From an uncultured Flammeovirgaceae bacterium (GTDB lineage: Bacteria; Bacteroidota; Bacteroidia; Cytophagales; Cyclobacteriaceae), in contig CAKZYJ010000114.1 in assembly GCA_937884755.1 (NCBI GenBank), positions 1 to 64,000 on the forward strand: a stretch of DNA of 64,000 nt. The letters are read 5' to 3'. Below the pieces are notes generated by a model. The model saw nothing but the letters and a program-made list of their open reading frames with translations, was not told the origin of the DNA and made no database searches. Positions within the stretch are counted from its first letter, which is position 1. Each line of letters begins with the position of its first letter. A program made the position numbers and the translations under genes. Positions 1 to 64,000 of the stretch are shown in pieces.

Positions 1-2054
1 ATAAAGTCTGGGGTAGGCACGTTCTCACTAACATCAACTGCGCCTAGCAGCACTCCACTATTTTGAATATTATTCACTTGAGCGTAGTAGTGAGGCTGGG
101 CTGAGAAGATACCACCTCCCAATTTGATAAAGTCGCGCTCGTTACCCCCTACGTTCCAGGTAGCTTGAAAGCGGGGCTGAATATTGTTCCAGTCGGATGG
201 TTTGCGGTCGGTACGGATACCCAGGTCTTCATCTAACACTGGATTGTAATCAGCACCGTCGAGAATCGCGGTAGCATCGTAACGCACTCCAAACATGGTA
301 CTAATGTTAGGGGTTGGGTTGAAATCAACTTGCGCAAATAGGGATAAATCCAGTACGGTTTGTTTTACAATCGGTAGTCCCTGAAGCGGTACCTCCCGGG
401 CGTAGCGCGATGGATTTTGGTTTTCAAAGTCCTCTAAGCTGTTGAAAAAGAAGCGACCGTTCTGTTCGTTAGAAAGCAAAGTTTCCAGGTACGTAATCAT
501 ATTGTCGGTACCGAAAGTGAAGTTCAGCTTTCCGGTTTGTAGGTAAGCAGTGTTTACTAATTGGAACTGTCGCTCTAGGTTGGTTTCAGGAGTGAAACGC
601 TGTCCACCAATCTGTACGTCTACGGTGTTGGTAGCGTCGGGATTATCAGCAGTAGGGAATGCTGACTCAACCTCTACAATCGCTCGGGGAATGTTAGAGA
701 AAGGTAGCTGCGAATTAGGTGCGAAGGCTCGTTCGGCCCGCTGATACTGTATTTTGAATTCGTTAGTAAAGTTAGAAGAGAAGTTAGACCGTAGCGATAA
801 TAACAAACTATTTTCTTCGGACGAAAAATTCCCAACTGATTCGGCTAGCTCAATATCGGAATTATCAAATACGCTCAGCGGCCGATCCCAATCGGAATAA
901 TTGTTACGCAGAGTAAGCTGATGGCGGTCGTTAAGTTGCCAGTCAATGCGAGTAAATAGCGTATTCGCCACTGTTTCCCGCCCGAATTCACCTACCTGTT
1001 GCTCATCGCTAACTCCGTATACCCGGCGAGCCACATCTATAAAACGCTGCAAAGTATCACGGCGGATACCTAAGTCTTGTTCATCTCTTTCGTTGTCAAT
1101 ATCTGCAATAAATACAGGTTCACCGGCATCTTGACGGTCGTAGGCTACGAAAAAGTGCATTTTATCCCGGATAATCGGGCCGCCCAGGCTAAAACCCCAC
1201 TGGTAATTATAGAAATCCTGTTCACGTGCGTCACCCTCAATATCTAAATCACTGATTAGAGCATCATTACGATGATATACGAAAGCAGTACCCTTAAATT
1301 CATTCGTTCCTGATTTGGTAACAGCGTTCAGTGCCCCACCTGCTTGTCGTCCCTGGGTTACGTCGTACACGTTTGTAGCTACTTCAAATTCTCGGATGGC
1401 CTCCAGAGAGATAGTGTAGGGGCCCCGGCCAATCTCTCCGGCAGTAAGCTGATTTCGGGCGTTTACCCCGTCTACAGTAATATTGGTGGAAGTACGTCGC
1501 TGCCCGCCCAGATTGATAGAACCACCTCCTTGCAATGGCGATAAGCTGGTCAAGTTGGTGAAATTACGACCCTCGTTCGGTAGTTTCTTAATTTGGGTAG
1601 CTCGAATACTGGTAGCATTACCTTCTCGCTGCATCCGAGATCGTAATGACTGATCACTAATGACGATCTCTTCCAATTCCTCAGCCGCTTCCCGTAAGAA
1701 GAAATTAATTTTTAGTTGGTCGCCCTGGTTAATTTCGTAGCCGGTCTTACGGGTATCTCCGTAGCCTACGAAGGATGAAGTAACGGTGTAGGGGCCGCCT
1801 AGTGGCAACTGCTGTATCTGATACTCTCCTTTTACATTGGACACTGTACCAGTACTGAAACCAGTAGAAGTATTCTGGATCAGAATAGTAGCTCCCGGAA
1901 GCGGGTCGCCATTTTCATCATTTACTGTTCCAACAATAGAAGCATTGGTTGATTGTGCTTGGGCAAAGCCTCCTGAGAAAAGTGCCAGAAACAGAATAAA
2001 AATGCTTGGTTTGACAAAACCTAATTTCGCGTATACGGTAAAATAGTGCTTCAT
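1..2054 (-). CDS. TonB-dependent receptor, Oar-like, with carboxypeptidase-regulatory-like domain (3' end missing)
   Basis: An outer-membrane receptor/transporter that would take up a large substrate with TonB energy; the substrate is unknown. The reading frame is open from ATG at 2054 to the window edge (about 684 codons seen), so the C-terminal barrel is missing. The start codes for a signal peptide ending in GGFAQAQS. A CarboxypepD_reg-like beta domain follows (VGTVNDENGDPLPGATI, about residues 40-120), then a plug domain with LPNEGRNFTNL, NITVDGVNARN and GGALNAVTKSGTNEFKG, as in the Oar/TonB receptor group of Bacteroidota. The barrel then begins (FFVAYDRQD). A -7-like TACTTTTG lies 33-40 bases upstream. 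No SusD partner is visible on this side. The family call is firm; ligand and length are unknown. Confidence 0.88.
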   Translation of the reverse strand, partial: MKHYFTVYAKLGFVKPSIFILFLALFSGGFAQAQSTNASIVGTVNDENGDPLPGATILIQNTSTGFSTGTVSNVKGEYQIQQLPLGGPYTVTSSFVGYGDTRKTGYEINQGDQLKINFFLREAAEELEEIVISDQSLRSRMQREGNATSIRATQIKKLPNEGRNFTNLTSLSPLQGGGSINLGGQRRTSTNITVDGVNARNQLTAGEIGRGPYTISLEAIREFEVATNVYDVTQGRQAGGALNAVTKSGTNEFKGTAFVYHRNDALISDLDIEGDAREQDFYNYQWGFSLGGPIIRDKMHFFVAYDRQDAGEPVFIADIDNERDEQDLGIRRDTLQRFIDVARRVYGVSDEQQVGEFGRETVANTLFTRIDWQLNDRHQLTLRNNYSDWDRPLSVFDNSDIELAESVGNFSSEENSLLLSLRSNFSSNFTNEFKIQYQRAERAFAPNSQLPFSNIPRAIVEVESAFPTADNPDATNTVDVQIGGQRFTPETNLERQFQLVNTAYLQTGKLNFTFGTDNMITYLETLLSNEQNGRFFFNSLEDFENQNPSRYAREVPLQGLPIVKQTVLDLSLFAQVDFNPTPNISTMFGVRYDATAILDGADYNPVLDEDLGIRTDRKPSDWNNIQPRFQATWNVGGNERDFIKLGGGIFSAQPHYYAQVNNIQNSGVLLGAVDVSENVPTPDF

Positions 2055-2086
2055 TAGTAAAAAAGTTAGGGTGAATGGTAAAAGCA

Positions 2087-2094
2087 CAAAAGTA
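2087..2094 (-). promoter_or_regulatory. Candidate -7 element for the TonB receptor gene
   Basis: On the minus strand this reads TACTTTTG, matching the Bacteroidota -7 consensus TAnnTTTG. It would give a leader of about 28 nt. No TTG is found 19 bp upstream, so only half of the promoter is supported. Confidence 0.35.
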
Positions 2095-2154
2095 CCAGGC
2101 CACCCCAGCGCAGCGATGTTAAAAATTAACAGTTAAGAAAGTTTAACGTAGAGT

Positions 2155-2781
2155 TCACGCAGCCTTAACATGGCTGGGAGTAGGTTTCTTAAGAAGCCTT
2201 TTAGTGATATGGGCTACCGTTTGGCGAGTGAGACCGGTGAGGTCGGCAATATCCTTTTGAGTAAGCAGTTCACTGATGGGAATCAGCTTTTTTTCTTTAA
2301 TTGGTACTTTCTGACTGTACTGCCGGATTAACTGGCGCACTCGTTCTTCGGGACTTAGCGAGGCGTTAGCGAACAGTTTGGATTCGGCCCGGCACCAGCG
2401 CCGTACCATCACCTCATGGAAGCGGTCGGCTACATCCTCATCGCGGCGAATAATTTCTTTAACGAGTAGCGTGGGGTAGGAGTAAACTTCAGTGGTAGTC
2501 AGGGTTTTGGCAAACTCACTAAAAATATTATTGGGCAGATACTGAAGATTACCGAAAAACTCGCCTGGACATACAATATCGTAGGTTACCTCAGCTCCCT
2601 GCGGCGAGTAGCTGCCCAGCTTCACTGCCCCCCGGTCGAGAATAAATAAGGTGTCCAGGCGGTCGGTAGGAAGGTACACCAGGTTGCCCCGGCTAAAGAT
2701 TAATTTTTTGCCGTATTTCTGGTACTCTTCTTTACTCATGTGCTCTCTCAATAGCAGCTCACTTAATAGTAACCTTTCCAT
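2155..2781 (-). CDS. Crp/Fnr family transcriptional regulator
   Basis: A 208-residue cytoplasmic regulator with the usual two-part build. The N-terminal cyclic-nucleotide-binding-like beta barrel holds FSRGNLVYLPTDRL, FILDRGAVKLGSYSPQGAEVTY and GEFFG. The C-terminal winged helix (about residues 150-200) holds LTQKDIADLTGLTRQTVAHITKRL, whose last part is the recognition helix. The cysteines seen (IVCPGEF, RWCRAES) do not form an FNR-type iron-sulfur motif. The effector is unknown. It is divergent from the DUF1684 gene at 2872, with about 90 bp between them, so it may regulate that gene or itself. It is unrelated in detail to the second Crp/Fnr protein at 61584. Confidence 0.9.
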   Translation of the reverse strand: MERLLLSELLLREHMSKEEYQKYGKKLIFSRGNLVYLPTDRLDTLFILDRGAVKLGSYSPQGAEVTYDIVCPGEFFGNLQYLPNNIFSEFAKTLTTTEVYSYPTLLVKEIIRRDEDVADRFHEVMVRRWCRAESKLFANASLSPEERVRQLIRQYSQKVPIKEKKLIPISELLTQKDIADLTGLTRQTVAHITKRLLKKPTPSHVKAA

Positions 2782-2805
2782 ACAGAAGTATACTACAAAC
2801 CGAAT

Positions 2806-2813
2806 TATCTTTG
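2806..2813 (+). promoter_or_regulatory. Candidate -7 element for the DUF1684 gene
   Basis: TATCTTTG matches TAnnTTTG and lies 58 bases before the ATG at 2872, in the divergent spacer with the Crp/Fnr gene. A -33 TTG at the 19-bp distance is absent, which would suit an activator-dependent promoter but may also mean a chance match. Confidence 0.35.
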
Positions 2814-2871
2814 TAGTCTAAGGTGTTATGCTTATGTTAATTTTCGCTCATTTAAACAACAGGAGATAATA

Positions 2872-3492
2872 ATGAACAAAATTATTCTGGCCGTGGTGGG
2901 ATTAGCGGTATTAGGAATATTTGCCTACGCGTTGCAAGGGGGAGAAACGGAAGAAGATTACACGGAACGCATACTGAAAGAGCGGGAGCGTATCCGCAAT
3001 TTTTTGCGAGGATCGGAAGAGTCCCCTTTTGCACCAGATAGTATTCCGTTTAAAGAATTGAGTTATTATGAGCCTGATCCGGCTTATCAGGTAGCGGCTC
3101 GTTTAGAGCGAATTGACGACCATAAACTGCTGACCTTACCCACGTCCGACGGGGTACAGGAGAAGTATATCCGCTACGGCTACGCTGATTTTGAATTGAA
3201 TGGGCAACCGCAGCGCTTACTAGTACTCCAACCCTTTGAGCAGCAACAGCCTCCCATGCTATTCGTGGCCTTTGCCGATGCCACCAGCGGAGAGGAGACC
3301 TACGGTGGCGGACGTTACCTAAACGTAGAAATGCCCAGCCGAACCGGTCAGAAAAGTCTGAAACTGGACTTTAACCTGGCTTACAACCCGTATTGCGCCT
3401 ACAATGCTACCTTCAGCTGCCCACTACCCCCTCGCGAGAACGTACTAGACGTTCCTATTCCAGTAGGAGAGAAAAACTATGACGACAATTAA
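2872..3492 (+). CDS. DUF1684 family protein, membrane-anchored or exported
   Basis: A 206-residue protein whose function is not established. It begins with one hydrophobic segment (IILAVVGLAVLGIFAYALQ, residues 4-22), a signal anchor or signal peptide. The rest matches the DUF1684 pattern: ERERIRNFLRGSEESPF, the conserved core RYGYADFELNGQPQRLLVLQ, a LFVAFADATSGEETYGGGRY stretch, and the C-terminal LDFNLAYNPYCAYNATFSCPLPP with two cysteines, followed by the family-typical N-x-L-x-x-P-I-x-x-GEKNY tail. The length is normal for the family. It runs convergently towards the M1 peptidase, with an inverted repeat between them. The family call is confident, the role unknown. Confidence 0.85.
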   Translation: MNKIILAVVGLAVLGIFAYALQGGETEEDYTERILKERERIRNFLRGSEESPFAPDSIPFKELSYYEPDPAYQVAARLERIDDHKLLTLPTSDGVQEKYIRYGYADFELNGQPQRLLVLQPFEQQQPPMLFVAFADATSGEETYGGGRYLNVEMPSRTGQKSLKLDFNLAYNPYCAYNATFSCPLPPRENVLDVPIPVGEKNYDDN

Positions 3493-3499
3493 CAGAGAG

Positions 3500-3573
3500 C
3501 AATGTACAATGTGCAACTAAAATGTATGAAACTTCAAAACAATTGTTCATTGCTCACTGCACATTGTTAATTG
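3500..3573. repeat. Intergenic inverted repeat between convergent genes
   Basis: Arms at 3500-3515 (CAATGTACAATGTGCA) and 3558-3573 pair at 13 of 16 positions. It lies between the convergent DUF1684 and M1 peptidase stop codons. The arm shares the words AACAATGT and TGCACATTGTT with the element at 19946-19991. It could act as a bidirectional 3'-end hairpin; no T-tract follows. Confidence 0.6.
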
Positions 3574-3575
3574 AT

Positions 3576-5918
3576 TTACTCGTTTCCTACGTTTCCGTTG
3601 CCCCGGCGGCGCTGTTGTTGCATAGGGTTAGGGCCGGAGGTGCCCCGGGCGTTTTGCTTCTGCTTGAATACCTCAAAGCGAGTAGGTACATTTTGTTTAG
3701 GGAAGAAGTTATTCGTTTCGTCCGTATCTGCGGTCTCGCGGTAGGGGTCTACCACGATCTGAGTAACCCGCTTATCTTTCGCAAACACTTTGGTAACCTG
3801 TTCGGCATTGTACCGCCATACTTCAGCCGGAATACGTTCAATCTCAGTGCTGCCATCCTCAAAAGTCCAGCCTAAAATAACAGGGGTTATTAAGCCACCT
3901 ACATTACTGAGACTGATCTCGTAGAAATGCTTACCGGATTCTACTAGCTTACGCTCCTTGTCATTCAAACTAGCCATAAATGAGTTGTAGGCCTGCTGGT
4001 CGGCAGGTGAAATAGCGAAGGGATCGTAGCGATTGTAGAAATCCATTAGTGAAGGGTTGGCCTCAATAGCGGTAGTGGCTACATCCTCTTGGTTATACGT
4101 CTGGCTAATATGCTTCTCTTGCTCTTCGTAGCGCTGCTTGGCGATTGGCTTTTCTATTTCGGGATTTTTGGTGTTAATCTGGTAGTACTTCACCCCATCA
4201 ATGGCAACATCTACGTGGTCTACCGTGTAGAACCAACCTCGCCAGAACCAGTCCAGGTCGGTGCCTGAAGCATCTTCCATGGTGCGGAAAAAGTCGCCCG
4301 GTTCGGGGTGCTTAAAGGCCCAGCGTTCAGAATAGGTCTTAAAAGCATAGTCGAACAACTCGCGGCCCATCACGGTTTCGCGCAGAATATTCAGAGCAGT
4401 AGCCGGTTTGGCATAGGCATTAGGCCCAAGACTCTGAACTTGATCGGAGTTGGTCATAATCGGACTGATTTGCGACTTGTCGCCACTCATGTAGGGAACG
4501 ATCTTAAAGGCGGGCCCCCGGCGGGAAGGGTAATTACGATCCCACTCCTGCTCGGTCAGATACTGCACAAAAGTATTCAGTCCTTCGTCCATCCAGGTCC
4601 ATTGCCGTTCGTCGGAGTTCACAATCATCGGAAAGAAGTTGTGGCCCACTTCGTGAATAATTACACCAATCATTCCGTACTTGATACGCTCCGAATAAGT
4701 GCCATCCGCGGCCGGACGACCGTAGTTGAAGCAGATCATGGGATACTCCATACCGTTAGATGCTTCTACCGAAATTGCTTTCGGATACGGGTAGGGGATG
4801 GTAAATTTGGAGTAGGTTTTAAGGGTGTGAGCTACTACTTCAGTAGAGTACTGCTCCCACAGTGGGTTACCTTCTTTTGGGTAGTAAGACATCGCCATCA
4901 CGGTGCGTCCCTCAATATCTACTCCCATCGCGTCCCATATGTACTTTCGGGAGCTACCGAAGGCGAAGTCACGCACGCTATCGGCGTGGTATACCCAAGT
5001 TTTGGTGTCTTTGGCTCGCCGCTTTTCCTTCTGCTCTACTTCATTTTGAGTAACAATAATCACTGGCTTATCGGCCGTTTTAGACTGTTCCAGTAAATCA
5101 CGTTGCTCGGCAGTCAGTACTTCACCAGGGTTTTGCAGCGTACCGGTAGAAGCCACAATATGGTCAGTCGGTACGGTGATTTCTACTTCGTAATCACCGA
5201 AAGGTAGGGCAAACTCACCCCGTCCTAGGAATTGCTTATGTTGCCATCCGTTGTGATCATCGTACACGGCCATACGGGGGAACCACTGAGTGATCGTGTA
5301 CAGGTAATTGCCGTCATCAGGGAAGTATTCGTAGCCGCCTCGGCCTCCCATTAGTTTACGGTCGTTAATGTTATAGTACCAGTCTACCGAGAAAGTAATG
5401 TTTTCGCCCGGCTTTAGCGGTTGGGGAATATCCACCCGCATCATGGTGCGGTTAATCGTATAGGGAAGATCATTGCCGTTAGCGTCTTTCACCGCCTGGA
5501 TTTTATGACCACCGTCGAAGTCGTACCCCATAATGGCTTCCAGGTTGTCCACGTTCATTTTATCCGAAATACTGTTCGTACGGGTTTTGTAGGTATCTGA
5601 ATCTTCAGCTCGCATATTCTGGTCTAACTGCAACCATAGATAGTCCAGTACATCTGGAGAATTATTGTAGTAAGTGATAGTTTCCGAACCAGTTAACCGC
5701 TGGTTGTCATCGTTGATTTCGCACTTGATTTTGTAATCAGCCTGTTGTTGCCAGTACTGGTGGCCAGGAGCTCCCGATCCCGCTCGGTACACGTTAGGGG
5801 TTGGCAGTAAGGCCGGACCAAGTTGTTCAAATTTGTCGGTATGCTTTTTTTGCTGAGCCCATAGCAGGCCGGGTAAAAAGCAAAAAAACAGACAGAGTCG
5901 GAAAAAAGAGTATCTCAT
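3576..5918 (-). CDS. M1 family (gluzincin) metallopeptidase, secreted
   Basis: A large zinc aminopeptidase-like enzyme, likely periplasmic or extracellular. I chose ATG at 5918 because it starts a clean signal peptide (MRYSFFRLCLFFCFLPGLLWAQ); an ATG 36 bases upstream would add a polar tail before it. The zinc site is complete: HEVGH at residues 422-426 and the third ligand Glu at 445 in MDEGLNTF, with the canonical 18-residue spacing. The exopeptidase-type GMEYP motif comes earlier (substrate N-terminus recognition, like GAMEN). The N-terminal M1 beta domain starts near YKIKCEINDDNQRLTGSETITYYN. The C-terminal tail is rich in Gln, Arg, Gly and Asn. At about 780 residues it fits the Bacteroidota M1 group. 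Substrate unknown. Confidence 0.92.
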   Translation of the reverse strand: MRYSFFRLCLFFCFLPGLLWAQQKKHTDKFEQLGPALLPTPNVYRAGSGAPGHQYWQQQADYKIKCEINDDNQRLTGSETITYYNNSPDVLDYLWLQLDQNMRAEDSDTYKTRTNSISDKMNVDNLEAIMGYDFDGGHKIQAVKDANGNDLPYTINRTMMRVDIPQPLKPGENITFSVDWYYNINDRKLMGGRGGYEYFPDDGNYLYTITQWFPRMAVYDDHNGWQHKQFLGRGEFALPFGDYEVEITVPTDHIVASTGTLQNPGEVLTAEQRDLLEQSKTADKPVIIVTQNEVEQKEKRRAKDTKTWVYHADSVRDFAFGSSRKYIWDAMGVDIEGRTVMAMSYYPKEGNPLWEQYSTEVVAHTLKTYSKFTIPYPYPKAISVEASNGMEYPMICFNYGRPAADGTYSERIKYGMIGVIIHEVGHNFFPMIVNSDERQWTWMDEGLNTFVQYLTEQEWDRNYPSRRGPAFKIVPYMSGDKSQISPIMTNSDQVQSLGPNAYAKPATALNILRETVMGRELFDYAFKTYSERWAFKHPEPGDFFRTMEDASGTDLDWFWRGWFYTVDHVDVAIDGVKYYQINTKNPEIEKPIAKQRYEEQEKHISQTYNQEDVATTAIEANPSLMDFYNRYDPFAISPADQQAYNSFMASLNDKERKLVESGKHFYEISLSNVGGLITPVILGWTFEDGSTEIERIPAEVWRYNAEQVTKVFAKDKRVTQIVVDPYRETADTDETNNFFPKQNVPTRFEVFKQKQNARGTSGPNPMQQQRRRGNGNVGNE

Positions 5919-6347
5919 AGCAGGTAACGGTTTGAAAGCAAGCTGGCAATTCACACAAAATTATTTCTGTAGGAACAGTGCCAGAAAACAGGTTAGTGGA
6001 TTATCTGATAAATTTTGGTGTTTGATTTAAATGGCAAACAAAAATATGAATATCTATTTTATTTCGTAATAATATATCAGCAAAAGCGATCAATAATCAT
6101 CATTGCTTTGATTGATGAGATGTTTAATACTGGCATGATCACCTAAGAAACAATATAAGTGCTTCTTGGTTTGAAGAAACCTTTAACAACCTCAGAAAAT
6201 GTATTGGCGGTTCAATTACTGCGGCGGTAGTGACTGCGGAAGCCTCGCTATTGAGCCATTTAAGTAGCTTCGAAGCCCAAGTGCTGATAGGAGCAACTTT
6301 ACCGAATATTTGCATCCTACGATTAAGCAGTGCGAAGATGGTAATAA
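5919..6347. other. AT-rich non-coding stretch between two minus-strand genes
   Basis: No supported gene. It includes a minus-strand TATTTTTG (6039-6046) that fits the -7 consensus for the M1 peptidase. It also includes a minus-strand open frame covering about 6139-6347 whose peptide (LLKWLNSEASAVTTAAVIEP) I cannot place. That frame continues antiparallel to no known gene and overlaps the end of the HupE gene, so I treat it as a possible decayed remnant rather than a gene. Confidence 0.4.
6039..6046 (-). promoter_or_regulatory. Candidate -7 element for the M1 peptidase gene
   Basis: On the minus strand this reads TATTTTTG (TAnnTTTG). It lies 121 bases before the chosen start at 5918. There is no TTG at 19 bp; the nearest TTTTG is a few bases farther out. 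Weak support. Confidence 0.25.
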
Positions 6348-6929
6348 TCACCAGAATTTGGTATCCATCATCAGGGTAAGGGCAATACCAGCTACCGCCG
6401 AGGAGATAACTATTTTCCAATCGCGCCGGGCTACGTTCAGGATATTGACGAAGATAGAAGCGGCAATTAGAACAACCAGAACAATTACGATTTGCCCCAG
6501 TTCCAGTCCTAGATTAAAGCCTAGTAGCGGTACGGTAATACTTTCCTCGCGACCCAGCAGACTGCGAAGGTAATTAGAGAAGCCCATGCCGTGAATAAGT
6601 CCGAAAAACAGTGCGTAGCCGTAATTCAACTGTACCCGGTTGGGTGAACTTTGCTGACCCTTAAAAATATTACTCGTGGCTGTAATAAAGATGGTGACCG
6701 GAATAAGAAACTCTATTAACGAAGCATTTACCCGGATTAAGTCTAGGGTAGCTAAAGCCAGGGTAATAGAGTGGCCAATGGTGAAGGCGGTGATTAGAAT
6801 GAGTACTTTGCGCCAGTCGCGCAGCATATAAAGGGCACAGAGGGCCACTACAAACAGAATATGGTCGTAGCCCTGAATATCCAGAATATGCGTGAGACCC
6901 AGATTGAAATAGAGAGAAAAAGTAGACAT
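6348..6929 (-). CDS. HupE/UreJ family membrane protein
   Basis: A 193-residue integral membrane protein with about five or six hydrophobic segments. It has the family signature near the start, GLTHILDIQGYDHILFVVALC, then LILITAFTIGHSITLALATL (the conserved T-x-G-H-S), and later FGLIHGMGFSNYLRSLLG with a conserved HG pair. In this family the His and Asp residues are thought to bind or pass Ni or other divalent metals, but no hydrogenase or urease genes are seen here, so a metal role is only a guess. It is divergent from the aspartyl protease at 7197 across 267 bp of AT-rich DNA. Confidence 0.85.
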   Translation of the reverse strand: MSTFSLYFNLGLTHILDIQGYDHILFVVALCALYMLRDWRKVLILITAFTIGHSITLALATLDLIRVNASLIEFLIPVTIFITATSNIFKGQQSSPNRVQLNYGYALFFGLIHGMGFSNYLRSLLGREESITVPLLGFNLGLELGQIVIVLVVLIAASIFVNILNVARRDWKIVISSAVAGIALTLMMDTKFW

Positions 6930-7009
6930 AGCTAAAAATTAGGCAGTAAAGAAATGAAAAAAAACTTTCTTTTGTTTTTTAATAGTAGCAATATTATTTG
7001 TCTTACCCA

Positions 7010-7029
7010 TTTGCTATTATTATAGCAAA
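7010..7029. repeat. Perfect 8-bp-arm palindrome in a divergent promoter region
   Basis: TTTGCTAT, a 4-nt loop, then ATAGCAAA. It sits between the divergent HupE and aspartyl protease genes. It could be an operator or a small hairpin; the AT content makes a chance match possible. Confidence 0.35.
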
Positions 7030-7130
7030 ATAGATAGTGTAATTACTGATTACATTATAAATGCGGCGATCAATCAGCTAAATTTTAGTATATTTCTAAA
7101 CAGCTAGCAAAAACATTGACCTATCCGATC

Positions 7131-7138
7131 TAATTTTG
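7131..7138 (+). promoter_or_regulatory. Candidate -7 element for the aspartyl protease gene
   Basis: TAATTTTG fits TAnnTTTG, 58 bases upstream of the ATG at 7197. No -33 TTG is found at 19 bp (a TTG lies 12 bp upstream). Half-site support only. Confidence 0.3.
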
Positions 7139-7196
7139 CCGCTCTCCGGTTATGTTGGTCAGATTTGCAGCCTTATAAGAAGTAAAAGGAAGGTGT

Positions 7197-8450
7197 ATGA
7201 GCAACTTCGTTCGTACGGTATGTGTATCATTGGGGATTTTCTTCTTCGCATCATCCACAGTAGCCCAGGTGTTCCACCGTGGCTTTCGCATGACCAACAA
7301 GCGAGCCAAGCGGGTTACTATTCCGTTTGAACTCCAGAGCAATCTGATTATTCTTCCTGTACGCGTAAACGATGGTGAAGAATTGAAATTTATTCTGGAT
7401 ACCGGAGTGCGCACCGCTATTCTGACAAATGGCCTCTACGTAGAAGGTGTACCCCAGGTAAATGACCGGATGATCACCCTAATGGGAGCCGGTAATGAAG
7501 GAGAAGTAAGTGCTTACGTAAGCAATGGCATTTCTTTCGCATTACCCGAAGGAATAGCTGCTGATGGTAATGCTATGCTAGTACTGAAGGAGGATTATCT
7601 CCGGCTAGATAGCTATCTAGGTACCCGGGTGCATGGTATTTTAGGGTACGAAATATTTAGTCGGTTCATCGTAGAGATTGATTATCTGCATCAGGAAGTG
7701 ACGCTGCATAAGCCAGATTATTTCCGTCCCAAGCGGCGTTATACTCGTGTTCCCATTTCGGTAGAAGATACCAAGCCTTACATAGATGGAGTTAAATTAC
7801 AGATCAATGATTCTACCTCTATGAGAACGAAGTTGATGATTGATACCGGAGCTAGTCACGCTTTAATGCTGAATACGGCCAGCAGTGATTCAATTGTAGT
7901 TCCTGAACCCAACCTTTCCGGCTACTTGGGTCGGGGGCTTAGTGGAGATATTTTCGGTTATATGGCCCGGGTTTCCAAAATGGGAATTGATGACTTCGAG
8001 CTGGAAGAAGTAGTATCATCATTTCCCGAAGAAGATGCTTTTCTGCAAAATGTTCGCCGCCGTACTGGCCATCATGGCAACCTCGGAGGTTCAGCTCTCA
8101 AGCGCTTTACCGTGATCTTCGACTACGCTAACGAAACAATGTATTTGCGTAAGAACCGAAACTACCGACGGGCATTTGATTACAATATGAGTGGCATAGA
8201 GTTGATTACTGTAGGGCCGTTGCTAGAAACATTCTTAGTAAGTAAAGTAATCAAAGATTCCCCCGCTTATAAAGCCGGAATTCAGGAGGGAGATATGGTG
8301 CTTTCGGTAAATGGGCTGCGCTTTCCAGAATTGAATCTGGGTATCTTCAGCACTATGATGAGCAAAAAGCCCGGTCGGCGGGTAAAGATGAAAATCTACC
8401 GCAACGGAATCATCTTCAAGAAGCGGTTCCGCTTGGAGAGAATTCTATAA
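7197..8450 (+). CDS. Secreted retropepsin-like aspartyl protease with C-terminal PDZ domain
   Basis: A 417-residue protein with a signal peptide (VCVSLGIFFFASSTVAQ). It carries two clan AA half-sites: FILDTGVRTAIL (about residue 63) and LMIDTGASHALML (about residue 215). Each is followed by a partner strand motif, LGYEIFSRFIVEIDY and LGGSALKRFTVIFDY. A duplicated half inside one chain is the pepsin-like arrangement, here built from retropepsin-like units. A PDZ domain closes the protein (SPAYKAGIQEGDMVLSVNG, about residues 335-410). Both catalytic DTG triads are intact, so it should be active. It probably acts in the periplasm on envelope proteins. Substrate unknown. Confidence 0.88.
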   Translation: MSNFVRTVCVSLGIFFFASSTVAQVFHRGFRMTNKRAKRVTIPFELQSNLIILPVRVNDGEELKFILDTGVRTAILTNGLYVEGVPQVNDRMITLMGAGNEGEVSAYVSNGISFALPEGIAADGNAMLVLKEDYLRLDSYLGTRVHGILGYEIFSRFIVEIDYLHQEVTLHKPDYFRPKRRYTRVPISVEDTKPYIDGVKLQINDSTSMRTKLMIDTGASHALMLNTASSDSIVVPEPNLSGYLGRGLSGDIFGYMARVSKMGIDDFELEEVVSSFPEEDAFLQNVRRRTGHHGNLGGSALKRFTVIFDYANETMYLRKNRNYRRAFDYNMSGIELITVGPLLETFLVSKVIKDSPAYKAGIQEGDMVLSVNGLRFPELNLGIFSTMMSKKPGRRVKMKIYRNGIIFKKRFRLERIL

Positions 8451-8761
8451 CTCCTCTTTCCGGTTCATTCTACCCTCTAAATAAAGTACTACCATTCCTA
8501 TTTTGGGAAAAACGTCGGTGATAATCCCAAAGCGGGATAGATTGCAGAATCTGGAATTTAACATACTTCATCCAAAAAATTTTTCATGTCCTTTAGTAAG
8601 TATTTGACTTTCAATTTTTTAACAAGAAATATATTTTGTTTTCAAAGTTTTATACAGCCATTTATTCAGGTTTCTTACCTAACTGCATAGTAGTTGAAAT
8701 ATGATAGGCATAGCGGTTAACACAGAAAATAATCGTGTTACTCAATTAAAACCGAGCTATT
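8451..8761. other. AT-rich intergenic stretch without a gene
   Basis: About 310 bases after the protease stop with many A and T runs. I see no ORF with coding character, no tRNA-like fold and no clear terminator. Confidence 0.5.
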
Positions 8762-8914
8762 ATGAATACTATTCTTCTCTACTTGTTTATTGCCATAGAA
8801 GCCACTGCAGTAGCATATTTCGGAGTAGCATTAGCCCGATTCGCTTTTGCTAAGCACCAAGTGAACAAACAATATATTTACGTTAATACCCACTCAGACA
8901 TACCGTTAAAGTAG
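8762..8914 (+). CDS. Small single-span membrane protein, 50 residues
   Basis: A short ORF with an ATG start and TAG stop. It encodes MNTILLYLFIAIEATAVAYF followed by GVALARFAFAKHQ and a polar tail ending in HSDIPLK. That is one hydrophobic segment with a short basic-then-polar C-terminus, the usual shape of bacterial small membrane proteins. No homology is claimed. A strong intrinsic terminator (9009-9040) lies about 95 bases downstream with no other gene between, which suggests this region is transcribed as its own unit. Could be a chance ORF. Confidence 0.45.
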   Translation: MNTILLYLFIAIEATAVAYFGVALARFAFAKHQVNKQYIYVNTHSDIPLK

Positions 8915-8961
8915 CGAAGCTACGAATCAATAGTTAATCCATCGTGTAAATCCGGCTGGAG

Positions 8962-8983
8962 TAAACCTCGATTATGAGGTTTA
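8962..8983 (+). repeat. Hairpin upstream of the terminator
   Basis: TAAACCTC, a 6-nt loop, then GAGGTTTA: a perfect 8-bp stem in the 3' region of the small-ORF transcript. Together with the terminator it gives a two-hairpin end, as in many small RNAs. Confidence 0.4.
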
Positions 8984-9008
8984 GTTATCTGGCGAACTTT
9001 GCTGTAAA

Positions 9009-9040
9009 AACGGGCGTTTCATTGAAACGCCCGTTTTTTT
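9009..9040 (+). terminator. Intrinsic terminator
   Basis: A GC-rich stem AACGGGCGTTTC / GAAACGCCCGTT with a very short loop, directly followed by a run of seven or more T. It ends the transcript from the small ORF at 8762 or a small RNA, 78 bases before the VWA gene. Confidence 0.85.
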
Positions 9041-9117
9041 GTTTTATAGCATTGGTTTGTAATTATACTAGTACGGTTAGTTGATAACAAACCCTTGCAA
9101 ACCACGTTTTCCAAATT

Positions 9118-10224
9118 ATGATAGGCTACCGATTTACTGAATATACCCCTGACCCTCAGCAAGAAGGACAAAGCACATTTGATCAGCTCCTGAAGATTTT
9201 TATGGAGCTGATGGTGATTACTTCGGGCGATGTGTCCGAAACACTGCAATGGATGACTAGTTTGGATAACCAGTACGGACTTACGAACGACGAGTACGGT
9301 ATGGGCGATTTCATCCAGGATCTGAAAGACAAAGGCTACATTACCGAAGAAAACCAATCTGGAAAATTTGAGGTTACGGCCAAAACCGATCGTAACATTC
9401 GCCGTAGTGCGCTGGAAGAAATCTTTGGCAAACTGAAGAAATCTGGCAAAGGTGACCATAAAACACCTTACAGCGGGTTTGGTGATGAACCCAGCACCGA
9501 CCGCCGCGACTATCAGTTTGGCGATACGCTGGAGCAGATTGCTATGACAGATTCCATCCGTAATGCACAGATCAACCATGGTTTAGGCGATTTTACCCTT
9601 ACCGAAGGCGATCTGGAAGTGAACGATACGGAGTACAAAACCCAGACCTCTACCGTGCTGATGATCGATATCTCGCACTCCATGATTCTGTATGGAGAGG
9701 ACCGAATTACCCCGGCTAAAAAAGTAGCGATGGCGCTAGCCGAACTGATTACCACCAAGTATCGCAAAGATACGCTGGATATTATCGTGTTCGGGAATGA
9801 CGCCTGGCAAATCCAGATTAAGGATCTTCCCTATTTGCAGGTAGGACCCTACCATACCAATACCGTAGCCGGACTAGAACTGGCAATGGATATTTTGCGG
9901 CGTCGCAAAACGGCCAACAAGCAAATCTTCATGATTACTGACGGCAAGCCTACTTGCCTAAAACAGGGCATCAAGTACTACAAAAACAGTTTCGGGCTGG
10001 ATAGTAAGATTCTGAATAAAACTCTTAATCTAGGCGCCCAGTGCCGCAGACTCGGTATTCCGGTCACTACCTTTATGATTGCCTCTGACCCTTACCTGAA
10101 GCAATTTGTCCAGAAATTTACGCAGGTAAACAACGGAAATGCTTATTACAGTAGTCTGAAGGGATTAGGCCACCTCATCTTCGAAGACTATCGGCGCAAC
10201 CGGCGCAAAAACTTCAAACAATAA
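9118..10224 (+). CDS. VWA domain protein, partner of the downstream AAA+ ATPase
   Basis: A 368-residue soluble protein. The C-terminal half is a von Willebrand factor A domain with an intact MIDAS: D184-x-S186-x-S188 (MIDISHS), and MITDGKP with D275. The N-terminal part (GYRFTEYTPDPQQEGQSTFDQL) is helical and charged with no domain I recognise. The next gene is a MoxR/Mg-chelatase-like ATPase. ATPase plus VWA pairs (RavA-ViaA, MoxR-CoxE, BchI-BchD) act as chaperone-like motors or in metal insertion, so a similar role is inferred. It lacks a signal peptide and so acts in the cytoplasm. Operon with 10353 is likely, though a 128-bp spacer with an inverted repeat lies between them. Confidence 0.85.
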   Translation: MIGYRFTEYTPDPQQEGQSTFDQLLKIFMELMVITSGDVSETLQWMTSLDNQYGLTNDEYGMGDFIQDLKDKGYITEENQSGKFEVTAKTDRNIRRSALEEIFGKLKKSGKGDHKTPYSGFGDEPSTDRRDYQFGDTLEQIAMTDSIRNAQINHGLGDFTLTEGDLEVNDTEYKTQTSTVLMIDISHSMILYGEDRITPAKKVAMALAELITTKYRKDTLDIIVFGNDAWQIQIKDLPYLQVGPYHTNTVAGLELAMDILRRRKTANKQIFMITDGKPTCLKQGIKYYKNSFGLDSKILNKTLNLGAQCRRLGIPVTTFMIASDPYLKQFVQKFTQVNNGNAYYSSLKGLGHLIFEDYRRNRRKNFKQ

Positions 10225-10228
10225 GGAT

Positions 10229-10277
10229 AATGATTAGTGAATAATGATTGATAATTCATCATTATTCACTAATCATT
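10229..10277. repeat. Perfect 19-bp inverted repeat between VWA and ATPase genes
   Basis: Arms 10229-10247 (AATGATTAGTGAATAATGA) and 10259-10277 are perfect complements around an 11-nt loop, starting 5 bases after the VWA stop codon. No T-run follows, so it may stabilise or attenuate the mRNA between the two genes rather than end it. The words reappear at 16100-16150 and 40989-41035. Confidence 0.75.
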
Positions 10278-10352
10278 CATCATTGGGCACTTCAGCCATT
10301 TAACAATTTAGCGCTCTATCTATTTATCAATAGAGAAATTCAATAATACTAC

Positions 10353-11861
10353 ATGAAATATCAAGATATTCCCGCTGAAAAGCTTACAAATATTCACACG
10401 CTGGGCGAACTGAAGGCTAGTGGTTATCAACCCAAGTCAGTCAAACAGGAACTACGAGATAACCTGATTCAGCGACTCCAAGACCGACAATCCGTTTTTG
10501 AGGGTATCTGGGGTTATGAAGAATCCGTGATTCCGGACACTGAACGGGCGATGCTATCCATGCACAACATCATCTTTCTGGGGCTACGCGGCCAGGCTAA
10601 GACCAAAATGGCCCGGATGATGGTAGACCTAATGGATGAATACATTCCGGTAATTAAAGACTCGGAACTGAACGACGATCCTTTGCAACCACTGTCACAC
10701 TATGGTAAAAATATGGTAAAGGAGCACGGCGATCATACCCCGGTTACCTGGGTTCACCGCTCCGAGCGATACACCGAGAAACTAGCTACCCCCGATGTTT
10801 CGGTGGCCGATTTAATTGGCGATACCGACCCTATCAAGGCCGCTTCGCTAAAATTGCCTTATTCGGATGAGCGGGTGATTCACTACGGATTAGTTCCCCG
10901 TTCGCATCGTGGCATCTTTGTGATTAACGAGCTACCCGATTTGCAAGCTCGTATTCAGGTGGCTCTATTCAATATTTTGCAGGAGGGTGATATTCAGATT
11001 CGGGGCTTCCGGGTGCGTTTGCCGCTGGATATTCAGTTTGTGTTTACCGCGAATCCAGAAGACTATACCAACCGGGGTAGCATCGTTACTCCGCTAAAAG
11101 ATCGAATAGACAGTCAGATTATTACTCACTATCCTCGGTCTATTGATATTGGCCGTAAGATAACCGAGCAGGAAGCTTACGTAAAGGAACCCCAGGAAAA
11201 AATTGCGCTGACTGAATTAGCCAAAGATCTAGTAGAACAGATTGCCTTTGAAGCTCGCGATAGCGAATACGTAGACGAAAAAAGCGGAGTATCGGCTCGT
11301 TTAACTATTTCGGCTTACGAGAATTTACTCAGCTCGGCGGAACGGCGGTTATTGATCAACGGAGAGAAGAAGACTATTATTCGGGTTTCCGACTTTGTGG
11401 GGGTGATTCCTTCTATTACCGGTAAGGTGGAATTAGTGTACGAAGGTGAGCAAGAAGGGCCGGGCATAGTAGCACATAATCAAGTGGGTAAAGCCATCCG
11501 TACCCAGTTTGTAAACTATTTTCCGAACCCAGAGGACAAACGGAAGCAGAAAGATCGCAATCCTTACCGGAAGATTGTTAACTGGTTTGGCGAAGGGAAC
11601 GAAGTAGATTTGCTGAATGACCTGAGCAATAGCGAGTACAAGAAACTGCTGATGAGTGTTCCTGGACTAGAGGCACTGGTAGATGAATATCATAAAGGAC
11701 TGAATGAGCAGGATAAACTGTTTATGATGGAGTTTGCCTTGCACGGACTGGCCGAATACAGCCAACTAAGCAAAAAGCAACTTACCTCAGGTACGCAATT
11801 TAAAGATCTGCTCAGCAGCATGTTCTCCATGTCAGATTACGACGAGGAGCAATTCAATTAG
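10353..11861 (+). CDS. MoxR/magnesium-chelatase-like AAA+ ATPase
   Basis: A 502-residue cytoplasmic ATPase. Walker A is GLRGQAKT at residues 77-84, Walker B lies near FVINELPD (Glu193), and sensor 1 is the Asn of FTANPEDYTNRG. The stretch LKDRIDSQIITHYP fits the arginine-finger region typical of MoxR and Mg-chelatase I subunits. The C-terminal third is helical, with EKSGVSARLTISAYENLLSSAERR. It is often annotated as a sigma-54-interacting or Mg-chelatase protein, but no sigma-54 GAFTGA loop and no porphyrin genes are seen. It is paired with the VWA protein at 9118. Function unknown beyond a probable remodelling motor. Confidence 0.85.
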   Translation: MKYQDIPAEKLTNIHTLGELKASGYQPKSVKQELRDNLIQRLQDRQSVFEGIWGYEESVIPDTERAMLSMHNIIFLGLRGQAKTKMARMMVDLMDEYIPVIKDSELNDDPLQPLSHYGKNMVKEHGDHTPVTWVHRSERYTEKLATPDVSVADLIGDTDPIKAASLKLPYSDERVIHYGLVPRSHRGIFVINELPDLQARIQVALFNILQEGDIQIRGFRVRLPLDIQFVFTANPEDYTNRGSIVTPLKDRIDSQIITHYPRSIDIGRKITEQEAYVKEPQEKIALTELAKDLVEQIAFEARDSEYVDEKSGVSARLTISAYENLLSSAERRLLINGEKKTIIRVSDFVGVIPSITGKVELVYEGEQEGPGIVAHNQVGKAIRTQFVNYFPNPEDKRKQKDRNPYRKIVNWFGEGNEVDLLNDLSNSEYKKLLMSVPGLEALVDEYHKGLNEQDKLFMMEFALHGLAEYSQLSKKQLTSGTQFKDLLSSMFSMSDYDEEQFN

Positions 11862-11973
11862 CAATAAGCAAACTACAATGAACAATTAATTGTCGGTAGT
11901 TGATTATTGCTAGTTGCGTCCGACACTCGGCTAATTGATCTTTGTTAATTGCACAATGCTAATTGATTAAAGT
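11862..11973. repeat. Imperfect inverted repeat after the ATPase gene
   Basis: CAATTAGCAATAAGCAAACTAC right at the stop codon pairs, with a few mismatches, with a GTAGTTGATTATTGCTAGTTG copy at about 11896-11918. Further words (AATGAACAATTAATTG, TTGCACAATGCTAATTG) are shared with other spacers in this window. Confidence 0.5.
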
Positions 11974-12705
11974 GTGTTGTTAAAGGAAATACAGAAACTG
12001 GTAGACCTGGGCGAGGGGGAGAATATTGAATTTAAGCGTAAAGTAAATCATCCCGATAAGATAGTGCGAGAGATTGTAGCTTTTGCTAATACCACGGGTG
12101 GGCATTTATTGATTGGGGTAGACGATGACGGAAGTATTCCGGGAATAAAGTTTGCCGATGAAGAAATCTTTTCGCTAGAACAGGCTATCAAACGCTGGTG
12201 CCGCCCTAAAATAGTGTATCAATATCAGGTTATTCCATTAAATCAGAAACGAGCGGTAGTACACTATGTGATTGAGGAAAGTGACCGTAAACCCCATCTG
12301 GTGCTTAATGAAGCGCTCTCTTTTTCCGAAAACAGTATCTCGTCTACCAGTGACGCTGGCAAATTGTTCTCTCCCGCTACCAGATCCCAAACAAATCGCC
12401 CTAGGCGCAAAGGAACCGCCTACGTGCGGTATCAGGATCAGAGTTTGCAGGCTAGCACCGAGGTATGGCAAATTCTAAAGCAGAAGCGGCACGACCGGGA
12501 CATTCATTTTACCTACGGTGAAAAAGAGCAAGTATTAATGCAGTATCTGGAGAATCACCAGAAAATTACACTACGGGAGTTTTGTGCTTTGGCTAGATTG
12601 CCTCGCCGCGTAGCTTCTCGTACGCTGGTTCGACTGGTACTGGCTAATGTGCTCACCGTGATTCCGAAGGAGAAAGAAGACGTATACATCCGTAATTTTT
12701 CCTGA
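11974..12705 (+). CDS. AlbA_2 (Schlafen-like) domain protein
   Basis: A 243-residue protein. The N-terminal AlbA_2 domain (Pfam Schlafen AlbA_2, a putative DNA/nucleotide-binding fold) is clear: GEGENIEFKRKVNHPDKIVREIVAFANTTGG then LLIGVDDDGSIPGI. The middle has a low-complexity, Ser/Arg-rich insert (SSTSDAGKLFSPATRSQ) before RKGTAYVRYQDQSLQAS. The C-terminal part (EKEQVLMQYLENHQKITLREFCALARLPRRVASRTLVRLV) looks like a winged helix. That build suggests a DNA-binding regulator. Start is GTG 11974; TTG 11977 is possible. It stands between the ATPase and phoH genes on the same strand. Confidence 0.78.
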   Translation: MLLKEIQKLVDLGEGENIEFKRKVNHPDKIVREIVAFANTTGGHLLIGVDDDGSIPGIKFADEEIFSLEQAIKRWCRPKIVYQYQVIPLNQKRAVVHYVIEESDRKPHLVLNEALSFSENSISSTSDAGKLFSPATRSQTNRPRRKGTAYVRYQDQSLQASTEVWQILKQKRHDRDIHFTYGEKEQVLMQYLENHQKITLREFCALARLPRRVASRTLVRLVLANVLTVIPKEKEDVYIRNFS

Positions 12706-12714
12706 ATTATTCTT

Positions 12715-12722
12715 TATCTTTG
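12715..12722 (+). promoter_or_regulatory. Candidate -7 element for the phoH gene
   Basis: TATCTTTG matches TAnnTTTG and begins 9 bases after the AlbA_2 stop codon, 72 bases before the phoH start. A T-rich run sits about 19 bp upstream in place of TTG. Confidence 0.4.
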
Positions 12723-12794
12723 TTGCCCTCCGTTGTTGAAAAAGGCAGCATTCTGCGTCTAAGGCCTTGAGTGACATTAGCTTGAAATTTTTGT

Positions 12795-14146
12795 ATGACA
12801 CGCACCAAAAAAACCACGAAATCCGCTGATAAGAATAAGAAAATTTTTGTGTTGGATACTTCTGTAATCCTGTATTCGCACGACGCTATCATGAATTTTG
12901 ACGAGCACGATGTGGGCATACCCATAACGGTGCTGGAAGAACTGGATCAGTTCAAAAAGGGAGGTGATACGCGCAATTTTGAAGCTCGGGAATTCATTCG
13001 GATTCGCTGTCAGAAGACCATACTTTGCAGGACTGGATTCCCCTGAACGGAAAGTCTAAGGGCAGTTTCAAGGTAGTGATGAGCAACGAAAGCGAGATCG
13101 ATGCTGAAAAGGTATTCGACGAACGCAAAGCCGATCATAAAATTCTTAATGCTGCGCTAACGCTACAAGATGCCCATCCTGACCGAAAGGTAATTTTAGT
13201 AACCAAAGACATTAATCTACGCCTGAAGGCTAAGTCGCTAAACCTGGTTTCGGAAGATTACGAAACGGGTAAGGTAAAAGATGTTGACGATCTGGATCAG
13301 GGAAGTACCGTGTTGGAACGGGTTAGCAGCCAGAAAATCTCGGATATGTACCGGGATGGCTTCTGTGAAGTAAGCGACATTAGGGGCTTGAAAGACGTGA
13401 AGGCTAACCAGTACTATATTCTGAAAAGTTCGAAGAATTCGGTGCTTAGCTACTATAATCCGGAAACGCAGAAGATGGAGAAGGTAGAAAAGCGGACAGC
13501 CTATGGCATTCGCCCCAAAAATGCCGAACAAACGTTTGCTTTGCACGCCATCACCAACCCCGACGTACGACTAGTAGCTATACAGGGTGTAGCCGGTACC
13601 GGAAAGACACTGCTAGCACTGGCTGGGGCCCTGGAACAGCGGCGCGATTTCAAGCAAATCTATTTGGCTCGTCCGATTGTGCCACTTAGTAATAAAGATA
13701 TTGGCTACTTACCGGGAGACATTAAATCCAAGTTGAACCCCTAAATGGAGCCGCTGTGTGACAATCTGAAGTTCATTCAGAACCAGTTCTCGGAGAGCGA
13801 TAAGGACTTCACTCGCATCACCGAGATGGTGAATAAGGAAAAGCTAGTGATTACCCCACTAGCCTACATTCGGGGCCGTAGCCTGTCCAATATCTTCTTT
13901 ATTGTGGATGAAGCCCAGAACCTCACCCCCCACGAGATAAAAACGATTATTACCAGGGCAGGTGAGAACTGTAAGATTGTATTCACCGGTGACATCTACC
14001 AGATTGATACCCCCTACCTGGACAGTCAGAGTAATGGCCTTTCCTACCTGATGGACCGGATTGCGCAGCATCCACTGTATTCGCATGTACCCCTGGTACG
14101 AGGCGAGCGATCTGATCTGGCGAACCTGGCTAATGAGTTACTTTAG
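12795..14146 (+). pseudogene. phoH: PIN-PhoH family ATPase, disrupted by a frameshift and a nonsense codon
   Basis: The three pieces together encode a PIN-domain plus PhoH ATPase protein of about 450 residues. PIN: IFVLDTSVILYSHDAI and PITVLEELDQFKKG. After EFIRI (about 13004) the frame shifts: SLSEDHTLQDWIPLNGKSKG continues in another frame. Family members usually read EFIRIIDxLS here, so a loss of about 7 bases fits. PhoH part: AIQGVAGTGKTLLAL (Walker A) and [14 protein letters not shown] (Walker B). At 13742 a TAA follows KSKLNP where the family has Tyr before M-x-PL. Two independent lesions make a sequencing error less likely. The gene is followed by a bidirectional terminator. A translated C-terminal piece from ATG 13745 would lack the P-loop. 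Confidence 0.85.
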
Positions 14147-14177
14147 AAAAACAAAAAATCGATGGAAGTTCCATCGC
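14145..14177 (-). terminator. Terminator between phoH and rplS, probably bidirectional
   Basis: Stem CGATGG / CCATCG with loop AAGTT at 14160-14176. On the minus strand it is followed by ATTTTTTGTTTTT, a good T-tract for rplS. On the plus strand CTTTCTTT follows, a weaker tract for phoH. Confidence 0.75.
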
Positions 14178-14207
14178 TTTCTTTGTAACGTGTATGCTAA
14201 AAGTCGG

Positions 14208-14579
14208 CTACTTGGATGAGTGCTGACGGCGCTCTTTGATACGAGCCGCTTTACCCTGACGTCCTCGCAGATAGTACAGGCGAGCGCGTCGCACTTTACC
14301 CCGACGAATCAGTTCGATTTTATCGATATTAGGTGAAAGCAATGGAAAGATACGCTCAACTCCCACTCCATTAGATATTTTTCGTACAGTGAAGGTCTCG
14401 CCGCTGGAGTTCGCGTTTTTACGCTGAATCACGGTGCCCTGAAACTGCTGGATACGCTCCTTGTTGCCCTCTCTAATTTTCACGTGCACATTAATCGTGT
14501 CACCGGCCTGAAAATCAGGATGCTTAGAACGAGTATCCTGGGCTATTTCTTTTTCCACAAATGCTAGTAGATCGCTCAT
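14208..14579 (-). CDS. rplS: 50S ribosomal protein bL19
   Basis: A structural protein of the large ribosomal subunit at the 30S-50S interface. The sequence has the family marks: [94 protein letters not shown] start it at ATG 14579 ([12 protein letters not shown], 123 residues), not at the in-frame ATG 14621, because the predicted promoter (-7 at 14619-14626) places the transcript start at about 14614, inside the longer reading frame. It stands alone, without trmD or rimM next to it. A terminator follows at 14145-14177. Confidence 0.96.
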
Positions 14580-14618
14580 GGTATCGTTTGTTGATATGGT
14601 CTTCTCAGAAAAGGACTG

Positions 14619-14648
14619 CAAATATAGGAAACGCTAAATGATTATCAA
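14619..14648 (-). promoter_or_regulatory. Promoter of rplS with full -33/-7 match
   Basis: On the minus strand: TTG at 14648-14646 (inside CTTTGATAAT), 19 bp, then TATATTTG at 14626-14619. This is the Bacteroidota sigma-ABfr consensus with perfect TAnnTTTG and the same 19-bp spacing as the enoyl-CoA hydratase promoter at 42671. Expected transcript start is near 14614. Confidence 0.75.
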
Positions 14649-14673
14649 AGTTCCCCCTAGCTAAAACTATCAT

Positions 14674-14707
14674 AAAAAAAGCGCAAGAGCTGAAACCCCT
14701 GCGCTTC
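14674..14707 (-). terminator. Intrinsic terminator of the fasciclin gene
   Basis: On the minus strand AAGCGCA, a 14-nt loop, then TGCGCTT and a run of T. It starts about 20 bases after the stop codon at 14729. Confidence 0.8.
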
Positions 14708-14728
14708 CATATTATCTACTTAGTCTGT

Positions 14729-16003
14729 TTATTTGGTAAGTTTTATATCAAGTCTAATAGCACCATTACCATTTTCTGGTTCTACTATTTCAGCAACTCT
14801 CACTAACCCTACATTTCCGCCTCGGTCATCATCTAACTCTACAATAAACACGCTGCCTACTGCTAGACCGGTTACGCCAGTCTGATTAATATCTTGATCA
14901 TCCAGGAACGCATCTTCCAGATCCGATTGGGATACAATAGCATCAAAGTCTACATCCGTAATTTCGGTGCTTAGAAAACGAGTCTCTGGCTGAGGGTCAA
15001 AACCTGAAATGTCAGCCTGAACCGCAGTGAAAACTGCCTGGGCACCACCATCGTCTAAGGCAGCAATAGAATGATTATTGGTAGCCCCCCAGTAATAAAG
15101 GAAGTCAACTGAACCGCTGTTAGCACTTGCTTCTGAGAATAGTAATACTTCATTGTCCACTGCATTGTAGAAACTTCCTTCCGTAGGATTACCCTGTCCA
15201 CCTAGCAATACTGCGGTTGAAGTAGTAATGGAGAAAGATGGATCTAATACGCTTCCAATTACGTGTACAACATTTCCGTCTTCAGTCTCTATATCAGCCG
15301 CTGCCACGGGTACGCCATTGATAGAAATTACGTCTCCATCAATAGTTACCTCGATATTGCTACCCTCTAGCGTTGGAACCGATGCTCCGTCTTCAAGATC
15401 AGTGCTTAACACCGCCCCCTCTACTACGTGATACGATAGTATCTGCGCAATATTTTCTGGTAGATCATCAGCAGTATTGATACCTGCAATTCTGAAAGCA
15501 TCATCAGTTGGTGCAAAAACCGTAACCGGAGCTGCTGCAACTAAAGCATCTAACACAGCCTGATTGCTAGTAAGGGCCTCTCGTAGTAAGCTAAATCCGT
15601 CCGCAAAAGTTACAACGTCAACGAGTGTAGCGTAACCGACCGTTACGGTTAGTTGTTCACTAAGGCCACTAGTAGTAGTAAAAGTGATTTCAGCCGTGCC
15701 GCCTAATTCAGCCGTTGGATCAACGGTAAATTCAATTACGTCGTTAGTAGCTGTGTTTGTACCATTAACGCTAATAGGACCATTAGTAACCGCAGTTACT
15801 TCTTCGTTGTCTGCAGCTACTGTAATGCCAAATGTCTCGCCGGGGGCAGCTACCACTGCGTCGTTTTCAATTGTCTTATCAGTCGAGGTTAAATCAATAA
15901 CGGTAAGCGGTACTGGATCTTCTGTGTCCTCACCGCAACTGGTTAGAAAGAGAAAACTTCCTACCGTCAGAATCCATAAAAATGAATACAATACTTTCTT
16001 CAT
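14729..16003 (-). CDS. Fasciclin (FAS1) domain lipoprotein
   Basis: A 424-residue surface lipoprotein. The N-terminus has a lipobox (FLFLTSCGED). Residues 30-125 form an Ig-like repeat region with EDDAVVAAPGE-type acidic loops. A FAS1 domain follows at about 130-265: VVTFADGFSLLREALTSN, PVTVFAPTDDAF, ILSYHVVEGAV, and VHVIGSVLDP at its end. FAS1 domains mediate adhesion in secreted proteins. The last 150 residues (FLYYWGATNNHSIAALDDGG) are an unrecognised beta-rich domain. Low positive charge and many Asp/Thr residues fit an exposed protein of a marine or brackish bacterium. Probably monocistronic with its own terminator. Confidence 0.85.
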   Translation of the reverse strand: MKKVLYSFLWILTVGSFLFLTSCGEDTEDPVPLTVIDLTSTDKTIENDAVVAAPGETFGITVAADNEEVTAVTNGPISVNGTNTATNDVIEFTVDPTAELGGTAEITFTTTSGLSEQLTVTVGYATLVDVVTFADGFSLLREALTSNQAVLDALVAAAPVTVFAPTDDAFRIAGINTADDLPENIAQILSYHVVEGAVLSTDLEDGASVPTLEGSNIEVTIDGDVISINGVPVAAADIETEDGNVVHVIGSVLDPSFSITTSTAVLLGGQGNPTEGSFYNAVDNEVLLFSEASANSGSVDFLYYWGATNNHSIAALDDGGAQAVFTAVQADISGFDPQPETRFLSTEITDVDFDAIVSQSDLEDAFLDDQDINQTGVTGLAVGSVFIVELDDDRGGNVGLVRVAEIVEPENGNGAIRLDIKLTK

Positions 16004-16029
16004 GATTGTCTGGGTTTGTTTAAGAATTA

Positions 16030-16165
16030 ATTGTGGTTAAATATATTGTCCGATTATTCTATTGCTCAATTGTTATTTAATGATTGCGGCCGCCGCGCGG
16101 ATGAATAATGAGAAATGATTAGTAACCCATTCATCAGTCATTATCCATTGCTAATTGTTCATTGC
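16030..16165. repeat. Intergenic repeat region with GC-rich block
   Basis: The spacer between the fasciclin start and the thioredoxin stop holds an imperfect inverted repeat (GGATGAATAATGA ... TCATTATCCATTG) and words such as ATTGCTCAATTGTTA. It also holds an isolated GC-only block at 16086-16100 (GCGGCCGCCGCGCGG) that reappears nearly unchanged, on the other strand, at 29479-29493. Confidence 0.55.
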
Positions 16166-16468
16166 TTTTTGTAATGATGCGCTTAATTCCTTTCTGGTCA
16201 TCAGCCCGGATTGCCGCCATAGCACCTTGCCTTTCTGAAACAGAATAAGTGTGGGTACGCCCTGGATCTTGTACTTAAAGGCGACCGACTGGTTTCTATC
16301 TACGTCTACCTTAACTACTTTCAGTTGATTTTTAAAATTGCGGGCAGTATCGCTCACTATCGGGCTTAGTGCCTGACAAGGACCGCACCAGGTGGCATAA
16401 AAATCGACCAGTACGGGTACATCAGATTGAGAGATTAGCTCAGAAAAAGTTTTCTTTTTAGTCTTCAT
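16151..16468 (-). CDS. trxA: Thioredoxin
   Basis: A 105-residue classical thioredoxin that reduces protein disulfides in the cytoplasm. The active site is W27-C-G-P-C31 (FYATWCGPCQAL). The other conserved parts are present: KVVKVDVDRNQSVAFKYKIQGVPTLILFQKGKVLWRQSGLMTRKEL, with the cis-Pro in VPT. There is no signal peptide. It stands between the fasciclin gene and the divergent DPP-IV gene. The length is normal. Confidence 0.95.
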   Translation of the reverse strand: MKTKKKTFSELISQSDVPVLVDFYATWCGPCQALSPIVSDTARNFKNQLKVVKVDVDRNQSVAFKYKIQGVPTLILFQKGKVLWRQSGLMTRKELSASLQKAMNN

Positions 16469-16731
16469 AAAAAATATGAATTACCTGTACATAAACTATA
16501 CCATACTCAGAAGGTTACTTACCCAGTTTGTAAGAAAATGCTGAGTAATGAAGGGCTAGCCCCACCACAATAAAAAATTTAGGGCAAAAAATAGGGGGCT
16601 ATTAGTAAAAAAATCATATTTACCATTTGTTGGCCTATATAACTATCTTAGCAAATAACAGTTTTGTTAGCTTAAAACAGTGCTGGGAGTTACACATTAG
16701 CAGTTTATTATACGGTTTGAAATGTAAGATA

Positions 16732-18963
16732 ATGTCAGAAGTGTTAAAGTTTATCAACAGAAGGGCCTTTATTTTGAGTATTTGCGTCCTCACCATTGTA
16801 CCATTTAGCAACGGTTGGGGGCAATCAAAAGAACTTACGTTGGAGGATATTTACCAACGCGGATTGTTCGCCCAGAACAATATCCAGGGAATTAACTGGA
16901 TGGATAATGGCCGCTATTATACCTCTCAGGTGCAGGATGAAAACGACTACTACCAGCACATTCTGAAGTACGACATCACTACCGGCGAGGTGGTGGATAC
17001 CTTAGTAAACGGACGCAATTTGGTGGCCGAAGGCGAACCCTATGCTTTGGTATACGGTCAGTACTCGCTTAGCCCCGATGAAACCAAAGTACTGGTAGCT
17101 ACTGAATACGAACCGATCTACCGTCGGTCTACCCGCGCCTACTACTACGTTTACAATACCGAGGATGGTTCTTTTCGCAAACTGGCCGAAGGCGGCAAAC
17201 AGTCGTACGCTACTTTTTCGCCCGATGGTAGTAAAGTAGCCTTTACCCGGGATAACAATCTCTTCTACGTGACCCTGAGTGATGGTTCGCTCACCCAGGT
17301 GACCTACGATGGCGAACAGAACCAACTAATCCACGGTAGCACCGACTGGGTATACGAAGAAGAGTTCTCTATTACCAAAGCTTTTTTCTGGTCGCCCGAA
17401 GGAGATAAACTGGCCTATCTTTCGTTCAACGAGGCTGAGGTACCCGAATACAACATGCAGGTATGGAATGGGCTCTACCCCGAGGATTATCGCTTTAAGT
17501 ACCCTAAGGCAGGCGAGGTCAACTCGGTAGTAAGCGCCTCTATTTATCACCTAACTGATCAGCAAACCGTTCCGGCAAAGCTTGGCGAGGAAGCTGACAT
17601 GTACCTGCCGCGTATGCAGTGGACTAACGACAACGATCTACTATCCATAGTCCGCCTGAACCGTTTGCAGAATAAACTGGAAATTATCCACGCTAACGCT
17701 CAAGACGGAATGACCGAGGTAGTGCTTACAGAAGAGAGCGATACTTACGTAGACCTAGATTATAACGATCACCTTCTTTATCTGGAGAACGGAAAGCAAT
17801 TCGTACGAACGAGTGAGCAGAATGGGTACAAACATATCTACTTGCACGCAATGGACGGCTCATTGGAACGACAAATTACGTCAGGAGATTGGGAAGTAAG
17901 CGAGTTTCTGGGAGTAGATGAAGATAAAAAACTAGTATACTATCTTTCTACCGAAGTTTCGCCACTACAGCGGCATCTGTACACCATTAATCTGAACGGT
18001 AAGCGAAAGCAGCAGTTAACGGAACAGCCCGGAACGCATAGTATTACCCTAAACCCGGATTACTCGTACTACATCGACCGCCACTCCTCTTCCCAATCGC
18101 CGCTTACGGTGAGCCTATATAAGGCACCCCAAGGCGAACAGATTAAAGTGCTGGAGGATAATTCGGAGCTACGTGAGGAAATAGCTAATTACCGAGTGGG
18201 AATCAAAGAATACGTAACTGTACCAATTGACGATACGTTGGCACTCAACGCCTATGTGATCAAACCTACTGACTTTGATTCTACCCAAACCTATCCGCTA
18301 CTCATGTTCGTCTACGGTGGGCCAGGTTCTCAACTGGTAAAAGATAGTTGGTTAAGCGGGCACGAACCCTGGTTTCACTATCTGGCCAATAAAGGATATT
18401 TGGTAGCTTGCGTAGATAATCGAGGTACCGGAGGCCGGGGAAAGGATTTCCGGACAATCACCTACAAAAAGCTGGGTAAATATGAAGTGGAAGATCAGAT
18501 TACCAGCGCCCAATATTTTGCTAAACAGTCGTACGTTGACTCTGACCGGATTGGTATTTGGGGCTGGAGCTACGGTGGTTACATGACTTTGCTGAGTATG
18601 CTGATGGGTAACGATGTATTTGCTGCGGGTGTGTCGGTAGCCCCAGTAACTAGCTGGCGTTTGTACGACACCATTTATACCGAGCGCTATCTGCAAACCC
18701 CTCAACTAAATCCGGAGGGTTACGATCAGTACTCACCTTTGACCTACGCCGATAAACTAGAAGGAGATCTGCTGCTGATTCACGGTACCGGCGATGATAA
18801 TGTGCACTTTCAGAATGCCGTTGAGATGCAGAATGCGTTTATTGCGGCCAACAAATCGTTTGAGTCATTTTACTACCCGAACCGTAACCACGGTATTTAT
18901 GGTGGTAACACCCGATTGCACCTATTCAGTATGATTACTGAGTTTATTCAAGAAAACCTTTAG
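16732..18963 (+). CDS. Dipeptidyl peptidase IV-like S9 family serine peptidase
   Basis: A secreted prolyl peptidase that removes X-Pro dipeptides. I start at ATG 16732, which gives a signal peptide (FILSICVLTIVPFSNGWGQS); the upstream 105 bases in frame lack coding character. The N-terminal beta propeller carries DWVYEEEF at residues 205-212, the double-Glu motif that binds the substrate amino terminus in DPP-IV. The alpha/beta hydrolase domain has the nucleophile Ser613 in GWSYGGY, Asp in GTGDDNVHFQ (688-689) and His720 in NRNHGIYGG. At 743 residues it matches the bacterial DPP-IV size. It lies divergent from thioredoxin and probably works with the other peptidases in scavenging peptides. 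Confidence 0.93.
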   Translation: MSEVLKFINRRAFILSICVLTIVPFSNGWGQSKELTLEDIYQRGLFAQNNIQGINWMDNGRYYTSQVQDENDYYQHILKYDITTGEVVDTLVNGRNLVAEGEPYALVYGQYSLSPDETKVLVATEYEPIYRRSTRAYYYVYNTEDGSFRKLAEGGKQSYATFSPDGSKVAFTRDNNLFYVTLSDGSLTQVTYDGEQNQLIHGSTDWVYEEEFSITKAFFWSPEGDKLAYLSFNEAEVPEYNMQVWNGLYPEDYRFKYPKAGEVNSVVSASIYHLTDQQTVPAKLGEEADMYLPRMQWTNDNDLLSIVRLNRLQNKLEIIHANAQDGMTEVVLTEESDTYVDLDYNDHLLYLENGKQFVRTSEQNGYKHIYLHAMDGSLERQITSGDWEVSEFLGVDEDKKLVYYLSTEVSPLQRHLYTINLNGKRKQQLTEQPGTHSITLNPDYSYYIDRHSSSQSPLTVSLYKAPQGEQIKVLEDNSELREEIANYRVGIKEYVTVPIDDTLALNAYVIKPTDFDSTQTYPLLMFVYGGPGSQLVKDSWLSGHEPWFHYLANKGYLVACVDNRGTGGRGKDFRTITYKKLGKYEVEDQITSAQYFAKQSYVDSDRIGIWGWSYGGYMTLLSMLMGNDVFAAGVSVAPVTSWRLYDTIYTERYLQTPQLNPEGYDQYSPLTYADKLEGDLLLIHGTGDDNVHFQNAVEMQNAFIAANKSFESFYYPNRNHGIYGGNTRLHLFSMITEFIQENL

Positions 18964-19126
18964 ATTCTAGCCTTGTAAGATTATCAATGCATTGTACTTT
19001 TATAATAAGGCTTCATTTATTGACGTTAAATTCTTATATTAAATAAGAAATTTAGCGGATGACTACTATGTAATAAAACCCATGAATTAATGGGAAGAAC
19101 GAATATCCATTCCGTAAATTTTCAAC

Positions 19127-19134
19127 TACTTTTG
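19127..19134 (+). promoter_or_regulatory. Candidate -7 element for the membrane protein gene at 19200
   Basis: TACTTTTG fits TAnnTTTG, 65 bases before the ATG. A -33 TTG is not clear. Confidence 0.35.
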
Positions 19135-19199
19135 TGAAGTTAACCCTAGTTAATAAACAGATACTTTAAACATAATTACTCACCAAATAAGGTCAGGTC

Positions 19200-19940
19200 A
19201 TGGAAAGCTTTCTATCAATCTTTCGGGAAATTCTTTTTTACGGAACTTTCGTGGGCATTGCAGTCGGTATTGCAATACTGCTGTACTTACTGTTTACCTT
19301 AGCTACTACCAAAAACTATAAAGCAAAGTACGACTTCATTAATCGTAATGAGAAAAAGCTGTTATGGTATAGCAGCATCGCTTTTCTTGCCGGTGGCGCG
19401 AGCTACGTTACTTCCATTCTGGCCACCGAGTGGATGTTCGTGTTCGTAGGCCTGTTTGTCTCTGTTATGTTCGGAATGATTATCGGAGTAGTTATCTATA
19501 ACTATTTGGAATACTACTATCCTACTTTTATTGAAGAGCGTTTGCACAAGTTGCGTTACAAGCCTCGTGTATCTAAAGCGGGTAATGAAATGAAACTACT
19601 TAGCGAGGACGAAGAAGATGTGCATTTGGATGAAGGACAGCAGGCTGAAGAAAATATATTTTCAGTGGATTACGATGTTTGGATTGACAGTACTACTGGC
19701 GAAACGAAAATTGAAAAATACAAAGGCCATCTGCACGCTGAGAAGTCTCCTACCTGTGGTTATTACACCTTACGGGTAGTGCGTGAAGAAATCATTGAAT
19801 CACCTACTGAAGAGAAAGAAGGTACACTAGTGAAGCATTACGAGTGTAGCTACACCAAGTACAAAACTCAGAAGGTCTTCAACATTGCAAAACTAAAGAA
19901 GAACCAGAAAGAAGCCGGAAAAAGCCTGGTTTCCATCTAA
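19200..19940 (+). CDS. Membrane protein of unknown function with cytoplasmic C-terminal domain
   Basis: A 246-residue protein I do not recognise. It has about three hydrophobic segments: FVGIAVGIAILLYLLFTLA, LWYSSIAFLAGGASYVTSIL and FVFVGLFVSVMFGMIIGVVI. A juxtamembrane stretch follows (NYLEYYYPTFIEERLHKLRYKP), then a soluble part with an acidic linker (LLSEDEEDVHLDEGQQ) and a domain with VDYDVWIDSTTGETKIEKYKGH and SPTCGYYTLRVVREEI. The latter resembles a small beta domain with one Cys and several His and Tyr residues. The start ATG has AAGG a few bases upstream. It is convergent with the SDR gene, with an inverted repeat between. Confidence 0.7.
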   Translation: MESFLSIFREILFYGTFVGIAVGIAILLYLLFTLATTKNYKAKYDFINRNEKKLLWYSSIAFLAGGASYVTSILATEWMFVFVGLFVSVMFGMIIGVVIYNYLEYYYPTFIEERLHKLRYKPRVSKAGNEMKLLSEDEEDVHLDEGQQAEENIFSVDYDVWIDSTTGETKIEKYKGHLHAEKSPTCGYYTLRVVREEIIESPTEEKEGTLVKHYECSYTKYKTQKVFNIAKLKKNQKEAGKSLVSI

Positions 19941-19945
19941 TTCAA

Positions 19946-19991
19946 TGAACAATGTGCAGTGAGCGATTAACTGTTCATTGTACATTGTTCA
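19946..19991. repeat. Intergenic inverted repeat between convergent genes
   Basis: Arms 19946-19964 (TGAACAATGTGCAGTGAGC) and 19973-19991 pair over 19 positions if G.U wobble is allowed at three of them. It lies 5 bases after a stop codon between convergent genes, as at 3500-3573, with which it shares the AACAATGT core. Confidence 0.65.
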
Positions 19992-20001
19992 CTACTAATT
20001 G

Positions 20002-20793
20002 TTAAGCGCATCCCATTTTACCTCCGTCTACAGTCAAATTTACTCCCGAAATGTAAGCGGCTGCTGGTGAAGCTAGAAAAGCTACGGCATAACCAATCTC
20101 GGCCGGTTCAGCAAACCGCCCTACCGGAATCTGCGCTATCATATTTTGCTCTATCTCTTCGATCGTCTTTCCCTGAGTCTCTGCTCGCTTCTGAATCAAA
20201 TCGCGAATGCGCCCAGTTTCAGTAGATCCTGGCAATACGTTGTTTACGGTAATTCCGAACTGTCCCAATTCTTTAGACAAGGTCTTAGCCCAGTTGCCTA
20301 CCGCACCTCGAATGGTGTTGGAAACGCCTAAGCCCGGAATAGGCTCCTTCACCGAGGTAGAAATAATATTTACAATTCGGCCGTATCCTGCAGCTTTCAT
20401 CTTAGGTAAGATAGCTTGTAACAAGGTCTGATTGCCGATCACGTGCATCTCAAAACCTTTACGGAAAGCATCCAGGCTAGCTTCGTGAGCCAAGCCTGCC
20501 GGTGGCCCCCCGGTAATGTTCACCAGAATATGAATCTCTGACTGGTTACTCACGTAATCTTGCAATACTGCTTTCAAATAATAGGACTGCTGAAAGTCGG
20601 CACAAAGGTAATTGTGGCTTTGTCCCTCAGCGGAGGGTAATTCACTTAGAGTTTTCTTGAGCTTTTCTTCGTTACGAGCAATCAGGGTTACACTAGCTCC
20701 CAGGTCGGCAATCTCCATAGCACAGGCTTTTCCTATACCATCAGTGCTACCACAAACAACTGCTTTTTTGTTGGTTAGGCTAAGATTCATCAT
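20002..20793 (-). CDS. SDR family oxidoreductase lacking the canonical YxxxK motif
   Basis: A 263-residue short-chain dehydrogenase/reductase. The nucleotide site is present (CGSTDGIGKACAMEIADLGASVTLIARN, a G-x3-G-x-G variant), as is the NITGGP strand, and the end of the family fold (AVAFLASPAAAYISGVNLTVDGG). The catalytic segment reads IISTSVKEPIPGLGVSNTIRGAVGNWAKTL: Ser is kept, but Tyr-x3-Lys is replaced by Asn-Thr-Ile-Arg. This pattern is known in a subgroup often annotated as FabG-like, so it may be a real variant rather than decay. It is divergent from kynU with 40 bp between the starts, so co-regulation with tryptophan catabolism is possible. Confidence 0.82.
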   Translation of the reverse strand: MMNLSLTNKKAVVCGSTDGIGKACAMEIADLGASVTLIARNEEKLKKTLSELPSAEGQSHNYLCADFQQSYYLKAVLQDYVSNQSEIHILVNITGGPPAGLAHEASLDAFRKGFEMHVIGNQTLLQAILPKMKAAGYGRIVNIISTSVKEPIPGLGVSNTIRGAVGNWAKTLSKELGQFGITVNNVLPGSTETGRIRDLIQKRAETQGKTIEEIEQNMIAQIPVGRFAEPAEIGYAVAFLASPAAAYISGVNLTVDGGKMGCA

Positions 20794-20833
20794 TTTTTTC
20801 CATCTTTTTTGCTGCGGATGAAGTTATAAAAAT

Positions 20834-22099
20834 ATGGAAGAACTGCATAGCCTGGCTAAAGCTTACGACCAGGAAGATGAACTGAGAGAATTTAGGAACC
20901 AATTCCACATCCCTACCGACGATCAGGGAAAGGAGAAAATTTATTTCTGCGGCAACTCACTGGGGCTTCAGCCTAAGTCAGTGGCCGGAGCGGTAGAGAA
21001 AGAACTGGAAAACTGGCGCACTAAAGGAGTAGAAGGGCACTTCGCCGAGCCGGAACCTTGGTGGACCTACCACAAAAAACTGAAAAAGCCGCTGGCGCAT
21101 CTTACTGGTGCCAAAGAACACGAAGTGGTAGCGATGAATAATCTAACCACGAACCTTCACTTACTGATGGCTACCTTCTATCAGCCTACGGCAGAGCGGT
21201 ACCGAATTATCATTGAAGCTGGGGCCTTTCCCTCCGATCAGTACGCAGCCGAAAGCCAGGTTCGCTGGCACGGACTTGACCCGCAGGAAGCTTTGGTAGA
21301 GTTACGCCCTCGCCTGGAAGAAGAGATACTTCGTACCGACGATATTTTGCGTACTATTGAACAGTACCGGGATACACTAGCGTTGGTGATGCTGCCCGGC
21401 ATCCAGTACTATACCGGACAGTTTTTTGATCTCCAGGCTATAGCCCAAGCTGCCCATCAGGCGGGAGCCAAGGTAGGGTACGATTTGGCGCATGCTATCG
21501 GTAACGTACCTATGCAATTGCACGAATGGAACGTAGACTTTGCGGTATGGTGTAGCTATAAATATCTGAATTCTGGTCCCGGTAATACGGGTGGAGCATT
21601 TGTCCACGAGCGCTACGCCGAAGATACTGACCTTCCCCGCCTAGCCGGATGGTGGGGATACCGCGAAGAGGATCGATTTCAGATGAAACCAGGGTTTAAA
21701 CCTATGTACGGAGTAGATGGCTGGCAACTTAGTAATGCCAATATTTTGCCGATGGCTGCCCAACGAGCTGCACTGGAGGTGAGTGAGCAGGCTGGCATGG
21801 AGCAACTGCGGAAAAAGAGCCTGAAACTCACTGGATTTCTAGAACAGTGTATTCGTGCGTTTGACCCCAATCGGAAATATATCCGTATCATCACTCCGGA
21901 AAATCCGGAGGAAAGAGGGTGTCAGTTATCCCTGGTATTTTCCCAGCAGGGCAAGCAGGTATTTGAAAAACTAACACAATCTGGTATTATTGTCGATTGG
22001 CGAGAGCCAAGCGTCATTCGGGTGGCCCCGGCTCCCTTATACAATACCTTTACTGAGGTATATCGCTTTTCTGAAATTCTTCGCGAAACCTTATCTTGA
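20834..22099 (+). CDS. kynU: Kynureninase
   Basis: A 421-residue PLP enzyme that cleaves kynurenine or 3-hydroxykynurenine to anthranilate or 3-hydroxyanthranilate plus alanine. The motifs are present: FCGNSLGLQPKSV at the start, VVAMNNLTTNLHLLMATFY, VGYDLAHAIGN, and the PLP lysine K243 in WCSYKYLNSGPGN. The end has VDWREPSVIRVAPAPLYNTF. The length is standard. Its stop overlaps the next start (TGATG), so it is translationally coupled to kmo. Together they give the middle steps of the eukaryote-type kynurenine route; tryptophan dioxygenase and 3-hydroxyanthranilate dioxygenase are not in this window. Confidence 0.95.
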   Translation: MEELHSLAKAYDQEDELREFRNQFHIPTDDQGKEKIYFCGNSLGLQPKSVAGAVEKELENWRTKGVEGHFAEPEPWWTYHKKLKKPLAHLTGAKEHEVVAMNNLTTNLHLLMATFYQPTAERYRIIIEAGAFPSDQYAAESQVRWHGLDPQEALVELRPRLEEEILRTDDILRTIEQYRDTLALVMLPGIQYYTGQFFDLQAIAQAAHQAGAKVGYDLAHAIGNVPMQLHEWNVDFAVWCSYKYLNSGPGNTGGAFVHERYAEDTDLPRLAGWWGYREEDRFQMKPGFKPMYGVDGWQLSNANILPMAAQRAALEVSEQAGMEQLRKKSLKLTGFLEQCIRAFDPNRKYIRIITPENPEERGCQLSLVFSQQGKQVFEKLTQSGIIVDWREPSVIRVAPAPLYNTFTEVYRFSEILRETLS

Positions 22100-23442
22100 T
22101 GAGTAAAGGTACGATGACAATTCTAGGCGCAGGCTTATCTGGTGCCCTACTCAGTACGCTACTAGCGCAAAAAAACTATTCCGTTCAATTATACGAAAAA
22201 CGGTCTGATCCTCGAAAATTCGGGCTGGAAGAAGGCAGGTCGATTAATCTGGCCTTAAGCCATCGTGGGTGGCAAGCCCTGGGTCAAGCTGGGCTGAAGA
22301 GCAAGGTGCAGGAGCAGGCCATTGCGATGCGAGGTCGAATGATGCATAGTGAAACTGGTGATCTATCCTTTCAACCCTACGGTACTGAAGACCAGGCCAT
22401 TTACTCAGTCTCGCGGCTGGGGCTTAACCGGTTACTAATAAATGAGGCGGAACGGGCCGGGGCTGAACTATGCTTTCAGCATCGTTGCGAAGAAATCTAT
22501 TTGAAGCGAGGAGCGGCTCTTATCCAAAACCTGGGAAATGAAGAAAGTTTTGTAACCGAACCCGATTTGCTGATTGGGGCGGACGGTGCTTATTCAACTC
22601 TTCGAACGGCTATGCAAAAGACTCCGCGTTACAACTATAGCCAATCCTATATTGAGCACGGTTATAAGGAGCTAAGCATCCCGGCAAAGAACGGAGATTT
22701 TGCATTGGAACCGCACGCGCTGCACATCTGGCCGCGAGGCGGATACATGCTGATTGCGCTGCCTAACGCCGATGGTAGCTTTACCTGTACGCTGTTTTTA
22801 GCCTACGAGGGAAAAGAGTCGTTTGCGAAATTGAATAGTCCGGCTGAGGTAATCCGGTTTTTTGAACAGCGTTTTCCGGATGCGTTGGAGGTAATGCCCC
22901 AATTGACGGAAGAATTTTTCGCCAATCCTACTTCTGATCTAGTGACGATCAAATGCTACCCCTGGTCGCGTTACGGAAGGAATGTGCTGATTGGTGATGC
23001 AGCTCACGCCATTGTACCATTCTACGGGCAGGGCATGAATGCTGGCTTTGAGGACTGCCGGATTTTTATGGAGTTGCTGGAAGAGCACGGTAGCAACTAT
23101 GCCGATATGATTACCCACTTTCAGGAGCTTCGAAAACCCGACGCTGACGCAGTGGCCGAACTTGCCCTGAAAAACTTCATTGAGATGCGTGACTTGGTAG
23201 CTGACCGAGAGTTTTTGGAACGCAAAAAGATTGAAAGCGAACTGCACCACCGTTTCCCTGATCGCTGGGTGCCCCAGTATACAATGGTCACCTTTAGTGA
23301 TACTCGCTATTCCGACGCCCTGCGAATAGGAAAGCAACAAGATAAAATTATGCGTCGGGTAATGAAACACTACGACTATGCCTCCGAACTCACTGACCAG
23401 GACTACGAAAGGATTGTTACTCTCTTAGACGCTGAAGATTAG
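22099..23442 (+). CDS. kmo: Kynurenine 3-monooxygenase (FAD-dependent)
   Basis: A 447-residue flavoprotein that hydroxylates kynurenine with NADPH and O2. The start I use, ATG 22099, overlaps the kynU stop by one base; a TTG three bases upstream is less likely. The FAD motif GAGLSGALLS is near residue 10. The family signature EEGRSINLALSHRGWQAL comes next, then DLLIGADGAYSTLR (the DG motif), FTCTLFLAYEG, and the second FAD motif NVLIGDAAHAIVPFYGQGMNAGFEDC. The C-terminal region (HHRFPDRWVPQYTMVTFSDTRYSDAL) fits kmo and may form the membrane- or substrate-proximal lid. Downstream a 7-bp hairpin (23454-23482) separates it from a convergent gene. Confidence 0.95.
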   Translation: MSKGTMTILGAGLSGALLSTLLAQKNYSVQLYEKRSDPRKFGLEEGRSINLALSHRGWQALGQAGLKSKVQEQAIAMRGRMMHSETGDLSFQPYGTEDQAIYSVSRLGLNRLLINEAERAGAELCFQHRCEEIYLKRGAALIQNLGNEESFVTEPDLLIGADGAYSTLRTAMQKTPRYNYSQSYIEHGYKELSIPAKNGDFALEPHALHIWPRGGYMLIALPNADGSFTCTLFLAYEGKESFAKLNSPAEVIRFFEQRFPDALEVMPQLTEEFFANPTSDLVTIKCYPWSRYGRNVLIGDAAHAIVPFYGQGMNAGFEDCRIFMELLEEHGSNYADMITHFQELRKPDADAVAELALKNFIEMRDLVADREFLERKKIESELHHRFPDRWVPQYTMVTFSDTRYSDALRIGKQQDKIMRRVMKHYDYASELTDQDYERIVTLLDAED

Positions 23443-23453
23443 GGGAGCTTTAA

Positions 23454-23482
23454 GATTAGCATACAACTAATTCTCGCTAATC
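23454..23482. repeat. Short hairpin between convergent genes
   Basis: GATTAGC, a 15-nt loop, then GCTAATC. It lies between the kmo stop and the stop of the convergent 118-residue ORF. It may be a weak bidirectional 3' end. Confidence 0.35.
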
Positions 23483-23485
23483 AGC

Positions 23486-23842
23486 CTATAATAACTTGTA
23501 AGAGTAACTAAATTTTGGGCTGCTATGATTAAGTGCTTTTATTTTACTAATAATTTTCTCTAAGCTTGTTTTCCCTCCTGAGAGTGTATAAACCTGATCA
23601 TGGAATTTTACATCTACACCAGCAATCGTGGCGTCAAGGTAAACTAATCCTCTAAAATCATAGTCGTAATCAATTATCTGACTGACAACTTTCACTCCAC
23701 CTAAAATTGATTCGTTGACAAAACCATTATCTGGATGCCAGGTATCACCTAGTTCTATCAGAATAAACTTGTCGTTTGGGTTAAATAGCCCCAAGAAGTT
23801 TTTAAGGGTTAGCTCGCCACCTACCAACAACTGCTTATCCAT
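23486..23842 (-). CDS. Hypothetical protein, 118 residues
   Basis: No family is recognised. The protein is soluble and has no signal peptide: MDKQLLVGGELTLKNFLGLF, then FILIELGDTWHPDNGFVNES, VVSQIIDYDYDFRGLVYLDATIAGVDVKFHDQVYTL. It looks like a small alpha/beta fold. Its ATG lies one base after the stop of the cytochrome-dehydrogenase gene, so the two share a transcript. It could be an immunity- or accessory-type protein, but there is no direct evidence. Its coding is supported by the tight coupling more than by recognisable motifs. Confidence 0.65.
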   Translation of the reverse strand: MDKQLLVGGELTLKNFLGLFNPNDKFILIELGDTWHPDNGFVNESILGGVKVVSQIIDYDYDFRGLVYLDATIAGVDVKFHDQVYTLSGGKTSLEKIISKIKALNHSSPKFSYSYKLL

Positions 23843-23843
23843 G

Positions 23844-25607
23844 TCACCTAGCCTCTAAAGCCAGCGCTGTATTTTCCTTAGCATCTACTACTCTATAGAG
23901 GGTGCCGTTGCTTTTGGTGAAGAGATAGAGTTCCCCTTTGGTATCAGTTCCGAAGCGGAGATCAACCCGTTTGCTTTGGGTGAGCGTTTCTAAGTCAGTA
24001 GCCTGGCCGTCAAACTCCAGACTTAGCTGGTAAACTTGAGCTTGCTGTCCCAGTTCCATCTGATCTACATCCGAGTAAAATACTTTGCCTCGAGGAATAT
24101 CTCCGAATACGTATTTACCCTCCAACAGCGGTACTTCAGTACCCGCGTACACAAAGCCGCCCGAAATGGCATTACCCTCGTCATGATCGTACTGGGCTAC
24201 CGGATAAACGTAGCCTGAATCATCTTCGGGTAGCGGATACACTAGTTCGGGGTTAGCTAAAACATCAAATAGATAGTTACCCTCCCGGTTGGGCCAGCCG
24301 TAATCAGCTCCGGCTATACCCAGGTTTACTTCTTCTACACTATGCTGCCCAATGTTGGTAATAAACATCTTACCCGAACCGGTTGGGTCCCACGAGATGC
24401 GGTGGGCATTACGAAAGCCCCGCACCCAAATCTCTTTTACAGCACTGGGATCATCCACAAGCGGGTTATCATTCGGAATGCCGTACTGACCGTTGGCACT
24501 ATTATTTCCTAAAGGGTCAATACGAAGTACGCTCGTCCAGATTTGTTCTTTGGTATCACAGAGGAAGGGGTAGCGCATAGCAGCTCCACCGTCGCCCATG
24601 CCCAGGTATAGCATGCCGTAGTCGACTTCGCCGGGCTGCGCTAGTGGATTAAAGGTGACTTCCTGAAACCCATGTACGTGCGATACCATATCTACCCGCA
24701 GTAATTCCCGCTTACTACCTGAGAAAGTGGTGGCCTGGGGATCATCCGTTTTCCACTCTACTAGCACCCACTGAAGTTTGGCTTCAATACTATCGGGTAA
24801 CGGAAAGTCGGCGGGTGCAGCATTAGTCGGTTCGGTATGGGTAGTGTAGAGCAAGCCATTTTTCTCAAATTCCGGATGAAACTCAAAGCTGCCTAACCCG
24901 GTACCGTAGCCGGGAATATGGATAAACTCGGAATACTCGGTATTCATATCCAGATAAACCTCAGGCGTTTGAGCGGTAATCTCGTAAAGCTTACCGCGTA
25001 GGTCGTGCAGAAACATTCGTTCTCCCTGCTGGCTTTCTATGGCCAATAATTTATTAATACGGGCCAGCGGAGAAGCTTCCGCACTGGGAGGCACCGTTAG
25101 TACTTCTTCCAGCACCAGGGTGAGGTTGGCCATCGGAATCTTTTCCGCTACCGGATTCAGAATACCACCCGGTCGGGTATTTTGGCTTCTCTTCTGACCC
25201 TGTGAGAACTTATGAATGAATCCCAATATATGTTCAATCTCCTGTTCCTCCAGGGTAGTGAAAGCTGGCATGTACAGGTTGTACTTATCATAAAGCTGTC
25301 GGGCACGCTCGTCGTTGCCGTCAATCATCTCGGGAGCATTGCCGATGAACGAGACCAACCACTCTTTATCTACCTCAGTAGTTACCCCACTCAGATTAGG
25401 ACCAATACTGGTTTCCTGAAAGTTATGGCAAGCTGCACAGTGCTCATTAAACAATTCCTGCCCGTGCTGCACCGATAGTTCATCGCGCACAAAACTCACT
25501 TCTTTTGTTTCTTGAACTGTGTCTTCAGATTGAGAGGGGGTACAAGCAGTAAAATATAGTGACGATAGAGTGGCGAGAACAAGTAGACGTGAAATGTAAT
25601 TCGGCAT
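23844..25607 (-). CDS. Lipoprotein fusion of cytochrome c and PQQ-type glucose/sorbosone dehydrogenase
   Basis: A 587-residue periplasmic lipoprotein (lipobox LYFTACTP). Residues 40-140 form a c-type cytochrome: heme motif CAACH in FNEHCAACHNFQETSIGPNLSGV and distal Met in NLYMPAFTTLEEQEI. The rest is a six-bladed propeller of the GSDH family: FHPEFEKNGLLYTTHTEP, YLGMGDGGA, VLRIDPLGNN, WVRGFRNAHRISWDP, GADYGWPNREG, YVFGDIPRGKVFY. The dehydrogenase would oxidise a sugar or other alcohol/aldehyde with PQQ and pass electrons to the attached heme. PQQ use is inferred from the family. A TATCTTTA, one base off the -7 consensus, lies just upstream. Confidence 0.88.
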   Translation of the reverse strand: MPNYISRLLVLATLSSLYFTACTPSQSEDTVQETKEVSFVRDELSVQHGQELFNEHCAACHNFQETSIGPNLSGVTTEVDKEWLVSFIGNAPEMIDGNDERARQLYDKYNLYMPAFTTLEEQEIEHILGFIHKFSQGQKRSQNTRPGGILNPVAEKIPMANLTLVLEEVLTVPPSAEASPLARINKLLAIESQQGERMFLHDLRGKLYEITAQTPEVYLDMNTEYSEFIHIPGYGTGLGSFEFHPEFEKNGLLYTTHTEPTNAAPADFPLPDSIEAKLQWVLVEWKTDDPQATTFSGSKRELLRVDMVSHVHGFQEVTFNPLAQPGEVDYGMLYLGMGDGGAAMRYPFLCDTKEQIWTSVLRIDPLGNNSANGQYGIPNDNPLVDDPSAVKEIWVRGFRNAHRISWDPTGSGKMFITNIGQHSVEEVNLGIAGADYGWPNREGNYLFDVLANPELVYPLPEDDSGYVYPVAQYDHDEGNAISGGFVYAGTEVPLLEGKYVFGDIPRGKVFYSDVDQMELGQQAQVYQLSLEFDGQATDLETLTQSKRVDLRFGTDTKGELYLFTKSNGTLYRVVDAKENTALALEAR

Positions 25608-25818
25608 AATTTACTGGGAATTGAGTACTTAAAGATACAACGGAATTAATAGTATTCTTCGTTCACGTAAGATTATTTCCATGAATGTGACAAACGAAGG
25701 TGAGTCGGTGTTTGTGTTCTTAGAGAGTCTCGAGACGATGTCTTATCCCAGAGAGAGTCGTTGGAGAACACCTAGCGCGTCTAAACCGTTATACGTCTAT
25801 CAAACAAACTTTAAGAAT

Positions 25819-26283
25819 ATGAACTGGAGTGATGTTATAAAATATGCGAATCAGGGTAGTCCGGAGCCGGACCGGCGGGTAGAAAAAACTGATAAGGAGT
25901 GGCGAATCCAGCTTACGCCGGAGCAGTACCGCATTACCCGTCAGAAAGGAACAGAGCGGGCCTTTTCGGGGGCATTGTGCTACGCCCACGATCCCGGTAA
26001 GTACGCCTGCATCTGCTGCGGTACGTTGCTGTTTGACTCAGCGCTGAAGTTCGACTCAGGTACGGGTTGGCCTAGCTTTACCGAGCCGGTAAAAGATAAT
26101 GTAATTAAGTACGAAAAGGACTCCTCCTTCGGTATGGTACGGGTAGAGGTGATGTGCAATGTACGCGACGGCCACCTGGGCCATGTATTCCCCGATGGAC
26201 CTCCCCCCAGCGGCTTACGCTTCTGCATTAACTCCGAGTCTATTAAGTTGGTAGAGAAAGAAACTACGGCCAACCAGGATTAA
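25819..26283 (+). CDS. msrB: Peptide-methionine (R)-S-oxide reductase, with one zinc cysteine lost
   Basis: Reduces methionine R-sulfoxide in proteins. I start at ATG 25819 (MNWSDVIKYANQ, 154 residues); the frame is open from 25681, but the first 46 codons do not resemble the family. The catalytic Cys136 is in GLRFCINSESI, with DGHLGHVFPDGPPP before it. The first zinc pair is present (C64-I-C-C67). In the second pair Cys113 is kept, but the expected Cys116 is Arg (codon CGC, one change from TGC), so zinc may be bound weakly or not at all. The next gene starts 7 bases downstream, an operon. Confidence 0.92.
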   Translation: MNWSDVIKYANQGSPEPDRRVEKTDKEWRIQLTPEQYRITRQKGTERAFSGALCYAHDPGKYACICCGTLLFDSALKFDSGTGWPSFTEPVKDNVIKYEKDSSFGMVRVEVMCNVRDGHLGHVFPDGPPPSGLRFCINSESIKLVEKETTANQD

Positions 26284-26290
26284 GCCATCA

Positions 26291-27046
26291 ATGAATACGG
26301 ATGCTTACCTAAACCGTATTGGGTACCGTGGTTCGCGAGAGCTTACGCTTGATACGTTGAGGGCACTGCAACGGACGCACCTTCAGCAGGTGCCCTTTGA
26401 AAATCTGGATATCCATCGGCAGCAGGAAATCCGTATTGACCTTGATCGGTTCTGCGACAAAATTGTACGGCGGAAGCGGGGAGGCTTCTGCTTTGAAGTA
26501 AATGGGCTGTTCAATGAGTTGCTTAGAGACTTTGGATTCGTTACTCATTTCATTACGTGCAGTGTATTTTCTCAGCCCAAGCAGCAGTTCACCCCCTATT
26601 TTGGTCACGTAGCTATTGTCGCTCATTTGGAAGAAGACTGGCTAGTAGATGTTGGCTTTGGTACTAAATTTCCCGAACCGCTCTTGCTTAGTACCGATGC
26701 TCCTCAACTTCAAGATGGTACGTACTACCAACTGCTTTCGCTAAACGCCGAAGAAACCCTCCTTCAACGCTTTACGGAAGGCGAAGCGCCTATCAAGATG
26801 TACAAATTCCGACGCGATCCGCAAGAGCTTACTGATTTCAGTGAGATGTGCGTCTACCACCAAACCTCTCCCGAATCACTTTTCACCCAGGGTAGACTTT
26901 GCTCACTAATGACCCCCCGAGGGCGCATCACCCTCACCGATAAATCCTTTATTGAAACCCAAGGCTCCGAAAAGTGGGAGACTCCAGTAGAAGACCAGAA
27001 AGCCTTTGCGCATAAGCTGAAGGAGCATTTCGGTATTGTATTGTAG
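26291..27046 (+). CDS. Arylamine N-acetyltransferase
   Basis: A 251-residue NAT enzyme that moves acetyl or longer acyl groups from CoA to arylamines or hydrazines. The catalytic triad is complete: Cys67 in RGGFCFEVNGLF, His106 in FGHVAIVAHL and Asp120 in LVDVGFG. The N-terminal region (MNTDAYLNRIGYRGSRELTLDTLRALQRTHLQQVPFENLDI) is typical. The real acceptor may be a natural aromatic amine; kynurenine-pathway genes lie 3 kb upstream, but I see no direct link. It follows msrB by 7 bases. Confidence 0.94.
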   Translation: MNTDAYLNRIGYRGSRELTLDTLRALQRTHLQQVPFENLDIHRQQEIRIDLDRFCDKIVRRKRGGFCFEVNGLFNELLRDFGFVTHFITCSVFSQPKQQFTPYFGHVAIVAHLEEDWLVDVGFGTKFPEPLLLSTDAPQLQDGTYYQLLSLNAEETLLQRFTEGEAPIKMYKFRRDPQELTDFSEMCVYHQTSPESLFTQGRLCSLMTPRGRITLTDKSFIETQGSEKWETPVEDQKAFAHKLKEHFGIVL

Positions 27047-27134
27047 TTAACCACCGTCCGGTCGGCAGTCCATTGGTGTTTCCCTCCTTTCTAATTACCT
27101 TTGATGCGCAATACACACCACCCATTGCCTAACT

Positions 27135-28238
27135 ATGGAAGAAAATCTTAAGAAGGTAGCACTACACGATACTCACGAGAAACTAGGGGCCAAACTAGTA
27201 CCTTTTGCCGGTTACCTGATGCCGCTGCGCTACAGTTCGGATATTGAAGAACATCTGGCCGTTCGCCAGAGCGTAGGGGTGTTTGACGTGTCGCATATGG
27301 GCGAGTTTTTTGTGCGAGGTCCCAAAGCATTAGACCTGGTGCAGCGCGTGACCAGCAACGATGCCAGTAAGCTATTCGACGGTAAGGCCCAGTACAGTTA
27401 TTTACCGAACGAAGATGGGGGAGTGGTAGACGATCTGCTGGTGTACCGCTTAAGTGAGGAGGAATATATGCTGGTGGTGAACGCTGCGAATATTGAGAAA
27501 GACTGGGAGTGGATTCAGCGCTATAATACTGAGGAGGTAGAAATGGAAAATGCCTCTGACCGTATCTCACTGTTCGCAGTGCAGGGGCCCAAGGCTACCG
27601 ATACACTGCAAAAACTTACTGACATTAAGCTGGATGAGATGAAGTTTTATACCTTCCAGCGCGGCCGTATTGCCGGTATTGAGCATGTGATTATCTCGGC
27701 TACCGGCTACACTGGAGCGGGTGGCTTTGAACTGTACGTAGCTAACGATCAGGCCGAAAAGCTGTGGAACGCTATATTTGAAGCGGGAGAAGAACATAAT
27801 ATCAAACCTATCGGTTTGGGAGCTCGCGATACGCTACGCCTAGAAATGGGCTACTGCCTCTATGGTAATGACATTGACGATGCAACCTGCCCCATTGAAG
27901 CCGGATTGGGTTGGGTTACCAAGTTTAATAAGAAGTTTACCAACTCTGTCTTCCTGCAAGATCGTAAAGTATCGGGCGGAGAAAACAAGCTAAACGGATT
28001 GGTGATGGTCGCCCGGGGCATTCCTCGTACCGGCTACGAATTATTTAATGAGCAGGACGAAAAAATTGGGAGGGTTACCTCCGGTTCGCAGTCGCCTTCC
28101 TTGCAGAAGGGGATTGGTTTGGGTTACGTAGAGAAATCTCACGCCCAGCCTGGCAATGCTATCTACGTAGGTGTCCGCAACCGCCGCCTGAAGGCCGAAA
28201 TAATGAAACCACCTTTTGTCACTCCAACTACGCAATGA
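27135..28238 (+). CDS. gcvT: Glycine cleavage system T protein (aminomethyltransferase)
   Basis: The THF-dependent T subunit of the glycine cleavage complex. The 367 residues are full length: GAKLVPFAGYLMPLRYSS, VGVFDVSHMGEFFVRG, RVTSNDASKL, GGVVDDLLVYRLSEEEYMLVVNAAN, FAVQGPKA, SATGYTGAGGFELY, and GLGARDTLRLEMGYCLYGND. It stands apart from gcvH and gcvP, which is common in this phylum. comB starts one base after the stop, so they are cotranscribed. Confidence 0.95.
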   Translation: MEENLKKVALHDTHEKLGAKLVPFAGYLMPLRYSSDIEEHLAVRQSVGVFDVSHMGEFFVRGPKALDLVQRVTSNDASKLFDGKAQYSYLPNEDGGVVDDLLVYRLSEEEYMLVVNAANIEKDWEWIQRYNTEEVEMENASDRISLFAVQGPKATDTLQKLTDIKLDEMKFYTFQRGRIAGIEHVIISATGYTGAGGFELYVANDQAEKLWNAIFEAGEEHNIKPIGLGARDTLRLEMGYCLYGNDIDDATCPIEAGLGWVTKFNKKFTNSVFLQDRKVSGGENKLNGLVMVARGIPRTGYELFNEQDEKIGRVTSGSQSPSLQKGIGLGYVEKSHAQPGNAIYVGVRNRRLKAEIMKPPFVTPTTQ

Positions 28239-28239
28239 A

Positions 28240-28950
28240 ATGAAAACCATAGAAGTTTGCTTAACACCGGATCTACTACACCAGTATTCAGTAGTAGAAA
28301 AAGTAGCGGTCGTCGTCGATGTGCTACGAGCGTCCTCCACTATGATTACTGCTTTTGCCCACGGACTAGACCGGCTGATGCCCGTAGCCTATGTGGAAGG
28401 TTGCCTGGCCTTACAGCGCTTAGGATATATGTCGGCGGGAGAGCGAGACGGTGCTAAAGTAGAAGGCTTTGACTTTGGCAACTCACCCTACGATGTAATG
28501 AACGGTGACCTCAGCGGAAAATCACTGGCCATGACTACTACCAACGGTACACTAGCCATTGAGAAAGCCAAGTCGGCCAAAAAACTGATGATAGGAGCAT
28601 TTCTTAATTTAAGTGCGCTGGCTGAACGGGTTAAAGAACTCAACGAAAATACCCTAATTGTTTGTGCCGGTTGGAAAGGACATATCAATCTGGAAGATAC
28701 ATTGTTTGCCGGAGCATTGGTATCCAAACTAGGAGATCACTTTGAAATGAAGGGAGATTCAGCGTTGGCTGCCCAACTTATGTATAACACTTCTAAAGAC
28801 AATCTGTACGAGGTAGTCTCGCAGACATCGCACGCTAAACGGCTAAAAAAGCTGTCGGCGGAAAAAGATATGCGATTTTGCCTAGAGCCCGACAAGTACG
28901 ATGTGGTACCTATACTAGATAGCGAGCATCTAGTGGCTCAACCCTCGTAA
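28240..28950 (+). CDS. comB: Putative 2-phosphosulfolactate phosphatase (ComB family)
   Basis: A 236-residue Mg-dependent phosphatase fold. Motifs: VAVVVDVLRASSTMITAFAHG, AGERDGAKVEGFDFGNSP, and LAMTTTNGTLAIEKA, followed by GAFLNLSALAERV. In methanogens ComB releases sulfolactate for coenzyme M; no other coenzyme M genes are here, so the substrate in this organism is unknown. Sulfonolipid or sulfolactate metabolism would be a reasonable test case. The ATG at 28240 is chosen because the frame's earlier TTG would overlap gcvT. Its 3' end overlaps recX by 13 bases. Confidence 0.88.
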   Translation: MKTIEVCLTPDLLHQYSVVEKVAVVVDVLRASSTMITAFAHGLDRLMPVAYVEGCLALQRLGYMSAGERDGAKVEGFDFGNSPYDVMNGDLSGKSLAMTTTNGTLAIEKAKSAKKLMIGAFLNLSALAERVKELNENTLIVCAGWKGHINLEDTLFAGALVSKLGDHFEMKGDSALAAQLMYNTSKDNLYEVVSQTSHAKRLKKLSAEKDMRFCLEPDKYDVVPILDSEHLVAQPS

Positions 28951-29417
28951 CTGCCTAGTATTTTCCACACTAGCTCAGATTCGTAGCCTTTTCCCATCAC
29001 GAAGCGAGCGGTTTTATGCTTGCGGGCGTAGGGTTCTTCTCTAATCAGAGAATTCCACTTTTTCCGAATGAGTGCCTGAAGAGTTTTTTGGTAATCTTCT
29101 TCTTTGATCTCAGCTAATCCACTACGGATGCAGTAGTTGGACAGTCCTTTCTGGCGTAGCCCCATCTCAATCTTAATCCTCCCCCACTTATTGCTGCGGA
29201 ATTTTCCTCGAACAAATGCTTGGGCATATCGCTCCTCGTTCACAAATCCCTCGCTAATCAGGTCGGATAGCACTTCTTCCACCGCATCTGAATATAGACC
29301 GTAAGTGTACAATTTATCGCGCACCTCTTGCTGAGTGCGTTCCTGGTAGGCGCAGTACTTGGCAGCCTTTACCTTGACTTGTTGTTTCCAGGTGGTTATT
29401 TCTTTATCATTTTCCAT
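28938..29417 (-). CDS. recX: RecX family regulatory protein
   Basis: A 159-residue small, basic, helical protein that binds RecA filaments and limits recombinase activity. The repeat-based RecX pattern is visible: AKYCAYQERTQQEVRDKLYTYGL, VLSDLISEGFVNEERYAQAFVRGKFRSNKWGRIKIEMGLRQKG, and YQKTLQALIRKKW. It lies convergent with comB and overlaps its end. recA is not in this window. Confidence 0.9.
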   Translation of the reverse strand: MENDKEITTWKQQVKVKAAKYCAYQERTQQEVRDKLYTYGLYSDAVEEVLSDLISEGFVNEERYAQAFVRGKFRSNKWGRIKIEMGLRQKGLSNYCIRSGLAEIKEEDYQKTLQALIRKKWNSLIREEPYARKHKTARFVMGKGYESELVWKILGSYEG

Positions 29418-29429
29418 TGCTTAATGGTT

Positions 29430-29515
29430 TCATTGTTCGATTGTTAGCAGATCAGTTGAAGTAAGGTAACAATAGAACTGCGCGGCGGTCGCCATCGGAC
29501 AATCGAACCACAACA
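29430..29515. repeat. Intergenic inverted repeat with GC-rich block
   Basis: Between the recX and MFS starts. GTTCGATTGT near 29434 and its complement ACAATCGAAC near 29498 form the ends. In between lie AACAATAGAAC and the GC block at 29479-29493 (GCGCGGCGGTCGCC). Related words occur at 16030-16165 and 45640-45680. Confidence 0.55.
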
Positions 29516-29538
29516 CAAACTCTTTCTGTCTTCAATCG

Positions 29539-30837
29539 TTGAGATGGAGAATAGGTTTAACTTTACTGCTTTTGCGTTCTCATCGGCGAACACTTTTATT
29601 GCTTTTTACTGCTAACGGTATTTCGGGTTTCGCCCAAGGGATTACCATGCTAGCGGTACCTTGGTATTTTGCTCAGCAGAGTATGTCGTCGCAGTTTAAT
29701 CTTATCTACGGGGTAATTACGTTTATTACGCTACTGTGGGGACTTACCGCTGGCACTATTGTAGATCGCTTCAATCGCAAGCAGGTTTTTCTGCTGACCA
29801 ATACCACCGAAGCCATCATTTTACTTTTGGTAGCTAGCTACGGTTTCTTACAGGGTGGTTTGCCTATTGCACTAATTGTGGTGGTATTCGCCGTTACTAT
29901 CTTTGGCTTTTATTTACACTACCCCAATTTATACGCTTTTGCCCACGAAATTAGTTCGGAAGGAGAGTACACCAAGGTAACTTCAGCTATTGAGATTGTG
30001 GGGCAGTCGACCAATGTATTAGCGGGGGCTTTTGCTGCTTTGCTGTTGGAGGGGCTGGATTGGCACCCTACTTTGTCAGTTTTTGGACAAACCCACTCTT
30101 TTTCGTTCGTCATCGAGAAGTGGAGTATGCACGAAATTTTTCTAATGGATGGCATCACTTATCTGGCTTCCATCACGCTAATCAGCCTGATCCGTTACAC
30201 TCCCCAATTTGAAAAAATTGAGCGGGGAGCGTTCTTTAAGCGTTTGCAGTCGGGCTTTCGTTATCTACGGCAGCATCCGGCTATATTTCGGTTTGGTTTC
30301 TTTTCCCATAGCATTTTTGTGATTATGCTGGTACAACTTCACGCCCTGATGCCACTCTATGTTTCTCAGCATTTAGGAGCGGGGGGGCATGTTTTCGGCG
30401 GGATGGAAGTGCTTTACGGGATTGGGGCGTTATCGGCGGGCATTGGAGTAAGTAGGCTGTTCCGAAATATGCATCCGATATACGCTATTGTGGTGATGAT
30501 GGTTATTACAACAGGGGCTTTACTGCTGAGTGCCACTACGCAGTCGGTGTTTCTATTTTTGTGTGTGGGATTATTTATTGGCTTCACCAATGCCGGTACG
30601 CGGGTTATCCGGTTAGCTTTTCTGTTTAAGTATATTCCTAACGAAGTAATTGGGCGAGTGAATAGTATCTTCAGTATTCTGAACGTAACTATGCGAGTAT
30701 GTTTTATTATGCTCTTTTCAGCTCATTTCTTCGGGATTGGCTCTAATGTAGTGTTTGCTTATTTCATTTTAAGTTTATTTACGGCTTTTTCGGCAGTAAT
30801 GCTGTTGCGCCAAACCCGACGGCAAGCTTTAGCGTAA
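29539..30837 (+). CDS. MFS transporter (DHA3-like)
   Basis: A membrane transporter of 432 residues with about 12 hydrophobic segments. It fits the DHA3 drug/siderophore exporter group: LLLFTANGISGFAQGITMLAVPWYFAQQ in helix 1, GTIVDRFNRKQVFLLTNT after helix 2 (the MFS motif A loop), and GFTNAGTRVIRLAFLFKYIPNEVIGRVNSIFSILN near helix 10. The substrate is unknown. The start is uncertain: TTG 29539 is used; no in-frame ATG occurs before MLAVPWYF, which would cut helix 1. An ATG at 29543 lies in another frame. Confidence 0.85.
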   Translation: MRWRIGLTLLLLRSHRRTLLLLFTANGISGFAQGITMLAVPWYFAQQSMSSQFNLIYGVITFITLLWGLTAGTIVDRFNRKQVFLLTNTTEAIILLLVASYGFLQGGLPIALIVVVFAVTIFGFYLHYPNLYAFAHEISSEGEYTKVTSAIEIVGQSTNVLAGAFAALLLEGLDWHPTLSVFGQTHSFSFVIEKWSMHEIFLMDGITYLASITLISLIRYTPQFEKIERGAFFKRLQSGFRYLRQHPAIFRFGFFSHSIFVIMLVQLHALMPLYVSQHLGAGGHVFGGMEVLYGIGALSAGIGVSRLFRNMHPIYAIVVMMVITTGALLLSATTQSVFLFLCVGLFIGFTNAGTRVIRLAFLFKYIPNEVIGRVNSIFSILNVTMRVCFIMLFSAHFFGIGSNVVFAYFILSLFTAFSAVMLLRQTRRQALA

Positions 30838-31012
30838 AAAGAAATAAGAGCATATGTTACTTAATTAATAAATTGAGTGGTAATCTGTTAGTGTTATTTA
30901 CAAATAAAGTTTGGATAACTAGCAATTTTTTATTTTTTAGAACTAATACGTTTTTCACACGTTTTTTTCATAGATTTAAAGAACATAATTAATCCTATCG
31001 GAGGAACGTCCT

Positions 31013-31243
31013 ATGATTGACTTGCTACTTATGGGTGCGGCGTATGTGATCATGGTTTACTTCATGGTCGTCCTCATGAAAAAGCGAAACTTTCGCTTTC
31101 GCGACGATGATGATGACGATGATGATGGTGGCATTTCTATGACTCCTACTCCTGATCTCGATTTACCTCCTGGAGTGACGTTACCCGACGACGACGGGCC
31201 GGTTCGTCGCCGTATCACGGAGCCAGAAGAAGTATTCGCCTGA
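31013..31243 (+). CDS. Small membrane protein with an aspartate run
   Basis: A 76-residue protein with no family I know. One hydrophobic segment (LLLMGAAYVIMVYFMVVLM) is followed by a basic patch (KKRNFRF), then a run of eight Asp, and a Pro-rich acidic tail with VTLPDDDGPVRRRITEP. An unusually good ribosome site, GGAGG, lies 7 bases before the ATG; most genes here have none. That, the ATG and the clean stop support a real gene. The acidic run could bind divalent cations or a basic partner; this is speculation. It is flanked by AT-rich DNA and a hairpin at 31275. Confidence 0.7.
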   Translation: MIDLLLMGAAYVIMVYFMVVLMKKRNFRFRDDDDDDDDGGISMTPTPDLDLPPGVTLPDDDGPVRRRITEPEEVFA

Positions 31244-31274
31244 TCTGACTTACGTCTTCAGTTTAACCAATAAG

Positions 31275-31291
31275 CCTTGCGTTTTGCAAGG
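31275..31291. repeat. Short hairpin after the small membrane protein
   Basis: CCTTGC, loop GTTTT, then GCAAGG. It lies 31 bases after the stop codon at 31243. There is no T-run, so a terminator role is uncertain. Confidence 0.4.
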
Positions 31292-31391
31292 TTGCCAGTA
31301 CTCCATTGTACCTTGTTACCAAGCAACTTTTCCTAAGTAAGGAGCGTTCTTTCACTCGAAACGTTTTGTACTTTAGCCAGGCCTGTTGCGC

Positions 31392-33473
31392 ATGATACCC
31401 ACCCGACAACTTCCGTATCTGTTTACTGCTATATTTTCACTAATCGCCTGTTCGACTTCGTCGCAGATTCTGCAACCCGCTCGTTGGCAGGTGGCCTGGT
31501 CGGAAGATGAAGTAAAAGTGGGTGATGAGATCGACCTGATCTTCACGGTTGATATTGATAAAGACTGGTACCTCTATTCTTCCGATTTTGATCCTGATCT
31601 GGGTCCGATGGTGACCGAATTTACCTTCGAGCCTAACGATGGCTATGAGTTGGTAGGCGATATTAAACCTATTGGGGCCAAGGAGAAGTACGACGAACTC
31701 TGGGAGGGCAATTATACCTACTTCATCGGTAAAGCTGAATTCCGGCAGACCGTTAAAGTGCTAGGTGAAAACCTAAATAAAGTAACTGGCTCGTACAGCT
31801 ACCAGGTGTGTACTGATGTCGACGGACGCTGCATTCCGTTTGATGATGAATTTTCTTTAGCAATGCCATTGAGTGGGAAAGCTAGTTCCTCAGCAGAAAG
31901 TACCAACCAGGAGGCTGCTCAACCAATTCCCAGTACCGATGTTAATATCAGTTCGCGAGAGTCTACCAGTCCGTATACGCTCATTACTTTCTTCTTTATT
32001 GCTTTTTTGGCTGGACTGGCCGCTCTGCTCACTCCCTGTGTGTTTCCAATGATTCCGATGACAGTTACCTTTTTCACTGGTGGCAGCAATAGCAATAGTG
32101 TAGCTATCCGAAAGGCAGTTATTTATGGGTTATCAATTATTGCTATTTACACGGTGGTGGGTACTTTGGTGTCGGTTATTTTTGGTCCGGCCTTTGCTAA
32201 CTGGCTAAGTACTCACTGGTTGCCTAACCTTTTCTTCTTTGGCATTTTTATCTTCTTTGCACTATCTTTTCTGGGGCTATTTGAAATTACCCTACCTAGT
32301 TCTTTGGTTAACAAAGTAGATCAGCAGGCCGATCGGGGCGGTTACTACGGAATTTTCTTCATGGCATTCACTTTAGTGCTGGTTTCTTTTTCCTGCACCG
32401 GACCCATTGTGGGTAGTGTATTGGTAGAATCAGCTGGTGGGCAGTTCGTAAAGCCTATTGTCGGTATGCTGGGCTTTTCGTTGGCTTTTGCTATTCCGTT
32501 TGCTTTGTTTGCGGCTTTTCCGCAGTGGCTTAATAATTTGCCGAAATCGGGGGGGTGGTTGAATTCGGTGAAGGTAATATTAGGTTTCTTAGAGTTAGCA
32601 TTGGCTCTGAAGTTTTTGAGTGTGGCTGATCAGGTGTATCACTGGAATATTCTGGATCGGGAAGTGTACCTGACGCTATGGATCGTCATTTTTGCCCTGA
32701 TGGGTTTTTATCTACTCGGCAAGCTGCGATTGCCGCACGACAGTCCATTAGAATCTATTTCGGTACCCCGACTGATGTTGGCGATCGCCACCTTTTCGTT
32801 TGTGGTCTACCTGATTCCAGGATTGTTTGGGGCTCCACTGAAAGCGCTAGCGGGCTACCTGCCGCCCATGCATACTCATGATTTCAATATGCCCCTGCTC
32901 ATTGCCCAGCAACAGTCGGCTAGCGGTAGCGGAGCTACGCTGGCGAGTAGTCAGGAAACCATTTGTGAAGAGCCCAAATTTGATAAACTGCTCCATTTCC
33001 CCCACGGCATTCAAGGCTACTTTGATTACGATCAGGCACTGGCCTGTGCCAAAGCTCAGAATAAACCACTGTTTATTGATTTTACTGGGCACGGTTGTGT
33101 GAACTGTCGGGAAATGGAAGCCCGGGTGTGGTCCGACCCAGCCGTGCTACGCCGACTGAGAGAAGATTTTGTGATGGTGGCTTTGTACGTAGACGAAAAA
33201 ACTGAACTACCCGAATCAGAATGGTATACTTCGGAGTACGATAATAAAGTGAAGAAAACCATTGGCAAGCAAAACGCTGACCTGCAAATCCGTCGGTTCA
33301 ACAATAACGCCCAGCCCTACTACGTGCTGCTGAACGAGCAGGGAGAGCTACTAGCCGAACCCAAAGCTTATGACTTAAATGTATCTAACTTCGTGGATTT
33401 TTTGGAGCTAGGAAAACAACGATTTGCTACCGGAGAGACCCTAGAAGATGATCCGGCTTTAGCGAACAAATAA
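31392..33473 (+). CDS. DsbD-like thiol:disulfide interchange protein / cytochrome c biogenesis membrane protein
   Basis: About 693 residues, moving electrons from cytoplasmic thioredoxin across the inner membrane. The start is ATG 31392, giving a signal peptide with a possible lipobox (LIACSTSS). Domains in order: a DsbD-alpha-like beta domain (residues about 30-170, with VCTDVDGRCIPF), about eight membrane helices with the redox cysteines in ALLTPCVFPMIPMT and SFSCTGPIVGS, and a C-terminal thioredoxin-like domain with CVNCREME. All three cysteine pairs look intact. It would serve periplasmic disulfide isomerases and cytochrome c maturation. Confidence 0.92.
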   Translation: MIPTRQLPYLFTAIFSLIACSTSSQILQPARWQVAWSEDEVKVGDEIDLIFTVDIDKDWYLYSSDFDPDLGPMVTEFTFEPNDGYELVGDIKPIGAKEKYDELWEGNYTYFIGKAEFRQTVKVLGENLNKVTGSYSYQVCTDVDGRCIPFDDEFSLAMPLSGKASSSAESTNQEAAQPIPSTDVNISSRESTSPYTLITFFFIAFLAGLAALLTPCVFPMIPMTVTFFTGGSNSNSVAIRKAVIYGLSIIAIYTVVGTLVSVIFGPAFANWLSTHWLPNLFFFGIFIFFALSFLGLFEITLPSSLVNKVDQQADRGGYYGIFFMAFTLVLVSFSCTGPIVGSVLVESAGGQFVKPIVGMLGFSLAFAIPFALFAAFPQWLNNLPKSGGWLNSVKVILGFLELALALKFLSVADQVYHWNILDREVYLTLWIVIFALMGFYLLGKLRLPHDSPLESISVPRLMLAIATFSFVVYLIPGLFGAPLKALAGYLPPMHTHDFNMPLLIAQQQSASGSGATLASSQETICEEPKFDKLLHFPHGIQGYFDYDQALACAKAQNKPLFIDFTGHGCVNCREMEARVWSDPAVLRRLREDFVMVALYVDEKTELPESEWYTSEYDNKVKKTIGKQNADLQIRRFNNNAQPYYVLLNEQGELLAEPKAYDLNVSNFVDFLELGKQRFATGETLEDDPALANK

Positions 33474-33479
33474 GTGTTT

Positions 33480-33530
33480 GGGTGTTTCTGTGTTCATGTA
33501 AATACAATAACTCTGAACACCTGAACACCC
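33480..33530. repeat. Intergenic inverted repeat, GTGTTCAGGTG family (copy 1)
   Basis: Arms 33480-33496 and 33514-33530 pair at 14 of 17 positions. It starts 7 bases after the DsbD stop and ends just before the stop of the convergent TPR gene. It shares GTGTTCATGTAA and ACACCTGAACAC with the copy at 50737-50792. Confidence 0.65.
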
Positions 33531-33532
33531 TG

Positions 33533-34666
33533 TTAATTCAGATACTCCCTCGCCTCTTCTTCTACCTGTTGGTATTGAGCTGAAGACAGTGCTTTTTCGT
33601 ACAGTTGACGGGCTTGGGTGTACTTCTTTTCCTGATGGGCAATGCGGGCTAAGCCGGCGTAAGCGTAACTGCGATAGTTTTCAGCTTCTTCGCTTTTTAG
33701 ACCAGTGCCCATTTCCAGACTTTTAATGTACTGCTGCTCGGCCTGAGGGTAGTTCTTATCACGCTTTTCCAGCAGCATTCCCTGAAATAGATGGCCGCTC
33801 ATTTGGTAGTAATTCCTGTCGCTCTCAATAAGCTGGGCAATAGGATTTTCTAAATTTTCGTAAACCCCGGCCAGAAGGGAAGCATCGGCGAAAGTTGTAG
33901 CAAAGTACAGATTTTTGGGGTATTTCTCGGCTAGGGTTCGGGCGTACTTTAGCGCCTGAGGAAGGTCGCATTCGTAGTTTAAATAAATGTGCGCCAGATA
34001 ATCAGCAGCTTCGGCTTCCATAAAAACAGATTCCTGGTATGCCTTGTTAATCTGCTCCAGTCCCAGGGCTTTATCTCCGCTTTTGAAGAACCACATAAAA
34101 GGTTTATAGATCGGATGAATTTCCGGATACTTTTCGCGGTAGTAATTGTAGAGTCCGGTAGAGAAATAAAACTCCACGTACTCATCCTTCATATCCATAC
34201 CCTCTTTTAGACAACTGTAAGCCTCTTTAGCCCGCCCTACGGCCTTCATATAGTTACCCGACTCATTTTCATACAGCGATAGCAATCCGTAGCCTGCCAT
34301 TGCAAAAAAGTCGGCCTCGGGGTTGTCTTCGTCTTCATCCAGCAAAACCTCAGCTTTTTCTACGGGCTGATACAGATAATCTTTTAACTGTTCCATCTCC
34401 GGGCTTTCTGGCTCTAGCGGGTGGTGGGCTGACCGGATCGTCAATGCCTCCAGTAACGGGTTTACCGGGTGATTTGGCAATAATTGGCGAATCTGCCGGT
34501 TTAAACGCTTACTATTTTCTACCTCAGTATTGTATAGGCTTTGAATATTTTCTTTGATTAGCCGCTCTATTTCTGGATTATCAATAGAGATGGAATGTTG
34601 CGCCCAGGCACTAGTTACCAAAGCGCATACTAACATTGTAGTTTGTAAAATTCTCATACCCTTCAT
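33533..34666 (-). CDS. Secreted tetratricopeptide repeat protein
   Basis: A 377-residue exported helical repeat protein. The signal peptide is MLVCALVTSAWAQ. TPR-like helix pairs run through the length: AEKVLLDEDEDNPEADFFAMAGYGLLSLYE, DYLAHIYLNYECDLPQALKYARTLAEKYP, HLFQGMLLEKRDKNYPQAEQQYIKSLEMG, and YAGLARIAHQEKKYTQARQLYEKALSSA. Such proteins usually scaffold envelope complexes; the partner is unknown. It is convergent with the DsbD-like gene and divergent from the acetyltransferase gene at 34799. Confidence 0.78.
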   Translation of the reverse strand: MKGMRILQTTMLVCALVTSAWAQHSISIDNPEIERLIKENIQSLYNTEVENSKRLNRQIRQLLPNHPVNPLLEALTIRSAHHPLEPESPEMEQLKDYLYQPVEKAEVLLDEDEDNPEADFFAMAGYGLLSLYENESGNYMKAVGRAKEAYSCLKEGMDMKDEYVEFYFSTGLYNYYREKYPEIHPIYKPFMWFFKSGDKALGLEQINKAYQESVFMEAEAADYLAHIYLNYECDLPQALKYARTLAEKYPKNLYFATTFADASLLAGVYENLENPIAQLIESDRNYYQMSGHLFQGMLLEKRDKNYPQAEQQYIKSLEMGTGLKSEEAENYRSYAYAGLARIAHQEKKYTQARQLYEKALSSAQYQQVEEEAREYLN

Positions 34667-34798
34667 TGTCTCGTCCAGAAAATATGAACGCTAAACCGGA
34701 GTGTTAGTTATACTTCAACTTATGATTTTAGTGCCTAAGTAGTGCTCAGCTCATTTTCCGGTATTTTTATTAAACCACTATATTGTGATCTTTGCCCT

Positions 34799-35743
34799 AT
34801 GCTCACAGCTTCTGTTGAATATACCAGCCTTCGTCCGCCCACTCATTACGCACTGGCCTTTGAGCCGTATCTGTATAACCAGACATCGTTCCTACGATTA
34901 AAAGAATACGAAGTGCAGTCTTTTTATGCCGTAGACCATGCTAGAGAGCTGATTATTGCCCGCATCCACTTCGCCATGGAAACCTCGCTCGAGGGTTCAC
35001 TGTGTGCGATTAGCTTACCGCAGCTCCCGTTCGGATCACTGGAATACAGCCTAAGTATAAATATTGCTCAACTAACCGACTTTGTTGTTTTTGTGCGTGA
35101 TCAGTTAACTCAACGAGGAATTACCTCAGTAGAAATCCGAGACTGTATCCCTGCCTACCGGGTAGATGAAGCCAAATTACTTCACCAGGCATTGTTGGAT
35201 CAGGACTTCGTTGTACAGGAAGAAGCAGTCAATCATCATATACCAGTTGATGAGCGAGAGCTATCAACTAAAATGAGTGCTGGACAGCGAGGAAAACTTA
35301 AAAAGTGTGTTAGTGCTAGTTTCACTAGCGCACGTGAATCGATAGATGAACTATCAGAAGTGTATTCGTTTGTTGAAATGAGTTATCAAGCTCGAAAGCG
35401 TTTTTTGTCGCTCCCATTATCGGCCTTACAAGAATCTGTGTGCAAATTTCCTGATCAATACCAGCTATTTTCGGTATATTACTTACAAAAACGTATTGCT
35501 GCATGTGTAGCGGTAAGAGTCTCCCTGTCGGCCTTATACACTTTTTACTACACTGCTTTGGCCTCTTATGGTACCTACAGCCCTACCGTCTTACTGCTAG
35601 ACACTGTTTACCAGTACTGTCAATCTCAGAAGATTAGTGTATTAGATTTAGGAACATCCAGTGCTGAATCAGTTCGGAAGTTTAAGGCTCGAATGGGTGG
35701 TGTTTCTTCAGAGAAGTATACTTACTTTTTAGCTTTAGGATGA
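34799..35743 (+). CDS. FemAB/GNAT-like acyltransferase
   Basis: A 314-residue protein of the FemAB-like GNAT superfamily (CelD/BioF2-type domain). The C-terminal half shows the pattern of that group: FVEMSYQARKRFLSLP, FSVYYLQKRIAACVAVRVSLSALYTFYYTALA, and LDLGTSSAESVRKFKARMGG. The ATG at 34799 is the chosen start; the frame's earlier GTG gives 19 extra residues of no clear type. Members add amino acids or acyl groups to glycans or lipids. It is coupled to the following glycosyltransferase (ATGATG overlap), so a role in glycan or lipid decoration is inferred. Confidence 0.72.
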   Translation: MLTASVEYTSLRPPTHYALAFEPYLYNQTSFLRLKEYEVQSFYAVDHARELIIARIHFAMETSLEGSLCAISLPQLPFGSLEYSLSINIAQLTDFVVFVRDQLTQRGITSVEIRDCIPAYRVDEAKLLHQALLDQDFVVQEEAVNHHIPVDERELSTKMSAGQRGKLKKCVSASFTSARESIDELSEVYSFVEMSYQARKRFLSLPLSALQESVCKFPDQYQLFSVYYLQKRIAACVAVRVSLSALYTFYYTALASYGTYSPTVLLLDTVYQYCQSQKISVLDLGTSSAESVRKFKARMGGVSSEKYTYFLALG

Positions 35744-36654
35744 TGGAGGAACCTTTAGTTTCAGTCATCGCCCTAAGCTATAACCACGAGTTGTTTATCA
35801 AACAGGCCTTAAGCTCAGTCTTAAACCAAACTTACCCAGCTATTGAACTTATTTTAGTGGATGACGCAAGTACTGACCAAAGTGTAAACACTGCCAAAAC
35901 ATATCTAGAAGAAAATCCTGCCCTATTTCCGGTTAAAATTCTTTTTTTGAAAGAAAATGTTGGTAGTTGCACCGCCTTCAATCGCGGTTTGGCGCTCGCC
36001 CAAGGAAAATATGTTATTGATTTTGCCACTGATGATATCATGCTTCCCCAGAGGGTTGAACAACAAGTTAGCTATTTTGAGAGTCTACCGGATGATTATG
36101 GCGTAGTATTTACCGAAGCTGAGTACGTAGACCAAACAGGAAATCATCTATGGTACCATTACCGCAACCGGCTCAAGCATATTCGCCCTATCCCTACCGG
36201 GGATATATATGCCGAGGTACTCGCCCGCTACTTTATTTCCTCGCCCACCATGATGATAAGAAAAAAAGTGCTGGATGGTATGGGGGGGTACGACGAGCAA
36301 CTTGCTTACGAAGATTTTGACTTCTGGGTACGCTCAGCCCGAAATTGGAAATACGCCTACTTAGATGACTGTACTACCCAAGTACGGAAACATTCTGAAT
36401 CAATGTCCACCGGCTGGTACCGCCCCGGTGATCCGCAATTGTATTCTACTTATTTAGTCTGCCAAAAGGCGTTGAAGCTGAACAAAAGTGATGAAGAACG
36501 AAAGGCTTTAGCTACCCGACTTAAGTACGAGCTTCGTCAAGCTTTTCGCTCGGGAAATCACAAAGAAGTGGAATTGCTATTTGGTTTACTACGTCAGCTA
36601 AAGAGAAAACCTTTATTCTATAGGTTACTGACAACTATTTCCAGCTTCTGTTAA
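35740..36654 (+). CDS. Family 2 glycosyltransferase
   Basis: A 304-residue GT-A fold sugar transferase. The N-terminal half is typical: PLVSVIALSYNHELFIKQALSSVLNQTYPAIELILVDDASTDQSV, then NRGLALAQGKYVIDFATDDIMLP with the DDx nucleotide-metal site (here ATDD). The C-terminal part has YDEQLAYEDFDFWVRSARNWKYAYLDD, with the ED pair often used as the catalytic base region. Its start overlaps the stop of the acyltransferase gene. It likely builds a surface glycan. Substrate unknown. Confidence 0.9.
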   Translation: MMEEPLVSVIALSYNHELFIKQALSSVLNQTYPAIELILVDDASTDQSVNTAKTYLEENPALFPVKILFLKENVGSCTAFNRGLALAQGKYVIDFATDDIMLPQRVEQQVSYFESLPDDYGVVFTEAEYVDQTGNHLWYHYRNRLKHIRPIPTGDIYAEVLARYFISSPTMMIRKKVLDGMGGYDEQLAYEDFDFWVRSARNWKYAYLDDCTTQVRKHSESMSTGWYRPGDPQLYSTYLVCQKALKLNKSDEERKALATRLKYELRQAFRSGNHKEVELLFGLLRQLKRKPLFYRLLTTISSFC

Positions 36655-36655
36655 T

Positions 36656-37438
36656 TTACCCTTCTAACATTTTAGCCCATTTCGTCGAAGCTAATGCTTG
36701 TTTAATCTCATTGTAATTTAAAATAAGCTTAGTTAGAGGTTCGGGATTTTGTCTTATAAGTAGAGACTGTAGTTTATAAGGCTTTACTTTCAAGAATTTC
36801 TGCACTCTAGTAAGAGTAGTGGTTGGATGGCTTACTAGTGACTCGTAGGATATTGGCAGTAAATCATGGTTTTTAAAAAGTTTTCTACAATAATGTGAAT
36901 GCTCATCCATACTCATTAATTGAGTCTTACATTCTTCTGCCGAAAGGTATATTTTCCGTTTCTCCACCTTCATTTTCTGACCTTTTTTCCACATAGTATA
37001 TTGACCAGTATTTTCAGCGATTTTTAAAGATACTAAGTTGCGTAAGAGGTTTTCTCGGTAAAGATAAACTACTAATACGCTTTGTCTACTAGCTAATAAA
37101 GAGATCATATCCTTTCCGAGAGGATAGGCAGTGTACTGGAAGAAGAATTTTACTCCAACTGCCTGAATGTTTCGTGAGTATAGTTTGAATAATTTCTTAT
37201 CAACTAATTCTGCTGCTTTTGTCTCGTTGCTATTCCTAACTTTATTTCCCAAATATTCTCCTAACGATAATATGTTCGGGTGAGAATTTAGATAAGTATG
37301 TAACAAAGTAGACCCTGATCGGGGGTGACATAGAATAATGAAAGGGGTGTATTTTCTTGTCTTTTCAATAGAAAGAGATTCTAGTAAATGTTTATAATAG
37401 AGCACCTTTAAAATTCTAATGTATGTAGTTGCTCGCAT
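36656..37438 (-). CDS. Sulfotransferase family protein (PAPS-dependent)
   Basis: A 260-residue protein. The 5'-phosphosulfate loop is FIILCHPRSGSTLLHTYLNSHP (the R-x-G-S/T-x-x-L pattern), and YLYRENLLRNLVSLKIAENTG fits the 3'-phosphate binding helix (RxxxxxxS-like). ISYESLVSHPTTTLTRVQKFLKV is typical of the C-terminal part. The acceptor is unknown. The gene is visibly AT-richer than its neighbours (a sampled 60-base line at 37021 holds 19 G/C). It starts 8 bases after the next gene upstream, 37447, ends, an operon on the minus strand. Confidence 0.85.
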   Translation of the reverse strand: MRATTYIRILKVLYYKHLLESLSIEKTRKYTPFIILCHPRSGSTLLHTYLNSHPNILSLGEYLGNKVRNSNETKAAELVDKKLFKLYSRNIQAVGVKFFFQYTAYPLGKDMISLLASRQSVLVVYLYRENLLRNLVSLKIAENTGQYTMWKKGQKMKVEKRKIYLSAEECKTQLMSMDEHSHYCRKLFKNHDLLPISYESLVSHPTTTLTRVQKFLKVKPYKLQSLLIRQNPEPLTKLILNYNEIKQALASTKWAKMLEG

Positions 37439-37446
37439 AACTAAAT

Positions 37447-38385
37447 TTAATTAAAGTCCATCCAATTGGAAAACTGGCATTCTGTGAGCTTTTTCAGTTG
37501 CTTTACATCTTCGTGATAGTACGAAGCAACCCATTGCCTGGTATCTTCATCTATGGAATCTGGTTGTTGGAAAGATAGAAATTTGGTTTTAGTAGCTTCT
37601 ACGATTTGTAATGCTTTTCTACGGATGGTAATACGGTGGCGATCTGAGAATACTTTTTGGTACCATCTCTTTAGTAGGCTGTTGTGTCTCCCTGACATCA
37701 AATCCATCGCCTGTTTATACATTCTAGGATTTTTCAGAACAGTGCTTTGGTTAAGAAGAGGCACCTCAATAGTAGGTAGTAGGGGAAGGTCAAGAAAGGA
37801 AAAGCAGGAGTTGATCGTCTGCTGTGGTTGTTTTTGGAGAGCTTCGGTCGTTATTAAGTGAATAAATTCTTTCCCGAACGTTTGTTGATAGGTTTCTATC
37901 CACCGGGCATAATGCCCACGGGCGTAGTACGCTGGTGAGATATGATCCTCATCATATGGGACTGATATGCTATCGTAAAATGCATCACGAAAACTTTTAT
38001 GTTCAAAACCTCGCCCTTGGTAAAAGTTATAGTGTGAAATAGCCCGGTCTACCGGATTTCTCAAAATAAAGATAAATCTGGGAGATATTGTCCATTCCCT
38101 GATTCTCTGAATTGCTTTTAGGCTCCCCATATAGTTGATGCTGGCTTCACCTCGGTAGCAATAGTTGATACCGTCTCTAAAAAGAGGTTGATAGTATTCA
38201 TCCAATAATCCGAACGTACGGTCATTAGTAAAAAAATTAGGTTCCTTATCCTGAGCCATATAGATACTAGGATGCTGACTCAGACAATAATGTAGAGTAG
38301 TGGTCCCGGCTTTCATAGCACCAGGGATAAATAGGTTAGGAAACCAAGCCTTCGTGTCTGAAGATACTAGTGGATTTTGACTCAC
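37447..38385 (-). CDS. Sulfotransferase domain protein (NodH/heparan-type)
   Basis: A 312-residue PAPS-dependent sulfotransferase. The phosphosulfate loop is LFIPGAMKAGTTTLHYCLSQHPSI, the acceptor region KEPNFFTND, and the 3'-phosphate motif FIFILRNPVDRAISHYNFY, close to the heparan N-sulfotransferase group. YHEDVKQLKKL at the end is also typical. It acts on carbohydrates in most relatives. It shares an operon with the second sulfotransferase at 36656, so two positions on one polymer might be sulfated. It has the same AT-rich composition. Confidence 0.9.
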   Translation of the reverse strand: MSQNPLVSSDTKAWFPNLFIPGAMKAGTTTLHYCLSQHPSIYMAQDKEPNFFTNDRTFGLLDEYYQPLFRDGINYCYRGEASINYMGSLKAIQRIREWTISPRFIFILRNPVDRAISHYNFYQGRGFEHKSFRDAFYDSISVPYDEDHISPAYYARGHYARWIETYQQTFGKEFIHLITTEALQKQPQQTINSCFSFLDLPLLPTIEVPLLNQSTVLKNPRMYKQAMDLMSGRHNSLLKRWYQKVFSDRHRITIRRKALQIVEATKTKFLSFQQPDSIDEDTRQWVASYYHEDVKQLKKLTECQFSNWMDFN

Positions 38386-38426
38386 CTCAAGGAATCCATT
38401 ATGTTACAAAAAATAAATTAATCCGC

Positions 38427-38978
38427 TCATACATCCTTTTCTTCGGTAGCTTGCTCGCTATTCTTTGATACTTCTTCGTTGTAGGGCTGTTCGCTCATTA
38501 GGCGTACTCCTTCGGCTTTTGTTAGCTTCAGATCGCGGACTACCCGGCGGGGGGTGGGGCGATGCAGTGAAAAAACTACCAGTACAATAGCGTAAAGTCC
38601 GGCAAAGAGTTGCTCGCCGGTGAGGTATAGTCCTAACGCTACCAGCGCGTTAGAGGTCATAAACCAAATGTACATCTGTCGAATCTGCTGGTAAAAGTAG
38701 CGAAGCTTCCGGCGGAACGACCAATTAGGTTCTACCAGTAGCATCGCCCTCCGGTATCTCCGGAAAGCGAAAAATACACTGATAGCTGTCCCAACTAATA
38801 AGGCAATATGTAAGGCCGAGAAGCGATGCGTAGACTTAAGTCCGCCCTGACCTTCGTATTGCAAATAGGCAACACAGAATAACACCAGTGGGCCGGCAAT
38901 GAGTAAATAAAGGGTGATGTTTAGAACATGAAAATATTCGTGAGCATTTTGCAAATACTTTTTGTCAGGAGTGGGCAT
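38427..38978 (-). CDS. Integral membrane protein of unknown function
   Basis: A 183-residue protein with about four hydrophobic segments: VLNITLYLLIAGPLVLFCVAYLQ, ALHIALLVGTAISVFFAF, YIWFMTSNALVALGLYLTG and LFAGLYAIVLVVFSL. The C-terminal tail is acidic and polar (EQPYNEEVSKNSEQATEEKDV). It starts at ATG 38978; a TTG 12 bases upstream is less likely. It matches no family I can name. It is divergent from the lipoprotein gene at 39153. Confidence 0.7.
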   Translation of the reverse strand: MPTPDKKYLQNAHEYFHVLNITLYLLIAGPLVLFCVAYLQYEGQGGLKSTHRFSALHIALLVGTAISVFFAFRRYRRAMLLVEPNWSFRRKLRYFYQQIRQMYIWFMTSNALVALGLYLTGEQLFAGLYAIVLVVFSLHRPTPRRVVRDLKLTKAEGVRLMSEQPYNEEVSKNSEQATEEKDV

Positions 38979-39042
38979 GCCGATGATCAATAATTTGAGG
39001 CGAAATTAACAATTCCTTTGCCAAATGGCTTATATTCGTAAC

Positions 39043-39137
39043 GAATGATCGAATGAAAAATGAGTGAATGATTTAATAAGTCTGCCAGTACTTTACCGTT
39101 CATTCATTCCATCACTTATTCATTCAAATATTCAATA
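39043..39137. repeat. Imperfect intergenic inverted repeat, GAATGAATGA family
   Basis: In the divergent spacer, GAATGAAAAATGAGTGAATG near 39052 pairs imperfectly with CATTCCATCACTTATTCATTC near 39107. It is one of the recurring intergenic elements of this window. Confidence 0.5.
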
Positions 39138-39152
39138 AAATTCTACTAACCT

Positions 39153-39788
39153 ATGCGGCATTGGCGGGGGACGCTTTGGCTTAGCTTCGTACTTATTATC
39201 GGTTCTATCGGCTGTAGCACTACTATCAACCGGCAGGGTGAGCATGTATCGGTAGAGCAGTTTGACTCACTCCGCACCACTTACTATCGGCTGAACGATA
39301 GCCTGAACTACGCCTGGAATTCACTCAAGCAAAGCGACGAAGAGAAATTAGTGCATTTGGATCAGTTGATAAAGGAACTGGATAAAGATGATCTGGTGGG
39401 GGCCGATACGCTAAATTTCCTGGAGCAGATGGTAAAGGAGCTACGTGAGATCAGGTTTGATTCTATCACCGTGGCAAATGCGTCTCAGGTTCAGAAGTAC
39501 GATAGCCTGACCGGAGTGATCAGCGATTCACTAGTGTACCTGACCGATCATTTTCCCGAAGGAGAAGAGAACCCCGCTGTACTGTACCTGACCGATAAAA
39601 TTATCAGCGAAAATAGCAGTGTAGCTCTGTATCGTTTACGGTACGATCAGGTGAGCCGGGACTTTAATCGCTTTATTGAAGAAAATAAAGAACTAATGTC
39701 TTCGCTGGATAGCACTGGTCAACCGGTATTCCGGCGTCCGATGTTCCGACTAGTGAATGACCCAGCGAAAGAAGTTGAGCCCAAGTAG
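39153..39788 (+). CDS. Hypothetical lipoprotein, coiled-coil rich
   Basis: A 211-residue protein with a lipobox (FVLIIGSIGCSTT), so it is membrane anchored. The rest is hydrophilic and largely helical, with repeated D-S-L elements (EQFDSLRTTYYRLNDSLNYAWNSLKQSDEEK, VKELREIRFDSITVAN, QKYDSLTGVISDSLVYL), likely a coiled coil. No family is recognised. It starts after a TATATTCG -7-like element and ends 2 bases before engB, so they are cotranscribed. Confidence 0.72.
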   Translation: MRHWRGTLWLSFVLIIGSIGCSTTINRQGEHVSVEQFDSLRTTYYRLNDSLNYAWNSLKQSDEEKLVHLDQLIKELDKDDLVGADTLNFLEQMVKELREIRFDSITVANASQVQKYDSLTGVISDSLVYLTDHFPEGEENPAVLYLTDKIISENSSVALYRLRYDQVSRDFNRFIEENKELMSSLDSTGQPVFRRPMFRLVNDPAKEVEPK

Positions 39789-39790
39789 TA

Positions 39791-40390
39791 ATGGAGATTA
39801 AACAGTCAGAGTTCGTGAAGAGTAGTGCTGAGGTTGATCAGTGCCCGGCCGGATCGCTACCCGAGTTTGCTTTTATTGGTCGATCCAACGTTGGTAAGTC
39901 TTCGCTCATTAATATGCTCACTGGACGCCGGAAACTAGCCAAAACTTCCAACACTCCCGGCAAAACCCAAACTATCAATCACTTTCTGATTAACCAGCAG
40001 TGGCACCTAGTTGACCTACCCGGCTACGGATACGCTAAAGTGAGTAAAACTACTCGCGATGATTGGGGAAAAATGATTGAATCTTACTTACTGAACCGCC
40101 CTCAGCTAGTCAGCCTATTCGTCTTAATAGACTCCCGTATTCCCCCGCAGAAAATTGATTTGGTGTTTATTGACTGGGTAGGCGAACGAGGGGTGCCGTT
40201 CACCATTATTTTTACCAAGGCCGATAAGCAGAACGAGAAAAAAACGCAAAAATCTATTCGGGCCTTTGAGACCGCCATGCGTGAAACTTGGGCCGAACTG
40301 CCGCCTATGCTGATCAGTTCATCAGTAACCCGCACTGGTCGAGAAGAAATTTTAGGGTATCTCGATGAGCTACTGACGGCTACTCAATAG
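39791..40390 (+). CDS. engB: Ribosome biogenesis GTP-binding protein EngB (YsxC/YihA)
   Basis: A 199-residue essential-type GTPase for 50S assembly. G motifs: G1 GRSNVGKSS, G2 region TSNTPGKTQTINHFL, G3 DLPGYG, G4 FTKADK, G5 SSSVTRTG. The length and the start (MEIKQSEFVKSSAEVDQCP) are normal. It lies two bases after the lipoprotein stop. Confidence 0.95.
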   Translation: MEIKQSEFVKSSAEVDQCPAGSLPEFAFIGRSNVGKSSLINMLTGRRKLAKTSNTPGKTQTINHFLINQQWHLVDLPGYGYAKVSKTTRDDWGKMIESYLLNRPQLVSLFVLIDSRIPPQKIDLVFIDWVGERGVPFTIIFTKADKQNEKKTQKSIRAFETAMRETWAELPPMLISSSVTRTGREEILGYLDELLTATQ

Positions 40391-40478
40391 CTTTTTTGCT
40401 ATATTCGCCCCCGTTTTACAACAGAGCAGCGGTACAACCGTTACCTTAGAGTTACGTCAATAAAAACCATTTACTGTT

Positions 40479-40994
40479 ATGGAGATAAGCGAAATTGCAG
40501 CGATTGCTGGTAAGGGAGGACTATTTCACGTACTAAAACCATCTCGCGCAGGTATGATCGTAGAAACACTCGATGATCAAAAGAAGCGGATGATGGTGAA
40601 CATCAATCAGCGGGTTTCAGTTTTAAAGGAGGTATCTATCTACACCACCAGTGGAGAAGGAGCCGTTCCGCTGGAAGAAGTGTTCCAGAAAATATACGAA
40701 GAGTTTGGCGATGATCCCGGAGTAGATACTTCCGACAGTGAAGATCTAAAGGCGTTTCTCAAGCACGTGGTACCCGACTACGACGAAAGCCGGGTATATG
40801 CTTCAGATATGAAAAAACTGGTAAACTGGTACACCATCCTATTGAAGCAGGCTCCGGAGGTACTGGAACCGCAGGAAGATGAAAAAGAATCTACTGAAGA
40901 TTCAGAAAATCCTGAAGCGACTTCCTCAGCCGACGCTACCGCTAAATCAGCTCCCGAAGAGCAAGAAGCCTCCGAAACCGAAAAGAACGATTAA
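40479..40994 (+). CDS. DUF5606 family protein
   Basis: A 171-residue Bacteroidota protein of unknown function. The first 125 residues form the conserved domain: ISEIAAIAGKGGLFHVLKPSRAGMIVETLDD, RVSVLKEVSIYT, VFQKIYEEFGDDPGVDTSDSEDLKAFLKHVVPDYDESRVYASDMKKLVNWYTILL. The tail is a low-complexity acidic stretch rich in Glu, Ser and Ala. No signal peptide, so it is cytoplasmic. It stands alone between engB and the convergent isocitrate dehydrogenase. Confidence 0.88.
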   Translation: MEISEIAAIAGKGGLFHVLKPSRAGMIVETLDDQKKRMMVNINQRVSVLKEVSIYTTSGEGAVPLEEVFQKIYEEFGDDPGVDTSDSEDLKAFLKHVVPDYDESRVYASDMKKLVNWYTILLKQAPEVLEPQEDEKESTEDSENPEATSSADATAKSAPEEQEASETEKND

Positions 40995-41024
40995 TGATCA
41001 ATGTCCGTTCATTCGTCATTAATC
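40989..41024. repeat. Intergenic inverted repeat at the DUF5606 stop
   Basis: Arms GATTAATGA (40989-40997, including the stop codon) and TCATTAATC (41016-41024) are perfect. It lies between convergent genes; the following TCACTAATCATTAC shares words with the element at 10229. Confidence 0.55.
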
Positions 41025-41041
41025 ACTAATCATTACTTCAA

Positions 41042-42496
41042 CTATTGTCCCTGAGCTAAAGAGTAAGCACGTTCACCGTCGATATTGTACAGTTGCTCGG
41101 TCTTGATGAAATCAAAATTATGCTCATCCAATCGGTTTAGTAAACCGATAATCTGTTGGTGGGTGACTGTTTTTCCCTCTTCGGCTACAAAGCGGCATCG
41201 CCAGTGGTCGGTACAAAATGTTTCGGGTAATCCATCGGGGTACACCTTAACCCCCCGGTTAGTAATTACTCTCAGCGTAAAATCGTCGCCACTAATGGCC
41301 GATAGCCCATCGCCAATTACGTTAGGATCACGATCACTCTCATTCCAGTCAATAAAAACATCTACCCCTACCAGGTCTTTCTGCCGGTTAGGGTCGGGTG
41401 GAGTGCTGTAGTGTAGCTTTTTGCCCTGTACCGGGTGGTAATCGGCCGGGGTAAGTCGCTTGGGTGTTTTACCCAGGTTTTTAATAACTTCTTTGGCAAA
41501 AGCCTGCGTTCCTACCAACTCTTTACTTTGGCCGATGCGGTAAATATCAGCAGTATGAATTCCCGACTCCAGGGTATATAGCCAGGCATTATTAATCTGA
41601 GAGGCTACCTCGGGCTGGCCAATATGAACCAGCATCATAATGGCTGCATTAATCAGACCCGATGGATTGGCTACGTCTTTTCCGGCAATGGTGGGGGCTG
41701 AGCCGTGAATAGCTTCAAACATAGCGCAACTTTCACCAATGTTAGACGACCCACCTAAACCTACCGAACCGGCAATCTGAGCTGCAATATCGGAAATAAT
41801 ATCGCCGTATAGGTTCAGCGTCACTACTACGTCCAGTGTTTCAGGCTTATCTGCCAGAATAGCCGAGCCAATGTCAATAATCATGTGTTCCTGCTCAATA
41901 TCAGGATATTCCTTACCGATCTCATCAAAGGTACGGTGAAACAACCCGTCGGTCAGTTTCATGATGTTATCTTTGGAAAAGCAGGTCACCTTCTTACGGT
42001 CGTAAGCTTCGGCGTATTCGAAGGCGTAACGAATAATTTTTTCGCAGCCGGGGCGGCTTACTAGTTTCAGGCACTGTACCACCTCTTCGGTTTGCTGATG
42101 CTCAATACCCGCATATAAATCTTCTTCATTCTCCCGCACAATAACCATATCAATCATATCGTGGCGGGTAGGGACGTAGGGACTGTACGAGCGACAGGGG
42201 CGCACGTTAGCGTATAGTCCCAGTGTTTTGCGGGTAGTAACATTAAGCGATTTAAAACCGCCGCCCTGAGGAGTAGTAATGGGTGCTTTCAGAAAAACTT
42301 TGGTACTTCGCAGCGAATCCCAAGAAGAAGGTTCAATACCGGAACTCACCCCCCGCTCGTAAACTTTCTCTCCAATTTCAATAACTTCGGGGTCGATACC
42401 AGCCCCGGCGGCTTCTAAAATACTTAGCGTAGCCTTCATAATTTCCGGACCTATTCCGTCGCCGTAGGCAACCGTAATTTTTCGTTTTTCCGACAT
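41042..42496 (-). CDS. icd: NADP-dependent isocitrate dehydrogenase (long form)
   Basis: A 484-residue TCA-cycle enzyme converting isocitrate to 2-oxoglutarate. Motifs: ITVAYGDGIGPEIMKATLSIL, the substrate region FKSLNVTTRKTLGLYANVRPCRS, VIVRENEEDLYAGIEH, metal-binding DVVVTLNLYGDIISDIAAQIAGSVGLGGSSNIGE, and FEAIHGSAPTIAGKDVANPSGLI. The C-terminal extension (about residues 335-484, with WRCRFVAEEGKTV) is the extra domain of this longer IDH group. Cofactor preference is inferred. A minus-strand TACCTTTG lies about 48 bases upstream of the start. Confidence 0.93.
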   Translation of the reverse strand: MSEKRKITVAYGDGIGPEIMKATLSILEAAGAGIDPEVIEIGEKVYERGVSSGIEPSSWDSLRSTKVFLKAPITTPQGGGFKSLNVTTRKTLGLYANVRPCRSYSPYVPTRHDMIDMVIVRENEEDLYAGIEHQQTEEVVQCLKLVSRPGCEKIIRYAFEYAEAYDRKKVTCFSKDNIMKLTDGLFHRTFDEIGKEYPDIEQEHMIIDIGSAILADKPETLDVVVTLNLYGDIISDIAAQIAGSVGLGGSSNIGESCAMFEAIHGSAPTIAGKDVANPSGLINAAIMMLVHIGQPEVASQINNAWLYTLESGIHTADIYRIGQSKELVGTQAFAKEVIKNLGKTPKRLTPADYHPVQGKKLHYSTPPDPNRQKDLVGVDVFIDWNESDRDPNVIGDGLSAISGDDFTLRVITNRGVKVYPDGLPETFCTDHWRCRFVAEEGKTVTHQQIIGLLNRLDEHNFDFIKTEQLYNIDGERAYSLAQGQ

Positions 42497-42543
42497 AGTA
42501 AATTATTATGTTTTAAAAAAATATTCGTGCAAAATGATTAAAG

Positions 42544-42551
42544 CAAAGGTA
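42544..42551 (-). promoter_or_regulatory. Candidate -7 element for icd
   Basis: The minus strand reads TACCTTTG (TAnnTTTG), giving a leader of about 43 nt. A TTTTG box lies upstream at a spacing shorter than 19 bp. Confidence 0.4.
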
Positions 42552-42670
42552 TGGGGGTTTAGCCCAACAAAAGAAAACTAACCAGCTTTTTTTTGAGATG
42601 TTTGCCCTATTTTTTTCTGTTCCCTAATTCGTACCGTTCTGCCAGTGCAGACTGCAGTGAGGTCAAGTTT

Positions 42671-42700
42671 TTGAGAATAGTACCCCACCTGTTATATTTG
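42671..42700 (+). promoter_or_regulatory. Promoter of the enoyl-CoA hydratase gene with full -33/-7 match
   Basis: TTG at 42671-42673 (in TTTTTGAGAA), exactly 19 bp, then TATATTTG at 42693-42700. It has the same spacing as the rplS promoter. The expected transcript start is about 42705, giving a leader of about 92 nt. Confidence 0.78.
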
Positions 42701-42736
42701 CGCTCAGAAAGTCTCGCAAAAAAGCTGAGCTTCAAC

Positions 42737-42773
42737 GTACGTCCACGGTTGCTTCTTGCGGTCGTGGACGTAC
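42737..42773 (+). promoter_or_regulatory. 11-bp inverted repeat in the leader of the enoyl-CoA hydratase mRNA
   Basis: GTACGTCCACG (42737-42747) and CGTGGACGTAC (42763-42773) are perfect complements around a 15-nt loop. It lies entirely between the predicted transcript start and the ATG at 42797 and is GC-rich for the region. It could be an RNA hairpin controlling translation or stability, or a DNA operator. Confidence 0.6.
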
Positions 42774-42796
42774 AGTTTAGGTTTAAAGACATAACT

Positions 42797-43582
42797 ATGG
42801 CAAACTTTAAGTACATCAGTACTACTATCAAAGATGGAATCCTCACACTAACTATTGACCGGGAAGATAAACTCAATGCCCTGAATAAAGCTACGTTGGA
42901 GGAGATCGGAGAAGCAATTCAGGAAGTATACGATGACAGTGATATAAAAGCAGTAATTATTATTGGATCGGGGGAAAAAGCCTTCGTCGCTGGGGCAGAT
43001 ATTAGCGAAGTGGCCGATTTGAACGAAGTAAACGGACGAAAATTTGCTGAGATCGGACAGGAAGTATTTGCTTCTATTGAAAAGTGCGATAAACCCATTA
43101 TAGCCGCAGTAAATGGTTTTGCTTTAGGCGGCGGTTGCGAACTAGCAATGGCCTGTCATATGCGGATTGCTTCCCGGAGCGCGGTCTTTGGGCAACCAGA
43201 AGTAAATTTAGGGCTAATTCCCGGTTTTGGTGGCACTCAGCGGCTACCTAACCTAATTGGGCGGGGACGAGCTCTAGAAATGATGATGACGGCTGACACT
43301 ATTTCAGCCGAGCGAGCCTACGAAATCGGCTTAGTGAACCAACTGGTAGAAGATAAAGCGGCACTGGTTGAGTACTGCGAGCGATTACTGCAAAAAATAA
43401 CTTCCAAGGCTCCGCTCGCCATTGGTATGCTCGTAGACTGCGTAAATGCGGCTTACGAAGCCGAAGAGAATGGCTACCAGACCGAGGCCAATAGCTTTGC
43501 TGCCTGCTGCAAATCGCGTGACTTTGTGGAAGGTACTCAGGCCTTTTTGGAAAAACGCCCCCCCAAGTTTACCGGCGAATAA
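42797..43582 (+). CDS. Enoyl-CoA hydratase / crotonase family
   Basis: A 261-residue enzyme hydrating enoyl-CoA in beta-oxidation or butyrate metabolism. The start is ATG 42797; the frame is open 204 bases further up, but those codons cover the promoter and hairpin. Motifs: ITLTIDREDKLNALNKATL, the oxyanion signature EKAFVAGADISEV, IAAVNGFALGGGCELAMACHMRIASRSAVFGQPEVNLGLIPGFGGTQRLPNLIG with the two catalytic Glu positions (in GGCELA and PEVNLGL). The specific substrate cannot be read off. It is probably monocistronic under the promoter at 42671. Confidence 0.92.
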   Translation: MANFKYISTTIKDGILTLTIDREDKLNALNKATLEEIGEAIQEVYDDSDIKAVIIIGSGEKAFVAGADISEVADLNEVNGRKFAEIGQEVFASIEKCDKPIIAAVNGFALGGGCELAMACHMRIASRSAVFGQPEVNLGLIPGFGGTQRLPNLIGRGRALEMMMTADTISAERAYEIGLVNQLVEDKAALVEYCERLLQKITSKAPLAIGMLVDCVNAAYEAEENGYQTEANSFAACCKSRDFVEGTQAFLEKRPPKFTGE

Positions 43583-43657
43583 CAATTAGGCGGTTTCCTT
43601 ACCTCGTTCGCGATGGGGTACGATCCTTGCGGCTTGTACCGTTTATAAAGCCACCGC

Positions 43658-45148
43658 ATGAACCCACTGAAAAAACTGGCTGGGCAAACTGCCCTCTACG
43701 GGGTTAGCACCATTCTGGGGCGAGTACTGAACTACGCCTTGGTTCCTATTCATACGAGTATATTTCTTGAAGGCCAGTACGGAAAACTGACAGATCTCTA
43801 TGCTTACGTAGCCTTCTTCAATATCGTGTATACCTTTGGGATGGAAACGGCCTATTTCCGCTTTGCCTCCCAGAAGAAGTATCAGTCGGAGCAACCACAA
43901 ATCTATCGCTCGGCGCTTAGCTGGGTGCTGTTGATCAGTTTTACGGTATCGGCATTATTATTCTGGCAGGCCCCGGCCATTGCTCAGTGGTTGGATTATC
44001 CTCAGGATGCGCATATCGTCCGTTGGTTAGCGGTTATTCTGTTGTTGGATGCTTTCGTAGCGATTCCTTTCGCTCGGCTGAGATTGGAGAATCAGGCTCG
44101 TTGGTTTGCCATTACCAAACTGGCTAATATTGGTTTGCAGGTAGGTTTACAACTGGTTTTCTTACTACTTCTGCCTAAGTTTCTGGATGTATCTACTTGG
44201 TTTCCTGATGAAGTCGGAAAGATTAGCGTCAGCTTCATATTCCTGGCTAATCTGATGGCTAGTATCATAACCCCGTTATTCCTGTGGCAGTGGCTAACTG
44301 ACTATCAACCGGTGCTGGATCGTCGATTTGTGAAGCCGATGCTAGTGTACGCTACCCCGATCTTGTTGATGGGACTGGCCGGTATGGTGAACGAACGCAT
44401 CGATATTATTTTATTCGCTGATCTGTTGCCGGAGAACTTCTATCCTGGAAAAACTCCTAAAGAGGCATTGGGTACCTATAGTGCCAGTGTGAAGATGAGC
44501 ATCTTTATGCTGCTGGCCATCCAGGCGTTTCGCTACGCGGGCGAACCTTTTTTCTTTTCCGGGGCAGAAGATAAAAATGCTCCCACCTTGTTTGCACAGG
44601 TAATGCATTACTTTACCCTATTCAGCATTCTGATTTTAGTAGCTGTAAGTATCAATGTGGAGTTGATCGGATCACTTTTCCTGCGTCGGGAAGGGTATCG
44701 GGATGCGTTGTACATTGTGCCGTTTCTGCTGTTCGGAAAGCTACTCTATGGTATCTATGTCAATCTCTCGGTGTGGTTTAAGCTCACTGACCGAACCTAC
44801 TTCGGAACCATTATCGCTACGGTAGGCGCTATTGTTACCCTAACCATAAATATTTTACTAATTCCCGTACTCGGATATTTTGGTTGTGCTATCGCCAGTA
44901 TTGCCTGCTACGGAGTGATGTCTTTGGTTTGTTACTACTACGGCAAAAGGTATTATCCAATTCCGTATTTCTTCGGTCCGTCGCTCATCTACCTGCTAGC
45001 CGGAGTGGGCTTGATTTATCTGGCATTTACCGTAGATTTGCCCTCAATCTGGTGGGAAAACATCCTGAATATCGGTTTAACGCTGCTGTTTGCCTTGGTT
45101 GTTTTTCTGCGGGAAAAAAGAAATTTGCGCACCTACAGTAAAGCCTAA
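43658..45148 (+). CDS. Oligosaccharide flippase / lipopolysaccharide biosynthesis membrane protein (MOP superfamily)
   Basis: A 496-residue membrane protein with about 14 hydrophobic segments, of the Wzx/MOP exporter group. Starts [33 protein letters not shown], the classic flippase N-terminus, followed by [13 protein letters not shown]. It would flip lipid-linked glycan across the inner membrane. dut follows 8 bases downstream; this flippase-dut-nucleotidyltransferase order is common in Bacteroidota. Confidence 0.9.
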
Positions 45149-45156
45149 CCAATTCT

Positions 45157-45594
45157 ATGATTGAAGTAAAAATTGTCAACCAATCTGGTCACCCTCTGCC
45201 GGCTTACCAAACCGAACACGCGGCGGGCATGGATGTGCATGCCGCTATTAAAACCCCCATCACCTTACAGTCGCTGGAACGCGCCCTGATTAGTACCGAG
45301 TTTTTCATTGAACTGCCCGTAGGGTACGAAGCCCAAGTACGTCCTCGCAGTGGGTTAGCCTACAAACACGGCCTCACTGTACTAAACAGTCCCGGAACCA
45401 TTGATGCCGACTATCGCGGAGAGGTAAAAGTACTGCTGGTTAATTTGTCGAATGAGGCCTACACCGTGCAACCGGGTGAAAGAATCGCCCAGGTGGTAGT
45501 AGCCAAACACGAACAGGTAGTCTGGCAGGAAGTAGAATCACTCAGTGAAACTACCCGCGGTGCTGGCGGCTACGGAAGCACGGGACACTCTTAA
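45157..45594 (+). CDS. dut: dUTP diphosphatase
   Basis: A 145-residue trimeric dUTPase that keeps uracil out of DNA. The five motifs are present: [46 protein letters not shown], and the C-terminal P-loop-like [12 protein letters not shown]. Full length, cytoplasmic. It is tightly linked to the flippase gene. Confidence 0.96.
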
Positions 45595-45595
45595 C

Positions 45596-45690
45596 AATGG
45601 GCAATTTACAGTGACCAGTGACCAGTGACCAATTAAACATTTGAACTATTGAGCAATCGAGCCATTGAACAATAGAACATTCGGGTAATC
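45596..45690. repeat. Intergenic repeats including three tandem AGTGACC units
   Basis: AGTGACC is repeated three times without change at 45610-45630. Further on, ACTATTGAGCAATCGAGCCATTGAACAATAGAAC (split here at AGCC) forms a small inverted repeat with ATTGAGCAAT- and TTGAACAAT-type words that also occur at 16030-16165 and 29430-29515. Confidence 0.55.
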
Positions 45691-45836
45691 GCTACCAACG
45701 ATCATCCAGCGTAATAAATCACTCTATTTCAATTTTTTTAGCCCAGTGCGCGAGAGTAACTTGTGCACAACTTTTCAATAGTTTAATAACTGTCAACTAT
45801 CCATTATCAATCAGGCGCCGAGTGCTTTCAACTAAT

Positions 45837-46853
45837 ATGAGAATTATTGTTCCTATGGCGGGCATGGGCAAGCGCATGCACCCGCATACCCTTACTATTC
45901 CTAAACCATTGATTCCCATTGCTGGTAAACCTATTGTGCATCGGCTAGTAGAGGACATTGCTAAAGTAGTACAACAGCCGATCGAAGAGGTTGGCTTTGT
46001 GATTGGTCGCAGCTTTGGCGAAGAAGTGGAAGAAAGCCTGCGCTACGTGGCAAAATCTATTGGGGCCACTGGGAAAATCTATTATCAGGACGAAGCGTTG
46101 GGAACCGCCCACGCACTTTACTGTGCTAAGGAGTTACTGGATGGCAACGTGATTGTAGCCTACGCTGATACTTTGTTTCGGGCTGATTTTACGTTGGATG
46201 CCGAGCAGGACGGCATTGTGTGGGTACAGAAAGTAGCCAACCCATCGGCCTTTGGAGTGGTACAGGTGAATGAAGAGAACACGATTATCGACTTTGTAGA
46301 GAAACCAAGCACTTTCGTTTCGGACCTAGCTATTATCGGGATCTACTACTTTCGTGATGGGACTTTTCTTCGCAATGAGTTACAATACCTGATTGACAAT
46401 AACATTATGAACTCCGGCGAGTATCAGATTACTAATGCGCTAGAGAATATGAAGAATAAAGGCGTGCGCTTTGTACCGGGGCAGGTAGATGAATGGCTTG
46501 ATTGCGGAAATAAGGACGCTACCGTCCACACCAACCAGCGGTATTTGCAGTACATTCAGCAGGATTTGAATATGCCTGAGTCAGTAAGCACCAAAGAATC
46601 AATCATTATTCCGCCGGTGTATCTGGGCGAAAACGTGAAGCTGGTCAATTCGGTTATTGGCCCGCACGTATCCATCGGCGATAATACCGAAGTGAGTAAT
46701 TCTCGCATCCAAAACAGCATTGTGCAGACCAACACAGTAGTAGCTAACGCTAATCTAGAGAATTCTATGCTCGGAAACTTTGTTACCCTCAAGTTAAGTT
46801 CTTCCGATCTAAGCATTGGCGATTATAACTCCGTGGTAGAAAATATGCACTGA
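45837..46853 (+). CDS. Sugar-phosphate nucleotidyltransferase
   Basis: A 338-residue enzyme that activates a sugar-1-phosphate with NTP. The start is ATG 45837 (MRIIVPMAGMGKRMHPHT), which carries the G-x-G-x-R-x nucleotide loop; a GTG 15 bases upstream is less good. IPKPLIPIAGKPI, YADTLFRAD, and EKPSTFVSDLAIIGIYYF are family typical. The C-terminal 80 residues (IIPPVYLGENVKLVNSVIGPHVSIGDNTEVSNSRI) form a hexapeptide left-handed helix, as in glucose-1-phosphate thymidylyl- or uridylyltransferases. It feeds the envelope glycan made nearby. Confidence 0.88.
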   Translation: MRIIVPMAGMGKRMHPHTLTIPKPLIPIAGKPIVHRLVEDIAKVVQQPIEEVGFVIGRSFGEEVEESLRYVAKSIGATGKIYYQDEALGTAHALYCAKELLDGNVIVAYADTLFRADFTLDAEQDGIVWVQKVANPSAFGVVQVNEENTIIDFVEKPSTFVSDLAIIGIYYFRDGTFLRNELQYLIDNNIMNSGEYQITNALENMKNKGVRFVPGQVDEWLDCGNKDATVHTNQRYLQYIQQDLNMPESVSTKESIIIPPVYLGENVKLVNSVIGPHVSIGDNTEVSNSRIQNSIVQTNTVVANANLENSMLGNFVTLKLSSSDLSIGDYNSVVENMH

Positions 46854-46864
46854 TTCATCGTACC

Positions 46865-46911
46865 TACGCGTACTATCGCGGTAAACATTATCGTTGCTAG
46901 TACGTGTACGG
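46865..46911. repeat. Hairpin after the nucleotidyltransferase gene
   Basis: TACGCGTACTA and TAGTACGTGTA form an 11-bp stem with one G.U pair. It follows the stop by about 12 bases and precedes the -7-like TATATTCG of the TPR gene. It could mark a 3' end. Confidence 0.45.
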
Positions 46912-46999
46912 ATTTACTGATACCAGTAACTGTTGTATATTCGCCCTATGGCAAGCAACGATCGGAAGTTAGGCTTTAGGAGCCTGAGAAGTTGATAGT

Positions 47000-48721
47000 A
47001 TGAAAACAATTTACCTCCTGAGAAGTATCTGGCTTGGCTGCGCGCTTCTGCTGATAGCGACATCCAGTACTCTCGCCCAAAAAAATAAAGCTTCGCGCGA
47101 AGAGCGTAAGGTGCGAGAAGCTACCTATTACTTCACCGAAGGGGTAAAATACGATATTCTAGAAGACTACGAGAAAGCGTTAGCGCTATTTGAGAAGTCG
47201 CTGGAGAGTGATCCGGACAACGCGGCGGCTCACTACAAGATTGCATCCATCTTATCCCGACAGGGTATACTGGATGATGCGCTGTCGCACGCCAACCAGG
47301 CGATTGAACTGAATCCCGATAACAAGTACTATTATCTTACCAAAGCTGAAATTCTCACTCAGCAGTCTAATTTTGAGGGAGCAGCCCAAGTGTACGAAAC
47401 CTTAATTGATCGACTGGATAAAACCGACGATTACTTATTCGATCTGGCTGCTTTGTATTTGTATCAGCAAAACTTTGATCAGTCAATAGAAGCCTATAAT
47501 CGTATTGAGCAGAAATACGGTTTGTTGCCAGAAGTAGTAGTGGCCAAGCAACGAATCTATTTGCAGCAGAACAAACTAGACAAGGCCATAGAAGAAGGAG
47601 AACGCCTGATTGAAGCTATGCCGGGTGAAAGCGACTACGTAATTGCTTTGGCTGAAATCTTTATTTCTAATGGTAAAGACCAGGAGGCTATCCCATATTT
47701 GGAAGAATTACTGGAAATGGCTCCTGATAATCCCGAAGCGGAATTATTGCTGGCTAAGATATACCAGAATCAGGGTAATGATGCCGAAGCTGAAAAGCAC
47801 ATGGGGGCAGCATTTACCAACCCGAATCTCAACTTAAAACTTAAGTTAGAGTTAGTTGCCAAATACATTCAGGAACTTCCTGACCCAGAAACTGAACAAT
47901 TGCTAACTACGCTTACTGATAATATTCTTGAGTCGCATCCCGACGAAGCGGAGGCGTACATCCTAAAGGGCGACTTCATGAACGCCATCGACAGTGCCCG
48001 TCAGGCTCGTAATTACTACTTACAGTCGCTCAACTACGATGAGACTAATTTTGATGTTTGGCAAAACATGCTGACCATTGAGTTTCAGACGTTGCAGGAA
48101 ACCGATAGTGTGGTGAAGCACTCGGAGCAGGCACTAGAGTTGTTTCCGAATCAGGCTATTGTGTATTTTTATAATGGGGCGGCTCACGCTGCTTTGCAGA
48201 ACTTTGATGAAGCGGCCTATTCGCTCGACCAGGCCCGTCGGCTATCCAATAACCGGGAGCTAACGCTGTACTGTAATATCTATCTGGGCGATGTATACAA
48301 CGGCTTGGAGCAGTACGAAAAGTCAGAAGAAGCCTACGAAGCGGTGCTGAAGGCAGACCCGAGTAACGATTACGTACTGAATAACTATAGCTATTTTCTG
48401 GCATTGCGGCAGGAAAAACTACCCTATGCCAAGCAACTTTCTACCCGTTTGCTTGAACTAAATCCGAATAATGCTAATTATCTGGATACCCATGGTTGGG
48501 TTTTATACATGCTGGGAGAGTATAAGCAAGCCCGAAAGTATATTGAACGAGCGTTGGAGCAGGGAGCCAGTAGTGGTGAAGTAGTAGAGCACTACGGAGA
48601 CATACTTTTTAAGCTGGGCGAAGTAGACGAGGCCGTGCAGCAGTGGATGAAAGCCAAAGGCATGGATGATGCTTCCGAACTTATTGACAAGAAAATTGCC
48701 GATCGAAAACTATACGAATAA
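47000..48721 (+). CDS. Secreted tetratricopeptide repeat protein
   Basis: A 573-residue exported protein with a signal peptide (WLGCALLLIATSSTLAQ) and about a dozen TPR units, e.g. YDILEDYEKALALFEKSLESDPDNAAAHYKIA, YVIALAEIFISNGKDQEAIPYLEELLEMAPDNPEAELLLAKIY and NYLDTHGWVLYMLGEYKQARKYIERALEQG. It is a regular protein-binding scaffold, likely periplasmic. It lies at the head of a conserved Bacteroidota gene order (TPR, DUF4292, M23-like) and overlaps the DUF4292 frame by 56 bases. The coding strand and family are clear; the partner is not. Confidence 0.88.
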   Translation: MKTIYLLRSIWLGCALLLIATSSTLAQKNKASREERKVREATYYFTEGVKYDILEDYEKALALFEKSLESDPDNAAAHYKIASILSRQGILDDALSHANQAIELNPDNKYYYLTKAEILTQQSNFEGAAQVYETLIDRLDKTDDYLFDLAALYLYQQNFDQSIEAYNRIEQKYGLLPEVVVAKQRIYLQQNKLDKAIEEGERLIEAMPGESDYVIALAEIFISNGKDQEAIPYLEELLEMAPDNPEAELLLAKIYQNQGNDAEAEKHMGAAFTNPNLNLKLKLELVAKYIQELPDPETEQLLTTLTDNILESHPDEAEAYILKGDFMNAIDSARQARNYYLQSLNYDETNFDVWQNMLTIEFQTLQETDSVVKHSEQALELFPNQAIVYFYNGAAHAALQNFDEAAYSLDQARRLSNNRELTLYCNIYLGDVYNGLEQYEKSEEAYEAVLKADPSNDYVLNNYSYFLALRQEKLPYAKQLSTRLLELNPNNANYLDTHGWVLYMLGEYKQARKYIERALEQGASSGEVVEHYGDILFKLGEVDEAVQQWMKAKGMDDASELIDKKIADRKLYE

Positions 48722-49517
48722 CCTGTTCCAGTTAAGCGTATCGCGACTGTTTGTCGGGATTATGTTGCTAGCTCTTGCTGCCAGTTGTAGTAAAAAAATT
48801 ACTGGAGTTGATCGCGGCGGAGTAAAAGCCGACGCGCTTCAGATTGAAAACGTTGACTTTGAATATCTGACCGCGAGTAGCAAAATAAAATTTCGTAGCG
48901 ACGAGCAGAACGTAAACGCAACGGCCAACATCCGGATGAAAAGGGATAGCGTGATCTGGATTTCCGTAACGCCCGGATTTGGTATTGAAGCGGCTCGGGC
49001 TATCATCAATCGGGACTCTTTAGCCCTGATAAACCGGCTGGAAAAGGAATACCGTAGCTATAATTTCCAGGAATTAAGTAAAAAATATAATTTTACGATT
49101 AACTACGACCTACTACAGGCAGTGTTGCTAGGCGATATGCCCCGCTCTATTGTAGCTGATGACCAGGTGAAGCAGGAAACGAACTACTTTGTGGTTCGGC
49201 AGGAAGAAGGCCCCATTACGATTGACAACTTCATTGATCGGCAACTGATGAAAGTAGAACGCATCGCAATGGTAGAGAAAGATGCGAACGGATCAGCAAA
49301 AAATCGAGGCGGAAAAAACACGCTTAACCTACAGTACAGCGATTTTAAGCAGTTGGATGAAGAAATATTGCCATTTAGTAATTTGGTTTCTCTGGACTAT
49401 CGGCAGCAGGGCCGAAAGCGTAGGACACAAATTGACATTGAGCATAAAAAAGTTTCTATTGTTGATCAGGCCTTACGGTTTCCTTTCAATGTTCCCGATA
49501 AGTACGCCCGGCGGTAG
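48666..49517 (+). CDS. DUF4292 lipoprotein
   Basis: About 283 residues, Bacteroidota-specific, function unknown. A lipobox-like ALAASCSKK follows a hydrophobic stretch (SRLFVGIMLLALAASC). The domain carries NVDFEYLTASSKIKFRSDEQNVNATANIRMKRDSVIWISVTP, a beta-rich fold resembling LolA/LppX lipoprotein carriers. Later NYFVVRQEEGPITIDNFIDRQLMKVERIAM and LVSLDYRQQGRKRRTQIDIEHKKVSI. The start is unsure: the ATG at 48666 overlaps the TPR gene by 56 bases, and no other in-frame ATG precedes the lipobox except the one inside it. Its 3' end overlaps the EnvC-like gene by 29 bases. Confidence 0.82.
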   Translation: MMLPNLLTRKLPIENYTNNLFQLSVSRLFVGIMLLALAASCSKKITGVDRGGVKADALQIENVDFEYLTASSKIKFRSDEQNVNATANIRMKRDSVIWISVTPGFGIEAARAIINRDSLALINRLEKEYRSYNFQELSKKYNFTINYDLLQAVLLGDMPRSIVADDQVKQETNYFVVRQEEGPITIDNFIDRQLMKVERIAMVEKDANGSAKNRGGKNTLNLQYSDFKQLDEEILPFSNLVSLDYRQQGRKRRTQIDIEHKKVSIVDQALRFPFNVPDKYARR

Positions 49518-50733
49518 AAAGAACTACTGGTTGAGTGTGCTAATGATATTTTTTATCAGCTTATCCTCGATAAGTTGGGCTCAACAGGCATCTCCAACCC
49601 GCAAACAACTGGAGAAAGAGAAGAAAGAGAATCTCCAGCGCATCAAAGAAGCCCAGCGGATTCTTTCCGAAACATCCTCGCGCCGCGAAAGCAGCATTGG
49701 GCAACTGAACGCCATTAACGAGCAAATCAAAGCCCGCGAATCACTCATTCGTTCTATTAGTCAGGAACTATCTTTATTAGAAGTACAAATTACTGAGTTA
49801 GGTAGCGTAATTACCGCACTGGAAGAAGACTTGGTGAACCTGAAGCAGGAATATGCCTACATGGTGTACGCCGCTAGTAAAACCAGTAATAGCTATGACC
49901 GTCTTACCTTCCTGTTTTCTGCAAAAACATTTAACCAACTTTTTCGGCGGATTAAGTATATGCAGCAGTACTCTCAGGCTCGAAAGAACCAAGTGAATCA
50001 GATTCAGAAGGTTCGAGAAACGCTGATTAACCAGCGAGAGGCTATTGAAAGCAAACGACTGGAGCAGCAGGTACTGCTTGATCAACAGGTGATTGCTAAC
50101 CAGGACTTGATTGCCCTGAAGACCAAACAACGGGCGGTAGTCCGGGATTTAAGCCGGAAAGAAGAACAGCTTAAAAAAGAAGTTGCTTCTCGCCGTAGCG
50201 ATGTTCAGCGCTTAGAGCAATTGATTGCCGAACTCATTAAAAAAGAGATGGAGGAAAGTGCAAGGAGCAAAACCGAAAATGCGGTGGCACTCAATACCTC
50301 GAAGGAAGAACTCTCTACCTCTTTCGCCAAAAATAAATCGCAACTGCGCTGGCCGGTTAAATCAGGCTTTATTTCCCAACGGTTTGGCAACAATCCGCAC
50401 CCAGTGATGAAAAATATTTTGGTGCCTAACGATGGCGTGGATATCCAGACCAACCAGAATGCTGAAGTAAATGCGGTGTTCGACGGAATAGTGATTGCCA
50501 TTACCCCAATTCCGGGGCCGGGTAACAGTAAAGCGGTGATTATGCAGCACGGTGAGTACTTCACAGTATATTCTCGACTAAAGGATGTAAACGTCCAAAA
50601 AGGACAAGCGGTGCGCGCCGAAGAACCCGTAGGTATGGTAAATACCGACTCGGATGGTATCTCCGCCCTACAATTCCAAATCTGGCATAATCAACAAAAA
50701 CTTAACCCCGAGCCTTGGTTGCAAAGAAGGTAG
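49489..50733 (+). CDS. EnvC-like murein hydrolase activator with degenerate LytM/M23 domain
   Basis: About 414 residues from ATG 49489 (signal peptide with LMIFFISLSSISWAQ). Residues about 35-270 form long coiled coils (RKQLEKEKKENLQRIKEAQRIL, KQRAVVRDLSRKEEQLKKEVASRRSD). The C-terminal LytM domain starts at RWPVKSGFISQRFGNNPHP, but the zinc ligands are changed: H-x3-D is NDGVD and the H-x-H is QFQ. That fits an EnvC-type activator that lacks its own hydrolase activity and switches on an amidase for cell division. It overlaps DUF4292 at its 5' end and is followed by an inverted repeat. Confidence 0.88.
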   Translation: MFPISTPGGRKNYWLSVLMIFFISLSSISWAQQASPTRKQLEKEKKENLQRIKEAQRILSETSSRRESSIGQLNAINEQIKARESLIRSISQELSLLEVQITELGSVITALEEDLVNLKQEYAYMVYAASKTSNSYDRLTFLFSAKTFNQLFRRIKYMQQYSQARKNQVNQIQKVRETLINQREAIESKRLEQQVLLDQQVIANQDLIALKTKQRAVVRDLSRKEEQLKKEVASRRSDVQRLEQLIAELIKKEMEESARSKTENAVALNTSKEELSTSFAKNKSQLRWPVKSGFISQRFGNNPHPVMKNILVPNDGVDIQTNQNAEVNAVFDGIVIAITPIPGPGNSKAVIMQHGEYFTVYSRLKDVNVQKGQAVRAEEPVGMVNTDSDGISALQFQIWHNQQKLNPEPWLQRR

Positions 50734-50736
50734 CAA

Positions 50737-50792
50737 TGTGTTCAGGTGTTTAAGTGTTCATGTAACTTTGGACACTTAAACACCTGAACACA
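50737..50792. repeat. Perfect 21-bp inverted repeat, GTGTTCAGGTG family (copy 2)
   Basis: Arms 50737-50757 and 50772-50792 are perfect complements around a 14-nt loop, starting 4 bases after the EnvC-like stop codon. The loop start (TCATGTAA) and arm (ACACCTGAACAC) match the copy at 33480-33530. No T-run follows. Confidence 0.8.
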
Positions 50793-50959
50793 CTATTATT
50801 CAATTCGGTGAACTTTTAGATTCTCGATTTTCTTTGCTAAGAAAGTCCTACTTTGGCAAAAGTATTGTTAATTGTTTAGGTAAAGCGAAAAGCGTACTCA
50901 ATTATTCCTTATATTTATCCTTTAGCTACTGTACGTAGTTTATTAAAACTGAAATTGAT

Positions 50960-51166
50960 ATGATTACTAATTTTGCGTTTGTAGGCGGTTTAGGCGGTTG
51001 GGAAATTCTCTTGATTGTCTTGGTATTACTTATTTTCTTTGGGGCTAAGCGCATTCCGGAGCTAGCCAAAGGGCTAGGCCGAGGTATCCGTGAGTTTAAG
51101 GATGCAACCAAAGAAATAAAGGACGAGATTGAAGAAGGAACCCGAACCACTACCACTAAGTCGTAA
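50960..51166 (+). CDS. tatA: Sec-independent protein translocase subunit TatA
   Basis: A 68-residue pore-forming subunit of the twin-arginine pathway. The family shape is exact: LGGWEILLIVLVLLIFFGAKRIPELAKGLGRGIREFK, one membrane helix with the FGAKRIPELA hinge, then an amphipathic helix and an acidic tail. The only clear Tat signal in the window is on the PhoX protein at 58526 (RRTFLRQ). tatC is not seen. The frame overlaps gatA by 38 bases. Confidence 0.94.
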   Translation: MITNFAFVGGLGGWEILLIVLVLLIFFGAKRIPELAKGLGRGIREFKDATKEIKDEIEEGTRTTTTKS

Positions 51167-52601
51167 ACATCTGGCATTTACTTCATTTCGTGATATACAG
51201 CAACTCCTTCAGGAAAAATCCATCTCCTGCCAGCAGGTTGTTGAATACTATCTCACTAATATTCGTGAGCAAGCTCAACTTGGGGCGTTTGTAGAAGTTT
51301 ACGAAGCCGAGGCGCAAGCTCAGGCCAAAGAAGTTGATATAAAAATTTCCCAGGGAAGAGCAGGCCGTTTAGCCGGTATGGTAATTGGCCTTAAAGATGT
51401 TCTCTGCCTGCGCAATCATCCAGTACAGGGTGGAAGCCAGATTTTAAACGGTTTTCGTTCGCAGTTTACCGCTACCGCCGTTCAGCGCCTGCTCGACGAA
51501 GATGCGATTATCATCGGTCGGCAAAATTGTGATGAGTTTGCGATGGGTTCATCTACTGAAAACTCATCCTTCTTTCCTACCCGTAATGCGGCTAACCCGA
51601 ACCGGGTACCCGGTGGTTCTTCCGGTGGCTCAGCGGTAGCCGTGCAGGCCCACATGTGTACTGCCTCGCTGGGTTCTGATACCGGCGGATCTATCCGTCA
51701 ACCGGCAGCTTTCTGCGGCTTAGTCGGTCTAAAACCTACTTATTCTCGAGTCTCCCGCCACGGGCTTATCGCCTACGCTTCTTCCTTTGACGTAATCGGA
51801 ACGCTGACGCATACTGTAGAAGACTCCGCTTTATTGTTGGAGATTATGGCTGGGCCTGATGAATATGATAGCACAGTTTCCCAGAAAGCAGTACCCGCTT
51901 ACACCCAATTTCTTTCTGCTGATTCTAAACCACGTAAAATTGCTTACCTGCAAAATACGCTTAGTCATGAGGGCATTCATCCTGATATAATACAGAAGAC
52001 TGAGCAGGCACTTGATTCTCTTCGTCAGGATGGGCATATACTGGAGCCGATAGATTTTCCGTTGTTGGAATACGTGTTGCCTACGTACTATATTCTGACC
52101 ATGGCTGAGGCTAGTTCTAATCTGTCTCGCTTCGATGGGGTGCGTTACGGATACCGTAGTCCGAAGAGTCATACGATGGAAGCAATGTACAAGAAAACCC
52201 GAACCGAAGCGTTTGGAGAAGAGGTACAGCGGCGAATAATGCTAGGAACATTCGTACTAAGCGCAAGTTACTATGATGCTTACTACACTAAGGCACAGAA
52301 AGTGCGCCGTTTGCTGCAAAATGCCACGCGTGATATATTGAAAGAGTATGATTTTATAGTGCTTCCCACCACTCCAACTCCAGCCTTTAAACTGGGTGAG
52401 CGGGCTACACCAATTGAGATGTATTTGGCCGACTTATTCACGGTGCAGGCATCTATCGCCGGGGTTTCGGCTATTTCAATTCCGGTAGGAAATAGCCAGG
52501 AGGGATTGCCGGTGGGGTTACAGATGATTGCTGGGGCATTTGGGGAGGCAGAGCTAATGTCATTCGCTTATCATTTTATGAACAAGCACCCGCTAAACTA
52601 A
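51129..52601 (+). CDS. gatA: Aspartyl/glutamyl-tRNA amidotransferase subunit A
   Basis: A 490-residue amidase-signature enzyme that makes Gln-tRNA(Gln) or Asn-tRNA(Asn). The Ser-Ser-Lys triad is in place: Lys in VIGLKDVLCLRN, and the serines in VPGGSSGGSAVAV and GSDTGGSIRQPAAFCGLVGLKPTYSRVSRHGLIAYASSFD. The C-terminal region (LPTTPTPAFKLGE, LADLFTVQASIAGVSAISIPVG) is typical of GatA rather than a free amidase. The start is TTG 51129, overlapping tatA; no ATG is near. gatB and gatC lie elsewhere. Confidence 0.93.
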   Translation: MKKEPEPLPLSRKHLAFTSFRDIQQLLQEKSISCQQVVEYYLTNIREQAQLGAFVEVYEAEAQAQAKEVDIKISQGRAGRLAGMVIGLKDVLCLRNHPVQGGSQILNGFRSQFTATAVQRLLDEDAIIIGRQNCDEFAMGSSTENSSFFPTRNAANPNRVPGGSSGGSAVAVQAHMCTASLGSDTGGSIRQPAAFCGLVGLKPTYSRVSRHGLIAYASSFDVIGTLTHTVEDSALLLEIMAGPDEYDSTVSQKAVPAYTQFLSADSKPRKIAYLQNTLSHEGIHPDIIQKTEQALDSLRQDGHILEPIDFPLLEYVLPTYYILTMAEASSNLSRFDGVRYGYRSPKSHTMEAMYKKTRTEAFGEEVQRRIMLGTFVLSASYYDAYYTKAQKVRRLLQNATRDILKEYDFIVLPTTPTPAFKLGERATPIEMYLADLFTVQASIAGVSAISIPVGNSQEGLPVGLQMIAGAFGEAELMSFAYHFMNKHPLN

Positions 52602-52707
52602 CGCGGGTAAGTAAAAACCACTTTATTTAGTCAAGCTTTTTCATTAAATTGTACAGAATTTGTTTAGATATAGGTGCAGTAAAGTACCAGGATAAATTAG
52701 ATTGATA

Positions 52708-54084
52708 ATGGCGAGAATAGCGGGAATTTTTTGTTTTTTCATTATCGTTGCCATAGCGGTAACTGCCTGTGAAGCGGCTCCGGTCAGTACCGATCCTCGA
52801 GATACGGTAGCACTTTTTCAGCCGGCTTACGATTATGAGTACGTTCCTGATGCTTCCTATGACTTGGTGGCTGACCGTATTGCCTGTATTGAGTCGGATA
52901 TTCCGTTAACCTACAATCACCGGGTAAAATCGTTCATCGATTACTTTACTGTGAAAGACCGAGAATACACCCGCATGGTGATTCGCCGTAAAGATGTTTA
53001 TTTTCCGCTTTTCGAGAAGTACCTGAAGAAACACAATCTTCCCCAAGATCTAAAATATCTGGCTATTGTTGAGTCTGGTTTGAAGCCGGAAGCCCGCTCA
53101 CGCGTTGGCGCGGTAGGCCTATGGCAGTTTATGCCAAGCACTGGCCGAATGTTCGGTCTTAGCCAAGATTGGTACGTAGATGAACGCCAAAGTCCTGAGA
53201 AATCTACGGAAGCAGCTTGCAAGTACCTGAAACAACTGTATAATATGTTCGGCGACTGGGAACTAGCGTTAGCAGCGTACAACACCGGTCCTGGTAACGT
53301 TCGTAAAGCCATCCGTCGCTCAGGATACAAAAAGAGCTTTTGGGGTATTTATCGCTACCTGCCTCGAGAGACTCGTTCCTACGTGCCTCAGTTCGTGGCC
53401 ATTGCCTACACGCTGAATTACATTGATGAGCATAATCTTCAGGAAGAAATTCCCGACTATCTGGTAGATGCTGATACGGTATTGATTAGCCAGTTTGCCA
53501 GTTTAAAAGTGTTGGCCGAGCAGTTGAATGTTTGCGAAGATGATCTAAAGCGGTTGAATCCCGAACTTCGGCGGGGCGTAGTACCAGAAACGGCCAAGAA
53601 TTATCCGTTGCGGATACCGGCTGATATGGCCGATTATCTGGCAGCTAATCAAAGTTCAATTCTGGATACAGTAGGTAGCGAAACAATCAAAAAGCAATTT
53701 ATTGCTCAGGCGAGAAAGAGCAGTGGAAGCACCTACGGCCGTAGTAAAGTTACTTATCGGGTACGTCGGGGCGATGTATTGGGGAAAATTGCTGAACGAC
53801 ACGGGGTACGCTTGTCAGATCTTAGACGTTGGAATAATATCCGGGGAAGCCGTATTTATGCCGGTCAGCGTCTTACGCTTTACGTGAAGTCTTCTTCGCG
53901 TTCTGCGGTAGCCTCTTCGCGTCAGCCGCTTCCAGCGGGCAAGTATCACCTCGTGCAGCCAGGAGATTCACTCTGGGAAATTTCCCGGAAATATCAGGGG
54001 TTAACGGTTACTAAAATTAAGCAGCTTAATAAGCTTAGCTCCAATAGCATCAAACCGGGTCAGAAACTAATTATTGGCCGGTAA
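52708..54084 (+). CDS. Membrane-bound lytic transglycosylase with two LysM domains (MltD-like)
   Basis: A 458-residue murein-cleaving lipoprotein (lipobox AIAVTACEA). The SLT domain spans about residues 110-235: VESGLKPEARSRVGAVGLWQFMPSTGRMFG with the catalytic Glu in VESGL, then AACKYLKQLYNMFGDWELALAAYNTGPGNV. Two LysM repeats follow at the end: YRVRRGDVLGKIAERHGV and YHLVQPGDSLWEISRKYQGL. I start at ATG 52708; a TTG six bases upstream also fits. It is in the same run of envelope genes as EnvC and DUF4837. Confidence 0.93.
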   Translation: MARIAGIFCFFIIVAIAVTACEAAPVSTDPRDTVALFQPAYDYEYVPDASYDLVADRIACIESDIPLTYNHRVKSFIDYFTVKDREYTRMVIRRKDVYFPLFEKYLKKHNLPQDLKYLAIVESGLKPEARSRVGAVGLWQFMPSTGRMFGLSQDWYVDERQSPEKSTEAACKYLKQLYNMFGDWELALAAYNTGPGNVRKAIRRSGYKKSFWGIYRYLPRETRSYVPQFVAIAYTLNYIDEHNLQEEIPDYLVDADTVLISQFASLKVLAEQLNVCEDDLKRLNPELRRGVVPETAKNYPLRIPADMADYLAANQSSILDTVGSETIKKQFIAQARKSSGSTYGRSKVTYRVRRGDVLGKIAERHGVRLSDLRRWNNIRGSRIYAGQRLTLYVKSSSRSAVASSRQPLPAGKYHLVQPGDSLWEISRKYQGLTVTKIKQLNKLSSNSIKPGQKLIIGR

Positions 54085-54125
54085 CGACTATTTTTAGACA
54101 AATTTGAGTACCAAAATGTAGATTA

Positions 54126-54156
54126 CTTCGTATAATTGAACGAAGTACCTAAATCT
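54126..54156. repeat. Short hairpin before the DUF4837 gene
   Basis: TACTTCGT, an 8-nt loop, then ACGAAGTA, lying between the transglycosylase stop and the TTG start at 54167. It could be a leader hairpin or a 3' end of the upstream gene. Confidence 0.4.
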
Positions 54157-54166
54157 ATATTGGCTC

Positions 54167-55285
54167 TTGATTTTACCAACATACCTACGACCATTTCTAT
54201 TCCTTAGTATTGTTGCCATTTTTTTAACCTCCTGCGGAGGGAGTGGAGGTACTCCGGATAGTACCCTGCCTTTGGCTCGGGGAGCGGCGGAGGAAATTAT
54301 TCTCGTGATGGATTCTGCCGCCTGGCAAGGCGAACTAGGAGATGAGATACGGCAGGTTTTTATGCAAACGGTACCAGGGTTGCCCCAAAGTGAACCCTAC
54401 TTCGATCTGCGCTACGTAGATCCCTTCAAACTAAATGATGTACTGCGCAGCGCAAAAAACATGATATTTGTAACGACGCTGGATAACCAGAGCGATTCCG
54501 GGGAGCGAATGCGGCGATTTTTTACCGAAAGTTCACTCACACGTATTCAGAGTGATTCTAGCTTCTTTAGTTACCCAATTAGTAATGTCTTCGCCCGGGG
54601 GCAAAAGAACTTGTACCTCTTCGGTATCAGTGAGGATATTCTACTTAACAATCTGCAGGCCAACCGAAAGCAGATACGGCAGTACTTTTCGGATGCAGAG
54701 CGAGACCGAAGGATGCAGGCTCTATATAAATCAGGTGAGCGTCGGGCATTGGAACGAGAACTGTTGCAGGATCATAATTTCTACATTCGTATTCCGCAGG
54801 ATTACGATCTGGTTCCTACGGAAGATAGCGTGGAACAGTTTGTCTGGTTACGCCAACTTGGCCAAACCGGAGAGGCCGATAAAAGCATTATCATTACCTA
54901 CAAGGATTACACCTCAGAAGAACTATTCCAGTCGGAAAATATCATGGAGTTTAGGAAGGAAACCTTAGGTAAAAATATTGTCGCCGACGATCCTCCCGGT
55001 TTTATGGACATTCAGGAGATAGTGCCTATTGTTTACGACACGATTAATTTTGATGGTAAGTTTGCTATTGAAGCCCGTGGACTTTGGAAAATGAGTAATA
55101 TCACAATGGGTGGCCCTTTTGTGAGTTACGCATTTGTGGATGAAAGCCTCAATCGCATCTATTACGTCGAGGGCTACGTTTTTTTACCGAATAGAAATAA
55201 GCGGATGCATATTCGGGAGCTAGAAACCATCCTACGAACGTTTCAAACGGAAGCTGAGTACCGAGAAGGTCAGTCGGCAAGCTAG
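54167..55285 (+). CDS. DUF4837 family lipoprotein
   Basis: A 372-residue Bacteroidota protein of unknown function. A lipobox is present (IVAIFLTSCGG). Typical parts: ARGAAEEIILVMDSAAWQGELGDEIRQVF, LDNQSDSGERMRRFFTESSL, NFYIRIPQDYDLVPTEDSVEQFVWLRQ, and YDTINFDGKFAIEARGLWKMSNITMGGPFVSYAFVDE. Start is TTG 54167, no better ATG near. In this phylum it is regularly found next to LysM transglycosylases, which points to the envelope. Its proposed role is otherwise unknown. Confidence 0.87.
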   Translation: MILPTYLRPFLFLSIVAIFLTSCGGSGGTPDSTLPLARGAAEEIILVMDSAAWQGELGDEIRQVFMQTVPGLPQSEPYFDLRYVDPFKLNDVLRSAKNMIFVTTLDNQSDSGERMRRFFTESSLTRIQSDSSFFSYPISNVFARGQKNLYLFGISEDILLNNLQANRKQIRQYFSDAERDRRMQALYKSGERRALERELLQDHNFYIRIPQDYDLVPTEDSVEQFVWLRQLGQTGEADKSIIITYKDYTSEELFQSENIMEFRKETLGKNIVADDPPGFMDIQEIVPIVYDTINFDGKFAIEARGLWKMSNITMGGPFVSYAFVDESLNRIYYVEGYVFLPNRNKRMHIRELETILRTFQTEAEYREGQSAS

Positions 55286-55373
55286 AAGGAAGGACGAATG
55301 TCTGTGTTGGGGCGTGATAGGGTTTGCTGAAACTTAGCTTATTCTTATATCGATACTAATACTCAACTGTGCT

Positions 55374-56462
55374 ATGCGGCTTGCATTACTTTTTCTGCCA
55401 GTACTGCTATTTCTGTGCTGTGGATCACCAGAAAACACAATTCAGCCTGAATATAAGTCCCTCACAGAAGCGGTTTATGCCTCTGGAACCATACAGCCAG
55501 ACAACGAATACCAGGTTTTTGCTCCTATCGGTGGAATACTGCGACAGCGTTTGGTACAGGAAGGAGAAACAGTAAGCGAAGGACAGCTTTTATTTACTAT
55601 TACGCAGGAAGCCAATGACTTACGTCTGGAGAGTGCTACCCAACAATTGGCAACGGCTCGTCGTAATGCATCGGAAAATTCAGCGTTGTTATCAGAGTTG
55701 CGCCTCGCGTTGGAAAGCGCCTGGCAGCAGTACGTAAACGATTCTACTTCCTACCAGCGCTACCAGAACCTTATGAAGCAGAATGCAACTACGCAGGTTA
55801 ATCTTGATAATGCCCGGTTGCGTTTTATTGCCTCAAAAAATGGCTACTTGGCGGCACGGCGTACCTTGGATCAGCGAGAAGATGACCTTCAGGATCGGCT
55901 GACTGAAGCTCGCATTACCTACCAGATAGCGGCTAAAGCGCAGGGCGATGCTTTGGTTCGCAGCCGAATAAACGGTACGGTATACAATATTGTCCCGGAA
56001 CCGGGGGAGATGGTAAATATGAACCAACCACTGGCCCGGGTAGGTAACGATTCTCTATTAACGCTTCAGCTTTTGGTAGACGAGCGAGATATTGCAAAGA
56101 TACAGGTAGAACAAATCGTGAATTTCACTACGGATATTCTGCCAGACACCATACTTACCGCTGAAGTGAGCTTAATTCATCCCTACCTTCGCCAAGCCGA
56201 CCGATCATTCACCGTAGAAGCCTTTATACCCCCAACCGAACTGCCGTTGTATCCGGGTAGTACGGTGGAGGCCAATATCATTATTCAGCACAAAGAGAGC
56301 GCACTGGTGATTCCTAAAACCGTATTAGTGGGAAGGGATAGTGTTTGGATAAACCATGATGGCGAACGCCAAAGAGTTAAGATTAAGATAGGAGTAGAAA
56401 ACATGGAGATGGCTGAAGTGGTAGACGGACTTACCGAAGAATCTCAAATTTATCTGCCATGA
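55374..56462 (+). CDS. HlyD-type efflux adaptor lipoprotein
   Basis: A 362-residue periplasmic adaptor that would link an ABC exporter to an outer-membrane channel. Lipobox LLFLCCGS. Family parts: the biotinyl-like half GGILRQRLVQEGETVSEGQLLFTI, a coiled-coil hairpin (TQQLATARRNASENSALLSELRLALESAWQQY to LDQREDDLQDRLTEA), the second lipoyl half RSRINGTVYNIVPEPGEMVNMNQPLARV, and a beta-barrel and membrane-proximal part with LYPGSTVEANIIIQ. The stop overlaps the next ATG (ATGA), so it is coupled. Confidence 0.9.
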   Translation: MRLALLFLPVLLFLCCGSPENTIQPEYKSLTEAVYASGTIQPDNEYQVFAPIGGILRQRLVQEGETVSEGQLLFTITQEANDLRLESATQQLATARRNASENSALLSELRLALESAWQQYVNDSTSYQRYQNLMKQNATTQVNLDNARLRFIASKNGYLAARRTLDQREDDLQDRLTEARITYQIAAKAQGDALVRSRINGTVYNIVPEPGEMVNMNQPLARVGNDSLLTLQLLVDERDIAKIQVEQIVNFTTDILPDTILTAEVSLIHPYLRQADRSFTVEAFIPPTELPLYPGSTVEANIIIQHKESALVIPKTVLVGRDSVWINHDGERQRVKIKIGVENMEMAEVVDGLTEESQIYLP

Positions 56463-57712
56463 AAGATTTCCCCCTCATTTTCCAGATAGCTCGTACTCAT
56501 CTGCTCTCACGAGTAAAGCAAACCATTGTGGCTATGTTGGGAGTTACGTTTGGTATTAGTCTGTTTATTGGGATGGTAGGGTTGATGACCGGGCTAAACG
56601 ATTTTACCGAGGAGCTAGCAATGACTTCTACTCCTCATATTCATATTTACAATGATGTGGCAGTTGATCGCAAAACTATTCTGGATTCCAGCAATCCTGA
56701 TGGTTTCAATGTGGTACACCACCAGAAACCTAAAGATGAAAAACAGAACCTGAAGGATGCTTTCCAGATAGTACGGGTCATTCAACAGGATAAACGGGTG
56801 CTGGGCGTAGCCCCTTCAGTGGCTACTCAGGTATTTTATAATTACGGCCCGGTGCAACTGAATGGCAGTGTGTTGGGAGTAGACATTTTAGCTGAAGATC
56901 AAATGTTTGACTTACGCGATAAGCTCCGATCTGGTACGCTGGAAGATTTACTCAATACTAATGATGGCTTAATTATGGGTGTAGGGCTAGCTCGTAAACT
57001 CAATGTGCAAACGGGAGATCGAGTGACGATTACTACTCCGCAGGGCTACACTATGAAACTACGAGTGGTAGGCACCTTTCAGATGGGTATGGGTGCTATC
57101 GACGATGTGCGGAGCTACGCCAATATTACTACGGTGCAGAAGATCATGCAGAAGGATAATCAGTACGTCACTGATATTAACGTAAAGCTGAAAGATCAAT
57201 CAGAATCAGAAGCTTTGGCAGTAATATATCAGCGGCTGTTTGGCTACCGTTCAGTAGGTTGGGAGGAAGCGAACGCAACTTTGATCATCGGTAATATTTT
57301 CCGTAACATACTTACGTACACAGTTTCTATTACCCTGCTAACCGTAGCTGGCTTCGGAATATACAACATCCTGAATATGGCAATCTATAATAAGATGAAA
57401 GATATTGCTATTCTAAAAGCGATGGGTTTCTCAGCTCAGGATGTAACGCAGATTTTTCTCACTCAATCCATCATCATTGGATTGTTAGGAAGTCTGGCGG
57501 GGCTAGTGCTGGGATATCTACTTGCCTACGGCATTTCCAAGGTGCCCTTTGATGCCGGCGACGTGGTAAATCTGACCAGTCTTCCGGTTAATTTTAGTAT
57601 TACCTACTATATCATTGGTATCGTTTTCGGGATGTTGACGACCGCTATGGCAGGTTATCTGCCCGCCCGAAAAGCGGGAAAAGTGGACCCTATTGAAATA
57701 CTACGCGGATAA
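56459..57712 (+). CDS. ABC transporter permease (MacB/LolC-E type)
   Basis: A 417-residue membrane subunit. One N-terminal helix (KQTIVAMLGVTFGISLFIGMVGL), a large periplasmic domain (about 45-280), then three helices of the FtsX domain: ILTYTVSITLLTVAGFGIYNILNMAIYNKMKDIAILKAMGFSAQDV, SIIIGLLGSLAGLVLGYLLAYG and ITYYIIGIVFGMLTTAMAGYLPARKAGKVDPIEILRG, with the classic family ending. It works with the adaptor upstream and the ATPase downstream; the exported substrate is unknown. Confidence 0.93.
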   Translation: MKDFPLIFQIARTHLLSRVKQTIVAMLGVTFGISLFIGMVGLMTGLNDFTEELAMTSTPHIHIYNDVAVDRKTILDSSNPDGFNVVHHQKPKDEKQNLKDAFQIVRVIQQDKRVLGVAPSVATQVFYNYGPVQLNGSVLGVDILAEDQMFDLRDKLRSGTLEDLLNTNDGLIMGVGLARKLNVQTGDRVTITTPQGYTMKLRVVGTFQMGMGAIDDVRSYANITTVQKIMQKDNQYVTDINVKLKDQSESEALAVIYQRLFGYRSVGWEEANATLIIGNIFRNILTYTVSITLLTVAGFGIYNILNMAIYNKMKDIAILKAMGFSAQDVTQIFLTQSIIIGLLGSLAGLVLGYLLAYGISKVPFDAGDVVNLTSLPVNFSITYYIIGIVFGMLTTAMAGYLPARKAGKVDPIEILRG

Positions 57713-57734
57713 CGGCCAAACACTTATGTAAACT

Positions 57735-58412
57735 ATGCCTTCAGTACTGGAAGCCAATCAGATAAATAAATACTTTTACGAGCCCACTAAGTTTCAGGTG
57801 CTGAAGAATGTTACTTTCTCTATTGAAAGGGGGAGCTTTGTAGCTATTATTGGTAAGTCAGGCAGCGGTAAATCTACCCTAATGTATTTGCTTTCCACGA
57901 TGGATACTGATTATGAAGGTGAGATTATTGTGAATAAGGAGCAACTTACTGGTAAAAAGCAGAAAGATCTGGCTAGGTTTCGCAATGAAAATATCGGGTT
58001 TGTCTTTCAGTTTCACTTCCTGCTGCCGGAGTTCTCGGTACTGCAAAACCTAATGCTGCCGGCGCAGAAACTAGGCCGTTGGTCGGACGAGGAAATTGAG
58101 CAGCGAGCTTACGATCATCTTAAAACTTTGGGGGTAGCGGATCAGGCTAGTAAGTTGGCAAACAAGCTTTCGGGTGGGCAGCAGCAGCGGGTGGCCATTG
58201 CCCGGGCACTAATGAACGATCCACTCATTGTGATGGGCGACGAACCCACAGGTAACTTGGATTCGGTAAACTCCGAAATTGTTTTTGATACCTTCCACCA
58301 GATTTCTCGCGAGCAGCAGCAAACCATTATCATGGTCACCCACGACGAAGATCTGGCCGCCCGAACTGACCAAATTATTGAGCTAAAAGATGGGGAAGTA
58401 ATTCGTCATTGA
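57735..58412 (+). CDS. ABC transporter ATP-binding protein (LolD/MacB type)
   Basis: A 225-residue ATPase powering the permease upstream (gap 22 bases). Walker A GKSGSGKST, Q-loop FVFQFHFLLPEFSV, signature LSGGQQQRVAIARAL, Walker B VMGDEPTGNLDS, and H-loop IMVTHDEDLAAR are all intact. Together the three genes make a tripartite MacAB-like exporter; an outer-membrane TolC is not present in the window. Confidence 0.96.
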   Translation: MPSVLEANQINKYFYEPTKFQVLKNVTFSIERGSFVAIIGKSGSGKSTLMYLLSTMDTDYEGEIIVNKEQLTGKKQKDLARFRNENIGFVFQFHFLLPEFSVLQNLMLPAQKLGRWSDEEIEQRAYDHLKTLGVADQASKLANKLSGGQQQRVAIARALMNDPLIVMGDEPTGNLDSVNSEIVFDTFHQISREQQQTIIMVTHDEDLAARTDQIIELKDGEVIRH

Positions 58413-58525
58413 ACAGTTAATCGCCCCAATGGAATCGACTGCTTTAAATAATTGAACTAATTTGGTTTATCGTAGCGTAATCCCTTCCGACCGATAGAGA
58501 TATTCCGAAGTATTGAATGGACTGC

Positions 58526-59881
58526 TTAAGTCTGGCGTAACTTTTCCCACGGTCCGGTTACAGCCAGCGTTAATCCTTCGTTTTGCACGTTGACAAAGAA
58601 AGTTTGTCCTGAGGGTGAAAAGCAGGCTCCTGCCAACTCAGAATCCGAACCTACGTTGCGCCCAATGGTGTAAATGTTACCCTCCGGCGTAATACCCCGA
58701 ATATGTGAGTCCGCCTTATCTTCTACCAGCACCACATCACCCCAAGGGGCTACGGTCAGGTTATCGCACGATTTGAGTAGGTCGGTATCATTGGGTTCGG
58801 CAAACAGGGTGAGGGTTCCGAGGGCTTCCTTTTCGCGAGAGGTTCCCTCGTAGGGACTAGGAATGTACTTAAATACTTGACCTGCTAACTCCCGACCTCC
58901 ATTAGTACAGGCGAAATAGACTTCGTTATTACCAAACCACATGCCCTCACCCCGAGCGAATAGAGCCGCTCCAGCAGCGTGCCCCCGTAATCGCAAATCA
59001 TCCTCCGTTGGCTCTACATCCTCTAGTGTAATCCAGCGGACAGGCAGTGGTTGGTTTACGGCAATTGCTTGCTCTTCCCAGTTCCGAGTATCCAACATAT
59101 GCTGACCCTCTACTACCAATGCCTGGAGTATTCCTCCCTGTTGCAATTTTTCCGGAGCATTGGGAATAAAACGGTAAATCAGGCTATCGCCCTGGTCTTC
59201 GGTTTGATACACAATGCTGGTAGTTGGGTCTACACATACAGCCTCATGGTTGAAGCGCCCCATAGCCCGTAGCGGCACTGGTTTAATTAATCCTTTTCCG
59301 CCTGCCGGAATTTCAAAGTTATAGCCGTGGGCAGTTTCGTGACCTTCACCAGCCGGAGTAACGTCTTCTTCGCAGCTAATCCAGGTGTTCCAAGGAGTAA
59401 GGCCGCCCGCGCAATTACGGTTGGTACCAATCAGACTTAGGTACTGCTCCTTAACGGTTTGGGTAGCTTCATCGTATACCACGGTGGTTGTACCGCCCAA
59501 TCCAGGTTTTTCGCCCGAACCGTAGTCAAAAAAGTTAGCTTTAGCCAGTTTCTGAAATAACACGTTATCTCCCTTAAAGGGACCGAACTCGGTGGGCGTG
59601 GGGCTGTTCTCGTGGTTACGAACCAGTACCACCTGGCTATTCACATCAAAGGCAGCCATTCCATCGTGCCGGTTAGGAACAAAAAAACCGTCGCTCATTT
59701 TCTCCCCCCAGCGCGAGATAATTTTGGCGGTAAATCCTTCGGGTAACTCCAACCACTGCTTAGTAGGCGACCAATCGGTAGGAGCTATTGAACGAGCGTT
59801 AGAAAGATAACTAGACAGGCCGACAAAGCCTGCAGAAACAGCCAGCGACTGGCGCAAAAATGTTCTTCGGGAAGAATACAT
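58526..59881 (-). CDS. PhoX/DUF839 family phosphatase with Tat signal
   Basis: A 451-residue secreted alkaline phosphatase-like protein. The N-terminus has a twin-arginine signal, SSRRTFLRQSLAVSAGFVGL. DUF839 features follow: AAFDVNSQVVLVRNHENSP, GGTTTVVYDEATQ, LIGTNRNCAGGLTPWNTWISCEEDV, GRFNHEAVCVDPTTSIVYQTEDQGDSLIYRFIP, and LFARGEGMWFGNNEVYFACTNGGRELAGQVFKY. PhoX enzymes use Ca and Fe and act on phosphate esters. The adjacent metallophosphoesterase makes a phosphate-acquisition role plausible. A TatA gene lies at 50960. Confidence 0.9.
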   Translation of the reverse strand: MYSSRRTFLRQSLAVSAGFVGLSSYLSNARSIAPTDWSPTKQWLELPEGFTAKIISRWGEKMSDGFFVPNRHDGMAAFDVNSQVVLVRNHENSPTPTEFGPFKGDNVLFQKLAKANFFDYGSGEKPGLGGTTTVVYDEATQTVKEQYLSLIGTNRNCAGGLTPWNTWISCEEDVTPAGEGHETAHGYNFEIPAGGKGLIKPVPLRAMGRFNHEAVCVDPTTSIVYQTEDQGDSLIYRFIPNAPEKLQQGGILQALVVEGQHMLDTRNWEEQAIAVNQPLPVRWITLEDVEPTEDDLRLRGHAAGAALFARGEGMWFGNNEVYFACTNGGRELAGQVFKYIPSPYEGTSREKEALGTLTLFAEPNDTDLLKSCDNLTVAPWGDVVLVEDKADSHIRGITPEGNIYTIGRNVGSDSELAGACFSPSGQTFFVNVQNEGLTLAVTGPWEKLRQT

Positions 59882-59983
59882 ATGAGGTGGTTTTTGGCAG
59901 ATGAGAATATAAACTAGCTTTAATGCGCTGGCTACCCTCTTTGAGTAATAGCATTAAAGAATAGCTATTATTATCCTTACTAA

Positions 59984-61384
59984 TTAATTTCCTTGCGATT
60001 TCTCTATATGGTACGGAACGGTGTTCTCGTGAGTGAACGGAGGCACCGCTTCGTTTTGTAGTTCCATAAACTGATTGGGGCCTTCATCCTGTTTTATTAG
60101 CTCAAAAGCATCATAAAGTTCCCCCACAGCGGTGTATGCCTCGTAGCGTAGCGTATTTCCATCAATGTTAATAAGTTGAAAGAGCTGGGTATTCTCCGCT
60201 GCCCGGTCGCGGGTGGCTTCGTAGTCATCCCAGTCGGGCTTTACATCGTACATCTTGCCACCACTTACTGATACTACGTATATCGTTCCGGTTGCATCAC
60301 GCATATTTACTCCGTCGGGTATATTCTCTGCTAATGGTTCTACCCGACCCCGGGCATAACTATGATCATGACCTTGCAATACAATATCTACTTGATGCTT
60401 ATCAAAGATCGGTTTCCATAATTCTCTTAGCCCTTCATTGTCTCGGTTACCTGAGGCTGAAAATAACGGGTGATGGAAGGTTACCACCGACCATGGGTGA
60501 GGATTCTCAGACAGCACTTGATCTACCCACTCGGCTTGCCGCTCGTGCAGCAGGTTGGTGTTAAGGGCAACGATACGGGTTCCCTGATAATCTACGTAGT
60601 AAGCCTGTTCCTTGAGGCTATCGGGACCGTTTTGGGGTAAGGTGAACTGCGGATGCCATTGTACTGAGATATGGCTAATATCCTGTTCTTCTTCCAACTC
60701 AGTGTAGCCTTCGTACTCGTGGTTACCTGGTAGGGGCAAACTAGGTAATGTCCGGTGAATCCAGCCCCCGGCGGTAAACCACTCGTGCCACTCCAACTCG
60801 CTATGAGCATCATTCACCAAATCACCCGCGTGGATGATAAAACTTGCGTCGGGAGCCGTTCGGTAGCTCTCTCGGATCAGTCGCGACCATAAATCCAGTA
60901 AATTATTCTGAGCATCGCCTACGTACAGAAATGAGAAGGGTTTAGGCTCTTCGCTGGCAGTCCGAAATTGAATCCACTCACTCCAGTGCTCTCCATCACC
61001 TACCCGGTAGGCGTACAATGTATCGGGAGTAAGCCCAGTAAAGGTAACCGAATGATAGTTTGCTTTGGTTTCAGCACTCTTCACTCGAGAGGCATCCATC
61101 GTTTCGGTAGTAGCAGCTACCCGTTTGGCATTACGCCAGAAACGAGGGGCTGCCGTAGCAATGGCAATCTCGCCAAAGGCTTGTTTGGTACGAGTATCAG
61201 TACGCCAAGTGGCACTCATGGTAGTAGTCGGATCGTCCGAAAAGTTAAGCACAATATGATCAGGTTGCTCGGAAGGCAATCGCCATTTGACGGGTAAGTT
61301 CGGGCGAGTATATTCTTCTTGGGCGTAAGAAAATGAGCCAGCTAAAAGTATAGTGATTAGTATTAAAACAAGTTGCGTTTTCAT
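59984..61384 (-). CDS. Secreted purple acid phosphatase-like metallophosphoesterase
   Basis: A 466-residue enzyme with a signal peptide (ILITILLAGSFSYAQ). Residues about 45-145 form the fibronectin-type N-terminal domain of purple acid phosphatases (LNFSDDPTTTMSATWRTD to DTLYAYRVGDGEHWSEWIQFRT). The di-metal core follows: FLYVGDAQNN, IIHAGDLVNDA, LPLPGNHEYEG, VVTFHHPLF and DIVLQGHDHSYARG. All metal-binding motifs are intact. It is on the same strand as the PhoX gene downstream, 102 bases apart, a likely phosphate-scavenging pair. Confidence 0.94.
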   Translation of the reverse strand: MKTQLVLILITILLAGSFSYAQEEYTRPNLPVKWRLPSEQPDHIVLNFSDDPTTTMSATWRTDTRTKQAFGEIAIATAAPRFWRNAKRVAATTETMDASRVKSAETKANYHSVTFTGLTPDTLYAYRVGDGEHWSEWIQFRTASEEPKPFSFLYVGDAQNNLLDLWSRLIRESYRTAPDASFIIHAGDLVNDAHSELEWHEWFTAGGWIHRTLPSLPLPGNHEYEGYTELEEEQDISHISVQWHPQFTLPQNGPDSLKEQAYYVDYQGTRIVALNTNLLHERQAEWVDQVLSENPHPWSVVTFHHPLFSASGNRDNEGLRELWKPIFDKHQVDIVLQGHDHSYARGRVEPLAENIPDGVNMRDATGTIYVVSVSGGKMYDVKPDWDDYEATRDRAAENTQLFQLINIDGNTLRYEAYTAVGELYDAFELIKQDEGPNQFMELQNEAVPPFTHENTVPYHIEKSQGN

Positions 61385-61583
61385 GGCAGGAAGATAGTAA
61401 ATTATACGTTGATCACGAACCCAAAAGTAAGAAGTAACAAATAATTAATAAAGGTTATAATGACCGATATTCACTACACGTTTAGCATTAACATGGGTTT
61501 TAGCAATAGCGAATTCATCAAGGTTTACTTTGATTACGCAATAATTAATTGGACGACTTTACAAAAAGTGCCATTTTGTAGGC

Positions 61584-62171
61584 ATGAGTTTCAATCTACT
61601 AAAGGCTAACTTCTTGAAGCATACTAGCTTGACAGATGACGAGCTAAATAGTATCAACCATTATTACGAAGAAAGACAGGTAGACAAAGGAGAATATATA
61701 CTTAGGCAAGGAGATATTTGTCGCTTCGAGGGTTTCGTAACAAAGGGTTGCTTTGAGATCTCGACTACTGATTCTCAAGGCAATGAGAGGATTTTATACT
61801 TCGCAGCACAAGATTGGTGGGTCATGGAGATTGATAGTTTTATTAGTCAAACCAGTTCGGAGCTAGATATAAAGGCGATTGAACCCAGCCGATTATTGGT
61901 AATTACGAAAACCGATAAGGAAAAGCTCTACCAAGAAGTCCCAAAAGCGGAGCGTTTATTCCGAGTTATGTCCCAACGAGCGGTTGTTGCCTGGCAAAGA
62001 CGATTAATAAGAAATCATACGATGACTGCCGAAGAGCGCTATTTTCATTTTTTGAAAACCTATCCAGAAATCTCACAACGGATTACCAATAAACAGATAG
62101 CCAGCTATCTAGGCATCACTCAGGAGTTTGTAAGTAAAATCAGGAAAAAAAACCTTAGTAGAGGAAAGTGA
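61584..62171 (+). CDS. Crp/Fnr family transcriptional regulator
   Basis: A 195-residue regulator, likely controlling the genes downstream. The N-terminal effector domain reads YYEERQVDKGEYILRQGDICRFEGFVTKGCFEISTTDSQGNERILYFAAQDWWVMEIDSF. The C-terminal winged helix is MTAEERYFHFLKTYPEISQRITNKQIASYLGITQEFVSKIRKK, with the recognition helix at TQEFVSKIRK. There is no cysteine cluster, so oxygen sensing by iron-sulfur is unlikely. Two palindromes of FNR-like layout lie 20 and 639 bases downstream, in front of secreted-protein genes. No such site is seen in its own promoter. Confidence 0.92.
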   Translation: MSFNLLKANFLKHTSLTDDELNSINHYYEERQVDKGEYILRQGDICRFEGFVTKGCFEISTTDSQGNERILYFAAQDWWVMEIDSFISQTSSELDIKAIEPSRLLVITKTDKEKLYQEVPKAERLFRVMSQRAVVAWQRRLIRNHTMTAEERYFHFLKTYPEISQRITNKQIASYLGITQEFVSKIRKKNLSRGK

Positions 62172-62190
62172 TTATAGGGTGAATCGTTTA

Positions 62191-62204
62191 TTGAACTAGT
62201 TTAA
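62191..62204 (+). promoter_or_regulatory. Putative Crp/Fnr-family activator site, copy 1
   Basis: TTGAACTAGTTTAA, one base off a perfect 14-bp palindrome; layout TTGAA-N4-TTCAA, close to the FNR site TTGAT-N4-ATCAA. Its centre (62197.5) is 29.5 bp before the -7 element at 62227-62234. That puts it near -41.5, and the -33 position reads GGG instead of TTG. This is the layout of a class II activated promoter. Confidence 0.7.
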
Positions 62205-62226
62205 GGGTTTTGATAATCGCATCTCA

Positions 62227-62234
62227 TAAGTTTG
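62227..62234 (+). promoter_or_regulatory. -7 element of the 62260 gene
   Basis: TAAGTTTG, a full match to TAnnTTTG, 26 bases before the ATG at 62260. The expected transcript start is about 62239. Confidence 0.65.
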
Positions 62235-62259
62235 CAATCGATATCAAAAATCCTCAAAA

Positions 62260-62784
62260 ATGAAATATCCCATTTTAATCATCACTGTTTTGTTCTGGTC
62301 AGGATTGTGTGCTGATGTGTTCGGTCAGAAAGTGGGAACGTATGTTTTTGCCAGAACCCCACAATTAATGAACTATAATTTCGAGAGCAAACAAGCTACC
62401 TATACCCAGGGTATTTCTGCCGGAGTGGGGCTATATCATAAATCCAAGTTTTTAGAATTAGCGACTTTCATCTTTGATGGAAACTCCTACGGATATTATA
62501 CTTTCTTTGGTACTACGCTAAAATCTACGGATTTGGGCAAATCGTTTAAGTTAAATACGAACTGGTTTGGTGAAATCACGACCTTGCCGTCACAACCAGA
62601 AATATCTAACCCTACATGGATATACACTAGTGGAATATGTCTCTTACCGAATGTTCAAATCCAAAAACTAAACGTGGGAGTAGCCATCTGTTCGGGAATT
62701 GCCTATCAAGATGAAGCATTTAGTTTCAATAATAGATTCATATTCAACCTGTCGTATTCTTTAGCTAGAAATAAATCGAAATAG
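62260..62784 (+). CDS. Secreted protein of unknown function
   Basis: A 174-residue exported protein with signal peptide ILIITVLFWSGLCADVFGQ. The mature part (VGTYVFARTPQLMNYNFESKQATYTQGISAGVGLYHKSKFLELATFIFDGNSYGYYTFFGTTL, later WIYTSGICLLPNVQIQKLNVGVAICSGIAY) has alternating aromatic and small residues and ends in FIFNLSYSLARNK, compatible with an outer-membrane barrel or beta sheet. No family is recognised. It sits under the first TTGAACTAG palindrome, so it is predicted to belong to the local Crp/Fnr regulon. Its signal peptide resembles that of the GlcG-like protein at 62880. Confidence 0.72.
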   Translation: MKYPILIITVLFWSGLCADVFGQKVGTYVFARTPQLMNYNFESKQATYTQGISAGVGLYHKSKFLELATFIFDGNSYGYYTFFGTTLKSTDLGKSFKLNTNWFGEITTLPSQPEISNPTWIYTSGICLLPNVQIQKLNVGVAICSGIAYQDEAFSFNNRFIFNLSYSLARNKSK

Positions 62785-62809
62785 AAAATCGGCTGATCTC
62801 TAACGTTTA

Positions 62810-62823
62810 TTGAACTAGTTCAA
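62810..62823 (+). promoter_or_regulatory. Putative Crp/Fnr-family activator site, copy 2
   Basis: TTGAACTAGTTCAA, a perfect 14-bp palindrome. Its centre (62816.5) is again exactly 29.5 bp before the -7 element at 62846-62853; the -33 position reads GGA. The surroundings (CGTTTATTGAACTAGTT, then AAGG, TTTTGA, TTTGCA) match copy 1, so the whole promoter is a duplicated unit. Confidence 0.75.
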
Positions 62824-62845
62824 GGATTTTGACCACTGTATCTGT

Positions 62846-62853
62846 CATCTTTG
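62846..62853 (+). promoter_or_regulatory. -7 element of the 62880 gene
   Basis: CATCTTTG, one base off TAnnTTTG, 27 bases before the ATG. A weak -7 and a missing -33 suit an activator-dependent promoter. Confidence 0.55.
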
Positions 62854-62879
62854 CACTTAAATAAAAAGTTCACTGGAAA

Positions 62880-63362
62880 ATGAATCGAGCCGTAATCATC
62901 GCCACCCTTCTATTTTGGTTCAGTATTACTTCTGAAGTTTTTGGTCAACTGCAACTGCCAGGCGACCTCACTACCGAACAAGCGATGATGATCTTAAACG
63001 CGGCTGAAGAGAAAGCTGCTTCCGAAGATATTCTAATTAATATTGCTATTGTTGACGCAGGAGCTAACCTGAAATCATTTTTACGGATGGATGGGGCTTA
63101 CCTGGGAAGTATTGATGTTGCCATCAAAAAAGCAAAAACCGCTCGTCTCTTCAACGGCCCAACCGGTGAACTTGGTAAAATAACGCAACCCGGTGGAGCT
63201 ATTTACAATATTGAGCACTCCAATGATGGGCTGATTACCTTCCCAGGAGGTGTGCCAATTAAAGATCAAGACGGTACAATCATCGGAGCTGTTGGGATTA
63301 GCGGTGGTACCATAGAGCAAGATCACGATATAGCTACGGCAGCGGCTGAGTCCATTTTATAG
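62880..63362 (+). CDS. Secreted GlcG/HbpS family (DUF336) protein, putative heme- or ligand-binding
   Basis: A 160-residue protein of the GlcG/HbpS family. The signal peptide is VIIATLLFWFSITSEVFGQ. The domain is complete: TTEQAMMILNAAEEKAASEDILINIAIVDAGANLKSFLRMDGAYLGSIDVAIKKAKTARLF, then GAIYNIEHSNDGLITFPGGVPIKDQDGTIIGAVGISGGTIEQDHDIATAAAESI. HbpS relatives bind heme and sense redox state; others work beside dehydrogenases. Which applies is unknown. It lies under the second TTGAACTAG palindrome and next to a beta-propeller protein. Confidence 0.88.
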   Translation: MNRAVIIATLLFWFSITSEVFGQLQLPGDLTTEQAMMILNAAEEKAASEDILINIAIVDAGANLKSFLRMDGAYLGSIDVAIKKAKTARLFNGPTGELGKITQPGGAIYNIEHSNDGLITFPGGVPIKDQDGTIIGAVGISGGTIEQDHDIATAAAESIL

Positions 63363-63381
63363 AATTATCTTTCAGTACTTT

Positions 63382-64000
63382 ATGAAAATACTACACCTAA
63401 TACTTCTACTACTATCGACTTTCATTGGACAACTACTTTACGCCCAACCGCAGTTTTCTATTAATGAGGTTGATTCTGCTGAAACTTCAGGGAATACCGT
63501 GACTTGCGTGGTGCATCAGCAAGGTGCTCGGTATTTTTTGTACTCAGGCGGAGATCATGCGTTTCTGGATGCTTTTGAGATAAGTACTAATGGTGATCTA
63601 ACTCCGATTGAAAGCTACGAGACACCTACAACGAGAAACAGGGCAGGCTTAGTAGGTTTACGCGGAATTGTGACAGATACGGTGCATGGAAAGAATCTCC
63701 TCTTTGCCGGACTGAAAGGAGAAGGAGCAGTAGAAGTCTTCGAGATCCAAAATAATGGTGAACTGAAAAAGGTATTTCTGCTCGAGGATACCGACTCTAC
63801 CTACGTGGATGTGGTCATTACTTTGCAAGTAGTTCACATGGAAAATGATAGCTATCTCTTTGTTGGCGGATTGGAGAAGCAGCCCGGTATGAGTTCCTAT
63901 AAAATTATGCCAGATGGAAGCTTGGAACATATACAATCCAAGCCCGATACGGATGAAATATTCAACGACGGCATTATCGGTATGTCGTTGCACCGAGTAG
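63382..64000 (+). CDS. Secreted beta-propeller protein, lactonase-like (3' end missing)
   Basis: The frame is open from ATG 63382 to the window edge (206 codons seen). The signal peptide is LILLLLSTFIGQLLYAQ. Propeller-like repeats follow: YFLYSGGDHAFLDAFEISTNGDLTPIESYETP, LLFAGLKGEGAVEVFEIQNNGELKKVFLLEDTD and YLFVGGLEKQPGMSSYKIMPDGSLEHIQ. The repeat pattern (F/Y-E-I/M, then G-x-L) is that of lactonase or WD-like propellers. It starts 19 bases after the GlcG-like stop, so they share a transcript and the copy 2 promoter. Enzyme activity is not shown by the part seen. Confidence 0.72.
   Translation, partial: MKILHLILLLLSTFIGQLLYAQPQFSINEVDSAETSGNTVTCVVHQQGARYFLYSGGDHAFLDAFEISTNGDLTPIESYETPTTRNRAGLVGLRGIVTDTVHGKNLLFAGLKGEGAVEVFEIQNNGELKKVFLLEDTDSTYVDVVITLQVVHMENDSYLFVGGLEKQPGMSSYKIMPDGSLEHIQSKPDTDEIFNDGIIGMSLHRV

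Follow-up and report, generated by a model that had tools for sequence, protein, structure and literature searches.

The 64-kb window, by which we mean the whole stretch of DNA analysed here, comes from contig C114 of the draft genome of an uncultured Flammeovirgaceae bacterium, an assembly of 8.35 Mb in 528 contigs that is 97.8% complete. Near its end, four genes follow one another on the + strand: a gene for a Crp/Fnr-like regulator (61584-62171), a gene for an exported protein predicted to form an eight-stranded beta barrel (62260-62784, hereafter gene1), a gene for an exported HbpS-like and EfgA-like protein (62880-63362, hereafter the HbpS-like gene), and the start of a gene for an exported beta-propeller of 402 aa (63382-64000), which continues beyond the window and is followed, outside it, by a gene for a Dabb protein. 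The beta-propeller gene (PF10282 Lactonase, 19.9 bits, with a cut-off of 21.7) is the next gene of a conserved operon, and similar genes occupy the same place in three related genomes, G125 (same genus), G090 and G007 (another genus). The regulator contains the cyclic-nucleotide-binding-like domain PF00027 (47.4 bits, above the cut-off of 27.5), and the HbpS-like genes of G125 and G090 are preceded by a homologue of it (90% and 65%). Set against the activators of known class II CRP/FNR promoters, it stands apart as a regulator of 195 aa whose C-terminal helix-turn-helix match, HTH_Crp_2 (PF13545), reaches 16.7 bits over residues 162-186 only, below the cut-off of 27.

The initial annotation had reported shared promoter elements at near equal spacing upstream of gene1 and the HbpS-like gene, and direct reading together with alignment confirms this: both promoters carry CGTTTATTGAACTAGTT(T/C)AAGG, TTTTGA and TTTGCA, equally spaced. 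Both also contain CGTTTATTGAACTAGTTYAAGG, the core of which is the palindrome TTGAACTAGTTCAA. The 14-bp palindrome common to the two promoters, TTGAACTAGTTYAA, lies at the same distance to the -7 box in each; located by pattern scan, it is perfect before the HbpS-like gene (operator 2, TTGAACTAGTTCAA, 62810-62823) and has one change before gene1 (operator 1, TTGAACTAGTTTAA, 62191-62204). The operator starts 69 nt upstream of the ATG of gene1 and 70 nt upstream of that of the HbpS-like gene, and the TTTG of the -7 box begins 26 nt after the operator at both. TTTTGA was considered as a -33 element and rejected: its distance of 14 nt to the -7 box falls several nucleotides short of the usual -33/-7 spacing, and it is absent in G090.

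Class II promoters of CRP/FNR activators have their activator site at -41.5. In Bacteroidota promoters the TAnnTTTG -7 box is numbered -12 to -5 in excerpts from PMC9723704 and PMC6847099, and this numbering, combined with the 26-nt distance, gives a predicted operator centre of -41.5. Transcription would then start at about 62239 from -7 box 1 (TAAGTTTG, 62227-62234) and at about 62858 from -7 box 2 (CATCTTTG, 62846-62853), the latter without the first T of TAnnTTTG. The distance from box to TTTG was 26 nt in 5/5 promoters, which matches a class II centre near -41.5 relative to a predicted start site. The motif common to both promoters is very probably an operator; palindrome and -7 box are functional sequence, which could be kept by selection alone.

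With up to two mismatches, the palindrome occurs at two sites in the window, where 0.27 are expected, and at least two sites were found in 1/100 shuffles. As a genome-wide motif it was rejected, since the whole genome holds 48 such sites versus 46 for the reversed pattern; only near-perfect palindromes with the right promoter spacing are therefore informative. Two near-perfect sites (C113:66124 and C358:22336) resemble coding sequence by eye and were set aside. At a third (G000:C7:18620-18663, locus L123), operator, spacing and -7 box all match without mismatch; it was not counted as a target, because that strand runs into the 3' end of the coding sequence of a Crp paralog, and the match is probably the product of a coding end and an operator behind the paralog's stop. 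On the opposite strand, this site points toward an AhpC/TSA gene. The operator plus TTTTGA pattern is present in 6 of 390 family genomes, and no leader of the kind described below was seen by eye at the corresponding sites of G024, G570 and G637, so that the promoter-leader block as a whole does not look widespread.

The palindrome recurs beside relatives of the regulator. In 15/29 homologous regulator genes the dyad TTRA-N6-TYAA, with six or more of its seven pairs, follows the stop codon within 70 nt, compared with 1/29 in equal windows upstream, 0/29 at +300 and an average of 0.06 in shuffles. The 29 loci are the 30 best-match regulator loci (L027-L056, the window's own included) less L044, which has a short flank. 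A slightly looser rule gave 21 boxes, three of which represent the present locus in the window, G125 and G090, and in 20/21 a TTTG lies at 26-27 or 49-50 nt (26 nt in seven, 27 in two, 49 in nine and 50 in two). Two loci at 49 nt, L042 and L046, have a second, weaker box in between, seen by eye in L046. The palindrome is probably the operator of this Crp/Fnr-like subfamily, and positions of about -41.5 and -64.5 are likely to be its general operator architecture. Beside these regulators or sites lie, among others, AhpC/TSA, metallo-beta-lactamase, SnoaL-like and flavodoxin-like genes and another HbpS-like gene. The subfamily is widespread, with a match at 1e-20 in 114/148 family genomes. A literature search returned the exact palindrome in no paper, and a limited search on Crp/Fnr proteins in Bacteroidota, covering the openings of abstracts, yielded no recognisable study of this subfamily.

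Downstream of the promoters, the likeness resumes in the signal peptides. Leader 1 (62260-62328) and leader 2 (62880-62948) are 23 aa each, both end in FGQ, and share 10 identical residues with a BLOSUM62 score of 60. The controls were 70 further signal peptides with an [AGS]Q ending, which a simple rule picked out of 464 kb sampled from this genome (the window plus 20 stretches, 354 ORFs); the best of their 2415 pairs scores 36, and 3/2415 pairs agree at 10 residues or more. With the Met and the last two residues removed, the leader core still scores 44 against a control maximum of 28. An exponential tail fit gives per-pair probabilities of about 2e-5 for the full leader and 7e-5 for the core, for a pair that had been selected for testing on account of its visible likeness; the tail-fitted 2e-5 is milder than a z-score suggests. 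Composition shuffles reached 60 in 0/200000 cases (best 56). The similarity of the signal peptides noted in the initial annotation is thus real by these measures, while the search it suggested for further copies of the leader elsewhere in the genome gave none: a query of the HbpS leader against the six-frame translated genome, at E up to 10, returned only itself and the leader of gene1 (E 0.109), and no third copy. At the DNA level, positions 62170-62340 matched themselves, the HbpS site (29 nt) and C494:71931-71965, the last being the A-rich start region of an unrelated ORF, which was dropped.

The region over which the two genes resemble each other has a clear downstream end. Leader DNA is identical at 40/69 positions (local score 16, z 6.0; 0/140 pool comparisons reach this score), with only 9/23 codon third positions identical, and the likeness ends at the leader's final Gln codon (62326-62328 and 62946-62948), identity falling to 23/69 and then 18/69 in the next two stretches. 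Mature-part DNA is at background (z -0.9; 129/140 pool comparisons reach its score), in keeping with the original observation that the mature parts show no resemblance. The UTR minus the operator (52 nt before the ATG) is also at background (z 1.6; 15/140 comparisons reach its score). Scored region by region, similarity therefore lies in the operator, the core promoter and the leader, and lies neither in the UTR nor in the mature part. Likeness that stops at the leader in front of unrelated mature parts is what a copied promoter and leader would show; DNA homology running unbroken from the operator to the end of the leader was not found, given the UTR at background. This excludes a recent intact copy and still allows an old one, and for the same reason promoter and UTR by themselves were rejected as a sign of copying.

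The two mature products belong to different families. That of gene1, encoded by 62329-62781, has no match in Pfam or NCBIfam at E 0.01. Modelled from a three-sequence alignment, it appears as an eight-stranded barrel (pLDDT 85.9, pTM 0.77) nearest to NspA (Z 12.9 over 142 residues, 3.1 A), followed by a designed barrel (Z 12.8), OprF (12.3) and OmpA (12.0), with a Foldseek E of 4e-4 at best. Fold and signal peptide together make it a predicted eight-stranded outer-membrane barrel. The model resembles NspA, OmpA, OprF and OmpW in fold (Z 11-13) and differs from them in sequence, at about 6-13% identity and with no Pfam or NCBIfam family assigned.

The neighbouring HbpS-like protein is a clear member of PF03928 (127 bits, cut-off 25), with EfgA as its best PDB match (6bws, E 2e-41). 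By our own reading of the alignment, it keeps the residues aligned with K57, S114, D121 and R42, the pocket residues of EfgA named in PMC8153426, when the crystal chain is numbered +20, as the residue identities require. It is thus nearest in the PDB to a formaldehyde sensor and has its pocket residues, yet carries a signal peptide. It shares its family with the EfgA/HbpS-like proteins and its pocket residues with EfgA; it is unlike them in its signal peptide and in its neighbours, a Crp-like regulator, a propeller and a Dabb protein. Streptomyces HbpS works with a sensor kinase, according to an excerpt of PMC4991794; among the ORFs neighbouring the HbpS-like gene none was recognised by eye as a sensor kinase.

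Related genomes show the arrangement without gene1. G125 lacks gene1: immediately behind its regulator come one operator, one leader and the HbpS-like gene (86%), and similar propeller and Dabb-like genes (by eye) lie downstream in unchanged order. G090 has the same gene order and the operator, and G007 has an HbpS-like gene with an operator-like site (two changes), its regulator lying about 5 kb off. Operator and ATG are 69, 70 and 69 nt apart for gene1, the HbpS-like gene and the G125 HbpS-like gene, versus 176 nt in G090 and 132 nt in G007. Among four genomes of the genus, the HbpS-like gene is present in two and gene1 in one, the window's own. The stretch from the regulator stop to the operator ends alike before gene1 and in G125 (AATCGTTTA / GAGTCGTTTA), so gene1's operator seems to be at the ancestral place; the HbpS-like gene, for its part, keeps the ancestral UTR, with 48/53 columns as in G125. 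A partial tandem copy would leave an operator at the ancestral site before gene1 and an ancestral UTR before the HbpS-like gene.

The leaders of gene1's own relatives are different. Seven clear relatives were found (L020, L021, L022, L025, L026, L087 and L088; L023, with E 2e-6 over 46 residues, and weaker matches were left out), the named ones coming from Reichenbachiella and a Flavobacteriaceae bacterium. Their leaders score -22 to 10 against that of gene1, which in turn scores 60 against the HbpS leader of its own genome (G000), 49 against that of G125, 8 against G090 and 31 against G007; the score of 31 may mean that some likeness is a trait of such leaders. These relatives, together with the single operator and leader of G125, support the copied promoter-and-leader that the initial annotation had proposed. 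The leader DNA of gene1 is identical at 40/69 and 37/69 positions to the HbpS leaders of G000 and G125, which are mutually identical at 52/69. Taken at face value, this would mean either that the copy predates the split from G125, gene1 having then been lost there, or that the leader of gene1 changed faster; a UTR at background and the greater distance of this leader imply an event that was old or was followed by fast change. In a separate observation, four of the seven relatives (L021, L022, L026 and L088) adjoin ada-type alkylation repair genes by Pfam; locus L087 is cut by its contig end, beyond which its downstream neighbour lies.

The reading we prefer, with a probability of about 0.7, is that the barrel gene received a copy of the EfgA/HbpS-like gene's 5' part and thereby came under the adjacent Crp/Fnr-like regulator. 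The ancestral order would have been the regulator, one promoter with a class II operator, the leader with the EfgA/HbpS-like mature part, the beta-propeller and the Dabb protein. In the lineage of the window, a copy of the promoter and leader of that EfgA/HbpS-like gene would have been fused, at the signal-peptidase site, with the mature part of an unrelated outer-membrane barrel. The barrel gene, which would now sit between regulator and donor gene, would thereby have acquired the regulator's operator at the same time as an export signal. The regulator, on some signal, would bind both dyads, contact RNA polymerase in class II geometry and turn on gene1 and the EfgA-like operon jointly, the like leaders then exporting the EfgA-like protein to the periplasm or the outside and the gene1 product to the outer membrane. 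In this scheme the binding and activation by the regulator, the direction of copying and its occurrence as a single event are inferred. What appears unusual is that operator and leader were apparently taken together from a neighbour, with unrelated mature parts.

Several other histories would leave a similar locus. The fusion could have been made in a related species with the same regulon, a ready-made promoter-leader-barrel gene then arriving by horizontal transfer. The patchy occurrence of gene1 would fit such an origin, with matches in 6/148 family, 8/390 order and 3/395 class genomes (overlapping draws, in which its own genome and weak matches with E near 0.001 are counted), as would a leader about equally far from both HbpS leaders, as if copied from a third lineage. 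Base composition, looked at as a sign of transfer, gave a GC of 37.5 for gene1, 39.7 for the regulator, and 45.2 for both the HbpS-like gene and the window, with no clear sign either way. Transfer nonetheless seems unlikely to us: gene1 stands exactly between the regulator and the donor gene, the left flank of its operator resembles that of G125, and the same promoter-leader-barrel fusion was found in no relative among the family, order, class and genus genomes or in a contig scan. We find a further possibility, functional convergence, improbable as well. Here the operator would have been acquired as gene1 became a member of the regulon, with leaders alike by chance or through shared export needs, and the functional constraint on operator and -7 box, the UTR at background, the many leaders of this genome that end in AQ or GQ, and the score of the G007 HbpS leader all accord with it. 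Against it speak a leader score far above the control maximum, the equal leader length, an operator-ATG distance that the two genes share and that differs in G090 and G007, and a genome search in which the HbpS leader returned, apart from itself, just its neighbour's leader.

Tandem duplication of the whole HbpS-like gene, one mature part then diverging past recognition, would also place two promoters and leaders side by side, and we regard it as highly improbable. It was rejected, as the mature parts are of different families and folds: mature gene1 has homologues in other genomes that form a family of their own (identity of 59% with L025 and 45% with L026) and is a predicted eight-stranded barrel, next to a PF03928 protein. 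A more specific form of the preferred copying of the 5' part is a regulon switch: this kind of barrel gene, which adjoins an ada alkylation-repair gene in four of its seven clear relatives, would here have moved into the operon of the Crp-like regulator by capturing a 5' part of the promoter-leader type of the exported EfgA-like, formaldehyde-sensor-like gene; we hold this to be unlikely. If true, the regulator-adjacent promoter-leader would be a ready-made port of entry, with exported stress proteins moving between electrophile-stress regulons by recombination at the signal-peptidase site.

The individual parts have known counterparts. The dyad is like the FNR box, TTGAT-N4-ATCAA. Class II CRP/FNR promoters are matched here by the dyad TTGA-N6-TCAA, the predicted centre at -41.5 and the adjacent regulator gene, and differ from the window's promoters, which are of the Bacteroidota type with a TAnnTTTG -7 box as described in parts of PMC9723704 and PMC6847099. 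As to the fusion, a literature search over the openings of abstracts brought up no recognisable case of a promoter and signal sequence copied together. One known kind of gene family has a constant promoter and signal peptide in front of differing mature parts, as in the variable surface lipoproteins of mycoplasmas. They are alike in the reuse of a 5' part with strongly different mature parts, and unlike in being many-copy antigen families, whereas the window has one copy, beside its presumed donor and tied to an operator.

A protein that is newly exported requires both a promoter and a signal peptide simultaneously. The locus offers a concrete natural example, on the reading we prefer, of a gene joining a regulon and an export path together, with a same-genus genome that shows the arrangement without the newcomer, and it yields a candidate operator for a widespread Crp/Fnr-like subfamily. 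Elsewhere in the window, a PhoX-like gene (58526-59881) was not seen at the corresponding place in G125 (L093), while the adjoining purple acid phosphatase-like gene is present in both.
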